Of a DNA stretch of 44,707 nt, positions 1 through 44,707 are shown one piece after another. The stretch covers positions 1 to 44,707 of the forward strand of contig JAGOQF010000004.1 of assembly GCA_017991615.1 (NCBI GenBank). The letters are read 5' to 3'. This DNA is from Candidatus Shapirobacteria bacterium. Its GTDB lineage: Bacteria; Patescibacteriota; Microgenomatia; UBA12405. How positions within the stretch are numbered: the first letter of the stretch is position 1; each line of letters begins with the position of its first letter. The position numbers were made by a program, and so were the translations under genes. Under the pieces are notes generated by a model. That model saw only the letters and a program-made list of their open reading frames with translations. It ran no database searches and had not been told where the DNA came from.

Positions 1-200
1 CCAGTGGTGAATCAGCCTCTCAGCTAGTTATCAATGGTTCTATTTATGGTTTAAACAGTGTTGTCTTAAACCGAAGTTTTAATCCTAAGAAGTCCAACAA
101 CACAACTCCAGCAGTTGAAGTCAGATACAATCCCTCATTAATCTTTAAATTACCTGCCAAAATGATTCAAAATATTACTAGGTGGAGATTACTTCAGTAA
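1..200 (+). CDS. C-terminal end of a hypothetical (probably surface) protein
   Basis: An open frame enters from the left edge (codons in phase with position 3) and stops at TAA 198-200, giving about 65 residues. The readable part includes short stretches such as LVINGSIYGLNSV and PAVEVRYNPSLIF, rich in Asn, Ser and beta-strand-like residues, as in the ends of large secreted or beta-rich proteins. No family can be named from this fragment. Its stop is followed at once by a 9-nt repeat array. Confidence is moderate that it is coding and low on any role. Confidence 0.6.
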   Translation, partial: SGESASQLVINGSIYGLNSVVLNRSFNPKKSNNTTPAVEVRYNPSLIFKLPAKMIQNITRWRLLQ

Positions 201-202
201 AA

Positions 203-296
203 AGTTTATCAAGTTTATAAAGTTGCAAGTTAAAAGATTGGAAAACGAGTTTCAGAAACTAGATATTAAATACTAAATACCAAATACTAGATACAA
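203..296. repeat. 9-nt repeat array plus 'ATACTAAATACCAA' heptamer/octamer repeats
   Basis: Units of the type AAGTTTATC / AAGTTTATA / AAGTTGC run from about 203 to 232. From about 265 to 295 the unit ATACTAA/ATACCAA is repeated. Both patterns recur elsewhere in the window (for example 1303-1374 and 1430-1463). No gene is visible here. Confidence 0.75.
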
Positions 297-306
297 TTCA
301 GAGTGT

Positions 307-315
307 TGTTATAAT
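307..315 (+). promoter_or_regulatory. Extended -10 promoter (TGTTATAAT) of the dehydrogenase gene
   Basis: TATAAT at 310-315 with an upstream TG at 307-308. Six bases separate it from the ATG at 322, so transcription should start at or next to the start codon (leaderless mRNA). No Shine-Dalgarno is present. Confidence 0.6.
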
Positions 316-321
316 GGAAAT

Positions 322-1317
322 ATGAAAGATCAAAAGATGAAAGTGGCTTTTTTTGGAGTTAAGAGTTGGGAGAGAGAGGTGATTGAGCGAGAAATAAATA
401 AGTTGGATACATTTGGAGTGGGTATTTTTGAGCAAGAAGTTCAGGAGGCGATGGAGTTGGCTAAAAATTATGAGGTAATTTCTCCATTTATATATTCGAA
501 ATTTGATAAAAAGGTATTAAGTAAGTTACCAAAGTTAAAGTTGATAGCCACCAGATCGACTGGATTTGATCATATAGATGCTGAGGTTTGCAAGTCAAGA
601 GGGATTGAAATTGTGACGGTGCCGGAATACGGTTCGGATACGGTGGCAGAATATACTTTTGGTTTGTTGTTGGCTATAGCCAAAAAAATAGTGGTAGCCA
701 ATGAATCGGTAGAGGATGGTAATTTTAGTCCAGAAGGGTTGACGGGAGTAGATTTGAAAGGGAAAACTTTGGGGGTGATTGGAGTGGGCAAGATTGGTCA
801 AAATGTGGTCAAAATCGGGCGTGGGTTTGGGATGAAAGTATTGGGGGTGGATGCTTTTCAGGACTCAAAGATGGCAAAAAAATTGGGATTTGAATATGTA
901 GATTTGGAAACTTGTCTAAAAAGGGCTGATTTTGTGACGTTGCATGTGCCGGCAAATCCAAAAACGTTTCATTTGATCAACAAAACCAATATTAAACTGA
1001 TGAAACCGGGGAGTTATATTATCAATACCGCCAGAGGGGCGGTGGTAGAGACGGAGGCGATGGTGTGGGGGTTGAATCATGGGATTTTGGCGGGAGTGGG
1101 TTTGGATGTGACTGAGCAGGAAACAAGAGTTGATGATACTGGGGCGGTGATAGACAAAAGTTTAACCAAAGATAATTTACAGGATATTTTAAGCTTTCAT
1201 TTGTTAAGAGATCGGGATGATGTGGTGTTTACACCGCACAATGCTTTTAATACCAAGGAGGCGATTGAAAGGATTGTAAAAACGACAGTGGAGAATATAA
1301 AGAAGTTCATTAAGTAG
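322..1317 (+). CDS. D-isomer specific 2-hydroxyacid dehydrogenase (NAD-dependent, LdhA-like)
   Basis: 331-aa enzyme of the D-2-hydroxyacid dehydrogenase family, which interconverts a 2-keto acid and a D-2-hydroxy acid with NAD(H). The split substrate domain surrounds a Rossmann domain with GVGKIG at residues 154-159. The catalytic set is visible: Arg238 (NTARG), Glu265 (DVTEQE) and His306 (FTPHNAF). The length is typical. D-lactate dehydrogenase is the closest guess from the N-terminal pattern, but the substrate cannot be read from sequence. The start at 322 is supported by the promoter just before it; Met6 is an alternative. The last codons (Lys-Phe-Ile-Lys-stop) are written by the first unit of a 9-nt repeat array. 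It stands alone, and would regenerate NAD+ in a fermentative cell. Confidence 0.87.
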   Translation: MKDQKMKVAFFGVKSWEREVIEREINKLDTFGVGIFEQEVQEAMELAKNYEVISPFIYSKFDKKVLSKLPKLKLIATRSTGFDHIDAEVCKSRGIEIVTVPEYGSDTVAEYTFGLLLAIAKKIVVANESVEDGNFSPEGLTGVDLKGKTLGVIGVGKIGQNVVKIGRGFGMKVLGVDAFQDSKMAKKLGFEYVDLETCLKRADFVTLHVPANPKTFHLINKTNIKLMKPGSYIINTARGAVVETEAMVWGLNHGILAGVGLDVTEQETRVDDTGAVIDKSLTKDNLQDILSFHLLRDRDDVVFTPHNAFNTKEAIERIVKTTVENIKKFIK

Positions 1318-1374
1318 AAAGTTTGTCAAGTTCGTCAAGTTCATCAAGTTGTAAGTTTATAAAGTTTGTAAAGA
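1303..1374. repeat. 9-nt repeat array overlapping the dehydrogenase stop codon
   Basis: Tandem units AAGTTCATT, AAGTTTGTC, AAGTTCGTC, AAGTTCATC, AAGTTTATA and AAGTTTGTA. The first unit encodes the final residues and leads into the TAG stop of the upstream gene. Confidence 0.85.
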
Positions 1375-1385
1375 TTTTAGTTTAT

Positions 1386-1463
1386 CAGATCTCAGATGTC
1401 AGATCGGTTGGTGGCGGATGGGTAAAATATTACTAAATACCAAATACTAAATACTAAATACTG
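1386..1463. repeat. CAGATCT and ATACTAA simple repeats
   Basis: CAGATCTCAGATGTCAGATC at about 1386-1405, then four units of TACTAAA/TACCAAA between 1430 and 1463. The same two simple repeats occur in other spacers (about 265-295 and 11948-11964). Confidence 0.7.
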
Positions 1464-1478
1464 GGTATCAGGCTAAGG

Positions 1479-1484
1479 TATAAT
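1479..1484 (+). promoter_or_regulatory. -10 box of the mannose-1-phosphate guanylyltransferase gene
   Basis: TATAAT at 1479-1484, 26 nt before the ATG at 1511. The predicted leader is about 20 nt and has no Shine-Dalgarno. Confidence 0.5.
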
Positions 1485-1510
1485 AGAGTCAGTTAGTAGT
1501 TAAATTTAAT

Positions 1511-2563
1511 ATGAAAGCAGTCATTATTTGTGGGGGAGTTGGGAGCAAGATGTGGCCGATGAGTCGGAGTGAAAGTCCAAAACATTTTTTACCATTGTTG
1601 GGGGGAAAGTCATTGTTTCAGTTAAATTGGGAAGCATTGAGATTGAAGTTTAGTCCAGAGGAGATATTTTTGCAGACAAACGAGGCACAGGCTAAAATCG
1701 CCAAATCGCAGGTGGCGGAAATTGTAGAAGATAACATTTTTGCAGAACCGGAGATGAGGAATCAGGGGCCGGCAACGGGGTTTGCGGCGGCGCAATTGAT
1801 TAAACGGGGGTTTGGTGAGGAAATGTTTATTTTGGTGCAAGCGGATGTACTCAGAGAACCGGCGGAAAAATTTATAGAGATGATTGAGGAGATGGAAAAA
1901 CACGCTGGTGAAGGTAAATATATGACCGGCGGACTGACACCGAAATCAATTGTTCAAGGAGTGGATTATTTGGTCAAAGGGGACTTAGTCGGCGACAATA
2001 ACGGAGTTAAAATTTTTGAAGTGGTTGATTATATTGATCGAACGGAGGAAGAGAAAATCAAACAGTATTTGGGGACAGATAAGTTGGTGCTACACGCCAA
2101 TCATACGGCAATGACACCAAACGGATTGTTAAAAATGTATCAAAATTACAAACCGGAGTGGTATGAACCGTTGGTGGCGATTTCTAAGGGTGGCGATGCG
2201 GTGACAGAATATGCCAAAATGCCAAAAGGAGCTATTGAAGAGGTAACTAAACTGGTTTATCAAAAAAATGAAGCCTTGGTAGTGGAGTTGCCGTTTGATT
2301 GGGTGGATTTTGGGACTTGGGAGTCGGTGGCAAATTATATGAAAGACAAGGGGATTTATAATCAGGAAGATTTGTTTGAATTGGAAGCGGGCAATAACTT
2401 TGTTTATCGGGGAGGTGAAAAATATGTGGCGTTGATTGGAGTGGAGGATTTAGTGGTGATTGATACTTCTGATGGGTTGTTGATTACTAAAAAAGATCAG
2501 ACTGGCAAGGTGGGACAGGTGGTGGATAAGCTGAAAGAAGAAAATCGAAGGGAATTGTTGTAA
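1511..2563 (+). CDS. manC: Mannose-1-phosphate guanylyltransferase
   Basis: 350-aa sugar nucleotidyltransferase, the right size for the enzyme that joins mannose-1-phosphate and GTP into GDP-mannose for surface glycans. The N-terminal nucleotide-binding signature GGVGSKMWPMSR lies at residues 8-19 and is followed by SPKHF, the ManC form of the G-x-G-x-R-x-x-P-x-x-x-P-K motif. Asp-containing segments typical of the fold follow, and the C-terminal part is beta-rich. There is no fused isomerase domain, so it is the short, single-function form. It is a single-gene unit with its own -10 box and a strong terminator. The glycosyltransferases at 25.6-29.8 kb and the GalU copies at 32.6-34.4 kb are likely in the same envelope-sugar economy. 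Confidence 0.88.
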   Translation: MKAVIICGGVGSKMWPMSRSESPKHFLPLLGGKSLFQLNWEALRLKFSPEEIFLQTNEAQAKIAKSQVAEIVEDNIFAEPEMRNQGPATGFAAAQLIKRGFGEEMFILVQADVLREPAEKFIEMIEEMEKHAGEGKYMTGGLTPKSIVQGVDYLVKGDLVGDNNGVKIFEVVDYIDRTEEEKIKQYLGTDKLVLHANHTAMTPNGLLKMYQNYKPEWYEPLVAISKGGDAVTEYAKMPKGAIEEVTKLVYQKNEALVVELPFDWVDFGTWESVANYMKDKGIYNQEDLFELEAGNNFVYRGGEKYVALIGVEDLVVIDTSDGLLITKKDQTGKVGQVVDKLKEENRRELL

Positions 2564-2577
2564 AAGTTTGGGAAACT

Positions 2578-2602
2578 AAAACCCCGCAGTTGCGGGGTTT
2601 TT
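2578..2602. terminator. Bidirectional rho-independent terminator
   Basis: Perfect stem AAAACCCCGC / GCGGGGTTTT with an AGTT loop. T-rich tails on both strands let it serve both manC (+) and rplL (-). Confidence 0.88.
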
Positions 2603-2642
2603 GGTGTTCATTCGTCAAGGGCGGATTTTATTGAAATAATTT

Positions 2643-3041
2643 TTATTTCAACTCGACTTGGGCGCCGGCGGCTTCCAATTTGGTTTTGGCGTCGTTGGCA
2701 GCATCCTTTTTCATTGAGCCGAGGGAAGCGGGGGCGGCATCGACCATGTCTTTAGCTTCTTTGAGGCCAAGTTCAGGTTTGAATTCACGGACGACCTTGA
2801 TGACGGCGATTTTGTTGGCGCCACCAGAGGTGATGACAACTTCAAATTCGCTTTTTTCTTCAGCAGCGGCGGGAGCGGCGGCACCAGTGGCAGCCGGAGC
2901 ACCGGCAGCGGCAACAGGAGCAGCAGCCACAGCTTTGACATCGAATTTTTCTTCGATGGCTTTGACAAGATCGGATAATTCTACGACTGAGAGCTCAGAA
3001 ATAGAATCGAGGATTTTTTGCAATTTTTCTGAAAGTTCCAT
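2643..3041 (-). CDS. rplL: 50S ribosomal protein L7/L12
   Basis: 132-aa stalk protein that recruits translation GTPases. It shows an N-terminal dimerisation helix region (residues 1-35), an Ala/Gly/Pro-rich hinge (about 36-62) and the conserved C-terminal domain with [18 protein letters not shown] and the ending AAGAQVELK. The hinge is rich in Ala-Pro-Val repeats. It follows rplJ by 27 nt in the usual order. Transcription ends at the hairpin at 2578-2602. Confidence 0.97.
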
Positions 3042-3068
3042 AAATTTATTTAAATTAATAATTTATAA

Positions 3069-3581
3069 TTAGTTTTTTTGATCAGCGACAGCTTTGAGAG
3101 CCAGAGCCAATTTGGTTTGGTTGTAACGCAGACTGTAAGATAATCTTTGAAGTGGATCGATAAGATTGCCGACCAATTGAGTCAGAAGAGTCGATTTGGA
3201 AGGCAAGGAAATAAATTTTTTGAGTTCATCGGCACCGAGAAGTTGTTGTTGGTAAAAACCGTATTTAAAGGTAATGAAATCGTGGTCTTTGTTGACTTGA
3301 TCAATCTCTTTGAGAGGAGCGACTTCATCATCGTTGCAATAAGCAATACCAGTGGGGCCGGTGAGTGGTTGGGGTAAAGATAAATTTAGTTTAGCCAAAG
3401 CTCGGGTAATGAGAGTGTTTTTGACGACTTCCAATTTGCCGCCGGCAGATTTGATTTTGGAACGAAGATCGGTAATATCAGCGGCATTGAGACCCTGATA
3501 TTGAATGAGGGCGGCTGATTTGGCGGCGGTTAGTTTTTGAGCCACCTGATCGACTTGTTCGATTTTTTTGATGTTTGGCAT
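3069..3581 (-). CDS. rplJ: 50S ribosomal protein L10
   Basis: 171-aa protein anchoring the L7/L12 stalk. The start at 3581 gives MPNIKKIEQVDQVAQKL, a normal L10 N-terminus, and a usual length. The frame stays open further upstream to 3734, but that part lies in the leader RNA and contains hairpins, so it is not counted. Core L10 features include the KSAALIQYQGLNAADITDLR region and the VVKNTLITRAL segment. The C-terminal helix for L7/L12 binding follows. It is co-transcribed with rplL and probably autoregulated through the leader. Confidence 0.95.
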   Translation of the reverse strand: MPNIKKIEQVDQVAQKLTAAKSAALIQYQGLNAADITDLRSKIKSAGGKLEVVKNTLITRALAKLNLSLPQPLTGPTGIAYCNDDEVAPLKEIDQVNKDHDFITFKYGFYQQQLLGADELKKFISLPSKSTLLTQLVGNLIDPLQRLSYSLRYNQTKLALALKAVADQKN

Positions 3582-3601
3582 TTTGATAATTAATAAATTA
3601 T

Positions 3602-3695
3602 TAAATGATTTATCCCGATTCGACTGGTGTCTTTCGGGATGGTGTAAATAGGCAAAATTTGTCGCCTTTGTTTCAAATTTAGACCTATTTAAACA
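3602..3695. repeat. Copy of the ATCCCGAT...ATCGGGAT palindromic block inside the rplJ leader
   Basis: ATCCCGATTCGACTGG...TTTCGGGAT at about 3611-3640 is followed by GCAAAATTT and AAATTTAGACCTA. The same series occurs at 31229-31310, and the palindrome part occurs at 3937-4031. Confidence 0.6.
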
Positions 3696-3790
3696 CAAAA
3701 ATACCTCGACTAAGCGAGGCGTGGTGAAAAACAATCAAATTGTTTGGCCTCGGCGGGACTTATGGTTGCCTGCTGTCTTAGGTGATGGAG
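3696..3790 (-). ncRNA. Ribosomal protein L10 leader (autoregulatory mRNA leader)
   Basis: On the minus strand the leader begins just after the -10 box and contains GACAGCAGGCAACCATAAG and then CCCGCCGAGGCC, resembling the conserved core of the L10(L12)4-binding leader. Next comes the hairpin CCTCG-CTTAGT-CGAGG (3704-3719) followed by TATTTTTG, a possible attenuator. The assignment rests on position and motif resemblance; a covariance-model search would decide. Confidence 0.6.
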
Positions 3791-3792
3791 TG

Positions 3793-3801
3793 ATTATAAC
3801 A
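3793..3801 (-). promoter_or_regulatory. Extended -10 promoter for rplJ-rplL
   Basis: On the minus strand the sequence reads TGTTATAAT, with TATAAT at 3798-3793. The upstream -35 is poor, which fits an extended -10 promoter. It gives a leader of about 200 nt. Confidence 0.6.
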
Positions 3802-3802
3802 T

Positions 3803-3897
3803 ATAAGTTTGTAAAGTGGAAAGTTCATCAAGTTCATCAAGTTCATAAAGTTTATAAAGTTCATAAAGTTGCAAGTTCATCAAGTTTGTAAAGTAGA
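3803..3897. repeat. 9-nt repeat array (about ten units)
   Basis: Units AAGTTTGTA, AAGTTCATC (three times), AAGTTCATA, AAGTTTATA and AAGTTGC in tandem. It begins next to the rplJ promoter and ends in GTAGAAGGAATATTTAGATT, a tail also seen at about 9565, 31090 and 31660. Confidence 0.88.
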
Positions 3898-3936
3898 AGG
3901 AATATTTAGATTCAATCCTTATCATCAATCTCATTC

Positions 3937-4031
3937 CGATATCGACTGGCGTCAATCGGGATTGGATATGAGTTGTCATCTCATCCCGATTTCACTTCGT
4001 TTATCGGGATTGGATTTTAAGATAAAATTTC
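3937..4031. repeat. Two adjacent ATCCCGAT palindromic blocks
   Basis: ATTCCGATATCGACTGGCG...CAATCGGGAT at about 3935-3963 and ATCCCGATTTCACTTCG...ATCGGGAT at about 3984-4012, each followed by TGGATATGA or TGGATTTTAAG. Related copies lie at 3602, 9613, 31229 and inside a tRNA relic at 40262. The spacer 3582-4093 is filled by leader RNA and repeats, with no gene. Confidence 0.75.
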
Positions 4032-4083
4032 AAAAAAAGCCCGGGGAAAACAAAATCTTTGCAGATGATGTTTGCCTCCGGGC
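4032..4083 (-). terminator. Rho-independent terminator of the small-protein operon
   Basis: On the minus strand the stem GCCCGGAGGCAAAC pairs with GTTTTCCCCGGGC and is followed by seven T residues. It lies 10 nt after the stop of the 47-aa gene, which supports that gene being real. Confidence 0.8.
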
Positions 4084-4093
4084 AAAACGGTGG

Positions 4094-4237
4094 TTAATTT
4101 CTTGGTTTAGATGGTTTGCCCTTGTCACCGCGTCTGGGACCTTTGCGGGTTTTTTTGGCGGCGCGGGCGGCGCGTCTCTTTTCTCGGGTACGAGAATTGG
4201 CAGTGCCGATTTTTTTAGATTGAATGTCGTTCTCCAT
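4094..4237 (-). CDS. Small basic protein, 47 aa (ribosomal-protein-like composition, unknown family)
   Basis: ATG at 4237, stop TAA at 4096-4094. The product begins MENDIQSKKIGTANSRTR and continues with KRRAARAAKKTRKG and a GDKGKPSKPRN tail; about two in five residues are Lys or Arg. The start has a good Shine-Dalgarno (AGGAAAGG) about 8 nt upstream, and a strong terminator follows the stop. Such a charge pattern is typical of small ribosomal or nucleic-acid-binding proteins, but no family is recognised. It is the second gene of a unit driven from the promoter at 4656-4684. Confidence 0.72.
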   Translation of the reverse strand: MENDIQSKKIGTANSRTREKRRAARAAKKTRKGPRRGDKGKPSKPRN

Positions 4238-4278
4238 GGTTATTTCCTTTCCTCTTTTGTTTATTTTTGAACGAGACC

Positions 4279-4530
4279 TCAGTTGGCGAGATACTCGATC
4301 AGTTTGAATTGAAAATTAGAGCTTTGTTGGAGACAGAAGTCGGCAAAAGTGAAGTTTCCTTTGAGAACCTGTTTAAAACCTTCACAAGTGTCGATATCAC
4401 AAAAATCGGGATCGATTTGGGAGATAAGTTGCCAGAGACGATCAATGTCTTTTTTGGTAGGCTCAACGATAAGTTTTAACTGTTGGAAAACTTTTTCGCA
4501 ACGATATAATTTGTCAAACGAGACAAACAT
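4279..4530 (-). CDS. Small hypothetical protein, 83 aa
   Basis: The ATG at 4530 gives a mildly acidic, Phe/Asp/Cys-containing protein (begins MFVSFDKLYRCEKVFQQL; contains FCDIDTCEG). It is unknown. The same frame is open upstream to 4617 with coding-like sequence (TVTVFKGTLEPEALVERF) but has no ATG, GTG or TTG there. The upstream edge is a run of nine A at about 4608-4616, so a frameshift or a non-standard start is possible. It is 41 nt ahead of the 47-aa basic gene and follows the promoter at 4656-4684. Whether this frame is translated is less certain than for its neighbour. Confidence 0.5.
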   Translation of the reverse strand: MFVSFDKLYRCEKVFQQLKLIVEPTKKDIDRLWQLISQIDPDFCDIDTCEGFKQVLKGNFTFADFCLQQSSNFQFKLIEYLAN

Positions 4531-4655
4531 TTTTTCCAGAAAGTTTTTGGGAAACCTTTCAACAAGGGCTTCTGGTTCGAGCGTGCCTTTGAAAACCGTA
4601 ACCGTTCTTTTTTTTTCTTAGTTTTTAAAGTGCCAATACTTTAACTAAGGCTGGT

Positions 4656-4684
4656 ATTATACCATTTTTGGGTATAAAAGTCAA
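4656..4684 (-). promoter_or_regulatory. Strong sigma-70-type promoter
   Basis: On the minus strand TTGACT (4684-4679), a 17-nt spacer, then TATAAT (4661-4656) with an extended TGG before it. It reads into the two small genes at 4530-4094. Confidence 0.78.
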
Positions 4685-4698
4685 GATTATAGGATAAT

Positions 4699-4749
4699 AT
4701 GAGTTTATCAAGTTCATCAAGTTTGTCAAGTTTGTCAAGTTCATAAAGT
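4699..4749. repeat. 9-nt repeat array
   Basis: AGTTTATCAAGTTCATCAAG followed by two AAGTTTGTC units and AAGTTCATA. It sits just upstream of the minus-strand promoter, as in the copies at 31045 and 31640. Confidence 0.85.
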
Positions 4750-4814
4750 AAGGATATTTATGATTCAAAAATAAAACATTTAAAGAGGATTTAGGATTTG
4801 GGTGAGGGATATAG

Positions 4815-4820
4815 TAAAAT
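4815..4820 (+). promoter_or_regulatory. -10 box (TAAAAT) six bases before the GTG start
   Basis: TAAAAT at 4815-4820 with the start codon at 4827; leaderless geometry. Confidence 0.45.
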
Positions 4821-4826
4821 AGGTTT

Positions 4827-5402
4827 GTGCAGGTATACTTTATTGCTTCATCAAGATTGGTAGCTAAAAACAAACAGATTTATGAACGGATGTATCGGAC
4901 AATCGGGGCGGAGCATAAAATGGTTAGCAACAAGGTGTGGCAGTGGATCAAAAAAGGGGTGGCAGATTTGAGTGAGGCCACAATTGAAACAAAGAAAGAT
5001 AATTATCAAAAAACAATTAAGGCGATTAATAAGTCGGATATAGTGGTGATGGAGATTTCGGGACATAGTATGTCGATGGGTTATATTTTAAGCCAAGCGT
5101 TGGAGCAGAATAAACCGGTGGTGGTGTTGTACAAAAAAGGAATGGAGCCGATATTTGTGAGAGGAATTGTTAATTCAAAATTGATATTGGCTGAATATGA
5201 TCAACAAAATTTGGAAAAGGTGATCAGAGAGGCGATTGATCGAGTCAAGGGATTGGTGGATGTGAGGTTTAATTTTTTTGTCAGTCCGAGAATATTAAAT
5301 TATTTGACTTGGGTGTCAGAGAAAAGGCGAATTCCTAAGGCGGTTTTTTTGAGACATTTGATTGAACGAGAGATGAAGAAGGAACGGGAATTTAAGGGGT
5401 AG
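4827..5402 (+). CDS. Nucleoside 2-deoxyribosyltransferase-like protein fused to a ribbon-helix-helix-like tail
   Basis: 191 aa from a GTG start. Residues 1-130 resemble the nucleoside 2-deoxyribosyltransferase fold: VYFIASS at the N-terminus, the central SDIVVMEISGHSMSMGYIL (the family's active-site region places an acidic residue in such a D-x-x-x-x-E-x-S segment) and NKPVVVLYKK. Enzymes of this fold exchange bases between deoxynucleosides or hydrolyse deoxynucleotides. Residues about 140-188 (VDVRFNFFVSPRILNYL, then RIPKAVFLRHLIEREM) look like a ribbon-helix-helix DNA-binding module. The fusion suggests a DNA-linked or regulatory role, which is inference. It has its own leaderless-type promoter, and the next gene starts 24 nt later. 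Confidence 0.62.
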   Translation: MQVYFIASSRLVAKNKQIYERMYRTIGAEHKMVSNKVWQWIKKGVADLSEATIETKKDNYQKTIKAINKSDIVVMEISGHSMSMGYILSQALEQNKPVVVLYKKGMEPIFVRGIVNSKLILAEYDQQNLEKVIREAIDRVKGLVDVRFNFFVSPRILNYLTWVSEKRRIPKAVFLRHLIEREMKKEREFKG

Positions 5403-5408
5403 AGAATG

Positions 5409-5417
5409 TGGTACTAT
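5409..5417 (+). promoter_or_regulatory. Extended -10 (TGGTACTAT) before the HTH-repeat gene
   Basis: TACTAT at 5412-5417 preceded by TGG, eight bases before the ATG at 5426. Predicted leader of 1-2 nt. The AGGAG at 5418-5422 is too close to the start to be a standard Shine-Dalgarno. Confidence 0.4.
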
Positions 5418-5425
5418 AGGAGTAT

Positions 5426-7360
5426 ATGAGTGAGAATATAGGGCCAACAATTGATGATATAGATTTTTCACGAAAGAGCGATCAGGAAAAGGAATTGAGG
5501 GATGATTCCAGAAAACAGTTGGGTTCAATTTTGAATAAGCCGGTGACGATGGATGGAATTGATACTTATGCCGAGGAGGCTTTAGATAAACTGGTGGGGT
5601 TGGTGTCGGAAAAGACAGAGAGGTATAAAGAAACTCATTTGACAACAAATTGGGATGATCAGACAATTGAAGATGCGGCGATGAAATGGTGTGGTTTGGA
5701 GGAGGTGAATTTTTATTTGGATTTTATTGATAAAAAAAATGATGAGTTGAAAGGTTTGGATAAGGTGATTGGAAAAGCGGATCGAGTGAATGAGGTGATT
5801 GTCAATCCGGATAGAAAAAAGATTAGGTTTGAAGGTAGTGGAGCTGGGTTAACAGAAAAAAAGATGGTTAATCGATTAAAGACAATTTTGTTTATTTTAA
5901 AGGAAGATTTTGAAGTAGATGTGGATAATCCAGACCATTTGACCTTGACTAAAGGAATGGTGGATAACAAGATGATGCGAAAAACAAGTTACTTTTTAGT
6001 ATCGGCGCTAAAGATTGACAGGAAAATGTTGGTGTGTGATGAAGGAGGAAATGCCAGTTACGTGTTTGATGCTAAGGTTTTGAAGAGTAAAGGAATAGAT
6101 GATAAAAAATTAATTGGGGCCACTAAAGAGGAATTGAATCAATGGATAGCTGAGGTGCCTGAAATGGGGAAACGGGTGTTTTACTCTAAGGATGGGTTTG
6201 TACCAAGAATTATCGAGGCAATAAATCAGCCAATATGGACTAAACCTGATAAAGTGACTAAAAGTATGGAGAATACAGGTAATTATTTATTACCTAAGGC
6301 ACCGGAAGGATATTTATCATTAAATGGTATACGTAGAAAGTATGGAATGGCCAGTGAAACTGTTAAGCGAATAATTAAAAAATATTCGGATGAAATTGGT
6401 CTGGTGGAGACGTATAGGTTTGGCACTAAATGTGCCAAAGGTTATTCCCCAAAACAGGAAGAGGTAATAATAGAAAAAGTGGAATTAGAAGGTTTGTTGT
6501 GTCCGTTAGCACCAGAAGGATATCTGTCATTAAATGGTATAGCTAGAAAGTATGAAATGGCCAGTGAAACTGTTAAGCAAATAATTGAAAAGTATCCGGA
6601 TGAAATTGGTCAGACGAAGATATTAAGGTTTAGAAATGTCATTACCGAAGGTTATTCTCCAAAACAGGAAAGGACAATAATAGAAAAACTGGAATTAGAG
6701 GGTTATTTAAGTCCGCCAGCTCCAGAGGGATATTTGTCATTAACTAGTATAGCTAAAGAGTTTGGAATATTCCCAACAACCATTAAATCAGTGATCGATA
6801 AATATTCGGATGAAATTGGTCTGGTGGAGACGTATAGGTTTGGCACTAAATGTGCCAAAGGTTATTCCCCAAAACAGGAAGAGGTAATAATAGAAAAAGT
6901 GGAATTAGAAGGTTTGTTGTGTCCGTTAGCACCAGAAGGATATCTGTCATTAAATGGTATAGCTAGAAAGTATGAAATGGCCAGTGAAACTGTTAAGCAA
7001 ATAATTGAAAAGTATCCGGATGAAATTGGTCAGACGAAGATATTAAGGTTTAGAAATGGTGTCATTACCGAAGGTTATTCTCCAAAACAGGAAAGGACAA
7101 TAATAGAAAAACTGGAATTAGAGGGTTATTTAAGTCCGCCAGCTCCAGAGGGATATTTGTCATTAAGTGTTATAGCTAGAAAGTATGGAGTGGCTAATAG
7201 AACTGTTAAGCAAATAATTGAAAAGTATCCGGATGAAATTGGTTTGGTAGAAACGTATAGGTTTGGCACTAAATTTACCAAAGGTTATTCTCCAGAGCAG
7301 ATTGAAAAAATAGGACAGCTTTTAGAAGCTGAAAGGGCAGCTAAGGCTAGGGCAGTTTAA
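5426..7360 (+). CDS. Protein with five tandem ~70-aa HTH-type repeats, unknown function
   Basis: 644 aa. Residues 1-290 form an unrecognised, charged, soluble N-terminal region (TNWDDQTIEDAAMKWCGLEE; later MLVCDEGGNASYVFDAKVLK). From about residue 292 come five units of 70-71 residues. Each starts APEGYLSL and contains a helix-turn-helix-like segment (for example GIARKYEMASETVKQIIEKY), then DEIG, an RFG/RFR strand and GYSP(K/E)Q, and ends with a helix and LELEG. Units 3-4 are an almost exact DNA copy of units 1-2. The same unit occurs in the broken gene at 12194-14501. Multiple HTH units suggest binding to repeated DNA sites, but this is inference. The stop overlaps the end of the convergent Mur ligase gene by 4 nt. 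Confidence 0.8.
   Translation: MSENIGPTIDDIDFSRKSDQEKELRDDSRKQLGSILNKPVTMDGIDTYAEEALDKLVGLVSEKTERYKETHLTTNWDDQTIEDAAMKWCGLEEVNFYLDFIDKKNDELKGLDKVIGKADRVNEVIVNPDRKKIRFEGSGAGLTEKKMVNRLKTILFILKEDFEVDVDNPDHLTLTKGMVDNKMMRKTSYFLVSALKIDRKMLVCDEGGNASYVFDAKVLKSKGIDDKKLIGATKEELNQWIAEVPEMGKRVFYSKDGFVPRIIEAINQPIWTKPDKVTKSMENTGNYLLPKAPEGYLSLNGIRRKYGMASETVKRIIKKYSDEIGLVETYRFGTKCAKGYSPKQEEVIIEKVELEGLLCPLAPEGYLSLNGIARKYEMASETVKQIIEKYPDEIGQTKILRFRNVITEGYSPKQERTIIEKLELEGYLSPPAPEGYLSLTSIAKEFGIFPTTIKSVIDKYSDEIGLVETYRFGTKCAKGYSPKQEEVIIEKVELEGLLCPLAPEGYLSLNGIARKYEMASETVKQIIEKYPDEIGQTKILRFRNGVITEGYSPKQERTIIEKLELEGYLSPPAPEGYLSLSVIARKYGVANRTVKQIIEKYPDEIGLVETYRFGTKFTKGYSPEQIEKIGQLLEAERAAKARAV
6299..7360 (+). repeat. 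Five tandem coding repeats (210, 210, 210, 213 and 219 nt)
   Basis: Units start at 6299, 6509, 6719, 6929 and 7142. The stretch 6380-6639 recurs exactly 420 nt later, and 6640-6745 recurs 423 nt later (one extra codon, Gly, in unit 4). This is a recent duplication of a two-unit block. Confidence 0.9.
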
Positions 7361-8568
7361 GGATGGAATGAATTTGATTGTTTGAATTTCTGTTTGGTGT
7401 TGAGCCACCATCGGGATTGGCGGCAAACAAGGGCGATGTCGGCAGGATTGGTTAAAATGGATTTGACCAATTCTTCAAGATAAATGGTGTTTTGGGAGCC
7501 TTTGACTAAAATGATGTCGCGGGGTTTAAGGTTTTTTTTGAGAAAATCGGTGGCTTGCCACCAGTAGGTGAATTTGTGAGCTTTGGAGCCAAAATATTTG
7601 GTAGTTTTGGGGCCGACGCTGATAATAAGATCGGCGGATTTGAGGGCTAATTGATAGATTTGGCGATGTTCTTGGGGTGAGGAGGAGCCAAGTTCGCGCA
7701 TATCGCCGAGGACGGCAATTTTGCGACCGGGAAAGCCAGCAAGAAAGTTTAATAATTTGGTGGCGGCAATTGGAGAGGAATTGTAGGAACTATCGATGAT
7801 GGTGGTTTGACGGATACCTTTTAGAATGGAAGATCGGGAAGGAGGCAGGGAAAAATTTTGTTGGAGATTTTTGATGGCTTGAGAACGGGGAATATGAAAA
7901 AGTTGAGCCAAACTGAGAGCGGCGCCAAAACCGATTTGGTAAACAGAGGGGAGGTGGTAGTGGGGAAAGTCGATGTTGGCAGGGGTAAGTTTGATAAGAT
8001 TTTGGTTTTTGGTGAATTTAAGAACTAATTTGTCGGTGGGGTTGACAATGGCGACTTTGGCTTGGTTGACGAGTTTGGCTTTTTCTTGGGCAATGTCTTC
8101 GAGAGAATTAAAGTTAAAGAGATGAACCGGAGAGACGTTAAGAAAAATGCCGATATTGGGTTGGACTACGGACAAAAGATAGTCCATATTTTTGGGCCAA
8201 TGGGGGGAATCAATACCCATTTCTAGGATAAGAATGTCGTAGGTTGACCAGTTGAAAATAAATTTGAAGGGAGTGAGAAGTAAAATTTTGAACCAAGAAA
8301 AATAAGTATAATTGTTGATTTTGAGGCCAATAATGCTTAACGGCAGGCCGGATTCGGAATTGTAACCATGATTGGTTTTGACTCGAAAATTTTTGGGAAA
8401 AACTGATTGGCAAGCGGTGAGGGTGGAACTTTTGCCGGCAGAGCCGGTGATACCGACAACATCAAGATTTTTGCCTTTGAGTTTTTGGAGCCAGTGGATT
8501 TTTTTAAGTTGGAGGCGGGCAAAAAAGCGGAGGTAGATAAGAACCATAAGAGAAAGCGATAGTTTCAT
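7357..8568 (-). CDS. murF: Mur ligase family protein, MurF-like (D-Ala-D-Ala-adding)
   Basis: 403 aa. The ATP-binding loop GITGSAGKSST is at residues 39-49, followed by the Mur ligase central domain (ILEMGID; VVQPNIGIFLNVSPVHL) and a C-terminal domain with IDSSYNSSPIAA and AVLGDMRELG, both MurF-like. The usual N-terminal UDP-MurNAc-binding domain is missing; a hydrophobic stretch (LSLMVLIYLRFFARL) stands in its place, so the protein is shorter than typical MurF (about 450 aa). Divergence from ddl, which makes the D-Ala-D-Ala that MurF attaches, supports the name. Other Mur-type ligases cannot be excluded. Confidence 0.72.
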   Translation of the reverse strand: MKLSLSLMVLIYLRFFARLQLKKIHWLQKLKGKNLDVVGITGSAGKSSTLTACQSVFPKNFRVKTNHGYNSESGLPLSIIGLKINNYTYFSWFKILLLTPFKFIFNWSTYDILILEMGIDSPHWPKNMDYLLSVVQPNIGIFLNVSPVHLFNFNSLEDIAQEKAKLVNQAKVAIVNPTDKLVLKFTKNQNLIKLTPANIDFPHYHLPSVYQIGFGAALSLAQLFHIPRSQAIKNLQQNFSLPPSRSSILKGIRQTTIIDSSYNSSPIAATKLLNFLAGFPGRKIAVLGDMRELGSSSPQEHRQIYQLALKSADLIISVGPKTTKYFGSKAHKFTYWWQATDFLKKNLKPRDIILVKGSQNTIYLEELVKSILTNPADIALVCRQSRWWLNTKQKFKQSNSFHP

Positions 8569-8574
8569 GGCTAT

Positions 8575-8591
8575 ATTTTATCAGGTATAAT
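8575..8591. promoter_or_regulatory. Back-to-back promoters for murF (-) and ddl (+)
   Basis: Minus strand: TGATAAAAT, with TAAAAT at 8580-8575, six bases before the murF ATG at 8568. Plus strand: TATAAT at 8586-8591, seven bases before the ATG at 8599. The two -10 boxes are 5 nt apart, so the promoters probably compete or are co-regulated. Confidence 0.6.
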
Positions 8592-8598
8592 GAAGCTT

Positions 8599-9528
8599 AT
8601 GAGAAAAACAAGAGTGTTGGTGTTGATGGGTGGGGGTGGCAGTGAACATAAAGTATCGTTGTCATCGGGAAAAGAGGTAGTCAAAAATTTTGACAAAAAT
8701 AAATATGAAGTGGTGGAGATGGTGGTGGAAAATAAAAAAGTTGATATAGAAGGTATTAAAAAGGTTGAACCTGATGTAGTCTTTATTGCTATTCATGGAG
8801 GAGTCGGCGAAGATGGGACGATTCAGAGGATATTGGAAAATGAGGGGATAAAATTTGTAGGTTGTGGCAGTCGGGCATCGGAGTTGGGGATTGATAAAAT
8901 TAAGTTTAAAAAATTGATGAGAGAAAATAATTTACCAGTACCTAATGGGTTAGAGGTGGCTAAGGACGAAATGGTGGATTTGGATGAGGTTAGAAATTTA
9001 AGGAACAAATGGGTGGTTAAGCCGGCAACTCAAGGATCAAGTGTGGGAGTAACGATAGTGACTGATTTGGATAAACTTGATAGGGCATTGGAAAAGGCAT
9101 TTGAATACGATGATTGGGCATTGATAGAAGAATTTATTGAAGGGATGGAAGTGTCGTGCGGGGTGTTGGGAAATGAGAAGCCGATGGTTTTGCCAGTGAT
9201 TGAAATTCGACCTAAAAATGAGTTTTTTGATTATGAGGCGAAATATATTCAAGGAAAGTGTGATGAGATAGTGCCGGCAAGATTGACGGAGGTGGTGACC
9301 AAAAAAGTTCAAGAATATACTTTAAAAGTGTTTGAAGTGATTGGGGGGAGGGGATTTGCTAGGGTTGATTTTGTAATTAAGGATAATTTGGAACCAAAAA
9401 TTTTGGAAATCAATACGATTCCAGGGTTGACGCCGACGTCGTTGTTGCCAAAGGAAGCAGCGGCGGTAGGGATAAGTTATACGGAGTTGTTGGATAGAAT
9501 GGTGGAATTGGCGATTGTAAGTTTATAA
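8599..9528 (+). CDS. ddl: D-alanine--D-alanine ligase
   Basis: ATP-grasp enzyme joining two D-Ala for peptidoglycan. The start at 8599 is preferred over the ATG at 8590 because the latter lies inside the -10 box TATAAT; from 8599 the product is 309 aa (MRKTRVLVLMGGGGSEHKVS). Family landmarks: GGGGSEHKVSLSSG, VFIAIHGGVGEDG, WVVKPATQGSSVGV (ATP binding), and the C-terminal ILEINTIPGLTPTSLLP. The last residues Ser-Leu-stop come from a 9-nt repeat unit. Confidence 0.93.
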   Translation: MRKTRVLVLMGGGGSEHKVSLSSGKEVVKNFDKNKYEVVEMVVENKKVDIEGIKKVEPDVVFIAIHGGVGEDGTIQRILENEGIKFVGCGSRASELGIDKIKFKKLMRENNLPVPNGLEVAKDEMVDLDEVRNLRNKWVVKPATQGSSVGVTIVTDLDKLDRALEKAFEYDDWALIEEFIEGMEVSCGVLGNEKPMVLPVIEIRPKNEFFDYEAKYIQGKCDEIVPARLTEVVTKKVQEYTLKVFEVIGGRGFARVDFVIKDNLEPKILEINTIPGLTPTSLLPKEAAAVGISYTELLDRMVELAIVSL

Positions 9529-9650
9529 AGTTTATAAAGTTCATCAAGTTTATAAAGTTCATAAAGTAGAAGGAAAATTTAGATTCAACCTTCATCATCA
9601 ATCTCAATCAATCTCATTCCGATTTCAATTCGTTTATTGGGATTGGATTT
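9519..9650. repeat. 9-nt repeat array followed by an ATTCCGAT palindromic block
   Basis: AAGTTTATA (three units), AAGTTCATC and AAGTTCATA up to about 9567 supply the ddl stop codon. The tail GTAGAAGGAAAATTTAGATT and TCATCATCAATCTCAATC then lead into ATTCCGATTTCAATTCG...ATTGGGATTGGATTTTAA, a decayed copy of the palindromic block. Confidence 0.8.
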
Positions 9651-9663
9651 TAATGGAAATTAT

Positions 9664-10428
9664 TTATTTATTAATCTCGATTTTGACACAAGGGCCCATG
9701 GTGGCGCAGAGAGCTAATTTTTTGATTTTGTTGGCGCCGATAACCTTGATAAGTTCGCTAATGTTGGCGACTAGTTCGTCGACCGGTTGGGAGATTTTAC
9801 CGACAACCAGGTGAACTACGGGGGCTTTTTTCTCGGTTTTAATCATAAGTTTGGCGACTGAGAGACGTTTGATGGCGGCATCAGGATCATCAGTGAGGGT
9901 GCCATTTTTAGGATTGGGCATCAGTCCTTTGGGACCAAGAATTTTGGCAAAAGGAAGCAATTTGGGCATGGTGGCGGGAGTGGCAATGAGAATATCAAAA
10001 TCAACTTGTCCGTCTTTGATCTGAGCCAAAATAGTGTCGTTGAGGACGACGATTTTTTTGGAGGCAGTTTCAAGATGAGGAAAAGAGATTTCGCCGACGT
10101 TGCCAATATCGGTAATGGTAATATGGGCTTCAACTTTACCATCGAATTTTGAAAGAGAAGTTTCTTGAACCAATTTGACTGCCTCTTGGAGAGGGTAGTA
10201 CTTGGTGACGTCAATTTTCTTCTTGGCGGCTTGATAGCGCTTACTTCTAACTTTAGTGGATTTGGCTTTGCGAGTTTCTGCTGAAGGTGTTGGAGTGACA
10301 GTTTCAGTTTCAGTAACGGCCTTTTGTTCTTCGGCTGATTTAGAATTTTTTTCTAGATCACTTTGAACTTCCACTTTCTGTTGCTCTTTGAGAGCTTTCT
10401 TTTTGTTTTCTTGAGTGGTTTTGCTCAT
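9664..10428 (-). CDS. rplA: 50S ribosomal protein L1 with a long charged N-terminal extension
   Basis: 254 aa. The L1 core begins near residue 60 (KVRSKRYQAAKKKID) and runs to the end, with the conserved KILGPKGLMPNPKNGT and the LMIKTEKKAPVVHLVVGK segment. About 55 extra residues at the N-terminus are Lys/Glu/Thr-rich and low-complexity. L1 controls the stalk region at the tRNA exit site. It is the last gene of secE-nusG-rplK-rplA. Confidence 0.95.
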   Translation of the reverse strand: MSKTTQENKKKALKEQQKVEVQSDLEKNSKSAEEQKAVTETETVTPTPSAETRKAKSTKVRSKRYQAAKKKIDVTKYYPLQEAVKLVQETSLSKFDGKVEAHITITDIGNVGEISFPHLETASKKIVVLNDTILAQIKDGQVDFDILIATPATMPKLLPFAKILGPKGLMPNPKNGTLTDDPDAAIKRLSVAKLMIKTEKKAPVVHLVVGKISQPVDELVANISELIKVIGANKIKKLALCATMGPCVKIEINK

Positions 10429-10468
10429 ACTTAGTTTTTAAAACTTTTAATTTATTGGTTTTATTGAG

Positions 10469-10894
10469 TTAATTGGAGATTTCAACACCCATGGATTTGG
10501 CGGTGCCGATGACGGAACGTTTGGCGGCTTCCAGATCAGTAGTATTAAGATCGGGAAGTTTATTTTTGGCAATTTCTTCGACTTGAGCCATGGTTAATTT
10601 GCCGACTTTTTCGCGACCGGCGGTGCCAGTGCCTTTTTGGATACCAGCCATTTTTTTGATAGTGTCGGAGACGGGAGGTTTTTTGAGGATAAATTCAAAA
10701 GAACGATCTTCAAAGATGGTAATGATAGCGGGGATAATGGAACCGCGCATATCTTTGGTTTTTTCGTTAAATTCATTGCAGAAATCCATTATCTTGATAC
10801 CGTGAGGTCCAAGAGCAGTGCCGACTGGGGGAGCGGGATTGGCTGATCCGGCCTGGATAGCGATTTTAACGATAGCTTTAATTTTTTTTGCCAT
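10469..10894 (-). CDS. rplK: 50S ribosomal protein L11
   Basis: 141 aa with the standard L11 N-terminus (KAIVKIAIQAGSANPAPPVG; PALGPHG-type region GTALGPHGIKIMDFC) and the rRNA-binding C-terminal domain ending in IGTAKSMGVEI. It lies 3 nt after nusG and 40 nt before rplA. Confidence 0.97.
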   Translation of the reverse strand: MAKKIKAIVKIAIQAGSANPAPPVGTALGPHGIKIMDFCNEFNEKTKDMRGSIIPAIITIFEDRSFEFILKKPPVSDTIKKMAGIQKGTGTAGREKVGKLTMAQVEEIAKNKLPDLNTTDLEAAKRSVIGTAKSMGVEISN

Positions 10895-10897
10895 AAG

Positions 10898-11494
10898 TTA
10901 GAGTTCTTTGGTAACTTGTAAAAAGTCGAGTTCGACAGGAGTTTCTCTTTCAAAGAAAGAAACCAAAACTTTGATTTTGCCTTTTTCTTTGTCGATACTA
11001 TCAATAGTACCAATGAAGTCAGCAAAGGGGCCGTGAGTGATTTTGACAATGTCGCCGGTAGAAAAGGGAGTTTCGTATTTAGGTTTGTCTTCTTTGGTTT
11101 GGTTGATGATTTTGTCGACTTCGGCTTGGGAAATAGCTTGAGGTTTATTATCAACGCCGATGAAACCGGTGACTCCCTGGGTGGTGCGGACAGTGATCCA
11201 AGAGTCGTCGGTAAGTGACATTTGAATCAGGACATAGCCGGGAAAGGTTTTTTCTTGAGATTTAACTTTTTGACCGCGACGAATAACCATTTTGCTTTGA
11301 AGGGGGACAATAGCTTGAAAGATCTGATTTTCTAGACCCATGGTTTTGATTCTAGTTTTAAGGGCTTCGATAACCTTGTATTCGTGGCCGGAATAGGTGT
11401 TGATGACATACCAAGCGGCGTCGAAGGAGGGTTCGTTTGAGGAGAGTTTAAAAAGAAACTCTTTTGGTTTGGTTTTAGTAGTTTTTTTGGGCAT
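10898..11494 (-). CDS. nusG: Transcription antitermination factor NusG
   Basis: 198 aa. The NGN domain has AWYVINTYSGHEYKVIEAL and FPGYVLIQM. The KOW domain contains FSTGDIVKITHGPFADFIGT. It links RNA polymerase to the ribosome or to Rho. It lies 3 nt downstream of secE in the classical order. Confidence 0.96.
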   Translation of the reverse strand: MPKKTTKTKPKEFLFKLSSNEPSFDAAWYVINTYSGHEYKVIEALKTRIKTMGLENQIFQAIVPLQSKMVIRRGQKVKSQEKTFPGYVLIQMSLTDDSWITVRTTQGVTGFIGVDNKPQAISQAEVDKIINQTKEDKPKYETPFSTGDIVKITHGPFADFIGTIDSIDKEKGKIKVLVSFFERETPVELDFLQVTKEL

Positions 11495-11497
11495 AAA

Positions 11498-11779
11498 TTA
11501 GGGTTTAATTTGACCGGCAGCAGAAGCATCTGTCGGCAAAGGAATAACTTCCTGAGGCTGGTCAACCGGGGCTGGTTGGTTCAGACTTGGAGAGTTAAGA
11601 TGGCCAAGTAGGCCAAAAGAACGAGTAAACAGATAATCAAAACCACCTAAAATAAGGGAAATGACAATCGAGATAGATATTACCACAACCGTCAGCTGAA
11701 TTAAAGTGTCTTTTTTGGGCCAACTGATGTTGCGAAATTCGACAGCGACTTCCTTTAAAAATTTAATGATTTTTTGCAT
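11498..11779 (-). CDS. secE: Preprotein translocase subunit SecE
   Basis: 93 aa. The FLKEVAVEFRNISWPKKDTL signature comes before a single membrane helix (residues about 27-50). A Pro/Gln-rich tail of about 35 residues beyond the helix is longer than in the minimal SecE. It is the first gene of the ribosomal operon. Confidence 0.93.
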   Translation of the reverse strand: MQKIIKFLKEVAVEFRNISWPKKDTLIQLTVVVISISIVISLILGGFDYLFTRSFGLLGHLNSPSLNQPAPVDQPQEVIPLPTDASAAGQIKP

Positions 11780-11785
11780 AGAGGT

Positions 11786-11794
11786 ATTATAGCA
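11786..11794 (-). promoter_or_regulatory. Extended -10 promoter (TGCTATAAT) of secE-nusG-rplK-rplA
   Basis: TATAAT at 11791-11786 with TGC before it, exactly six bases from the secE ATG at 11779. It predicts a leaderless first gene in a highly expressed operon. Confidence 0.62.
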
Positions 11795-11811
11795 AGAAAG
11801 ACGGCGAAAGT

Positions 11812-11845
11812 TGAAAGTTTGTCAAGTTCATCAAGTTGTAAGCTA
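11812..11845. repeat. 9-nt repeat array
   Basis: AAGTTTGTC, AAGTTCATC and AAGTTGTAAG units, leading straight into the MITE-like element at 11840. Confidence 0.8.
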
Positions 11846-11930
11846 TTTTAGCTTGACAACATTTTTGTCGTCCTTCAACCTTCGTAAAATCCACTCAGCG
11901 GCTTGCGGGCGAAAAAATATTGTCGGCGCA
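11840..11930. mobile_element. MITE-like element, copy 1 (about 90 bp)
   Basis: Begins AGCTATTTTAGCTTGACAAC and ends GGGCGAAAAAATATTGTCGG. It matches the copy at 25475-25564 over nearly its whole length, including CTCAGCGGCTTGCGGGCGAA. The ends form an imperfect inverted repeat (GACAAC-x-TTTTTGTCG against CGACAATATTTTTTCG). It carries no ORF. The rest of the spacer 11780-12193 holds 9-nt and simple repeats, and no gene is seen. Confidence 0.65.
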
Positions 11931-11947
11931 AATTAGATGTCAGTTTT

Positions 11948-12016
11948 TCAGATCTCAGATCTCAGTTTGTCAAGTTTATAAAGTGGAAAGTTCATTAAGT
12001 TTATCAAGTTGTAAAT
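11948..12016. repeat. CAGATCT simple repeat and 9-nt array
   Basis: CAGATCTCAGATCTCAG at 11950-11966, then AAGTTTATA, AAGTTCATT, AAGTTTATC and AAGTTG units. Confidence 0.75.
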
Positions 12017-12161
12017 TTACAGAATAGAAAGATTTAAGATATAAGATTCAAGATTCATGAATAAAATATTAAAAAAAGTAAGATGTTAGATTTAGAATTT
12101 GAGATTTGAGGATGAAATAGTGGAATTTTGGGGTGAAATATGGTATAATTTAGTGTTGTCT

Positions 12162-12189
12162 AAATAAAATCTAGAAGTTGATTTTATTT
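12162..12189 (-). terminator. AT-rich hairpin after the mTERF/HTH gene
   Basis: Perfect 10-bp inverted repeat AAATAAAATC / GATTTTATTT with an 8-nt loop, 5 nt beyond the stop. The stem is AT-only apart from one G-C pair and there is no long T-run, so it is a weak terminator call. A plus-strand TGGTATAAT lies at about 12141-12149, directed into the hairpin; no plus-strand gene follows. Confidence 0.4.
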
Positions 12190-12193
12190 GGTT

Positions 12194-14501
12194 TTAAGAT
12201 GAGGAAGTTAGATTGAGGAAGCTTTGAACAACCTTTTCGGTTTGTAAGTGGTGTTGCTTTAGAAAAAGTTTGATAATGGTTTGTTTTTCCCAATCAGAAA
12301 GGTAATTTTGATGATTTTTGGCTTTTTCAACAAATTCAACAAGACTGTCTTGGGGATGTCTGAGAATAAAGGCAATTAAAATTGATGATGGATTGAGAGA
12401 AGATAAAGCTTCTACTGCTTGAGGGAAATATTTATGGTCAGTTTTGGAGTAAGAATCGAGAATATGGTTGATAAATGTTAGTTTGAGAGAATTAGGGGTG
12501 GTTTCAGACAATTTGATTTTTTGTGGTTTAGTTTCGGTTTTTTGAGTTGATGAGTGTCTTGAGTTTATTAATCTTTTTATTATTTTAGTTTGTTCCGGAG
12601 AAAAACCTTCAGTATAGTTTGACCCAAATCCATATATCCTTGTTGGACCGATTTCATCTTTGTTCTCATTAATTATTCGATTAAGAACTTCTCGATTTAC
12701 TCTACATTCTATAATCAAACCCCTTCTTGATAAATATCCTTTTGGAGCTCGTGGATGTAGTAAACCTTCTAATTTTGCTAGTTTTTTTTATTATTTTAAT
12801 TTGTTTTGGGGAATAACCTTCGACATAACTTTTCCCAAATTTGTATATTCTTGTCAGACCGATTTCATTCGGATATTCATTGATCACTGGTTTGAGGGTT
12901 GTTGGGGATATTCTAAACTTTTTAGCTATGCCAGTTAATGACAAATACCCTTTTGGAGCTTTAGTTAATAAACAATTATTTGTATTTTCTATGTTAGTTG
13001 GCTTATCGGGAGGATGAGTTTTATTTTTGTGAGGTAATAGTGAGCGTCCTGATTTTATTTTTTGATAAAGAGTTTGCAGGTGGGCATAATCATCGGGGTG
13101 TTGGTTGAAAAAATCGGTAATGAGTTGATATTTATCTGATTTTGAAAGAGAGCTGTTTTTGAAGGTTTTAATTTCGTTATAGAGATCATTGATGGTATGA
13201 TGAGGTTTTTTGTTGATAAAGGCAATTAGAAGATCTTCGATGGTAGTGTAGGCAAAAAAATTAGTTTTTTTATAGCAAATAATTGGGTCGATTGGTTGAT
13301 AAAAATGGAGAACTTGAGCAATAAGAGATATTTTTTCCACTCGGCTGTTAATAAGTTGAGTAGCAGGGGCTAGGTTGAGAGAATATTGTTGATTGAGTTC
13401 TCGGATAAAAGAAGTTTTTTCGACAGTAGAAAGTTGTTTAACAGTTTCTATTTTGGGTGGAGATTCGATTGGGCGGGCTTGGGAAGTTTCTGGAATAGTT
13501 GAGGCAGGCACAACAGAAGTTGGTTTGTCAGCGGTACTTGTTTTGGGTAAAAGAGGTTTATCTTGGCGGGTCTGAGGGAGTTCTGGAGTAGTGGGGGAGG
13601 TGATGATTGGTTTATTAGGGAGATTAGGTTTGTTGGTTAGTATGTTATTTATTTTTTCAATAATATCTTTAACGTTTTTGATCTGGCCAAGATTGGGGTT
13701 TTGGGAAATAATTCTAATAAGGGTTCCGGGGGGAAGATAAGAAAATTCTTTTTTGAGAGTATCGAATCTTATAACACCGTTGTCAAACCAGCCAGGAGAG
13801 GTTTGAAATAGTTTTTGGCTAAAACCTGCTTCACGAAATTTTTGGATTATTGTAATGATAAAACCTTCTGTAAGGCGACAAACTTGGGGGCACGATTCGA
13901 CAATATGGTGAGGATTGGAAAATTGTTGATCTTTGAGGAAATTGATTCGTTTTCTAATATTCTCGGGGGGAACAGTAGTTAAGATAGCAGGAAGGTTATT
14001 GAGCATTTTGATCACATTAAGATTAGGATCAATATTTTTGACTTGGTTAATAAAATCTTGAATTTCTTTATTTTCGGTAATGATTAATTTAGGGTAGGAG
14101 TTGACGGCGGTTTGAGGAGACTTAAAGCCGATTTGGGATAAACGGTCAAATTTTGAATTAATTTCATCGGTTGAAAGGCCAAGAATTTCGGGAAAGACTT
14201 TGATTAAGCTTTGATGGTTGGTAATTCCAAAATTTTGGGCAAGTTCGGTTTGTCTGGCAATGATTTCATCTTCGGAAAATAAAAGGGGATACCTTTGTCG
14301 AAGGAGATCAACTCGGTCTTGAGGAATTCCAAGCTTGTCACGGATATGGGCAGCGCGAGAGTTAATATCAAGTTGGGTAAGGGGTGTGGTTGGGTTTACT
14401 TCTTTGTTTGTGGTGATATTAAATTCGTTGTAGGGGTTGGTGGTGGGAGGGTTAGTATCAAGTTGGGTAAAGGGTGTGGTCAAAACTGCTTCTTTTGACA
14501 T
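12194..14501 (-). pseudogene. mTERF-like helical repeat protein with C-terminal HTH repeats, split by a frameshift
   Basis: A frame from 14501 runs 599 aa; the continuation is in another frame ending at 12194. Removing one base from the run of eight T (A on the coding strand) at 12782-12789 restores one protein of 768 aa. Residues 50-290 show mTERF-type repeats: conserved prolines at 72, 104, 137, 171 and 205 (RYPLLF, VFPEIL, SYPKLI, NLPAIL, SCPQV), spaced 32-34 residues and separated by I-x-x-K-F-x-x-L-x-x-x-GF-type helices. A Pro/Thr linker (about 295-355), a helical region, and two HTH units with (A)PKGYLS and G(Y/F)SP(K/E)Q follow, as in the gene at 5426. mTERF proteins are nucleic-acid binders. 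The break may be a real mutation, slippage or a sequencing error. Confidence 0.72.
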
Positions 14502-14509
14502 GACGGCCT

Positions 14510-14518
14510 ATTTTAGCA
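14510..14518 (-). promoter_or_regulatory. Extended -10 (TGCTAAAAT) of the mTERF/HTH gene
   Basis: TAAAAT at 14515-14510, eight bases before the ATG at 14501. Confidence 0.42.
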
Positions 14519-14596
14519 TGAATTGAGATGATTGTAGTTTTGGATTTTTTGTAAAATCAATTTGATGATAATTGTATAAGTTTGGATATTATGGTT

Positions 14597-14602
14597 TATA
14601 AT
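14597..14602 (+). promoter_or_regulatory. -10 box (TATAAT) seven bases before the ATG at 14610
   Basis: The position favours the ATG at 14610 over the upstream TTG at 14604 and predicts a leaderless mRNA. Confidence 0.5.
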
Positions 14603-14609
14603 TTTGGTT

Positions 14610-16181
14610 ATGGGAGAGTTTGGTAAAAATAATGAGTTGTTTTTGAGACAGGAAACAACCATAGCTCAAATCAAAAGCGAAAAAGAAAAGATTGATTTAA
14701 ATGCCAGAATTGAGGGTTTAAAGAGTGTAATCAGAAGTGATACTACGGTTTTTTATGAGGGGTGTTTGCTTGAAAAGCGATATGGACGCGAAGATCAAAT
14801 AGACTTAGGTGATTATGGAAGTACTAGTAATTACGTTAATAATTATTTTTTGAATTTATTTTTTGAATGTGGTGGTTACAAAAGTGAGGAAGGGGAACCA
14901 TTGACGGTGGATAGTTTGATAAGGGACGTTAAGAGGAGTGGTGATTTAAGACCAATTTTAGTTTATGAAGGTAAAGATAATTCTTCGGCCGAATTTTATT
15001 CTTTTGCAGGAAAAAATAATGATGCTTTTCATAGTCTATTGGTTAATGTCAGTGATAATTTAAGAGGAGAAATGATAGCTAAATTTTATGAAACGCCGGC
15101 AATTGGATGGGTAAAGACAATTAATGAGGCGATTAGTCAACAAAAGGATTTGGTGGTGATGAGTCAGGGAGTATATAAAATTGCTCCTGAAGAATTACAA
15201 GGAATAGAGGTTGGGAAAGAGTTGGAGCTTTTTGTGAAAATGTTGGGATTGGTGCCGGTGGAAAAAGAAATAAAAATTGATAGTAAAGATGAGGTAACAA
15301 ATGAAAGTGGTGAAGGAAATTATATGGTGATTAAGACTAATAAAGATAAAGTTGCTTTTTTAATTGAACCTCAAGATGGAGGAATTGATGAGAAAAAAGT
15401 AAACATAAGTGTGTGCTTGGATATAGAAAAAATGAGTGGCAGGAGTGAAACCGATAGATTTGTAACTAGTAAGACAGCTGAAGAGATAATGGATTTGTTG
15501 GATAAAGCAGGGGTAAAGGTGAGTGATCAGGTATTAAATTACATATCGGAGGGGTCTTTAAATAGAGGAAAGGTTAATCCGGAATTTAGTCCTCGATACG
15601 GGAATGGTTATGCGGAGTTAACTAGATTAATAAGCTATGGTATTGGTTTGCAAGATCGGGAGGAAATAATTAATAGATTATTTAGTAAATTTGATGAATC
15701 GGGGTGGGAGAAAACTAAGACTGAAAGAGACAAATTAGGCGGTCCATCGAAGTTAGTTTTTGAGATGATAGATGATTTGATTGATCCGGAGAGAAATCAG
15801 AAGAAAAGCGATTATGATTTTTTTAAAAGTAATTTTTCGGTACGGGATGGAAGTTGTAAGGATATAGAATTTTATTATGAAATGGCTCTTGAAAGAGGGA
15901 AATTTAAAGAAGATAATGATTTTTTCTATCAAGAAACTTACGGCGCCCGTCCATCGGCGATAACCCGAAGAGAAATAATGGTTGGTGGGGTAAGATTACC
16001 GAAAGGTTTTTTGTGCAGGGTGAGTGAAGAAGGGGTGGAACCATTGAGACCGACGATGTTTTGTTTTTCAAAAGAGGAAGCGATTGATGCTTATGGAAAA
16101 CAGTATTGGGATATTTATGAAAACAATTCGAAGAAATTGGGGAGGTTGATTGAAATGAGTAATCAAGGGTTGATATTTTAG
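14610..16181 (+). CDS. Hypothetical protein, 523 aa
   Basis: Soluble, charged protein with no signal peptide or membrane helix. It is not recognised. Seen in it: an N-terminal Lys/Glu-rich helix (IAQIKSEKEKIDLNARIEGL), repeated acidic and aromatic segments, a beta-rich middle (GEGNYMVIKTNKDKVAFLIE), and a C-terminal part with GGVRLPKGFLCRVSEEGVEP. Codon use resembles its neighbours. It is divergent from the mTERF/HTH gene with about 100 nt between starts. The nrdR promoter region follows. No function can be proposed from the sequence. Confidence 0.75.
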   Translation: MGEFGKNNELFLRQETTIAQIKSEKEKIDLNARIEGLKSVIRSDTTVFYEGCLLEKRYGREDQIDLGDYGSTSNYVNNYFLNLFFECGGYKSEEGEPLTVDSLIRDVKRSGDLRPILVYEGKDNSSAEFYSFAGKNNDAFHSLLVNVSDNLRGEMIAKFYETPAIGWVKTINEAISQQKDLVVMSQGVYKIAPEELQGIEVGKELELFVKMLGLVPVEKEIKIDSKDEVTNESGEGNYMVIKTNKDKVAFLIEPQDGGIDEKKVNISVCLDIEKMSGRSETDRFVTSKTAEEIMDLLDKAGVKVSDQVLNYISEGSLNRGKVNPEFSPRYGNGYAELTRLISYGIGLQDREEIINRLFSKFDESGWEKTKTERDKLGGPSKLVFEMIDDLIDPERNQKKSDYDFFKSNFSVRDGSCKDIEFYYEMALERGKFKEDNDFFYQETYGARPSAITRREIMVGGVRLPKGFLCRVSEEGVEPLRPTMFCFSKEEAIDAYGKQYWDIYENNSKKLGRLIEMSNQGLIF

Positions 16182-16253
16182 TTAGTCTTTTTCCGCGTAA
16201 TTGTTGCAAAAATAAATTTTGTACTAGTTTGTGTTAGTGATTGGAGGTTGATA

Positions 16254-16301
16254 TATCTGTGGGTAGTGTGTATGATGTTTCTCAGACACTAGAGATAGTG
16301 G
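16254..16301 (+). promoter_or_regulatory. Two candidate NrdR boxes upstream of nrdR-nrdJ
   Basis: Box 2 is ACACTAGAGATAGTGG (16286-16301), close to the known NrdR box ACACTATATATAGTGT. Box 1 (16254-16269) keeps the right half TAGTGT and a weak left half. The starts are 32 bp apart, the normal helical spacing for paired NrdR boxes. TATAAA at 16304-16309 follows directly, so binding would block the promoter. Confidence 0.65.
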
Positions 16302-16319
16302 TTTATAAAAAATACAAAT

Positions 16320-16769
16320 ATGTTGTGTCCTTACTGTAATTTTAATGAAAGTAATGTTTTGGAAAGCCGTGAGGCTGAAGATAACAAGGCGACCAGAAGG
16401 CGACGGGAGTGTCTTAAATGCAAAAAAAGATTTACAACTTATGAAAGAGTGGAAAATATAAGTTTGAAGGTGATTAAAAAATCAGGGCGGATAGAGGATT
16501 ATTCTCGGGCAAAATTGGAAAGATGTATGGAAAAGGCTTGTTGGCGAATGACTGAAGAGGAGAGAGAAAAAATAATTGATGAAATTGAAATGAAGTTACT
16601 TAATTGGCAAGAGGTGGAAATTCCCTCAAAAGAGATTGGTAAGATGATTATGGAGAAGTTAAAAAAGGTGGATCAGATGGCTTATATCCGGTTTGCGACG
16701 GTTTATTTGGATTTTAACAGTATTAATGATTTTGAAAAATTATTGGTTGATCTAAAAAATAATGGCTGA
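16320..16769 (+). CDS. nrdR: Transcriptional repressor NrdR
   Basis: 149 aa, full length. The N-terminal zinc ribbon has CPYC (residues 3-6) and CLKC with RRRREC and KRFTTYER. An ATP-cone domain (SLKVIKKSGRIEDYSRAKLE) senses ATP/dATP. It represses ribonucleotide reductase genes when dATP is high. It overlaps nrdJ by 8 nt (ATGGCTGA), so the two are coupled. Its stop is UGA, showing that UGA is not recoded here. Confidence 0.96.
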   Translation: MLCPYCNFNESNVLESREAEDNKATRRRRECLKCKKRFTTYERVENISLKVIKKSGRIEDYSRAKLERCMEKACWRMTEEEREKIIDEIEMKLLNWQEVEIPSKEIGKMIMEKLKKVDQMAYIRFATVYLDFNSINDFEKLLVDLKNNG

Positions 16770-19308
16770 GACTGATACCAGACAAAATATTAATACACAG
16801 GAGTTAATGGAACCGCAATTGTCGGATAATGCCAAATATATTGCTGAAACCAGATATTCCCAGAAAAATGAAGAAGGTAAACCGGTAGAAAAAGTTAAGG
16901 ATATTTTTTGGCGAGTGGCGATAAATGTGGCTAGAGGGGATCTTAACTTTGGCAAAACTGAAACGGAAGTGGAAAGGTTGGCTAAGGATTTTTATCAGTT
17001 AATGGCAGAACAAAAATTTTTACCAAATACGCCGTGTTTGGTAAATGCGGGCAGATCAAGACAGCAGTTGTCGGCGTGTTTTGTACTGCCAATAGAGGAT
17101 TCGATGGAGTCAATTCTGGAGACAATGTCGAATATGGCCATGATTCACAAAAGCGGTGGAGGGACAGGGTTTTCTTTTTCTAGCTTAAGACCGAGCGGAG
17201 ATTATATTAAATCTAGTGGGGGGACGACGGTGGGGCCGGTGAGTTTTATGCAGGCTTACAATGATGTGACGGCGCAGATAAAACAAGGTGGAGTCAGACG
17301 AGGAGCTAATATGGGGATGTTGAATGTTTATCATCCCGATGTGTTGAGGTTTGCGGTAGTAAAGTTGGATGAATGGAGTTTGACGAATTTTAATATTTCC
17401 TTGGCGGTGACCAATGAGTTTATGAAACGGGTAGATGAGGACAAGAAATTTGTGACCGATGATTCTATTCCTGAAGAAGCAGTGGAAGAAATCAGGCAGG
17501 CGGAGGCGATCAGAGGAGTGGATGATAGGTTGAGAGAGGTGGAAAAAGGGGTTAAAAAACTGTATGACTGGGCGGAAGCAAAACAGGTGGGTGAAGGTTA
17601 TGAACTGATCAATCCGAGAACAAATCAGGTAACAATGAAATTGAATGCTTATAAAGTGTTTAATTTGGTGACTAGATTGGCTTGGCAGTTTGGAGATCCG
17701 GGATTGGTGTTTATTGATCGGATGAACGAACCAAGTTCGAATCCGGTGCCGGCAGTAGGTCGGATTGAAGCGACTAATCCTTGCGGGGAACAGCCATTAT
17801 TGCCTTATGATGCTTGTAATTTGGGAAGTGTGAATTTGGCGAAATTAGTGATTAAAAACCCTCTGTCCTCCGTTGCTACGGAGGACATCTCCCTTGAAAA
17901 GGGCGATATCAAAACTTCTATTTCTCAGAATGGTTTTGATATTGATTGGCAGGAGTTGAGGAAAATTGTTTTTGCAGCGGTACATTTTTTAGATAATGTA
18001 GTGGAAATTAATGAATTTCCAGTAGCAAAAATCAGAGAGATGGTAAGTAAAACTAGAAGAATTGGGGTGGGAGTGATGGGTTTTGCTGATGCTTTGTTTA
18101 AATTGGGGGTGAAATATGACTCAGAAGAGGGAATTGCTTGGGCAAAAAAAATAATGAAATTTGTGACGGAGACAGCTAAAGAAGCTTCGGTAGAATTGGC
18201 AAAAACCAGGGGAGTGTTTCCGTTGTGGGATGTGAGTGTATTTGCAAATACAGATTATAAACCGAGGAATATGGCGATTACAACGATTGCACCGACGGGG
18301 ACGATTTCGATGTTGGCGGATACCAGTTCGGGAATTGAACCGGTATTTTCGTTAGGATTTCAGAAAAATACAGTTGAAGGAAAAACCCTTTATAGTGTTA
18401 ATCCGGTGTTGGTGGCGGAATTAAAGAATAAAGGGATTTATAGCGAAGAGTTGATGGAAAAAATTGTTAAAAATGGAGGAACTTTGAAAGGGATAGAGGA
18501 GGTACCGGAAGAAATTAAAAAAGTATTTGTGACGGCGTTGGAGATTGAGCCGGAGTGGCATATAAAAATTCAAGCGGCGTTTCAGGAATTTACTGATAAT
18601 GCGGTTTCTAAAACAATTAATTTGCCGGAAACGGCAACGGTGGAGGATGTTAGACAGGCCTATCGGTTGGCTTATGCTTTGGGAACAAAAGGAATTACTA
18701 TTTATCGGACAGGGTCGAGATCTTTTGAACCGTTGCAAAAAGTAAAGGAGAAAAAGGGTGAAGTTAAAGAGGAAACTGAATATAAACCAAGGAAAAAACC
18801 AACACCGATAGTGGCTCGAGGAATTAGGATTAAAAAGAAGTGTGATGTTGGCAGTATTTATTCATCGATTTTTTATGAAGAAAACGATGGGCCGGTGGAA
18901 GTGTTTGTGACTTTAGGTAAAAGTGGTGGTTATTTGGCGGCGGCGGCAGAAGTAACAGGGAGATTATCGTCGCTGGCGTTGAAGTATGGAGCGAGTTTGG
19001 ATGAAATATCGGAACAATTAGTGGGAATTTCTTGTGGGCAGAAAGTAGGAATGGGTAACGGGGCGGTGTTGAGTATGTTTGATGCAGTTGGAAAAACATT
19101 ATTAGAGATTTCTCGAGGTCAACAGTTGAGTATATTTGAAGAGAAAAATGTGCCGGTAGGGGTAGACGTAGTCAAAGCAGAGGATAATGATCAGACTGAA
19201 GCGGAGAGTAAATTTGGGGCTTGTCCGGATTGTGGTTCGCCGTTGAGGGCGGAGGAAGGTTGTTTTAAGTGCACTAATGTATTTTGTGGTTATTCGAAAT
19301 GTAGTTAA
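16762..19308 (+). CDS. nrdJ: Adenosylcobalamin-dependent ribonucleoside-diphosphate reductase (class II)
   Basis: 848 aa. It reduces ribonucleotides to deoxyribonucleotides using a radical made from coenzyme B12, needing no oxygen. The active-site set is present: Cys106 (QQLSACFVLP), and Asn339, Cys341 and Glu343 in NPCGEQPLLPYDACNLG. APTGTISMLADTSSG is the phosphate-binding signature. There is no N-terminal ATP cone; regulation may rest on NrdR. The C-terminus holds redox or zinc cysteines (CPDCGSPL; CFKCTNVFCGYSKC). About 25 residues after NLAKLVIKN are an insertion encoded by a palindromic element (17857-17910). The B12 adenosyltransferase and a B12 riboswitch follow directly. Confidence 0.95.
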   Translation: MAETDTRQNINTQELMEPQLSDNAKYIAETRYSQKNEEGKPVEKVKDIFWRVAINVARGDLNFGKTETEVERLAKDFYQLMAEQKFLPNTPCLVNAGRSRQQLSACFVLPIEDSMESILETMSNMAMIHKSGGGTGFSFSSLRPSGDYIKSSGGTTVGPVSFMQAYNDVTAQIKQGGVRRGANMGMLNVYHPDVLRFAVVKLDEWSLTNFNISLAVTNEFMKRVDEDKKFVTDDSIPEEAVEEIRQAEAIRGVDDRLREVEKGVKKLYDWAEAKQVGEGYELINPRTNQVTMKLNAYKVFNLVTRLAWQFGDPGLVFIDRMNEPSSNPVPAVGRIEATNPCGEQPLLPYDACNLGSVNLAKLVIKNPLSSVATEDISLEKGDIKTSISQNGFDIDWQELRKIVFAAVHFLDNVVEINEFPVAKIREMVSKTRRIGVGVMGFADALFKLGVKYDSEEGIAWAKKIMKFVTETAKEASVELAKTRGVFPLWDVSVFANTDYKPRNMAITTIAPTGTISMLADTSSGIEPVFSLGFQKNTVEGKTLYSVNPVLVAELKNKGIYSEELMEKIVKNGGTLKGIEEVPEEIKKVFVTALEIEPEWHIKIQAAFQEFTDNAVSKTINLPETATVEDVRQAYRLAYALGTKGITIYRTGSRSFEPLQKVKEKKGEVKEETEYKPRKKPTPIVARGIRIKKKCDVGSIYSSIFYEENDGPVEVFVTLGKSGGYLAAAAEVTGRLSSLALKYGASLDEISEQLVGISCGQKVGMGNGAVLSMFDAVGKTLLEISRGQQLSIFEEKNVPVGVDVVKAEDNDQTEAESKFGACPDCGSPLRAEEGCFKCTNVFCGYSKCS
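17857..17910. repeat. Palindromic REP-like element inserted in frame within nrdJ
   Basis: Hairpin GTCCTCCGT-TGCT-ACGGAGGAC (17865-17886, perfect 9-bp stem) followed by CCCTT-GAA-AAGGG (17891-17903). It encodes part of a loop insertion (SSVATEDISLEKGD) and resembles the element at 44091-44135. Confidence 0.7.
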
Positions 19309-19312
19309 TTAA

Positions 19313-19408
19313 GTTTGTCAAGTTCATCAAGTTATAAAGTTTATAAAGTTACAAGTTCATCAAGTTCATAAAGTTCATCAAGTTCATCAAGTTGTAAGTT
19401 TATAAAGT
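19313..19408. repeat. 9-nt repeat array (about ten units) after nrdJ
   Basis: AAGTTTGTC, AAGTTCATC, AAGTTATA, AAGTTTATA, AAGTTCATA and AAGTTGTAAG units in tandem. It fills the spacer between nrdJ and the adenosyltransferase. Confidence 0.88.
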
Positions 19409-19490
19409 GGAAAGAAGATTTAAGATTTATGAATAAAAAATTAGGAAATATAAATGAAAATAGCAAAGTTATGGTTTATAGTCGAAACAT

Positions 19491-19961
19491 ATGATAACAA
19501 CAAAGGTTGGGGATAGGGGTAAAAGTTGGTGTCGAGGGAAAATAGTAAGTAAGGATGGTAAATTGTTGGAGGCGGTGGGGAGTTTGGATGAACTTCAGGC
19601 GGGGTTGATGATGGTGGGTGAAGAAAGGGTGGCGATGGATTTGAAGGAGATTATGGGAATTATTAGTAGTTCATCAAGTTTGTCAAGTTCATCAAGTTAT
19701 AAAGTAAAGATAAAGGCAATGGATTTGAAAATAAAATGGTTGGAGGGGGAGATAAAAAAGATGGATAAAGGTAATTTGAAGGAATTTTTGGTGTTTAAGA
19801 CCAAAAAAGCCAGAGAGTTTAATTGGGTGAGGACGGTGTGCCGACGGGCGGAAAGGAGATTGGTGGGGTGGAGTCGGACAGAAACGGTAGATAAACAAAT
19901 TTTAATTTATATTAATAGACTGTCAGATTATTTGTTTTTAAAAGCAGTTTTAAATAATTAA
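19491..19961 (+). CDS. pduO: Cob(I)alamin adenosyltransferase, PduO type
   Basis: 156 aa. It transfers adenosyl from ATP to cob(I)alamin, giving the coenzyme NrdJ needs. Family motifs: TTKVGDRGKSW at the N-terminus (ATP binding), VGSLDELQAGL, WVRTVCRRAERRLVG and YINRLSDYLFLKA. Odd point: residues about 59-72 (SSSSSLSSSSSYKV) are encoded by the 9-nt intergenic repeat, in frame, in the region between helices. The core motifs flank it intact, so activity may be kept. A -10-like TATAGT lies eight bases before the ATG. Confidence 0.88.
   Translation: MITTKVGDRGKSWCRGKIVSKDGKLLEAVGSLDELQAGLMMVGEERVAMDLKEIMGIISSSSSLSSSSSYKVKIKAMDLKIKWLEGEIKKMDKGNLKEFLVFKTKKAREFNWVRTVCRRAERRLVGWSRTETVDKQILIYINRLSDYLFLKAVLNN
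19668..19705 (+). repeat. 9-nt repeat array inside the adenosyltransferase gene
   Basis: AGTTCATCAAGTTTGTCAAG, then AAGTTCATC and AAGTTATAAAG: the same units as the intergenic arrays. The 9-nt period keeps the reading frame and yields a Ser-rich linker. Confidence 0.88.
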
Positions 19962-20085
19962 CCAAGGCAAAGCCTTGTGGGGAATCAAGTGATCTGCCGC
20001 CCGGCAGAGATTCTTGAACTGGGCCGCAACTGTGATGAGGGTAACCTCTAAGTCAGAAGACCAAAACTTTCGAGCCACTCCGAGG
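19962..20085 (+). promoter_or_regulatory. Cobalamin riboswitch
   Basis: Begins with a small hairpin (CAAGGC-AAA-GCCTTG), then GGGGAATCAAGTGA, a TCTGCC-GCCC-GGCAGA hairpin, GGGCCGCAACTGTGATGAGG and the B12-box-like AGTCAGAAGACC. These match the conserved core of cobalamin riboswitches (GCAACTGT and AGTCAGGAGACC types). A hairpin ACTCCGA-GGTA-TCGGGGT (about 20077-20094) and TTAGTTT-GTAACA-AAACTAA (about 20094-20113) follow and may be the expression platform. It controls the gene at 20122. Confidence 0.85.
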
Positions 20086-20121
20086 TATCGGGGTTAGTTT
20101 GTAACAAAACTAAAAGTAACT

Positions 20122-21057
20122 ATGATTGAAGAAAGACGAGCCGGGTTTTCGCCGGAAAAAGAAGCTAAATTTTTAGGAAGATTGGATAGAAGTCGTCGGC
20201 GGGCAAATTTGGAACAGGAGTTAAAGACTCAGCTGGCGGAGGATTTTGGTTTGATAGAGTTTAGTTTGAAGTTTGATTTGGATGAGAGGGGGAAAATTGT
20301 GGATCGGTTGTCAGGTGAGGAAATAGTAGAATTAACGGCAAGAGGTGGAGTAGAGGAGGAAACTGAATCTGTAAAGCAAATTGAAGCCGGGTTAAAGGAA
20401 TTCCCAGAGTCGATCTGGGTTCATTTTAGTCCTAAAAATGAAAAATTGGCTTATCCAAGTGACTGTGTTGATTTTTGGAGGTATGATGGTGGAGAGATAA
20501 TTTGGAATCGGGTGGTGGTAAGAAATAACTTGGAAGAAATGAATCGAATCAGAAATTGGTTGATAGGAGAAAATAAAAAGATGACAGAGTGGGAGATATT
20601 GGCGGCACCGGTTAAGGTAGAGGGGTTAAATTTGGGAGAAATTTTTGACTTGTTGACGATGAGTAAGATTAGAAATGAAGTGACGAAGAATCAGATTGAT
20701 AGGACGGTTGAGAGATATATTCAGGAATTTGGAAATGAATTTGGAGGAGATTTGACAGTAGATAAAGATTTAATTTTTCGATTGTATTCGATTTGTTATC
20801 GAGCATTGGCGGATGAAACCGTGGTGATAGGCAGAGGAGAGATAGAAAATTATATGTATGGAAGTTTGATGGGAGTAAAAACAGAAATGAGTTTTGGTTG
20901 TGGGGCAACAACTGTGGTGGGTTCGTTTGGGGAAAAGATAGGTTATTATGTGTTGGCTAGTGGGGAAGTTAAAAAAGGAGTAATTCCGGAGGGATTTAAA
21001 GAATGTAAAAAGTGTGGCTGTTGGTATGAGGGCGACAAGTGCCCTTTTTGTTGTTAA
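20122..21057 (+). CDS. Unknown zinc-ribbon protein under cobalamin riboswitch control
   Basis: 311 aa, soluble, with no signal peptide or membrane helix. It is not recognised. The N-terminal 60 residues are charged (RRAGFSPEKEAKFLGRLDRS). A middle domain has WVHFSPKNEKLAYPSDCVDF and WRYDGGEIIWNRVVV. A helical region follows (residues about 170-250), and then MSFGCGATTVVGSFGEKIGYYV. The C-terminus is a zinc ribbon: Cys295, Cys298, Cys307 and Cys310 (ECKKCGC...DKCPFCC). The riboswitch 36 nt upstream and the neighbours nrdJ and pduO tie it to B12 use. A cobalamin-binding, delivery or B12-independent substitute role is possible but unproven. The start lacks a clear Shine-Dalgarno. Confidence 0.8.
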   Translation: MIEERRAGFSPEKEAKFLGRLDRSRRRANLEQELKTQLAEDFGLIEFSLKFDLDERGKIVDRLSGEEIVELTARGGVEEETESVKQIEAGLKEFPESIWVHFSPKNEKLAYPSDCVDFWRYDGGEIIWNRVVVRNNLEEMNRIRNWLIGENKKMTEWEILAAPVKVEGLNLGEIFDLLTMSKIRNEVTKNQIDRTVERYIQEFGNEFGGDLTVDKDLIFRLYSICYRALADETVVIGRGEIENYMYGSLMGVKTEMSFGCGATTVVGSFGEKIGYYVLASGEVKKGVIPEGFKECKKCGCWYEGDKCPFCC

Positions 21058-21118
21058 TGATATGGTTTGATGTATTATTTGAGTTTGTTTGATATATTTA
21101 TTTAAATTTAAAATAGGT

Positions 21119-21124
21119 CATAAT
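21119..21124 (+). promoter_or_regulatory. -10 box (CATAAT) six bases before the SIMPL gene ATG
   Basis: CATAAT at 21119-21124 with the ATG at 21131; leaderless geometry. It decides for 21131 over the earlier in-frame start at 21089. Confidence 0.48.
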
Positions 21125-21130
21125 AGAATT

Positions 21131-21859
21131 ATGAAAGAGAATAATAAGTTGATGTTGATAATGGTAGTACTAGTGTTAATTTTTTTACTTCCTTGGGGAA
21201 GGATAAATTGGGGTAAGGTGAGATGGATGCAGTCGGAAACAGTGACAGTGATTGGCGAGGCGAAATCGGTTCAAAAAAATCAAATAGCTACTTTTAATGC
21301 TGGGGTGGACGCGATTAATTCGGATAAAGATAAAGCGGTTGATGAGGTTAATAATAAAATGGAAGCAATTATCAAAGCGATTAAAGATTTTGGGATAGCG
21401 GAGACTGATATAAAGACGCAGAATTTGAACATTTTTCAACAAGAAGAAACTTATTATGAAGGTGGAGTTCAGAAAAATCGTAAAGGTCAGTGGCGGGTTA
21501 GTAATAGTATAGAAATTGTATTGAGAGAAGTGGACAAGGCTTCAAAATTGACTTCACTATTAACTTCAAGTGGGGCGAATAATGTTTATGGACCAAACTT
21601 TTCGTTTGATGATGTCAGTGAAGCGCAGAAAGGATTGTATGAAGCGGCGATGAAAGATGCCCGAGAAAAAGCAGAAATGTTGGTTAAGGTATCGGGGCGG
21701 AAATTGGGAAAAGTGGTAAATGTGTCTGAGAGTGGTAGCAATGGGATTTACCCAAAATATCAGGTGATGATGGAGAGTTTAGGAGGTGGGGGAGCGTTGG
21801 TGGAGCCAGGGTCAGGGACGGTTAGACAGTCGTTGGTGGTAGTGTTTGAATTAGAGTAA
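21131..21859 (+). CDS. SIMPL (DUF541) domain protein, membrane-anchored
   Basis: 242 aa from the ATG at 21131. An N-terminal membrane helix (LMLIMVVLVLIFLLPWG) is followed by an outside SIMPL domain: VTVIGEAKSVQKNQIATFN, SDKDKAVDEVNNKMEAI, DIKTQNLNIFQQEE and a C-terminal DAREKAEMLVKVSGRKLGKV. SIMPL proteins form oligomeric periplasmic or surface rings of poorly known role. A paralogue lies at 34502. Confidence 0.88.
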   Translation: MKENNKLMLIMVVLVLIFLLPWGRINWGKVRWMQSETVTVIGEAKSVQKNQIATFNAGVDAINSDKDKAVDEVNNKMEAIIKAIKDFGIAETDIKTQNLNIFQQEETYYEGGVQKNRKGQWRVSNSIEIVLREVDKASKLTSLLTSSGANNVYGPNFSFDDVSEAQKGLYEAAMKDAREKAEMLVKVSGRKLGKVVNVSESGSNGIYPKYQVMMESLGGGGALVEPGSGTVRQSLVVVFELE

Positions 21860-21976
21860 ATTAAAATAATGTAGTCAAAAAATCCTGCCATTTTTTTTGA
21901 CCTAGTTTTAGTCGATTGATTTTGAAGTGATAAGAGGCTAAATTGGGTCAGGGTTTAAAAAATTAGTGTTTTTTAG

Positions 21977-22711
21977 ATGGCAAGAGAAACAAAATTAAAA
22001 GTAACTTTGTTAAGTTTCACTCCTGATTCGGAGAAGAATGTAGTGGCGGCGATTAGACAGTGTTATAGTTCGGTGGGAGCCAAGGAAATCAAACAGAAAA
22101 CGGATAAGGAAACCAGGGAAAGACTGATCAGACAGGTGATGGCATCTGGTCACACTTCGACTCTTGAACATGCCAGTTTTACTTTTTCGATTGAAGGGGT
22201 TAGTCGGGTGACTGAGATTCAGTTGATTCGACATCGAATTGGTTGTTCTTATTCGATTCAGTCGGGGAGATATGTAAAAAGAGGTCAAGCAGAATATGTG
22301 ATTCCGCCAGCAATATTAAATGGTGACAAAAAGGTTTTAAAAAAAGTAAGACAACATTTTAAAAATACTCAGGAACTATACAATGAGTTGATTGATTTGG
22401 GGGTAAAGGCTGAAGACGCCAGATATTGTCAGCCGCAGTCATTAAAAACCAAAATAGTAATGACGATGAATGTAAGAGCCTTGTTGCATTTCTTCAATTT
22501 GCGTTGCTGTAAACGGGCTCAGTGGGAAATTCAGGCGTTGGCCAATAAAATGTTGGAGTTGGTCAAACAAAAAGCGCCAGTCATTTTTGAAAATGCGGGA
22601 GCGAGTTGTGTTTCGGAGGGAATTTGTTGGGAAGGGGGGATGAGTTGTGGTTTGTGGAAGACAATTCCTGGGGCAATGTTAAAAAGTCGAATAAAAAATG
22701 AAAAAGGGTAA
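21977..22711 (+). CDS. thyX: Flavin-dependent thymidylate synthase ThyX
   Basis: 244 aa. It makes dTMP from dUMP with methylene-folate, FAD and NADPH. The signature RHRIGCSYSIQSGRY is at residues 85-99: RHR, eight residues, then Ser96. This is one residue more than the common RHR-x7-S. STLEHASFTF (61-70) and the C-terminal RCCKRAQWEIQ are also typical. It overlaps tmk by 14 nt. Confidence 0.94.
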   Translation: MARETKLKVTLLSFTPDSEKNVVAAIRQCYSSVGAKEIKQKTDKETRERLIRQVMASGHTSTLEHASFTFSIEGVSRVTEIQLIRHRIGCSYSIQSGRYVKRGQAEYVIPPAILNGDKKVLKKVRQHFKNTQELYNELIDLGVKAEDARYCQPQSLKTKIVMTMNVRALLHFFNLRCCKRAQWEIQALANKMLELVKQKAPVIFENAGASCVSEGICWEGGMSCGLWKTIPGAMLKSRIKNEKG

Positions 22712-23303
22712 ATTTATTGTTTTTGAAGGGATTGATGGCTCGGGGAAAGGAACTCAGATGAAGATGTTGGCAAAGTATTTGAAGGATAATCGGATTGAGG
22801 CGGTGTTAACTCGGGAACATACTCGGGATTTGGCGGTGGGGAAATTAATCGAGAAAACGGTTAATAGGGAGGAGAAAATGGATCCATTGTCATTGCAATT
22901 GTGCTTTACAGCTGATAGAGTGGATCATTTTGAGAAGGTAATCAGACCGGCGTTGGATGAAGGAAAAACAGTAATTTCGGACAGGTATTACTTGTCGACG
23001 GTGGCTTATACTGATCGGGATAAAAAAGAATTGATGATGAAACTAAACGAAGCGGTGGTGCCTAAGGCAGATTTGACTTTTTTTATTGATATTTCACCGG
23101 AGGTGGCTATTGAAAGATTAACTAAAGATCGGGAGGAAAAAACTATCTTTGAAAGATATGAGAGATTGCAACAATCGAGAAAAAATTATTGGTGGGCAAT
23201 GAGGCGAATGAAGGCTAAGGTGGTAGTGATAGATGGAGGTGAGACTCCAGAAATAATTCATAAGAATATATTAAAAATCTTAAAAAGGAGGAAAATTATA
23301 TGA
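22698..23303 (+). CDS. tmk: Thymidylate kinase
   Basis: 201 aa. It phosphorylates dTMP to dTDP. P-loop EGIDGSGKGTQ at residues 10-20, dTMP-binding DRYYLSTVAY, and the lid region KDREEKTIFE. The start overlaps the end of thyX, and its UGA stop overlaps the prs start as ATGA, so the three are coupled. Confidence 0.95.
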   Translation: MKKGKFIVFEGIDGSGKGTQMKMLAKYLKDNRIEAVLTREHTRDLAVGKLIEKTVNREEKMDPLSLQLCFTADRVDHFEKVIRPALDEGKTVISDRYYLSTVAYTDRDKKELMMKLNEAVVPKADLTFFIDISPEVAIERLTKDREEKTIFERYERLQQSRKNYWWAMRRMKAKVVVIDGGETPEIIHKNILKILKRRKII

Positions 23304-24259
23304 ATAAGATTAAATTGATTGCGGGGACATCACATCCTGAGTTAGCTAAAAAGATTGCCAAAAATTTGAAAGTTGAATTAACGCCGGTAACGATCAAAAA
23401 GTTTGCTAATGGTGAAATTTATGCCAGAATTGAGGAAAAAGTGAGAGGGGAGGATGTGTTTGTATTGCAGACGATGGTGGAACCAGTGAATGATTTTGTT
23501 ATGGAGACATTGATTTTGATAGACGCATTGAGACGATCGTCGGCCAAAAGAATTAGTTTGATTTGTCCCCAACTAGCATATTCTCGTCAAGATAGGAGAG
23601 TAAGATCTCATGAACCGATTACATCTAAATTGTTGGCTAATATATTGACAGTAGCTGGGTTGAGCAGGTTGGTAACGGTGGATTTGCACGCCGATCAAAT
23701 TCAAGGGTTTTATGATATTCCAGTAGATCATTTGGTAGGATATCCGTTGTTGGCTAAAAAAATTTTGAAAGAAAAGTATAAAGATGTAGTGATTGTGTCG
23801 CCGGATATTGGGGGAGTAAAAAGGGCTAATAAATTGGCAGATTTGTTGGGGGTGACTATTGCAATTATTGATAAGGTTCGTCGGGAGCATAACAAGTGTG
23901 AAGTGGCTCATGTGGTGGGTGATGTCAAAGGAAAAACAGCAGTTTTGATTGATGATATTATCGATACTGGAGGGTCAATTTCTCAGGCGGCTAATGTGGT
24001 TAAGGAATTTGGGGCTAAGGAAGTGGTGATTTGTGCAACTCATGCTTTGCTAAGCGGTGAGGCTAAGACAGCTTTGGAAAATTGTGCGGCTTCAAAAGTT
24101 ATTTTGTTGGACTCGGTGCCGATTGCAAAGGAAAAGAGAATTAAAAAAATGGAGATTGTGTCGTTGGCGCCGCTTTTGAGTCAAATTATTTATCGGGTGC
24201 ACAAAGAAAAGTCTTTAGGAGAATTGTTTAGATGGGAAAAACAATCTAGATTATTGTAG
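23300..24259 (+). CDS. prs: Ribose-phosphate pyrophosphokinase
   Basis: 319 aa, full length. It makes PRPP from ribose-5-phosphate and ATP. Landmarks: KIKLIAGTSHPELAKKIA, FANGEIYARIEEKVRG, YSRQDRRVRSHEPIT, VDLHADQIQGFYDIPVDHL, and the PRPP-binding VLIDDIIDTGGSI. A strong Shine-Dalgarno AGGAGG (23286-23291) precedes the ATG. Confidence 0.96.
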   Translation: MNKIKLIAGTSHPELAKKIAKNLKVELTPVTIKKFANGEIYARIEEKVRGEDVFVLQTMVEPVNDFVMETLILIDALRRSSAKRISLICPQLAYSRQDRRVRSHEPITSKLLANILTVAGLSRLVTVDLHADQIQGFYDIPVDHLVGYPLLAKKILKEKYKDVVIVSPDIGGVKRANKLADLLGVTIAIIDKVRREHNKCEVAHVVGDVKGKTAVLIDDIIDTGGSISQAANVVKEFGAKEVVICATHALLSGEAKTALENCAASKVILLDSVPIAKEKRIKKMEIVSLAPLLSQIIYRVHKEKSLGELFRWEKQSRLL

Positions 24260-24278
24260 TTAAAATTTAATTTAAAAA

Positions 24279-25433
24279 ATGGATAAACAAATACAAAATT
24301 TAATTAAAAAAGAAGAGCAAAGACAGAGTAAAATGGTTCATTTGATTCCGAGTGAGAATTTTGTGTCAAAAGAAATATTGGCAGCATTGGGGAGTTGTTT
24401 GACGAATAAATATGCTGAAGGTTATCCGGGGAGGCGATATTATCAAGGTAATGATATTATAGACAAAATAGAAACTTTGGCGATTGAGAGAGGAAAGAAA
24501 CTTTTGGGGACACCTCACATGAATGTTCAACCATATTCCGGCAGTCCGGCTAACAGCGCTATTCAGATGGCATTGTTGGAGAGAGGGGATAAAATTTGTG
24601 GGTTGAAATTGTCGGCAGGGGGTCATTTGACTCATGGTCATCCCAAAATTACTTTTTCGGGGAAGTTTTTTGAGAGTGTTCAATATGATGTTGAAGCTGA
24701 CGGGCAAATTGATTATGACAAGTTGGAAAAATTAGTGATAAAAGAAAAACCAAAAATGATTATGGCGGGGACGACGGCCTATCCTTATATTTTGGATTTT
24801 AAAAGATTTGGTCAAATAGCTGATAAGGTTGGAGCTTGGTTGGTGGCTGATGTGTCGCATATTATTGGTTTGATTATCGGGGGAGCGCATCCTAGTCCGG
24901 TGCCATATGTGGATGTGATTATGAGTACAACGCATAAAAGTTTGCGAGGGCCAAGAGGGGCATTTGTGGCAGTAACCAAAAAAGGATTGAAAAAAGATGA
25001 GATGTTGGCAGCAAAGATTGATAAGGCAATATTTCCAGGGATGCAAGGTGGGCCGCATGAGAATCAAATTGCGGCTTTGGCGGTGGCATTTAAAGAAGCT
25101 GGTAGCGCTGGATTTAAGAAGTATGCTTTGCAAGTGGTTAAGAATGCCAAGGCATTAGCAGAGGCATTGAGGGAGAATGGAATTAAGGTGTATGGCACAG
25201 AAAATCATTTGATGGTGGTGGAGGTGGGATTTGAAAAAGGTAAGGAAGTGGCGGTGGAATTGGAAAAACAAGGGATAGTGGTTAATGCCAATACCGTGCC
25301 TCATGATGAAGCGGGGCCATTTAGACCGTCAGGAATCAGAATTGGGACGCCAGCAATGACGACTAAGGGGTGGAAAGAGAAAGAGTTTAAGAAGTTGGGA
25401 GAGAAAATGGCGAAAATAATTAAGAGTCTATAA
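24279..25433 (+). CDS. glyA: Serine hydroxymethyltransferase
   Basis: 384 aa, somewhat shorter than the usual 410-420. A PLP enzyme that converts serine and THF to glycine and methylene-THF, the one-carbon donor for ThyX. Landmarks: HLIPSENFVSKEI, NKYAEGYPGRRYYQG, STTHKSLRGPRG with PLP lysine Lys220, and the C-terminal RPSGIRIGTPAMTTKGW. Its final Ser-Leu-stop is written by a 9-nt repeat unit. Confidence 0.95.
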   Translation: MDKQIQNLIKKEEQRQSKMVHLIPSENFVSKEILAALGSCLTNKYAEGYPGRRYYQGNDIIDKIETLAIERGKKLLGTPHMNVQPYSGSPANSAIQMALLERGDKICGLKLSAGGHLTHGHPKITFSGKFFESVQYDVEADGQIDYDKLEKLVIKEKPKMIMAGTTAYPYILDFKRFGQIADKVGAWLVADVSHIIGLIIGGAHPSPVPYVDVIMSTTHKSLRGPRGAFVAVTKKGLKKDEMLAAKIDKAIFPGMQGGPHENQIAALAVAFKEAGSAGFKKYALQVVKNAKALAEALRENGIKVYGTENHLMVVEVGFEKGKEVAVELEKQGIVVNANTVPHDEAGPFRPSGIRIGTPAMTTKGWKEKEFKKLGEKMAKIIKSL

Positions 25434-25474
25434 AGTTCATCAAGTTGTAAGTTCGTCAAGTTTATCGAGTTGAA
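25426..25474. repeat. 9-nt repeat array overlapping the glyA stop
   Basis: AGTCTATAAAGTTCATCAAG, then AAGTTCGTC, AAGTTTATC and GAGTTG. The TAA of glyA is inside the first unit, as at ddl. Confidence 0.85.
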
Positions 25475-25564
25475 AGCTATTTTAGCTTGACAACGTTTTT
25501 GTCGTCCTCGCACCTTCGCCAGAAGGCCTCAGCGGCTTGCGGGCGAAAAAATATTGTCGGTGCT
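25475..25564. mobile_element. MITE-like element, copy 2 (about 90 bp)
   Basis: AGCTATTTTAGCTTGACAAC at the start, CTCAGCGGCTTGCGGGCGAA inside, ATATTGTCGG near the end. It is near-identical to 11840-11930 except for the middle, and again sits directly beyond a 9-nt array. Confidence 0.68.
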
Positions 25565-25578
25565 AAAATTAAGGAGAT

Positions 25579-28182
25579 TTAGGATTTGGATTTTGATTTT
25601 TTGAAAGCGAGAAAGAGGGTGGAGAGGGTGATGATGGAGCCGAGATGTTGGAAAATTTGGGGCCAAAAGATAAAATGGACTCGGTTGATGTCGAGATTGG
25701 GGGGGAGTTGCCAGGCGTTGGCCCAGTTGTCGGCCAGAGTGTGATGGGTTAAAAATATGGGTCGGAGACCTTGAAAATAAACAGCTAGCCAGTGAGGTGA
25801 GTATGATTGGGGATAAAAAAGGTATGATTGATTGGTAAAATTAGAATTTAAGGAAACAGATTGATTAAGGAGAGAATCAAGGCTGAAAGGATATATTTTG
25901 ACATAGTTGATTTGATTTTTGCTGGTAATTTCTTTGATAGGAGAGAGGTTGAGAATAATATTAATGCCGGGTTGGAAGTTATCGATTTGGTGGGCGGGGA
26001 TAATAAACCAATCGGTGGTGTCGGTAATGGATTTGCTAAGTTTGGTATCAAAATATTTATGACGGGTATTTTCGGAAACAGCGGTGATTTGGACGGGGAG
26101 ACCAGAAATGTGACGATGATTAACTTCGATAAGATAGTCAAGATTAAGTTGAGCTTGGGGAAAATTGTAGACTAGGAGAGATGAATTTTGGTTGGGAAGG
26201 GAAAGATTAAACTTGAGATTGGCGGCTTGATCTTTGTTGAAGGTGTAGGAGTATTGACGGGAGGTAAGGGTTATGGATTGATTGTTAGTAAGAACGGAAA
26301 AATTTTGGTGTGAAGGGAGGCGATTGGTAAAGAGATCAATAAAAGGATAATCGAAGTTGGCAGGAGAGGAGTTGAGATAGTGTTGGTGTCGATCAAAGGC
26401 AGGGTCGGAATAAGAAAAATCAAAAGGTAAGATAGAAACAGGTTTATTAACAACAAAGGGTTTGGTGGGGTAATTAGTTTGATAAACCGTAATTTGACCG
26501 AATTGGGCTACCTTTTGGAGTTGCTGATTTTGAGACATGTCAAAAAGAGTTTCTTGGGTGTTGATGGCGATTTGGTTGTAGATTTGATCATCAGGAAAAT
26601 AAACATTATTGTCATAAATAACGTATTCAATGGCATATTTATTAAAAATTTGATTGAGGATGTTGGGGTCGTTTTTTTGAAGAGCGGTGGTTAATTGCCA
26701 ATAATATTGTTCGTTTTTGAGATTCCAGGCGTCAAAAGCTCGATCTAAGACCGGTTGTTGGAGACCGTACCAGATGAAGCCGGAGCCGGTGATACCAAAA
26801 CGGTAATTGGTCCAACCCCAAAATGAACCTTGGGGGAGATTGGCGATTCTGGCATAGGGGTTTTTATCTTTGAAAAAAGCAAACAACTGAAAATATTCTG
26901 AGGGAATATTTTTTCTGACATCGGGGGAAAAATAATGACCGGTAAAACTGGGAAAAGAAATGACAATCAAACAAACGATAGTCAGGGTGGATATGAGAGG
27001 TTTGATTTTTGAGGAAAAAGATTCAATCAAAAAGCTCAGTAAAACGGAAAAGGTAAAGACGGTGGGAGTGACAAATTTGGTAAAAGGAGAACGGAAGATT
27101 TGATCAATTAAGCTAAACTGGCGAATAAATTGGTTGAGTTGTTGAAAAACTGGGGTTTGAGAAAGGAGAGTTAGACAGCTTAGGAAAAATAAACTAAGAA
27201 TAAGTTTATCAAATAATTTTTTGTGGGGTTTGAGAATAAGAATAATCAATCCGGCGATGACCAGTAAACCGAAAATAAAGGCAAGCGGGGTGACCAAGGG
27301 CAGGTCAAAATGTTGACGCCAAGGTTGCATAAAATAGGCTTCATTTTTGGGAAAATCAAAATAATAACTGCGAAGGAGGAGAAAGTCGCTGATTTTGCCT
27401 CTAGCAAAATTTCGCAAAAAAGTTTCTTCGTTGGACATAAAGTTGCCAATACCGGCGGTAGGATTATTAAGATTAGTAAAAAAGAAATAAGCTAGAGGCA
27501 GGAGCCAAAAGGAATTGACGAGGGCGATTTTGATTAAAACGGGAAAAGATTTGGGATGAAGAAGAAAAATCAATCCTAAAACCAGGCAGTAAACAATAAA
27601 AATTGTTTGGACATAAAAAGCGGGGATGGCAAACAAATTTAAGATTAGAAGTTTGTAAAGTTTTGAAGTGGTGGGGGAATTGAGGTAGTCGATGAGATTG
27701 AAAATCAGCCAGGGGAAAAAACCCCAAAAAGCAGAAAAAGTTTCTAGTGGTGCCCAAAAATTTTGGATGGAGCCAAAATTGAGGAGATAAAAAAGCGAGG
27801 CCACAAAGGCGGTGGATTTTTTGAAGGAAGCGACTTTAATAAGACCAAAATAAACACCGAAAGTACCCAAAAAAATCATGGCAAAGTGCCAAAGATAGCG
27901 AATAAGATTGATGGGGAGAATAAGGGTAAAGGGTAATAAAATCAGCTGGCGGATGAGATCGGTGGCGTGGGCCATACCGCCAACCAGACCAAGACCTTGG
28001 TAGGTTTGCCAGACTGACAAAAAAGAACGTTTGAGATTGATCCAGATATCAAGTTCGGGCATAAGATTGTCCCAACCGACTAGAAAGGTTTGAGGAGTGA
28101 AGTTGCGAAGACACAAGAGGAGTGTAGTCAAAGACAAAATTATCTCCCAGAGGTGGGTGACAAAAAAAGACTTAGGTCGCAT
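25579..28182 (-). CDS. Large polytopic membrane protein, GT-C/arabinofuranosyltransferase-like
   Basis: 867 aa. About eleven hydrophobic helices fill residues 10-440 (IILSLTTLLLCLRNF, LIRQLILLPFTLILPINLI and others). A large external domain (about 440-830) follows, then a last helix near 838-860 with a Lys/Ser tail. An acidic pair in the first external loop (WDNLMPELD) fits the GT-C glycosyltransferase pattern. Membrane proteins of this shape add sugars from lipid carriers to surface polymers, but the exact family is not certain. It has its own -10 box six bases before the ATG. Downstream minus-strand neighbours are repeats only. Confidence 0.68.
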   Translation of the reverse strand: MRPKSFFVTHLWEIILSLTTLLLCLRNFTPQTFLVGWDNLMPELDIWINLKRSFLSVWQTYQGLGLVGGMAHATDLIRQLILLPFTLILPINLIRYLWHFAMIFLGTFGVYFGLIKVASFKKSTAFVASLFYLLNFGSIQNFWAPLETFSAFWGFFPWLIFNLIDYLNSPTTSKLYKLLILNLFAIPAFYVQTIFIVYCLVLGLIFLLHPKSFPVLIKIALVNSFWLLPLAYFFFTNLNNPTAGIGNFMSNEETFLRNFARGKISDFLLLRSYYFDFPKNEAYFMQPWRQHFDLPLVTPLAFIFGLLVIAGLIILILKPHKKLFDKLILSLFFLSCLTLLSQTPVFQQLNQFIRQFSLIDQIFRSPFTKFVTPTVFTFSVLLSFLIESFSSKIKPLISTLTIVCLIVISFPSFTGHYFSPDVRKNIPSEYFQLFAFFKDKNPYARIANLPQGSFWGWTNYRFGITGSGFIWYGLQQPVLDRAFDAWNLKNEQYYWQLTTALQKNDPNILNQIFNKYAIEYVIYDNNVYFPDDQIYNQIAINTQETLFDMSQNQQLQKVAQFGQITVYQTNYPTKPFVVNKPVSILPFDFSYSDPAFDRHQHYLNSSPANFDYPFIDLFTNRLPSHQNFSVLTNNQSITLTSRQYSYTFNKDQAANLKFNLSLPNQNSSLLVYNFPQAQLNLDYLIEVNHRHISGLPVQITAVSENTRHKYFDTKLSKSITDTTDWFIIPAHQIDNFQPGINIILNLSPIKEITSKNQINYVKIYPFSLDSLLNQSVSLNSNFTNQSYLFYPQSYSPHWLAVYFQGLRPIFLTHHTLADNWANAWQLPPNLDINRVHFIFWPQIFQHLGSIITLSTLFLAFKKSKSKS

Positions 28183-28188
28183 TAAAAA

Positions 28189-28194
28189 ATTATA
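28189..28194 (-). promoter_or_regulatory. -10 box (TATAAT) six bases before the ATG at 28182
   Basis: On the minus strand TATAAT is followed by TTTTTA and then ATG; leaderless geometry. Confidence 0.52.
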
Positions 28195-28215
28195 CTTTGA
28201 ATCGGGACAATTATG

Positions 28216-28872
28216 TTAGTTGGTTTTGAGAGGAGGGGTAAATTTGATATTGAGATTAGTGGTAAGGTCTTCGGGAATTTGAGGAGCTAAATCCGGACTG
28301 ACTCGAAAAAAGTCTAATTGATGACGGATATCAAAGTTGCCATCTCTAATTTCATTGAAAATGCGGTTGTGAAGATCTAGATTTTGAAAAGCTTCTTGGT
28401 GGGGATGCCAAATGACTAATTCGCCATTTCTCATTTTGAATTGATAATGACCGCTGGTGAGAGTCATTAAAACTCCGTGGTTATATTTTTGATCACCTTG
28501 GCGAAGGCCGTGGGCAAAAATAACTCCAGTCATATTTTCGGGAATATTAACTGACATATCGACCCAAGTAGTCTCAACTCGTTTAAGTTCGGCGGGAGTG
28601 AGGGGTTCATTCCAAGCTTTTTGAGGAACAACTAGTCGGCGGCAAGTGAAACTAGTTCTTTCACCTAGGTAGGTGTTGAGATATTCACCTTGATCAGAAA
28701 ATGATTTTGATTTTATTCGAGCTTGAATATTGGCGGAAAATTGTTGAAGTTTAAGTTCGGTTTGGTGAGACGATCGGGAGAGGGGTTGTTCGGGAATAGC
28801 AGTAACAGGAGTAAGTAAAATACCACTGGCAACTGCAAAACTACTAATTCTACGAAGATTTTCTTTATTCAT
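28216..28872 (-). CDS. Secreted protein with an unnamed 'LVPxKAWNE' domain
   Basis: 218 aa. The N-terminus (NLRRISSFAVASGILLTPVTA) is a signal-peptide-like helix. Residues about 75-205 match the C-terminal half of the 29929-30759 product: VVPQKAWNEPLTPAELKRVE, TWVDMSVNIPENM, VIFAHGLRQGD, NGELVIWHPHQEAF and DGNFDIRHQLDFF. No known family is recognised. The two genes flank a GT2 glycosyltransferase on the same strand, suggesting a shared envelope role. Confidence 0.75.
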   Translation of the reverse strand: MNKENLRRISSFAVASGILLTPVTAIPEQPLSRSSHQTELKLQQFSANIQARIKSKSFSDQGEYLNTYLGERTSFTCRRLVVPQKAWNEPLTPAELKRVETTWVDMSVNIPENMTGVIFAHGLRQGDQKYNHGVLMTLTSGHYQFKMRNGELVIWHPHQEAFQNLDLHNRIFNEIRDGNFDIRHQLDFFRVSPDLAPQIPEDLTTNLNIKFTPPLKTN

Positions 28873-28934
28873 ATTTGATTTAAATTAGTATTCTGGGCGA
28901 TTTTACCAATAGATATTAAGAAAGTCAAAGTCAA

Positions 28935-29804
28935 TTAAATTTTGGCAAGATTTTGGGTGGGAGAGGGGTTAATCTTGTTGATACCGCGGATAAGATACCA
29001 AAGGGACATAATGATTTGGTTGGGGATAACTAAAATAACTCCGATTTGAACAAGATTGATGATGATTGCCAAAAGACTGGGTTTAAAGCCGTTTTTGACA
29101 GCGTTGAAGCGGCTTTTAAGAGTAATCCAAAAGGTTTTTTTGGGGTTTTGATGAGACAAACTGGTGGAAATTTTGCGATAAAAATAAAGATTGTCGGGGA
29201 GATTGGCGAAATGACCATATTTTAACAGGTTAAAATAAAGATCAACTTCTTCGGCGGAAAATTTGGAAGGGTGGTACCAGGTGAAATTTTTGGGCAAAAG
29301 AGTGGTGTTGATCATCATATAGCCTTGTTGAATGGGGACGGCCCAAAAAATCATATTTTTAATCTGAGTATGAGTGAGGGGGAACTTTTTAAAACCGATG
29401 ATACGGCTGTTTTCGTCAACAATGGCGCATTGACCACTGACAACGACGGTATCGGGATGTTGTTTGAGAAAATCAACTTGTTTTTGAAGACGGTCGAGAG
29501 TGGAAACATCATCGGAGTCCATCCGGGCGATAAATTTACCTCGAGCTTGGGAGATGGCAATATTGGAAGTCAGACTGACGCCAAGATTGATTTTGTTTCT
29601 AAAGGCAATAATTCGAGAGTCTTTTTTGGTATAGGATTTGATAATTTTCCAAGAATTGTCGGTGGAAGCGTCGTCAACGATAATAAATTCAAAATCAGTA
29701 AAAGTTTGATGGAGAATACTCTCAATAGCATCAATCAGATAACGACCGGGGTTGTAGACCGGCATAACGACAGAAACTAGTGGTTTTTTGGTTGAGAGTT
29801 TCAT
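28935..29804 (-). CDS. Family 2 glycosyltransferase
   Basis: 289 aa from the ATG at 29804 (an earlier in-frame ATG at 29861 is less likely because the family pattern starts at VSVVMPVYNPG). GT-A fold: VSVVMPVYNPGRYL, IIVDDASTDNSW, and the metal-binding ARMDSDDVS. The C-terminal part has a hydrophobic helix (LAIIINLVQIGVILVI), so it is membrane-attached. The donor and acceptor sugars cannot be read. Genes on both sides are in the same direction. Confidence 0.9.
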   Translation of the reverse strand: MKLSTKKPLVSVVMPVYNPGRYLIDAIESILHQTFTDFEFIIVDDASTDNSWKIIKSYTKKDSRIIAFRNKINLGVSLTSNIAISQARGKFIARMDSDDVSTLDRLQKQVDFLKQHPDTVVVSGQCAIVDENSRIIGFKKFPLTHTQIKNMIFWAVPIQQGYMMINTTLLPKNFTWYHPSKFSAEEVDLYFNLLKYGHFANLPDNLYFYRKISTSLSHQNPKKTFWITLKSRFNAVKNGFKPSLLAIIINLVQIGVILVIPNQIIMSLWYLIRGINKINPSPTQNLAKI

Positions 29805-29861
29805 AATATTTTGATTTCGTCCTTTTGGACTCGTCAGATCCGACACACATCGGATGATCAT

Positions 29862-29918
29862 GGGGCAGAAAAAAGATTTAAATTGGCGTAGGCCAAAGTA
29901 AAGAGCTTTTTCTGCCCC
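29862..29918. other. 57-nt hairpin: perfect 12-bp inverted repeat with inner stem
   Basis: GGGGCAGAAAAA (29862-29873) and TTTTTCTGCCCC (29907-29918), with an inner TTGGC-GTAG-GCCAA hairpin. It lies 10 nt after the stop of the gene at 29929. There is no T-run outside the stem on the minus strand, so it could be a processed or stabilising 3' structure as well as a terminator. Confidence 0.7.
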
Positions 29919-29928
29919 GGTTTGCGAG

Positions 29929-30759
29929 TTATTTATAGATATTGGTTAAATCAAGTTGATGTTTGATATCGAAGTTACCTTTTCTAACTTCATCTTTAAT
30001 CCTTTGCCAATCATTGGCTTTGTGAACTTCCTGCCCAGGATACCAGACTACGATTTCTCCGTTTTTAATACGGAATTCATAGCGACCAGGTTGGGTAAGG
30101 TCAATAAAGGCCCCTTTGCCGAGAACAACATCTCCCTGTTGGAAATCGTGCGCGAATATGGTGGCACTCATCCCTTCGGGAAGATCGAGGATAATGTCGA
30201 CCCAGGTATTTTCTACTCGTTGGAGTTCGGTGGGAGTCAATACTTCATTCCATGCCTTGTCTGGGACTAAAAGGTTTCTATTATTGTAGATAATCCTTCG
30301 TCCCAATTCGTTGTCTAGAAAGACGCCGAAGTTGGTCATCTGACCTTTATATTTGGTCCAGATGACAGGTTCCGTTGGGTAGGTGATGACAGCCGCCGGT
30401 TGCTGTTGGGCAGTCGTCGGTTGTTGTTGAACAGCAACCGTTGGGGCGGCGGTCGGAGTTGTTTCCTCCCAAGGGAATTTATACACCCTTAGGATTCCTA
30501 GCGACATATAACCAAGGAGTGTGAAAAGAAGGATAATTAGAATCCATTTCCACCAAGGGAATTTTCTTTTTTCTCCTTCTTCTTCATATTCGTCCTTAAA
30601 TTGTGGGACGCAGTATGAGAATGGGATTGTCCGGGTCGGTGTCGGGGAATCGCTGTCATAGACAAATTCCGCTCGGCAATTCCGACAGAATTTTGGCATT
30701 TTACTTTGATTGGGTTCGCCACAGATCGGGCACTTGAAGTAGTATTGATTCCTAGACAT
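29929..30759 (-). CDS. Zinc-ribbon membrane protein with a C-terminal 'LVPxKAWNE' domain
   Basis: 276 aa. An N-terminal zinc ribbon (FKCPICGEPNQ; FCRNCRAEF, residues 9-31) is followed by a charged stretch, one membrane helix (WWKWILIILLFTLLGYMSLGI, around 70-90) and a Pro/Thr/Gln-rich linker. The outside domain (LLVPDKAWNEVLTPTELQRV, TWVDIILDLPEGM, NGEIVVWYPGQEV, KGNFDIKHQLDL) is shared with 28216-28872. Inside zinc ribbon plus outside domain suggests a signalling or assembly protein. It has a clear Shine-Dalgarno (AGAAAGGAG) and a very long 5' leader. Confidence 0.78.
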   Translation of the reverse strand: MSRNQYYFKCPICGEPNQSKMPKFCRNCRAEFVYDSDSPTPTRTIPFSYCVPQFKDEYEEEGEKRKFPWWKWILIILLFTLLGYMSLGILRVYKFPWEETTPTAAPTVAVQQQPTTAQQQPAAVITYPTEPVIWTKYKGQMTNFGVFLDNELGRRIIYNNRNLLVPDKAWNEVLTPTELQRVENTWVDIILDLPEGMSATIFAHDFQQGDVVLGKGAFIDLTQPGRYEFRIKNGEIVVWYPGQEVHKANDWQRIKDEVRKGNFDIKHQLDLTNIYK

Positions 30760-31001
30760 TTTTGTCTCCTTTCTGGTTGGGCCTGCGCATCGGTGCTTCC
30801 CTTTAAGTAAAACTTATGGGCCTGCATGCCGGGCTTCCCTGACCAAGTCGTTTGGGTAACAGCAACATATATGTAAAATGGGTAAAACCCATGTATATGC
30901 AACTCGCAAATTGTAAAAGTTCTGTGAAACTTTATAATCAAGACGCGGTGTCTTGAGATAAATATTTTCACTTTGTTAAAGTTTGATACCTTTTGAGTAT
31001 C
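30760..31001 (-). ncRNA. Long structured 5' leader of the zinc-ribbon gene
   Basis: About 240 nt between the predicted start of transcription and the ATG. In order on the minus strand: hairpin TTGATAC/GTATCAA; GTGAAA...TTTCAC enclosing CAAGAC-ACCGC-GTCTTG; CATATA-C-ATGGG-TTTTA-CCCAT...TATATG; then two copies of a 22-23-nt motif of form GGGAAGC-loop-GC-AGGCCC. The Shine-Dalgarno follows the second copy by a few bases. It matches no riboswitch class I can name. Confidence 0.6.
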
Positions 31002-31007
31002 AAGAGG

Positions 31008-31036
31008 ATTGTAACATACAAGTGTTTAATTGTCAA
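31008..31036 (-). promoter_or_regulatory. Promoter for the structured leader
   Basis: On the minus strand TTGACA (31036-31031), 17 nt, then TACAAT (31013-31008) with TGT before it. Confidence 0.75.
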
Positions 31037-31310
31037 GATTATAGGATATGTAATAAGTTCATCAAGTTTGTCAAGTTGAAAGTTTATAAAGTAGAAGAAA
31101 GATTTGGATTCAACTTTTATCATCAATTTTTCCACTGGAAAATGAGTTTGCGATGCAGGCTCAAATACGTTCCAAAATTATGATTTCGGGTTGAAGTAAA
31201 TTAGGATTGGATATGAATTGTTATCTCATCCCGATATCGACTGATCGTCAATCGGGATTGGATTTTAAGGCAAAATTTCGGCGTTATCACTTGAAATTTA
31301 GACCTAAAAA
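31031..31310. repeat. Composite repeat: 9-nt array, block A, palindromic block B
   Basis: 9-nt units at about 31050-31092; then the GTAGAA...ATTCAAC tail. Block A (31116-31202) has the palindrome TTTTCCA-C-TGGAAAA, GCGATGCAGGCTC and TTCGGGTTGAAGTAAATTAG. Block B (31203-31310) has ATCCCGATATCGACTGATCG...ATCGGGATTGG and AAATTTAGACCTA. Block A recurs at 31687-31771; block B recurs at 3602 and 3937. No gene lies in 31002-31364 outside these. Confidence 0.8.
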
Positions 31311-31311
31311 T

Positions 31312-31346
31312 TTCAAAAAAAAATCACCCCGAGGGATCGGGGTGAT
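31312..31346 (-). terminator. Strong rho-independent terminator of the 59-aa gene
   Basis: Perfect 10-bp stem ATCACCCCGA-TCCC-TCGGGGTGAT (minus-strand sense) followed by nine T. Confidence 0.9.
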
Positions 31347-31364
31347 AATCTTTGTTAGGAATGA

Positions 31365-31544
31365 TTAGTAATGACAGCCTCGAAGCTGAAGATATTCGGT
31401 AGGGTCTTGGTTTTTACTAGCTTCATCTAGGAGGAATTCGTCAAAGTCTTTAATACGGCGGGAAACGGAAACCTGACCGTTTTCATGTTTGGTTATTTCA
31501 GCCACAGGAATACAGGCTTTTTCTGTTGAAAAATCACTTGACAT
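31365..31544 (-). CDS. Small protein, 59 aa, strong expression signals, unknown family
   Basis: ATG at 31544, TAA at 31367-31365. The product begins MSSDFSTEKACIPVAEITKH, continues with VSVSRRIKDFDEFLLDEASK and ends in PTEYLQLRGCHY. It is acidic to neutral and has only two cysteines, one three residues from the C-terminus. It has a near-perfect promoter (31597-31626), an AAAAGGAG Shine-Dalgarno, and a strong terminator 18 nt after the stop: a complete single-gene unit built for high expression. No family is recognised. A small regulator, an abundant structural protein or a peptide precursor are all possible. Confidence 0.75.
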   Translation of the reverse strand: MSSDFSTEKACIPVAEITKHENGQVSVSRRIKDFDEFLLDEASKNQDPTEYLQLRGCHY

Positions 31545-31596
31545 AAAAATATCTCCTTTTTTAATTTTTAATGGGAAATTGATGAGGTAGGCTTTT

Positions 31597-31626
31597 ATTG
31601 TAGCATAAATAAAGGTTGGTTGTCAA
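31597..31626 (-). promoter_or_regulatory. Near-consensus promoter of the 59-aa gene
   Basis: TTGACA (31626-31621), 18 nt, then TACAAT (31602-31597) with an extended TGC. The -35 box is part of a repeated block that also borders the promoters at 31008 and 4656. Confidence 0.82.
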
Positions 31627-31772
31627 GATTATGGGATATGTAATAAGTTCATCAAGTAGAAAGAAGATTTAAATTCAACCCTCATCATCAATTTTTCCAC
31701 TGGAAAATGAGTCTGCGATGCAGGCTCAAATACGTTCCAAAATTATGATTTCGGGTTGAAGTAAATTAGTAA
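31621..31772. repeat. Second copy of the composite repeat (short array and block A)
   Basis: TGTCAAGATTATGGGATATG and TAATAAGTTCATCAAG match 31031-31066. Block A at 31687-31771 matches 31116-31202 with few changes. Block B is absent here. Confidence 0.82.
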
Positions 31773-31839
31773 GATTGGTTTGAGATTCTTGATTTGGGAT
31801 TTGGGAATAAAAATAAGTTATTAATTTTAATTGTTAAGA

Positions 31840-31845
31840 TATAAT
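31840..31845 (+). promoter_or_regulatory. -10 box (TATAAT) six bases before the ATG at 31852
   Basis: TATAAT then six bases then ATG. It favours 31852 over the earlier in-frame start at 31831 and predicts a leaderless mRNA. Confidence 0.52.
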
Positions 31846-31851
31846 TCTGTT

Positions 31852-32632
31852 ATGAAAGCTGATGATTTTTTAAAAAATTACCAAAAATTACAACATGGAA
31901 TTATGTTTGATGATTTGATTGATTTGGAATTTGCTACTGTTGGCTATTCAAAAATTGATAAATCACCATTTTGGAATTTTGGATTAACAAATAAAATTTT
32001 AATTCCAACTGAACTTAAAAAAGTTGAAGAGACATTGTTGAGCTTGGACCGAAAATCGACTATTTATTTTGAAAATGGTGATAGTTTAAAACCATTATCT
32101 TGGCGATTAAAAGACAATGGTTATCAATTGGAATTTGAAGATTGTTGGCAATTTTGGGATGGAAATAAAATTGATGAAACCAGGTTTGACTTAGTTAAAA
32201 AAGTTGATTCTTTAGAATTATTAAATGAGTTTTTGAATACTTTTGACGCTTGTTATCAAAAAGATGATCCGCAAAATCCTTATGGTGAATTGGGAGAGTA
32301 TCTTGAGACAGCCAAAGAATTATGGCATAAACATCATCAAAGCAATCGATTGGAATATTTTATTGTTTATGATGGGGGGGGGAGAACCTTGTGCAGTAGC
32401 CACTCTGACTAATTTTGATGGTCTTGGTTATATTTCAAATGTAGGGTCGTTAAAAAAAGTCAGAGGCAAGGGGTTTGGAAAAATAGCGACACTCTATTGT
32501 GTGGCTAAGTCAATTAAGAATAATAATCAGGAACACTGTTTGGCTACTGAGGAAGGAGCGTATCCGAATGAGTTTTATAAAAGGATAGGGTTTGTTACAC
32601 GATTTACTGCGTGTGGATATACGAAGAGTTGA
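31852..32632 (+). pseudogene. GNAT-type N-acetyltransferase, split by a frameshift in a run of nine G
   Basis: The first frame (31852-32412) ends soon after the G9 run at 32374-32382. The second frame carries on with EPCAVATLTNFDGLGYISNV and the acetyl-CoA-binding loop VRGKGFGKIATLY, then EEGAYPNEFYKRIGFV, a standard GNAT end. Removing one G gives one 259-aa protein. The N-terminal half is a variable acetyltransferase-like domain. The substrate is unknown. G9 is a classic slippage tract, so on/off switching, decay or a sequencing error are all possible. Confidence 0.75.
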
Positions 32633-33535
32633 TTAGGTTAATTTTTTAATAAATTCAGTCAAACTGTCTTTTAGGTTGGGGTCGTTGAGGGCGAGGGTGA
32701 TATTGGCAATAAGCCAACGAAGGGGGTCGCCGGTGGTCAACCAATCTTCGGCACCTTCAAAGGCTTGGGTGAGGACAATACCGATTTTAGCAAGTTGATT
32801 GCTGGCGTCGGAAAACCAGAGTTCACCGTCGCGGGAGAGAGATTGGTGTTCGAGCAGGTCAAAGACTTTGGGGGTGACGACAAACCGACCGCCTTGAGCA
32901 AAGGTGGAGGGAGCTTGATTGGCCGGGAGTTTTTCCAACATAGCGGAAATACGATGAGGATAGTTTGGATCATCCATATATTGAGCGGAGCCATAACGAC
33001 TGATTTCTTCAGGACCAACATCTTTGACAGCGATAATTTCGTCGGGGTGGTATTGATCAAAGGTTTGGAGCATACGAGTCAAGAATTGGCCGGTTTTTGG
33101 TTCGACAGTAAGATCGTCGCCGTACATATAGACAAATGGGTTGGCGCCGATAAAATCTTTGGCGGCTAAAAGAGGGGACCCAGTGCCATAAGGAAGATTG
33201 GTAGGTTGAGGAATAAAGGTAAGTTTGGTTTGAGACCAAATGTTTTTGAGACTGTCAAGATAATCAAGTTTGTTGGTTTCGGTAAGATATTTTTCTAGTT
33301 CTGGGTCGGGAGAGAAATATTTTTCAATTGAATTTTCACCAAGACGATGAACAATAGCAATTTCAGTAATACCAGCACCAATAGCTTCTTCAATCAGATA
33401 TTGAATATTAGGTTTGGAGATAAGAGGAACAAGTTCTTTGGGATAAGCTTTAACTACGGGCAGAAAACGAGTGCCGCGACCAGCAGCGGCAATAACGGCT
33501 TTAGTGACGGTTTGAGAAGAAGATTTATGATTCAA
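32633..33535 (-). CDS. galU: UTP--glucose-1-phosphate uridylyltransferase, copy 2
   Basis: 300 aa. It makes UDP-glucose from UTP and glucose-1-phosphate for surface glycans. The N-terminal signature AAAGRGTRFLPVVKAYPKE is complete; YMYGDDLTVEP holds the metal-binding Asp; GGRFVVTPKVFDLLE and the ending LALNDPNLKDSL are typical. It differs from the upstream copy by a longer N-terminus (MNHKSSSQTV) and by scattered changes in the middle third. Gap to copy 1: 13 nt. Confidence 0.92.
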   Translation of the reverse strand: MNHKSSSQTVTKAVIAAAGRGTRFLPVVKAYPKELVPLISKPNIQYLIEEAIGAGITEIAIVHRLGENSIEKYFSPDPELEKYLTETNKLDYLDSLKNIWSQTKLTFIPQPTNLPYGTGSPLLAAKDFIGANPFVYMYGDDLTVEPKTGQFLTRMLQTFDQYHPDEIIAVKDVGPEEISRYGSAQYMDDPNYPHRISAMLEKLPANQAPSTFAQGGRFVVTPKVFDLLEHQSLSRDGELWFSDASNQLAKIGIVLTQAFEGAEDWLTTGDPLRWLIANITLALNDPNLKDSLTEFIKKLT

Positions 33536-33548
33536 AAATAAATAGAGA

Positions 33549-34430
33549 TTAGGTTAATTTTTTAATAGATTCGATTAAGCCGTCTTTTAGATGGGGATCG
33601 TTGAGGGCGAGGGTGATATTGGCAATAAGCCAACGAAGGGGGTCGCCGGTGGTCAACCAATCTTCGGAACCTTCAAAGGCTTGGGTAAGGACGACATCAT
33701 TTTTGGCAAGATAATTTTGAGCGTCGGCCAACCAAAGTTCGTTGCCTTGGCCGGTGGGTTGGTTTTCTAAGACGGAGATAATTTTGTTGTTGAGAACAAA
33801 TCGACCCCCTTGAGCAAAAGTAGAGGGAGCTTGGTCAGCCGGGAGTTTTTCTAACATAGCGGAAATACGATGAGGATAGTTTGGATCATCCATATATTGA
33901 GCGGAGCCATAACGGCTGATTTCTTCGGAGCCGACATCTTTGACGGCGATAACTGAAGCCGGGGAATATTGATCAAAAGTAGCCATCATTTTGGATAAAA
34001 ATTGACCGGGAGTGGGTTCAACGGTAAGATCGTCGCCAAACATATAGACAAAATTATCAGTGCCGATAAAGTTTTTGGCGGCCAAAATCGGAGAGCCGTT
34101 GCCATAAGGAAGATTGATAGGTTGAGGAATAAAGGTAAGTTTGGCTTGAGACCAAATGTTTTTGAGACTGTCAAGATAATCAAGTTTGTTGGTTTCGGTA
34201 AGATATTTTTCTAATTCAGGGTCGGGAGAGAAATATTTTTCAATTGAATTTTCACCAAGACGATGAACAATAGCAATTTCAGTAATACCAGCACCAATAG
34301 CTTCTTCAATCAGATATTGAATATTAGGTTTGGAGATAAGAGGAACAAGTTCTTTGGGATAAGCTTTAACTACGGGCAGAAAACGAGTGCCGCGACCAGC
34401 AGCGGCAATAACGGCTTTAGTGATAGTCAT
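33549..34430 (-). CDS. galU: UTP--glucose-1-phosphate uridylyltransferase, copy 1
   Basis: 293 aa, tandem paralogue of 32633-33535 and the upstream gene of the pair. About the first 95 residues after TKAV are identical in the two proteins, whereas residues from about 120 to 165 and 215 to 260 differ clearly. Active-site motifs (GRGTRFLPVVKAYPKE, YMFGDDLTVEP) are intact, so both may be active. A weak TGCTACCAT lies eight bases before the ATG. Confidence 0.92.
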   Translation of the reverse strand: MTITKAVIAAAGRGTRFLPVVKAYPKELVPLISKPNIQYLIEEAIGAGITEIAIVHRLGENSIEKYFSPDPELEKYLTETNKLDYLDSLKNIWSQAKLTFIPQPINLPYGNGSPILAAKNFIGTDNFVYMFGDDLTVEPTPGQFLSKMMATFDQYSPASVIAVKDVGSEEISRYGSAQYMDDPNYPHRISAMLEKLPADQAPSTFAQGGRFVLNNKIISVLENQPTGQGNELWLADAQNYLAKNDVVLTQAFEGSEDWLTTGDPLRWLIANITLALNDPHLKDGLIESIKKLT

Positions 34431-34501
34431 AGTAAGTTATGGTAGCACATAAATGTAGTGGAAGTTAATTGATTTAATTTTAGGTTGTGATTTAATTAAT
34501 T

Positions 34502-35185
34502 ATGGAAAATGAACTAAATTTAACTAAACAAGGTTTTATTTCTAAATCAAATAGTAATAAGGTTGTTTTGATTCTTTTGGTTTTAATTTTGTGTTTGAGT
34601 GTGACGATACTATATCGGTTAACGAGAACAACTTCGACAATTTCGGTGACAGGTAGGGCTGAGATTACAGCCAAACCTGATAGAGTTAGTTTTATAGTTA
34701 CCAGAGTAAATACTGGCGTTGATGCTTCACAGGCGATTGATGATGGAGTGGCAGGAATAAATAAATTGATTACTTTGGTGAGGGAGATGGGAGGGAGTGA
34801 TGTGGAGATTAAAAAGACGTTTAATCAGGTTACGCCAGGAACTAACGGTTATACGGTAGCAAATGCTTTTAGTGTTAAAACAAAAAGAGTTAATGAGGTT
34901 GATTACTTGATAAAAAAGTTATACATGGGAGGAGCAAGTACTGTTTCTAATGTTAGTTTTGAGTCTAGTGACATTGCGGGGGTGGAACAAAGGTTGAGAG
35001 ATGATGTCTATAAAGATGCTTTGGAAAAGGCTAAACGAATTGCTAGGTCTGCAGGTAAACGGTTGGGTGGGGTAGTGGCAATTACTGATGATGCTGGTGA
35101 TAATTCCAGTACGGTAAGCACTTCGATGGTTGAAAATTTAATTAGTGTATCAAAAAGTATCACAGTAGTTTATAAAATTTGGTAA
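34502..35185 (+). CDS. SIMPL (DUF541) domain protein, second copy
   Basis: 227 aa. A membrane helix at residues 21-40 (KVVLILLVLILCLSVTIL) is followed by STISVTGRAEITAKPDRVSF, the SIMPL start. The C-terminal DALEKAKRIARSAGKRLGGV matches the same region of the 21131 product. A TTTAAT preceded by TGA lies five bases before the ATG. The giant surface protein starts right after its stop, so the two may be co-translated. Confidence 0.86.
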   Translation: MENELNLTKQGFISKSNSNKVVLILLVLILCLSVTILYRLTRTTSTISVTGRAEITAKPDRVSFIVTRVNTGVDASQAIDDGVAGINKLITLVREMGGSDVEIKKTFNQVTPGTNGYTVANAFSVKTKRVNEVDYLIKKLYMGGASTVSNVSFESSDIAGVEQRLRDDVYKDALEKAKRIARSAGKRLGGVVAITDDAGDNSSTVSTSMVENLISVSKSITVVYKIW

Positions 35186-35194
35186 TTGTTGAGA

Positions 35195-38100
35195 ATGATA
35201 ATTAACCGGAAAGAGCAAGGGTTGGTTAACTTAACGGTGTTGGTGGGAATGTTGATAATAGCAGTGTCTTTGCCGGTAGCTACGAAACTGGTTCAACGGA
35301 ATCAGGAAAATAGGAGTAGGGCGGCGGTGGTTAATCAAGCAATGTTGATTGATGGTGAAACTGGAGGTACATCTGTAAAATCGATTCCGGTTAAGTCAAT
35401 ATGTACTGCTAAGGAATATAAATGTGGTAATTCGGTTTTAAATCAATGTAATGATTCGGGTACTGGTTGGAAATTTATAATGAATTGTGAATTAGGGTGT
35501 AACTCTACAGGTAAGGGATGTCTTGGTTGTAGGTCTACCGATCCATCAACTTGTACACCTGATGGAAAGTTAAAAAAATGTTTTAAGGGAAATTGGTCTA
35601 CTTCTGATTGTCCATCTGGTGAGATTTGTAAAAATGGAGAGTGTGTAAAAGAAGTAATAACATCAACAACAACATCATCATCATCATCGGCATCAGTCTC
35701 CATTTGTTCTGATACTAATTGTGGTAATTGTGGCACAATTTCTGATTGTAATGCCAAAGCTGGTTGCAGATGGGATTACAGTGGAAATTACTGTATTAAA
35801 AAGACGATATCAGCAGTACCATCTCCAACTTGTTCTGCTTCTAACTGTGGTAATTGTAATCAAGCTCAATGTAGCCAACAAGTTGGTTGTAGATGGGCTG
35901 GTGGTGCTTGTATACCACAGGTAGCAACACCTGCATCTAGCTTAGTTAATGGTGAATGTGACACTTCAGCTGTTAACAGGTGTAAGGAAGGGACTTTTCA
36001 GGATACACCTGATACTACTTATGAATATCGATGGAAATGTTTAGGTAGAAATGGTGGGACGACGGCTACTTGTTTCAAAGCCAAACCAACCTCAATTCCA
36101 TCTAAGTCATTATGTATTCCTCAAGGAGGCAGGTGTGTTTCAGGAGGTTCGGTATGTTCATATGAACGTAAAGGGACTGTAATTCCTAACACTGATTGTT
36201 CTGGTTTAACTCCAGTTTGTTGTAAGATGACAATTGAAACTGATTGTAAAAATACCAATGACGGTTATGATGTTGGTTTTGCTGATGATAGGATGTGTAA
36301 ACCTTCAGAGTATTGTAATGCTTCCTACAAATGTGTTTCTAAAAAAGATGATGGAAATAGTTGTCTTGATAATCGTGAGTGTAAGAGTAATAAGTGTGTT
36401 AATAAAGTTTGTCAAACAGAAATAACATCATCCTCAACTTCACCAGTACCAGCTAGTACTTGTTCTAACGATAATTGTGGTTCTTGTAGTTATGATGAAT
36501 GTATTAATCCTGAGTTAACTGGGTGTACATGGAGTAATGGAGCTTGTATAGTGGCAGTACCCGCTTGTTCTTCCATCAATTGTGGTAATTGTATTACAGT
36601 TTCTAACTGTACTGCGGCTGGTTGTAAGTGGGTTGGTGGTGCTTGTGTACCACAAGTAACGCCACTAATATCAGTAAAAATTAATGGTAAATGTTCGCCT
36701 GTATTTAACACGTGTTCAGCTGGGACTTTTGAAGATACTGACGATACCGATACTGAATTTAAATGGGTTTGCAAAGGGATTGATGGAGGGAAGGATATTA
36801 ATTGTAGTATAATTAAAGCTAAATGTGGTAGTAGTAATGGTAAGAGTGTGAATCGGGCTCCAAGTGGAATTGAAGCGTGTGAGGTTGGTGGTATCAGTTG
36901 GGATGACCAGTATCCTGTCGATAAAGAGTATAACTGGGACTGTGTTGTCTATGCGGTGCCGGGAAACTCTGTTAAATGTAAAGCCAAGGTTAAGTTAGTA
37001 TCGAGATGGTGGTGTGGGGATGATAATACTTATTCGGACTATTATGATGCCAATGGTGAGAAGGTTAGAACTATAAAATGTGAGAATAGGTGTGATAGTG
37101 GGAATACTGGTCAGTGCAATAGCATAGATAGGGTTAAGAGCAGAAAGTGCGTTAAGGTTTTTCTTCAAGATTGGTGGTATGAGGGATATGATGCCAGTGG
37201 TAGAAAAATAATTTCTGAAAGATGTTTGAATGGAGCTGGTTGTAGTGATAGTACTGGGTGTACTAATACTGAAACAATAGCAACTATTAATCCCTCAGGA
37301 ATTAAATTAAGTGCCAGTAAAATCAGTTTGTATGTCGGAGAGAAACAACAGATAACAGCAACAGTAGAACCAGAGAACGCTTCTAACAAAACAGTAACTT
37401 GGTCAACCAGTAATAATTTAATAGCCAGTGTGTCAGATACAGGAATGGTAATAGCAAAGAGTATTGGAACAGCAACTTTAACAGCTAAGACAGTAAATGG
37501 AAAAACGGCTGAAGTAGTAGTAACTGTAAACACTAAACTATCAACTTTAACTTCAATTTGTTCTGATACTAACTGTGGTAATTGTGGCACAGTTTCTAAC
37601 TGTACTGCGGCTGGTTGTAAATGGGATTACAGTGGAAATTACTGTGTTAAAAAGACGGCGTCGACAGCAACATCTATTAGTACTTGTAGTAGTAGTAATT
37701 GTGGTGGGTGTACAACTTTTTTGGAATGTATAAAAACAAAAGGGTGCGGATTTGATAAGGGATGTGTGCCGGCTTATTGGTTGTGTGGTGATGATATATG
37801 GTCTGATTATTATGTGAATGGTGAGAAAAAAAGATCAATAAAGTGTGATAGTGGTGGATGTAACCAGACAACAGGTGAATGTAATCAATCAACGTTAGGG
37901 ACAACCAAAGAGTGTAAAAAATTTCAGAATATATTTATAACTGAGTGGTGGTTAGAAACGAAGGATGCTCAAGGTAAGAAGATTTCTTCGGAAAGATGTA
38001 AAGAGAACTGTGTAAATGGTGCTTGTGTTAAATCTAAACCAACTTGTGCATCTTTGGGAGGAGAGTGTCAGAATTTATCTCTTTGTGAGAAGTCAGGTGG

Positions 38101-39496
38101 AAAGGCGGTTGAAAGCTCAGATTGTGGTGACAGGAACGACTCAGCGGCTCCGATTTGCTGTCAGCCGACTAACTTAAATTGTGATGGAGAACCACTTGGT
38201 AGTCAAAAGTGTCTTAGTATTGGAGCGGTATTAAAATGTACCCCAACGGGTTGGGATCAGGTTGATTGTGATAGTACTTCAGGACATTATTGTTTAACTA
38301 ATCGATGCGAAAGGGTAACTCCACCTAAAAAAGAAAATGATAGTTGTTTGCCAGGAATAGTAGGTTATGAGTGTCCTCAATCAACAAGTTGTTTTAACTT
38401 TAAGTGTATTTCAAATTTGGAATTAAAAAGAATTAAATCAGATGAGATTAAGTGTAAGTCAGTTAGTTATGGTTTAGCTTCGATTTATGATCCGGAAACA
38501 GCTTGTCCAGAAGGGTGGTCATGTAATCAGAGGTCAGAGATATGTGAAAAATTGGAAATTAATATTAAAAAACCGGCTGGAGCTTTATGTAAGTCGGATT
38601 TGGAATGTGCTTCAACTTATTGTCAACCGGTGACAGCTGATCCGAATAATCCGTCTTTTTGTAGTGATATAAGTCAAAAGGAGTATGTTGATAAAGGAAA
38701 TGTAAACGCGGCAATTATTGGAGGTGTAATTATGGCGCCGGCGGTGGTGGCGGGAGGGGTGGCTGCGGCTCCGGCAGTGACTAGCGCTTACTATTCTTTG
38801 GGGAGTTTGGCAATGACAAAAATGGCTACATTAGCGGCTGGTGGGGGAGTGGCGGGGAAAATATATCAGATTTTGAATACAGCAGATAGTGTTGTGGATA
38901 TGGGGGAGATGATTTATGGATTGGCGATTTGCAAGGATAATCCTGGTTCTGCAAAATGTTTGGAAATTCAGGCTAGATTATCTAACCCGGTTATATATAA
39001 CAGTTTAGTGGATGAAGCAGTAGAATTGACTCAACAGGCGGGAATGAAGATAGGAAGGATATTTGGTAAAGCTGGGGAGGAGATAGTGGAGGTGGGGGTT
39101 GATTTGACATCTAAAGCGGCGGCCAAGGCAATGACGGCGGATGAGTTGGGGGCGGTGACTGGGGTGGTTGAGCCGTTGACGGATAGTGGAAAATTATTAG
39201 TGAAACAATTAGAAAATGGAGGAGAGTTGATAAATGTTGGTGGAGTAACTTTTGTTGGGCCTGGTAGAGTGGATATTTTTGATAAGTATGGAGTAAATTT
39301 TGATCCTAATAAACCAACAGTATCATATTCCCTTTTATCTGGAGAGATAGCTTCACGGAATCCAAGTAGAAGGATTCATGATGTTAGTGATTTATATGCC
39401 GATAATAAGCGATTTTGGGCGTATCAAACTGGGATGGAGTTGGATTTGACAGATGATAATTTGGATTTAATAGCCGATTATATTGCGGTTGAATAA
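35195..39496 (+). CDS. Giant cysteine-rich surface protein with Ig-like domain
   Basis: 1433 aa from the ATG at 35195 (an in-frame TTG lies at 35186). Seen in order: a pilin-like hydrophobic N-terminus (EQGLVNLTVLVGMLIIAV); Cys-rich region; at least six modules of CSxxNCGNC...C...GCxW...G-x-C (nt about 35704, 35830, 36460, 36565, 37559, 37684); WWCGDD segments; a bacterial Ig-like (Big2) domain at nt 37300-37535 (ISLYVGEKQQITATVEPENA); more Cys repeats; a Gly/Ala-rich hydrophobic stretch (nt 38701-38850); and a helical end. It is likely exported, disulfide-rich and surface-displayed. The frame stops at TAA 39494-39496 but continues open and coding-like to 40024, with a metallopeptidase motif. 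Confidence 0.85.
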   Translation: MIINRKEQGLVNLTVLVGMLIIAVSLPVATKLVQRNQENRSRAAVVNQAMLIDGETGGTSVKSIPVKSICTAKEYKCGNSVLNQCNDSGTGWKFIMNCELGCNSTGKGCLGCRSTDPSTCTPDGKLKKCFKGNWSTSDCPSGEICKNGECVKEVITSTTTSSSSSASVSICSDTNCGNCGTISDCNAKAGCRWDYSGNYCIKKTISAVPSPTCSASNCGNCNQAQCSQQVGCRWAGGACIPQVATPASSLVNGECDTSAVNRCKEGTFQDTPDTTYEYRWKCLGRNGGTTATCFKAKPTSIPSKSLCIPQGGRCVSGGSVCSYERKGTVIPNTDCSGLTPVCCKMTIETDCKNTNDGYDVGFADDRMCKPSEYCNASYKCVSKKDDGNSCLDNRECKSNKCVNKVCQTEITSSSTSPVPASTCSNDNCGSCSYDECINPELTGCTWSNGACIVAVPACSSINCGNCITVSNCTAAGCKWVGGACVPQVTPLISVKINGKCSPVFNTCSAGTFEDTDDTDTEFKWVCKGIDGGKDINCSIIKAKCGSSNGKSVNRAPSGIEACEVGGISWDDQYPVDKEYNWDCVVYAVPGNSVKCKAKVKLVSRWWCGDDNTYSDYYDANGEKVRTIKCENRCDSGNTGQCNSIDRVKSRKCVKVFLQDWWYEGYDASGRKIISERCLNGAGCSDSTGCTNTETIATINPSGIKLSASKISLYVGEKQQITATVEPENASNKTVTWSTSNNLIASVSDTGMVIAKSIGTATLTAKTVNGKTAEVVVTVNTKLSTLTSICSDTNCGNCGTVSNCTAAGCKWDYSGNYCVKKTASTATSISTCSSSNCGGCTTFLECIKTKGCGFDKGCVPAYWLCGDDIWSDYYVNGEKKRSIKCDSGGCNQTTGECNQSTLGTTKECKKFQNIFITEWWLETKDAQGKKISSERCKENCVNGACVKSKPTCASLGGECQNLSLCEKSGGKAVESSDCGDRNDSAAPICCQPTNLNCDGEPLGSQKCLSIGAVLKCTPTGWDQVDCDSTSGHYCLTNRCERVTPPKKENDSCLPGIVGYECPQSTSCFNFKCISNLELKRIKSDEIKCKSVSYGLASIYDPETACPEGWSCNQRSEICEKLEINIKKPAGALCKSDLECASTYCQPVTADPNNPSFCSDISQKEYVDKGNVNAAIIGGVIMAPAVVAGGVAAAPAVTSAYYSLGSLAMTKMATLAAGGGVAGKIYQILNTADSVVDMGEMIYGLAICKDNPGSAKCLEIQARLSNPVIYNSLVDEAVELTQQAGMKIGRIFGKAGEEIVEVGVDLTSKAAAKAMTADELGAVTGVVEPLTDSGKLLVKQLENGGELINVGGVTFVGPGRVDIFDKYGVNFDPNKPTVSYSLLSGEIASRNPSRRIHDVSDLYADNKRFWAYQTGMELDLTDDNLDLIADYIAVE

Positions 39497-40024
39497 GCAA
39501 AAATAGCGAGTCAGTATGAAATTCCAGAATCTTTTGATTTATGGAGAAGTTCTGGAGAAGAAAAAACAAGGTTGATGAAAAGTATATATCCTGAGGTAAA
39601 GAAAGTAGATAATTTTGAGGAATTAGATAAATATTTGTTTATGGGGGTAAATGGAAAGATTTCTTTTGGGGATATATTTAAGAATAATTCAGGAGCAACT
39701 AGTTTTGTAGCATCTTCATACCCTAATACTATTTTTATTAATCCCAATACTGTTAGTTTAGGTTATTCAGAGAGTATTTATTCACATGAAGCTTTACATC
39801 TATTGCAACTTCGTAATTATCCTGGTTTGGTTTTTGAGAAAAGAGAGTTTGAGGCTTATTTATATGCTGATTTTTTTGAAAGACTGGACAATATGGGAGG
39901 TGATGTGAAGAAAAGTATTGAGGATGTTATTAACGATATGGCTTCTTCTGTTAAAAGTTCGTATATGTATACGTACGGTCGTGATACTCCTGAATTTTTG
40001 TTACCACTGATTGATGGGCAGTAG
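39497..40024 (+). pseudogene. HExxH metallopeptidase-like C-terminal domain, same frame beyond an in-frame TAA
   Basis: The frame of the giant protein is open again directly after its TAA, with coding-like sequence (AKIASQYEIPESFDLWRSSG). It could restart at ATG 39572 (150 aa). HEALH at 39785-39799 is the zinc motif HExxH; EFEAYLYADFF 13-18 residues later offers a Glu as third ligand. There is no Shine-Dalgarno or promoter at 39572. Either the stop is a nonsense mutation or error in a 1609-aa protease-tipped protein, or the domain is made by readthrough or reinitiation. Confidence 0.65.
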
Positions 40025-40041
40025 AAAGGGATGGTGTTTTT

Positions 40042-40050
40042 TGCTAAAAT
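40042..40050 (+). promoter_or_regulatory. Extended -10 (TGCTAAAAT) upstream of the tRNA genes
   Basis: TAAAAT at 40045-40050 with TGC before it, about 38 nt ahead of tRNA-Ala. Confidence 0.5.
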
Positions 40051-40087
40051 AGCAGACATCAAGGGCTCACCCGCCTGCGTGTGTTTA

Positions 40088-40160
40088 GGGCCCATAGCGT
40101 AGTTGGTAGCGCGTCCCCATGGCATGGGGAAGGTCAGGGGTTCGAATCCCCTTGGGTCCA
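40088..40160 (+). tRNA. tRNA-Ala (anticodon GGC)
   Basis: Complete cloverleaf: acceptor GGGCCCA / TGGGTCC with the G3-U70 pair that marks alanine tRNAs, anticodon stem TCCCC / GGGGA with loop ATGGCAT, T-loop TTCGAAT, discriminator A. CCA is not encoded. Confidence 0.95.
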
Positions 40161-40171
40161 CTGAAAGTTTT

Positions 40172-40242
40172 AGGTCTGTGGTGAAATGGTATCACAGCAG
40201 TCTCCAAAACTGCTTTTCCAGGTTCGACTCCTGGCGGACCTG
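40172..40242 (+). tRNA. tRNA-Trp (anticodon CCA)
   Basis: Complete cloverleaf: acceptor AGGTCTG / CGGACCT, anticodon stem GCAGT / ACTGC with loop CTCCAAA, T-loop GTTCGACTC, discriminator G. It lies 11 nt after tRNA-Ala and is probably co-transcribed. Confidence 0.95.
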
Positions 40243-40243
40243 C

Positions 40244-40296
40244 ATCACAAGCAGTCTCCAATCCCGATAAATCGGGACGACTCCTGGCGGACCTGT
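40244..40296 (+). pseudogene. tRNA-Trp relic carrying an ATCCCGAT palindrome
   Basis: ATCACAAGCAGTCTCCA repeats the D-arm/anticodon part of tRNA-Trp and GACTCCTGGCGGACCTG repeats its 3' end. Between them the 3' anticodon stem and T-stem start are replaced by ATCCCGATAAATCGGGAC, a perfect palindromic hairpin like those in block B. Confidence 0.82.
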
Positions 40297-40339
40297 ATGA
40301 AGTTTGTTATTATATTCTTGTTAGTATTTTGAGATATGT

Positions 40340-41080
40340 ATGTTAGAGACTGGAGCTTCTTTGAATGAGTTAAATTTAGGTCAAGAGAGGTTGACACGAC
40401 CGGTAGAGTTTGAGATGGCGGATTTGTTATTTTTAGAAAAAAATAATATGGGATTGAGACATGTGTCTGTTAAAAAAGAGGCTGAAAAAAATGCAAGTGA
40501 GGGGTTTGTGGGAGATGCGGTAGTGTTGGGTAACATAGGAAGAGTATTTTTGAAGGAAAATCAGGGGATATTTGTTAATAATGATGAAGCCAAAAAGGTG
40601 TTGGATATTTTTAAGGCTTATGATGTGTCTCCAGATTTAGAAAGAATGGTTAAATTTTTTGGAAGTGAAGAGGAAAATAAAATAATTGAATTGATGCATG
40701 ATCGGACGGTTTCTTTTATTAAAGATGCCCTTAATGTGGGCAATTTATTTCAAACAAGTGAAGGAGAAGTTGTAGGTGAAGTGATGGATAAGTTAAAAGA
40801 GGCATCGGCTTTTATTTTAGTTAGTGGGGGTGAAAATAACTCAGGGGGAGGTTATGATAATGAACCTTATTATGGTTTAGGAAAATTTGGGAAGCGAAAA
40901 TTTGATAGTAAGGATGTGTTGGGGTTAATTTGTGGAGATGAGGTGGTAACAAAGTTACAAGGTCAAAATGTTGATCTTACAGCCAAAGTTGATGAGAGTT
41001 TTTTTGACAAAACGGCAGAAGTTTATTATGGGTTGATAGTAGGAAAGGTAAAGGAGGAAAGGATTAGTAAAGGTGTTTGA
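40340..41080 (+). CDS. Hypothetical protein, 246 aa
   Basis: Soluble, mostly helical, charged protein without signal peptide or membrane segment. It is not recognised. Seen: an N-terminal region ETGASLNELNLGQERLTRPV, a central helix region with MHDRTVSFIKDALNVGNLF, a Gly/Asn-rich turn (SGGENNSGGGYDNEPYYGLG), and a C-terminal helix. It precedes the kinase/dCMP deaminase/HAD genes by 40 nt on the same strand and may be co-transcribed with them. Confidence 0.68.
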   Translation: MLETGASLNELNLGQERLTRPVEFEMADLLFLEKNNMGLRHVSVKKEAEKNASEGFVGDAVVLGNIGRVFLKENQGIFVNNDEAKKVLDIFKAYDVSPDLERMVKFFGSEEENKIIELMHDRTVSFIKDALNVGNLFQTSEGEVVGEVMDKLKEASAFILVSGGENNSGGGYDNEPYYGLGKFGKRKFDSKDVLGLICGDEVVTKLQGQNVDLTAKVDESFFDKTAEVYYGLIVGKVKEERISKGV

Positions 41081-41120
41081 TTGATTGTTTTGAGGTGGGG
41101 ATAATGGTAAATTAATCCAA

Positions 41121-41678
41121 ATGGTCATAATTGGAATTACAGGAACAAATGGGGCTGGCAAAGGAACGGTGGTGGAATATTTGGTGGCTCAAAAAAGGTT
41201 TGGGCATTTTTCGGCCAGAGCATTGTTGACTGAGGAAATAGAAAAGCGGGGTTGGGAGAACAATAGGGAAAATTTAATAAAGGTAGCCAATGAGTTAAGA
41301 GAGACATATGGTAGTGCTTATGTAGCAGAGGAATTGTTTAAAAGAGCTTCGGTATCGAAAAAAAATTGTATTATTGAGAGTATTCGGACGGTGGGGGAAA
41401 TTGAATTATTGAAGAAAAAAGGTAAATTTGTATTATTAGCGGTGGATGCAGATCAAAAGTTGAGATATGAGAGAAATTCTAAGAGGGGAACGGTGACTGA
41501 TGAGATTAGTTTAGCTGAATTTGTGGCATCGGAGAAAAAAGAATGGGAATCGGAGGATTCAAATAAGCAAAATCTGAAAAAATGCATTGAGAAGGCAGAT
41601 TTCTTGATTGAGAATAATGGGACGATAGAGGAATTAAATAAGAAAGTTGAAAAAATATTAAATATTTTAAAAATATGA
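41121..41678 (+). CDS. P-loop (deoxy)nucleoside monophosphate kinase-like protein
   Basis: 185 aa. Walker [18 protein letters not shown] at the N-terminus, a helical lid ([21 protein letters not shown]) and [17 protein letters not shown] at the end resemble dephospho-CoA kinase/adenylate-kinase-type nucleotide kinases. The ATGA overlap with the dCMP deaminase gene makes a deoxynucleotide (dCMP or dUMP) the favoured substrate, but this is inference; dephospho-CoA kinase is the main alternative. Confidence 0.72.
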
Positions 41679-42190
41679 AAACCAAGAAAACAAATATTGT
41701 TCAAAAATCAGATTATATACGGCCGAGTTGGGATGAATACTTTATTAAAATTGCGGCTTTGGTGGCAGAAAGATCAACTTGTTTGAGGCATCATGTGGGA
41801 GCAATTATAGTTAAGGATAGAAGAATTTTGACAACCGGTTACAACGGAGCGCCGGCAGGGTTGCCGGATTGTTTGGAGTTGGGTTGTTTGAGAAACCAAT
41901 TAAAAATTCCATCCGGGGAGAGACATGAAATTTGTCGAGCGATTCATGCGGAACAAAATGCCATCATTCAGGCAGGGAAGTATGGTCAGGATATTAACGG
42001 AGGGACAATTTATTGCACTCATTCACCATGTATTGTTTGCGCTAAGATGATTGTTAATGCCGGGATTAAGAGATTTGTAACTTATATGGATTATCCGGAT
42101 GTTGGTGGAGTGAGAGAGTTGTTGAAGGAGGCAGGAGTGGAATTAGCTAAAGTGGCTCGTCCTAAGAAAGAAATAACTTTTTTGGATTAA
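41675..42190 (+). CDS. Deoxycytidylate (dCMP) deaminase
   Basis: 171 aa. Converts dCMP to dUMP, the substrate of ThyX. The zinc site is visible: [11 protein letters not shown] (His and catalytic Glu) and [15 protein letters not shown] (PCxxC). The N-terminal [20 protein letters not shown] and [13 protein letters not shown] are typical of the ComEB-type family. It overlaps the kinase gene by 4 nt. Confidence 0.92.
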
Positions 42191-42202
42191 ATTGTAAAAA
42201 TA

Positions 42203-42871
42203 ATGAAAATTAAAAGTAAAGAAATAGTTTCCTTAAAGAGGAAACTTAAAACGGCGGGGATCAAAGGTTTAGCTTTGGATATTGATGAAACGTTGTCTTT
42301 TACCATCAAGGTTGTGGTTGAAAAATTAATGGAAAAGTTGGGTAATCCAGAAAGTTTAACGGCAGTTGAGATTTCTAAAAAATATAAGCATACAAATAGT
42401 ATTCCGTATTGGCAGGGCGATGAAGCTACAAAAATTTTGGAAGACATAATTCATTCGAGCGAAGCTCAAAAAGATCTTCCTTTAATTGAAGGGGCGGATA
42501 AATTTGTAAAAGAAATTAATAAAATAATTCCAATATTGGCATATATAACGGTGAGACCAAAAAGAGTTATTCATGGAACACGGTTTTGGCTGAAGAAGAA
42601 TAATTTTCCGGAAGCGCCGATAATTACTAAGCCTAAGAATATCCATAGGAGAAATGGAAATCAATGGAAGGCAAAGGTGTTGGAATATTTATACCCACAA
42701 ATAGTGGGAATTGTAGATGATAATCCTGGTTTGACAGATTTTTTTGGCAAGAAATATAAAGGAGTGATTTATTTGTATGATAATGTTGAGACTAAAAGAA
42801 AGGACATAAATATAATTCCTTGTGAAAATTGGGAAGTGGTGGCCAAAAAAGTGAAGGAATGTAAACTTTAG
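42203..42871 (+). CDS. HAD-superfamily hydrolase
   Basis: 222 aa. Motif I LALDIDETLSFT has the nucleophile/acid pair D-x-D; motif II is YITVRPKRV; a Lys region (RNGNQWKAKVLEYL) and the motif IV-like VDDNPGL complete the HAD site. The substrate is unknown; a nucleotidase or sugar phosphatase is plausible beside nucleotide genes. Its stop overlaps the end of the convergent 53-aa gene. Confidence 0.82.
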   Translation: MKIKSKEIVSLKRKLKTAGIKGLALDIDETLSFTIKVVVEKLMEKLGNPESLTAVEISKKYKHTNSIPYWQGDEATKILEDIIHSSEAQKDLPLIEGADKFVKEINKIIPILAYITVRPKRVIHGTRFWLKKNNFPEAPIITKPKNIHRRNGNQWKAKVLEYLYPQIVGIVDDNPGLTDFFGKKYKGVIYLYDNVETKRKDINIIPCENWEVVAKKVKECKL

Positions 42872-43029
42872 CGGCGGGAGCGATTTATGGTTTGAAAACG
42901 ACCGGTGGGGCGGAAATTTGAGTCGGGTTTAATACCGGAGAATTTGGGCAGATTAGGTTGAGGAAATTTAGCTGGGGTGGGTTTGATGGGTTTGGTAGTT
43001 TTTAAACTTGAGGTTGAAGTTTTGGTCAT
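42868..43029 (-). CDS. Small Pro/Lys-rich basic protein, 53 aa
   Basis: ATG at 43029, TAA at 42870-42868. It begins MTKTSTSSLKTTKPIKPTPA, has FPQPNLPKFSGIKPDSNF and ends in GRFQTINRSRR. It is strongly basic and disordered in look. It lies 18 nt after the EpmA-like gene in the same direction and overlaps the stop of the convergent HAD gene by 4 nt, the same packing seen at 7357-7360. There is no Shine-Dalgarno. Composition (C-rich coding strand) is like neighbouring genes and unlike the AT-rich repeats of true spacers. It is unknown, and might be the protein substrate of its neighbour (speculative). Confidence 0.6.
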   Translation of the reverse strand: MTKTSTSSLKTTKPIKPTPAKFPQPNLPKFSGIKPDSNFRPTGRFQTINRSRR

Positions 43030-43047
43030 GATTGATTATATGACGAT

Positions 43048-44061
43048 TTATGATTTTTTCAAAAAAGAGGAAGTGGGGAAGTAAATAACGTCTTCGATAT
43101 GGGAGGTGTCGGCAAAGAGCATGGCTAAACGATCGACTCCCAGGCCAATGCCGGCGCAAGGAGGGAGTTGACCACAAGCATTGACAAATTCTTGATCGTA
43201 GGGGTGGATGGGCAGTTTATGTTTTCGACGGAATTTAGTTTCGGTGTTTAAATTTTGTTGCAATATATTTGAGTTGTTAAGTTCGGTATAGGCATTGCCG
43301 ATTTCCATACCACCAATGTAGAACTCAAACCGTTGACTGAAGCCGGGAGAATTGGGGCAGGGAAGGCATAAAGGAGAAAGTTGGGTAGGATAGTCAAGGA
43401 TGATAAAAGGTTTGTTTTGGGGGAGTTTGGATTCGATTTCGTTGATGAAGATTTGAGTATAGAGCGGTTCCCAAGTAGTGATACCGTTAGTGTTGTAGCC
43501 TTTGGCAGCGGCGGTGGCAATGATTTGATCGGTGGTGAGATTTTGAGATAAATTGATATCGGCAAATTGTTGAAAAAGTTGAGACAGAGTGGCTTGAGGC
43601 CAGGGTGGGGTAAGATCGATTTGATGACTTTGGTAAGTTAGAATGTTGGTTTGAGGTTGGTTAAGTTTGGCTAAAATTTGATGATAAACGGTGATAACCA
43701 GTTGTTGGGTGGTTTGAGCGATATCTAGGTAAGTTTTGTCCATTTCGTACCACTCCAACATAGAAAATTCCAAGTTGTGAGTGGGGCCGATGTCCTCCAA
43801 GTCGCGAAAAACTTTGCTAATAGAAAAACAATTGCCAAGACCTTGGGCGATTAATTTTTTGAGTGAGCTTTCGGGTGAAGTAGATAGATAAAGTTTTAAA
43901 TTTTTTTGGTGCCAACAGGTTTTGAGAGGGTAAAGGTTGGGTTCGATGGGGATATAGGGCATAAGAGTGGGGGTATCAACTTCGTGGAAATTTTTGTTAA
44001 TAAAAAATTGGCGGATAAATTGGGTGGTATATTCTTTGATGAAAAAAGAGAAAGGAATCAT
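43048..44061 (-). CDS. epmA: EpmA-like lysyl-tRNA synthetase paralogue (no anticodon-binding domain)
   Basis: 337 aa, the size of EpmA/GenX and much shorter than LysRS. It is only the class II catalytic core: motif 1 region (FINKNFHEVDTPTLMPYI), LYLSTSPESSLKKLIAQG, motif 2 (SKVFRDLEDIGPTHNLEFSM, then LEWYE), FEFYIGGMEIGNAYTEL, and motif 3 GIGLGVDRLAMLF. Known EpmA attaches beta-lysine to a lysine of elongation factor P. No efp or epmB is in the window, so its target here is open. It lies between a radical-SAM-like gene and a Lys-rich 53-aa gene. Confidence 0.85.
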   Translation of the reverse strand: MIPFSFFIKEYTTQFIRQFFINKNFHEVDTPTLMPYIPIEPNLYPLKTCWHQKNLKLYLSTSPESSLKKLIAQGLGNCFSISKVFRDLEDIGPTHNLEFSMLEWYEMDKTYLDIAQTTQQLVITVYHQILAKLNQPQTNILTYQSHQIDLTPPWPQATLSQLFQQFADINLSQNLTTDQIIATAAAKGYNTNGITTWEPLYTQIFINEIESKLPQNKPFIILDYPTQLSPLCLPCPNSPGFSQRFEFYIGGMEIGNAYTELNNSNILQQNLNTETKFRRKHKLPIHPYDQEFVNACGQLPPCAGIGLGVDRLAMLFADTSHIEDVIYFPTSSFLKKS

Positions 44062-44090
44062 AATGATTAATTATTTCTAATAACTAAACC

Positions 44091-44135
44091 CCCTCTCTAC
44101 ATTCGCAGAGTTTCCCCCTTTACAGGGGGATTTTT
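44091..44135. repeat. Palindromic REP-like element at the end of the radical-SAM-like gene
   Basis: CCCTCTCTACATTCGCAGAG, then CCCCCT-TTAC-AGGGGG (44114-44129) followed by ATTTTT. It encodes the last residues of the minus-strand gene (NPPVKGETLRM) and resembles the nrdJ insertion at 17857-17910. Confidence 0.68.
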
Positions 44136-44707
44136 AATCTTTAATTTAGCTTCCTTGTTAAGATTAAGGGAAGTGTTTTTTGCAGTTGCAAGGGATGGAG
44201 GGTTTGTTGAATTAAATAATTTTATAAGATGGTGGCAGTTGGGTTGGTTAAATTCGCGGGGATAGCCGCAAAGATAATCGGGATAGCAACAACCGTGACA
44301 GTTAGATTGTAGATCGTAGATTGTAGATCGTAGAGAACAAGAGTTACAAGTATTTAATGAATTGAGGAAGTTGTTGATATAGATTGAGGGGTGGTCGGAG
44401 ATTTTACCTAAAGGTAGGTATGATTCACAACAACCAGTGATGATGCCGGTGGATTGGAGGGAGAGCTGGAAACAGCCAAAATTTTTGGCAGGGAAGGTAG
44501 GGTAATGGAGTTTGATATCAAGACACTGGTTGGGGGTCAGGGAGAGATGGCGGTCAGTGAGATAAGTAAAATTTAGAGCTTTAGACTTATAGAGCTTTAG
44601 GGCTTTAGTGAGGGATTTAGGAAAGGAATTGCGGTAGGGGTAGGAGTCTTTGGTAATTAAAAACATAATCCCGATAGGGAAACCAAGTTTCTGAGCTTGT
44701 TTGATAT
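44097..44707 (-). CDS. C-terminal part of a radical-SAM-like protein (runs off the window)
   Basis: The frame is open to the window edge, so only the last roughly 203 residues are seen. The upstream end reads QAQKLGFPIGIMFLITKD, like the late barrel strands of radical SAM enzymes. A cysteine-rich end follows: TGIITGCCESYLP, LNTCNSCSLRS, SNCHGCCYPDYLCGYP, QPNC, comparable to SPASM-type auxiliary cluster regions. The CxxxCxxC motif would lie outside the window. Two repeats have entered it: a 14-nt tandem (44307-44333) encoding part of SCSLRSTIYDLQ, and the palindrome forming the C-terminus. It precedes the EpmA-like gene by 35 nt. Confidence 0.6.
   Translation of the reverse strand, partial: IKQAQKLGFPIGIMFLITKDSYPYRNSFPKSLTKALKLYKSKALNFTYLTDRHLSLTPNQCLDIKLHYPTFPAKNFGCFQLSLQSTGIITGCCESYLPLGKISDHPSIYINNFLNSLNTCNSCSLRSTIYDLQSNCHGCCYPDYLCGYPREFNQPNCHHLIKLFNSTNPPSLATAKNTSLNLNKEAKLKIKNPPVKGETLRM
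44307..44333. repeat. 14-nt tandem repeat inside the radical-SAM-like gene
   Basis: AGATTGTAGATCGT is repeated twice in tandem, itself made of AGATTGT/AGATCGT 7-nt units. It is similar in style to the CAGATCT spacer repeats. Confidence 0.75.

What the first reader, a model, noticed from the sequence alone, without database searches (positions are those of the whole stretch)
39490..40024. Giant Cys-rich surface protein whose HExxH metallopeptidase end lies beyond an in-frame TAA
The frame stays open and coding-like for 176 codons after the TAA and holds HEALH plus a downstream Glu-rich EFEAYLYADFF. The upstream protein has a pilin-like anchor, Cys modules, an Ig-like domain and a Gly/Ala hydrophobic stretch before the tip, a layout like that of delivered toxins or predatory surface effectors. 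The stop would separate the stalk from its enzyme, either by mutation or as regulated release or readthrough.
Basis: partly seen in the sequence, partly recalled or inferred. Interest (0 to 1): 0.72.

Follow-up and report, generated by a model that had tools for sequence, protein, structure and literature searches.

The report
Microgenomates surface stalk, severed metallopeptidase tip
A tiny, probably host-dependent bacterium encodes a long cysteine-rich surface protein whose tip is a previously unnamed zinc-peptidase-like domain; a single stop codon now cuts the tip off, but relatives carry the same two-gene locus intact and with other enzyme-like tips, which suggests a family of surface weapons or tools whose business ends are swapped.

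Summary
In detail: ORF 35186-39493 (1436 codons) ends in TAA 39494-39496 and the same frame stays open for 175 codons to TAG 40022-40024. The stretch after the TAA is coding: 0 of 20,000 random sequences stay open, the codon usage fits, and it belongs to a conserved HExxH...E domain family (12 members assembled here, Microgenomates and Dojkabacteria) that Pfam and NCBIfam do not cover. Homology begins within a few codons of the TAA, so the stop sits in the domain's first helix and no separate start gives a whole domain. Relatives G110 and G102 carry stalk and HExxH tip in one ORF. The likeliest reading is a nonsense change (or a consensus error) in a one-piece gene. Programmed readthrough is unsupported: TAA is the usual stop, 44 tRNAs include no UUA anticodon, and no RNA structure follows the stop. 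The larger finding: the gene belongs to a conserved pair, SIMPL (BP26-like) gene plus anchored giant protein, in 6 of 6 closest SIMPL orthologues and 0 of 17 generic ones. Its C-terminal tips differ between species. The layout is like that of polymorphic or predatory toxins without an immunity gene. Function is inferred, not shown.

The parts
34502..35185 (+). SIMPL/DUF541 gene, 227 aa, same strand, ends 9 nt before the ATG of the giant gene; conserved partner
   Evidence: Pfam PF04402 E 4.7e-23; clade profile matches Brucella BP26 (4hvz) E 4.9e-17; adjacency to an anchored giant in 6/6 closest orthologues
35186..39496 (+). Anchored Cys-rich giant protein, 1436 codons to TAA; probable start ATG at 35195
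   Evidence: 116 Cys
35195..35341 (+). N-terminal membrane anchor/export segment GLVNLTVLVGMLIIAVSLPVATKLVQRNQENRSRAA
   Evidence: 52% identical over 40 aa to G030, E 1e-11 in a 10-protein set; anchor profile
35400..38650 (+). Cys-rich stalk (up to 14 Cys per 100 aa), six PSI-like modules, one six-Cys module shared with relatives
37301..37504 (+). Big_2 bacterial Ig-like domain (residues 706-773)
   Evidence: Pfam PF02368 E 8e-12
38700..39110 (+). Hydrophobic Gly/Ala pre-tip segment followed by a Cys pair (ICKDNPGSAKC); approximate limits
   Evidence: weak match to G030 pre-tip (phmmer 2e-4 against 10 proteins)
39494..39496 (+). In-frame TAA inside the first helix of the tip domain
   Evidence: profile match 39485-40018 spans it
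39497..40024 (+). Tip domain: HExxH...E metallopeptidase-like domain, 175 codons plus TAG
39785..39799 (+). HEALH zinc-binding motif (P0001 residues 97-101)
   Evidence: invariant H, E, H in 12 aligned sequences
39842..39856 (+). REFEA; presumed third zinc ligand is the first Glu (P0001 E117), 16 residues after the second His
   Evidence: nearly invariant column
40088..40243 (+). tRNA-Ala(GGC) and tRNA-Trp(CCA) directly downstream, so no immunity-type gene follows the tip

Best explanation
The window holds a two-gene surface locus of a Microgenomates (CPR/Patescibacteria) bacterium: a BP26-like SIMPL protein and, directly adjacent, a ~1600-codon anchored protein built as N-terminal membrane anchor, Cys-rich stalk with an Ig-like domain, hydrophobic pre-tip segment and C-terminal zinc-peptidase-like tip. 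In relatives the same locus or layout carries other enzyme-like tips. The most likely working is an effector displayed on the cell surface: the disulfide-stiffened stalk holds the enzyme away from the cell, the hydrophobic segment helps the tip enter or bind a neighbouring (host or competitor) cell, and the tip cleaves a target. In this genome the in-frame TAA in the first helix of the tip domain ends the protein before the enzyme. It is a recent nonsense change, a minority-strain state or a consensus error, not a designed boundary. Shown: coding nature and homology of the tip, one-piece homologues, linkage to SIMPL, tip variation. Inferred: zinc binding, proteolysis, delivery, the SIMPL protein's role.
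For: Tip is coding and conserved. One-piece homologues: G110 (anchor, 59 Cys, HEVCH in one frame) and G102 (520 aa, next to SIMPL). Profile homology crosses the TAA and its YxxP motif starts seven residues after it. First in-frame start after the TAA is at 39572, losing that motif. 44 tRNAs, none with anticodon UUA. No RNA structure after the stop, z +0.46. SIMPL-giant pair in G018, G034, G020, G015, G030 and the window; 0 of 17 generic SIMPL loci have an anchored giant in the same flank. Different tips: G171 C39-like (PF13529 E 1.3e-4, just below cut-off), G225 HETGH, G342 C...H...D, G030 ART-like by eye.
Against: No reads could be checked, so a true mutation and a consensus error cannot be told apart. 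Tip identities other than HExxH rest on weak or by-eye matches. Pre-tip homology across distant members was not significant in leave-one-out tests, except G030-G034 and, weakly, window-G030. No fold match in PDB or BFVD. The structure model of the window copy itself is poor, pLDDT 46. No activity data.
Confidence: 0.6

Rival explanations
1. Programmed stop-codon readthrough: most molecules are stalk only, and a small fraction carries the enzyme.
For: The tip frame shows no further stop or frameshift and keeps its catalytic motif, so it has not decayed.
Against: TAA ends 26 of 41 window ORFs; no UUA anticodon among 44 tRNAs; no structure after the stop; no relative examined has a stop there; lack of decay is equally expected of a recent change or a consensus error.
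Confidence: 0.05
2. The tip is a separate gene with its own start after the TAA, translated as a free cytoplasmic protein like the standalone paralogue near ruvC.
For: Standalone versions of the domain exist (own-genome L002, G009, G016, G018, G067, G146, G632). A TTG/ATG start lies at 39572/39575.
Against: Starting there removes the conserved YxxP motif and first helix; standalone versions carry about 30 or more residues before that motif; no well-spaced ribosome site by inspection; the closest surface homologues are fused.
Confidence: 0.08
3. Consensus or assembly error only: the real gene is intact and the TAA does not exist in the organism (a sub-case of the best explanation as far as the protein is concerned).
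For: Metagenome-assembled genome; a single base would suffice; everything on both sides is coding and conserved.
Against: No positive evidence of error; no reads or second genome of the species available here. The other large window ORFs look intact.
Confidence: 0.35
4. The protein is an ordinary surface protease for feeding or for maturation of the cell envelope, not a weapon or host-directed effector.
For: Stalked surface proteases are known elsewhere (own knowledge); no immunity gene or dedicated secretion genes are linked.
Against: Tips vary between enzyme-like types on the same kind of locus and are preceded by a hydrophobic segment, which is unusual for a feeding enzyme.
Confidence: 0.3

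Closest known systems
Polymorphic toxins and allied predator-prey toxin systems (as described in PMC12419801 and works cited there)
   Same: More conserved N-terminal part, anchored to the cell, and a C-terminal enzyme-like tip that differs between relatives. No immunity gene, as PMC12419801 reports for predator-prey versions.
   Different: No RHS, HINT or contact-dependent-inhibition domain found by Pfam; Cys-rich stalk and SIMPL partner instead; toxicity untested.
SIMPL/DUF541 proteins, Brucella BP26 (PDB 4hvz)
   Same: The partner gene is a SIMPL protein (PF04402 E 4.7e-23; clade profile to 4hvz E 4.9e-17).
   Different: It forms its own high-scoring clade and is linked to a giant surface protein; the generic SIMPL in the same window (21083-21856) is not.
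Zincin-like HExxH...E peptidases (DUF2268, M76, IrrE/M78 type)
   Same: HExxH plus a downstream Glu in an EYEAY-like motif; weak hits to DUF2268 and M76, phrog_87 metallo-protease E 2e-4 and Hvo_1808 surface protein E 1.4e-5 for some members.
   Different: No Pfam or NCBIfam family is reached at its cut-off; no fold match with E <= 0.001.
Giant proteins of predatory Omnitrophota (PMC12419801)
   Same: Very long multi-domain proteins of ultra-small bacteria proposed to act on prey.
   Different: Different phylum, different domains; here a SIMPL-linked stalk with one C-terminal tip (giants of >8,100 and 13,125 codons exist in relatives).

Membership tests
Polymorphic toxin / predator-prey toxin system | More conserved N-terminal/trafficking part shared by relatives | tested here: met
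   Anchor homology E 1e-11 to 1e-5 within the family; shared six-Cys module in eight proteins, above shuffles in most
Polymorphic toxin / predator-prey toxin system | Variable C-terminal enzymatic tip | tested here: inconclusive
   Tips clearly differ in sequence; enzyme identity is firm only for the HExxH family, near-threshold for C39, by eye for ART-like and transglutaminase-like
Polymorphic toxin (classical, kin-directed) | Linked immunity gene | tested here: not met
   Two tRNAs follow the tip directly; next ORF 40340 has no family match
Polymorphic toxin / predator-prey toxin system | Toxicity to a target cell | not testable with these tools
   needs experiment
Zincin metallopeptidase (HExxH...E) | HExxH plus third Glu ligand conserved | tested here: met
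   H, E, H invariant and Glu nearly invariant in 12 aligned sequences
Zincin metallopeptidase (HExxH...E) | Zincin fold | tested here: inconclusive
   A relative (L076) models at pLDDT 80 with HExxH in a long helix, but no PDB match; window copy models poorly
SIMPL/DUF541 (gene 34502-35185) | PF04402 above gathering score | tested here: met
   83 bits against 25.2
Programmed readthrough gene | Stop conserved at the same place in relatives, or suppressor tRNA, or stimulating structure | tested here: not met
   None in relatives, no UUA tRNA found in a 95% complete genome, z +0.46
Type IV pilin-like protein | Class III signal with Glu at +5 | tested here: not met
   GLVNLT: no Glu at +5 (sequence)

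The most novel reading that the evidence does not exclude
A CPR-specific contact-effector system: a dedicated SIMPL protein is co-produced with, and helps export or display, a membrane-anchored disulfide stalk whose enzymatic tip is exchanged between species (zinc peptidase, C39-like, transglutaminase-like, ADP-ribosyltransferase-like), used against the host or rival cells on which these bacteria depend.
Probability: 0.4. Interest if true: 0.82.

Novelty: new variant of a known kind. Interest (0 to 1): 0.6.

Why it matters
How Patescibacteria act on the cells they live on is largely unknown. A locus recognised by a SIMPL gene next to an anchored stalk protein, with apparently swapped enzyme-like tips, gives a list of candidate surface effectors that can be tested one by one. 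It also adds an unnamed HExxH domain family of Microgenomates and Dojkabacteria. The stop codon itself is probably trivial, but it is a clean example of why the tip would be missed by annotation.

Tried and rejected
Pfam and NCBIfam for the tip: nothing at cut-off. Phage records and viral contigs: no relative. The wide alignment A2 was too diverse for the contig scan; the narrower A3 found only three loci, which named G167, G632 and G067. Structure: model of the window copy poor, of a relative good but with no fold match. Pre-tip segment as one homologous domain in all members: leave-one-out profiles recovered only G034, so it is claimed as a layout, not as homology. ART assignment of the G030 tip: no Pfam, NCBIfam or PDB support, kept as a lead only. 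Reassignment of a stop codon: rejected, all three stops end ORFs.

Full report
Observation. The frame of the large ORF 35186-39493 ends in TAA at 39494-39496 and continues open to TAG at 40022-40024, 175 sense codons. No sequence of 20,000 drawn from a first-order model of the same stretch, and none from a model of the window, stays open that long; codon usage scores +0.09 per codon in this frame, like the end of the upstream gene, and -1.39 to -0.13 in the other five. So the stretch is coding or was until very recently.

What the tip is. A search of the genome found a paralogue of 243 aa, between ruvC and ruvA, sharing HExxH, LQ, YPG and E(Y/F)EAY. Profile searches in the class and phylum added members in Microgenomates and Dojkabacteria. 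In 12 aligned sequences H, E and H of HExxH and one Pro are invariant; Tyr of YxxP, Gln, Pro, the Glu 16 residues after the second His and Ala are nearly so. This is the signature of a gluzincin-type zinc site (own knowledge). Pfam, NCBIfam and PHROGs give only weak, motif-level hits. AlphaFold2 gives a fairly confident model for the Dojkabacteria member (pLDDT 80) with HExxH in a long helix, but no PDB or BFVD match with E <= 0.001; the window copy models poorly with the four-row alignment used.

Does the tip belong to the stalk? Yes in relatives. G110 contig C51 has an anchor, 59 Cys and the HExxH domain in one frame of at least 881 codons (its end is cut by a fold-back of the contig). G102 has a 520-aa protein with a Cys-containing N-terminal part, hydrophobic segments and the HExxH domain in one frame, followed directly by a SIMPL gene. 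In the window the profile match runs across the TAA (39485-40018), and the conserved YxxP motif begins seven residues after it. The first in-frame start codons after the TAA, TTG 39572 and ATG 39575, would remove that motif. The stop is therefore inside the domain, near its start.

Why the stop? TAA ends 26 of 41 large window ORFs, TAG 9 and TGA 6 (a few of those ORFs may not be genes). All 44 tRNAs found in this 95% complete genome have ordinary anticodons, none UUA. The RNA after the stop folds no better than shuffles (z +0.46). No homologue examined has a stop between stalk and tip. A nonsense change, a minority-strain state or a consensus error explains this best; readthrough is given 5%. 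Reads could not be consulted.

The locus. Directly upstream, same strand and same frame, lies a SIMPL/DUF541 gene (34502-35185), 9 nt before the ATG of the giant gene. A search with this SIMPL protein in the family found close orthologues in G018, G034, G020, G015 and G030. In each, the next gene on the same strand begins with the same kind of anchor (GLxQIPxxxGLLxMAxAxPVATxLxQxxQxxRxxAA) and is large: at least 3425, 822, over 8,100, 459 (contig end) codons for G018, G034, G020, G015, and 1162 for G030. In equal flanks, 6 of 6 closest orthologues have the anchored neighbour (5 of 6 Cys-rich), and 0 of 17 generic SIMPL loci do (the anchor profile was built from the six, so the control is the informative half). 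More distant clade members G225 and G342 also have an anchored Cys-rich protein near SIMPL, in other arrangements; G171 has an anchored protein with few Cys; G283 has none adjacent.

Tips differ. After the stalk and a hydrophobic segment, often followed by a Cys pair, the proteins end in: the HExxH family (window, G110, G102); a different HETGH motif (G225); GQCRH...H...D, transglutaminase- or papain-like by eye (G342); CGPTA...GH, near-threshold Peptidase_C39_2 (G171, E 1.3e-4, 23.0 bits against a cut-off of 24); YRG...TTNPDMAALFA...ESEF, ADP-ribosyltransferase-like by eye, with no library support (G030). The G018 giant shows charged, coiled-coil-like sequence at the end that is held, and G034 and G015 are cut by contig ends. 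A six-Cys module C-C-C-C-xxGC-C recurs in eight of the proteins; the window also has six PSI-like modules. Pre-tip segments are significantly homologous only between G030 and G034 (E 1e-23) and weakly window-G030 (phmmer 2e-4, in a 10-protein set).

How it most likely works. Shown: gene pair, anchor, Cys-rich stalk, hydrophobic segment, conserved HExxH site, variation of tips. Inferred: export by the general pathway, stiffening by disulfides, display at a distance, entry or binding through the hydrophobic segment, cleavage of a target. The SIMPL partner resembles BP26 (4hvz), which from my own knowledge forms a ring-like oligomer; a role in display or folding is a guess. PMC12419801 describes variable toxin tips on conserved carriers, with immunity genes in kin-directed systems and usually none in predator-prey systems; the absence of a linked immunity gene here (two tRNAs follow) fits the latter. 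Library searches for such a system in Microgenomates or Patescibacteria found none described, within the limits of that library.

Verdict. Observation confirmed; interpretation partly supported. The stop is probably trivial; the locus, with an unnamed peptidase-like tip family and apparently exchanged tips, is the finding worth keeping.

Noticed in passing
L061, L062, L077 (G167 C25, JAKAFY010000005.1): A single open frame of 13,125 codons carries two copies of the same HExxH domain and a GHSTG lipase-like motif.
   Followed up: partly
L157 and L197 (G020 C44): The giant downstream of SIMPL is open for more than 8,100 codons, with HEHRH and HEEQH motifs that do not match the tip family profile.
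   Followed up: partly
window 32636-33553 and 33552-34436 (-): Two tandem nucleotidyltransferase genes, 80% identical over their repeated 300 nt: a tandem duplication.
   Followed up: partly
window 30814-31830: About 1 kb without an ORF of 110 aa or an Rfam match, unusual in so compact a genome.
   Followed up: no
L002 1276-2007 (-) and L067 448-1371: Standalone, cytoplasmic-looking copies of the tip domain lie between ruvC and ruvA in two genera of the family; role unknown.
   Followed up: partly
L063 1-660 (G110 C51): The contig folds back on itself at its end, an assembly artefact that cuts the HExxH tip into two pieces on opposite strands.
   Followed up: yes
L059 439-2175 (G102 C8): Tandem second Cys-rich protein with a divergent HELGH tip next to the HExxH one: possible tip diversification within one genome.
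   Followed up: partly
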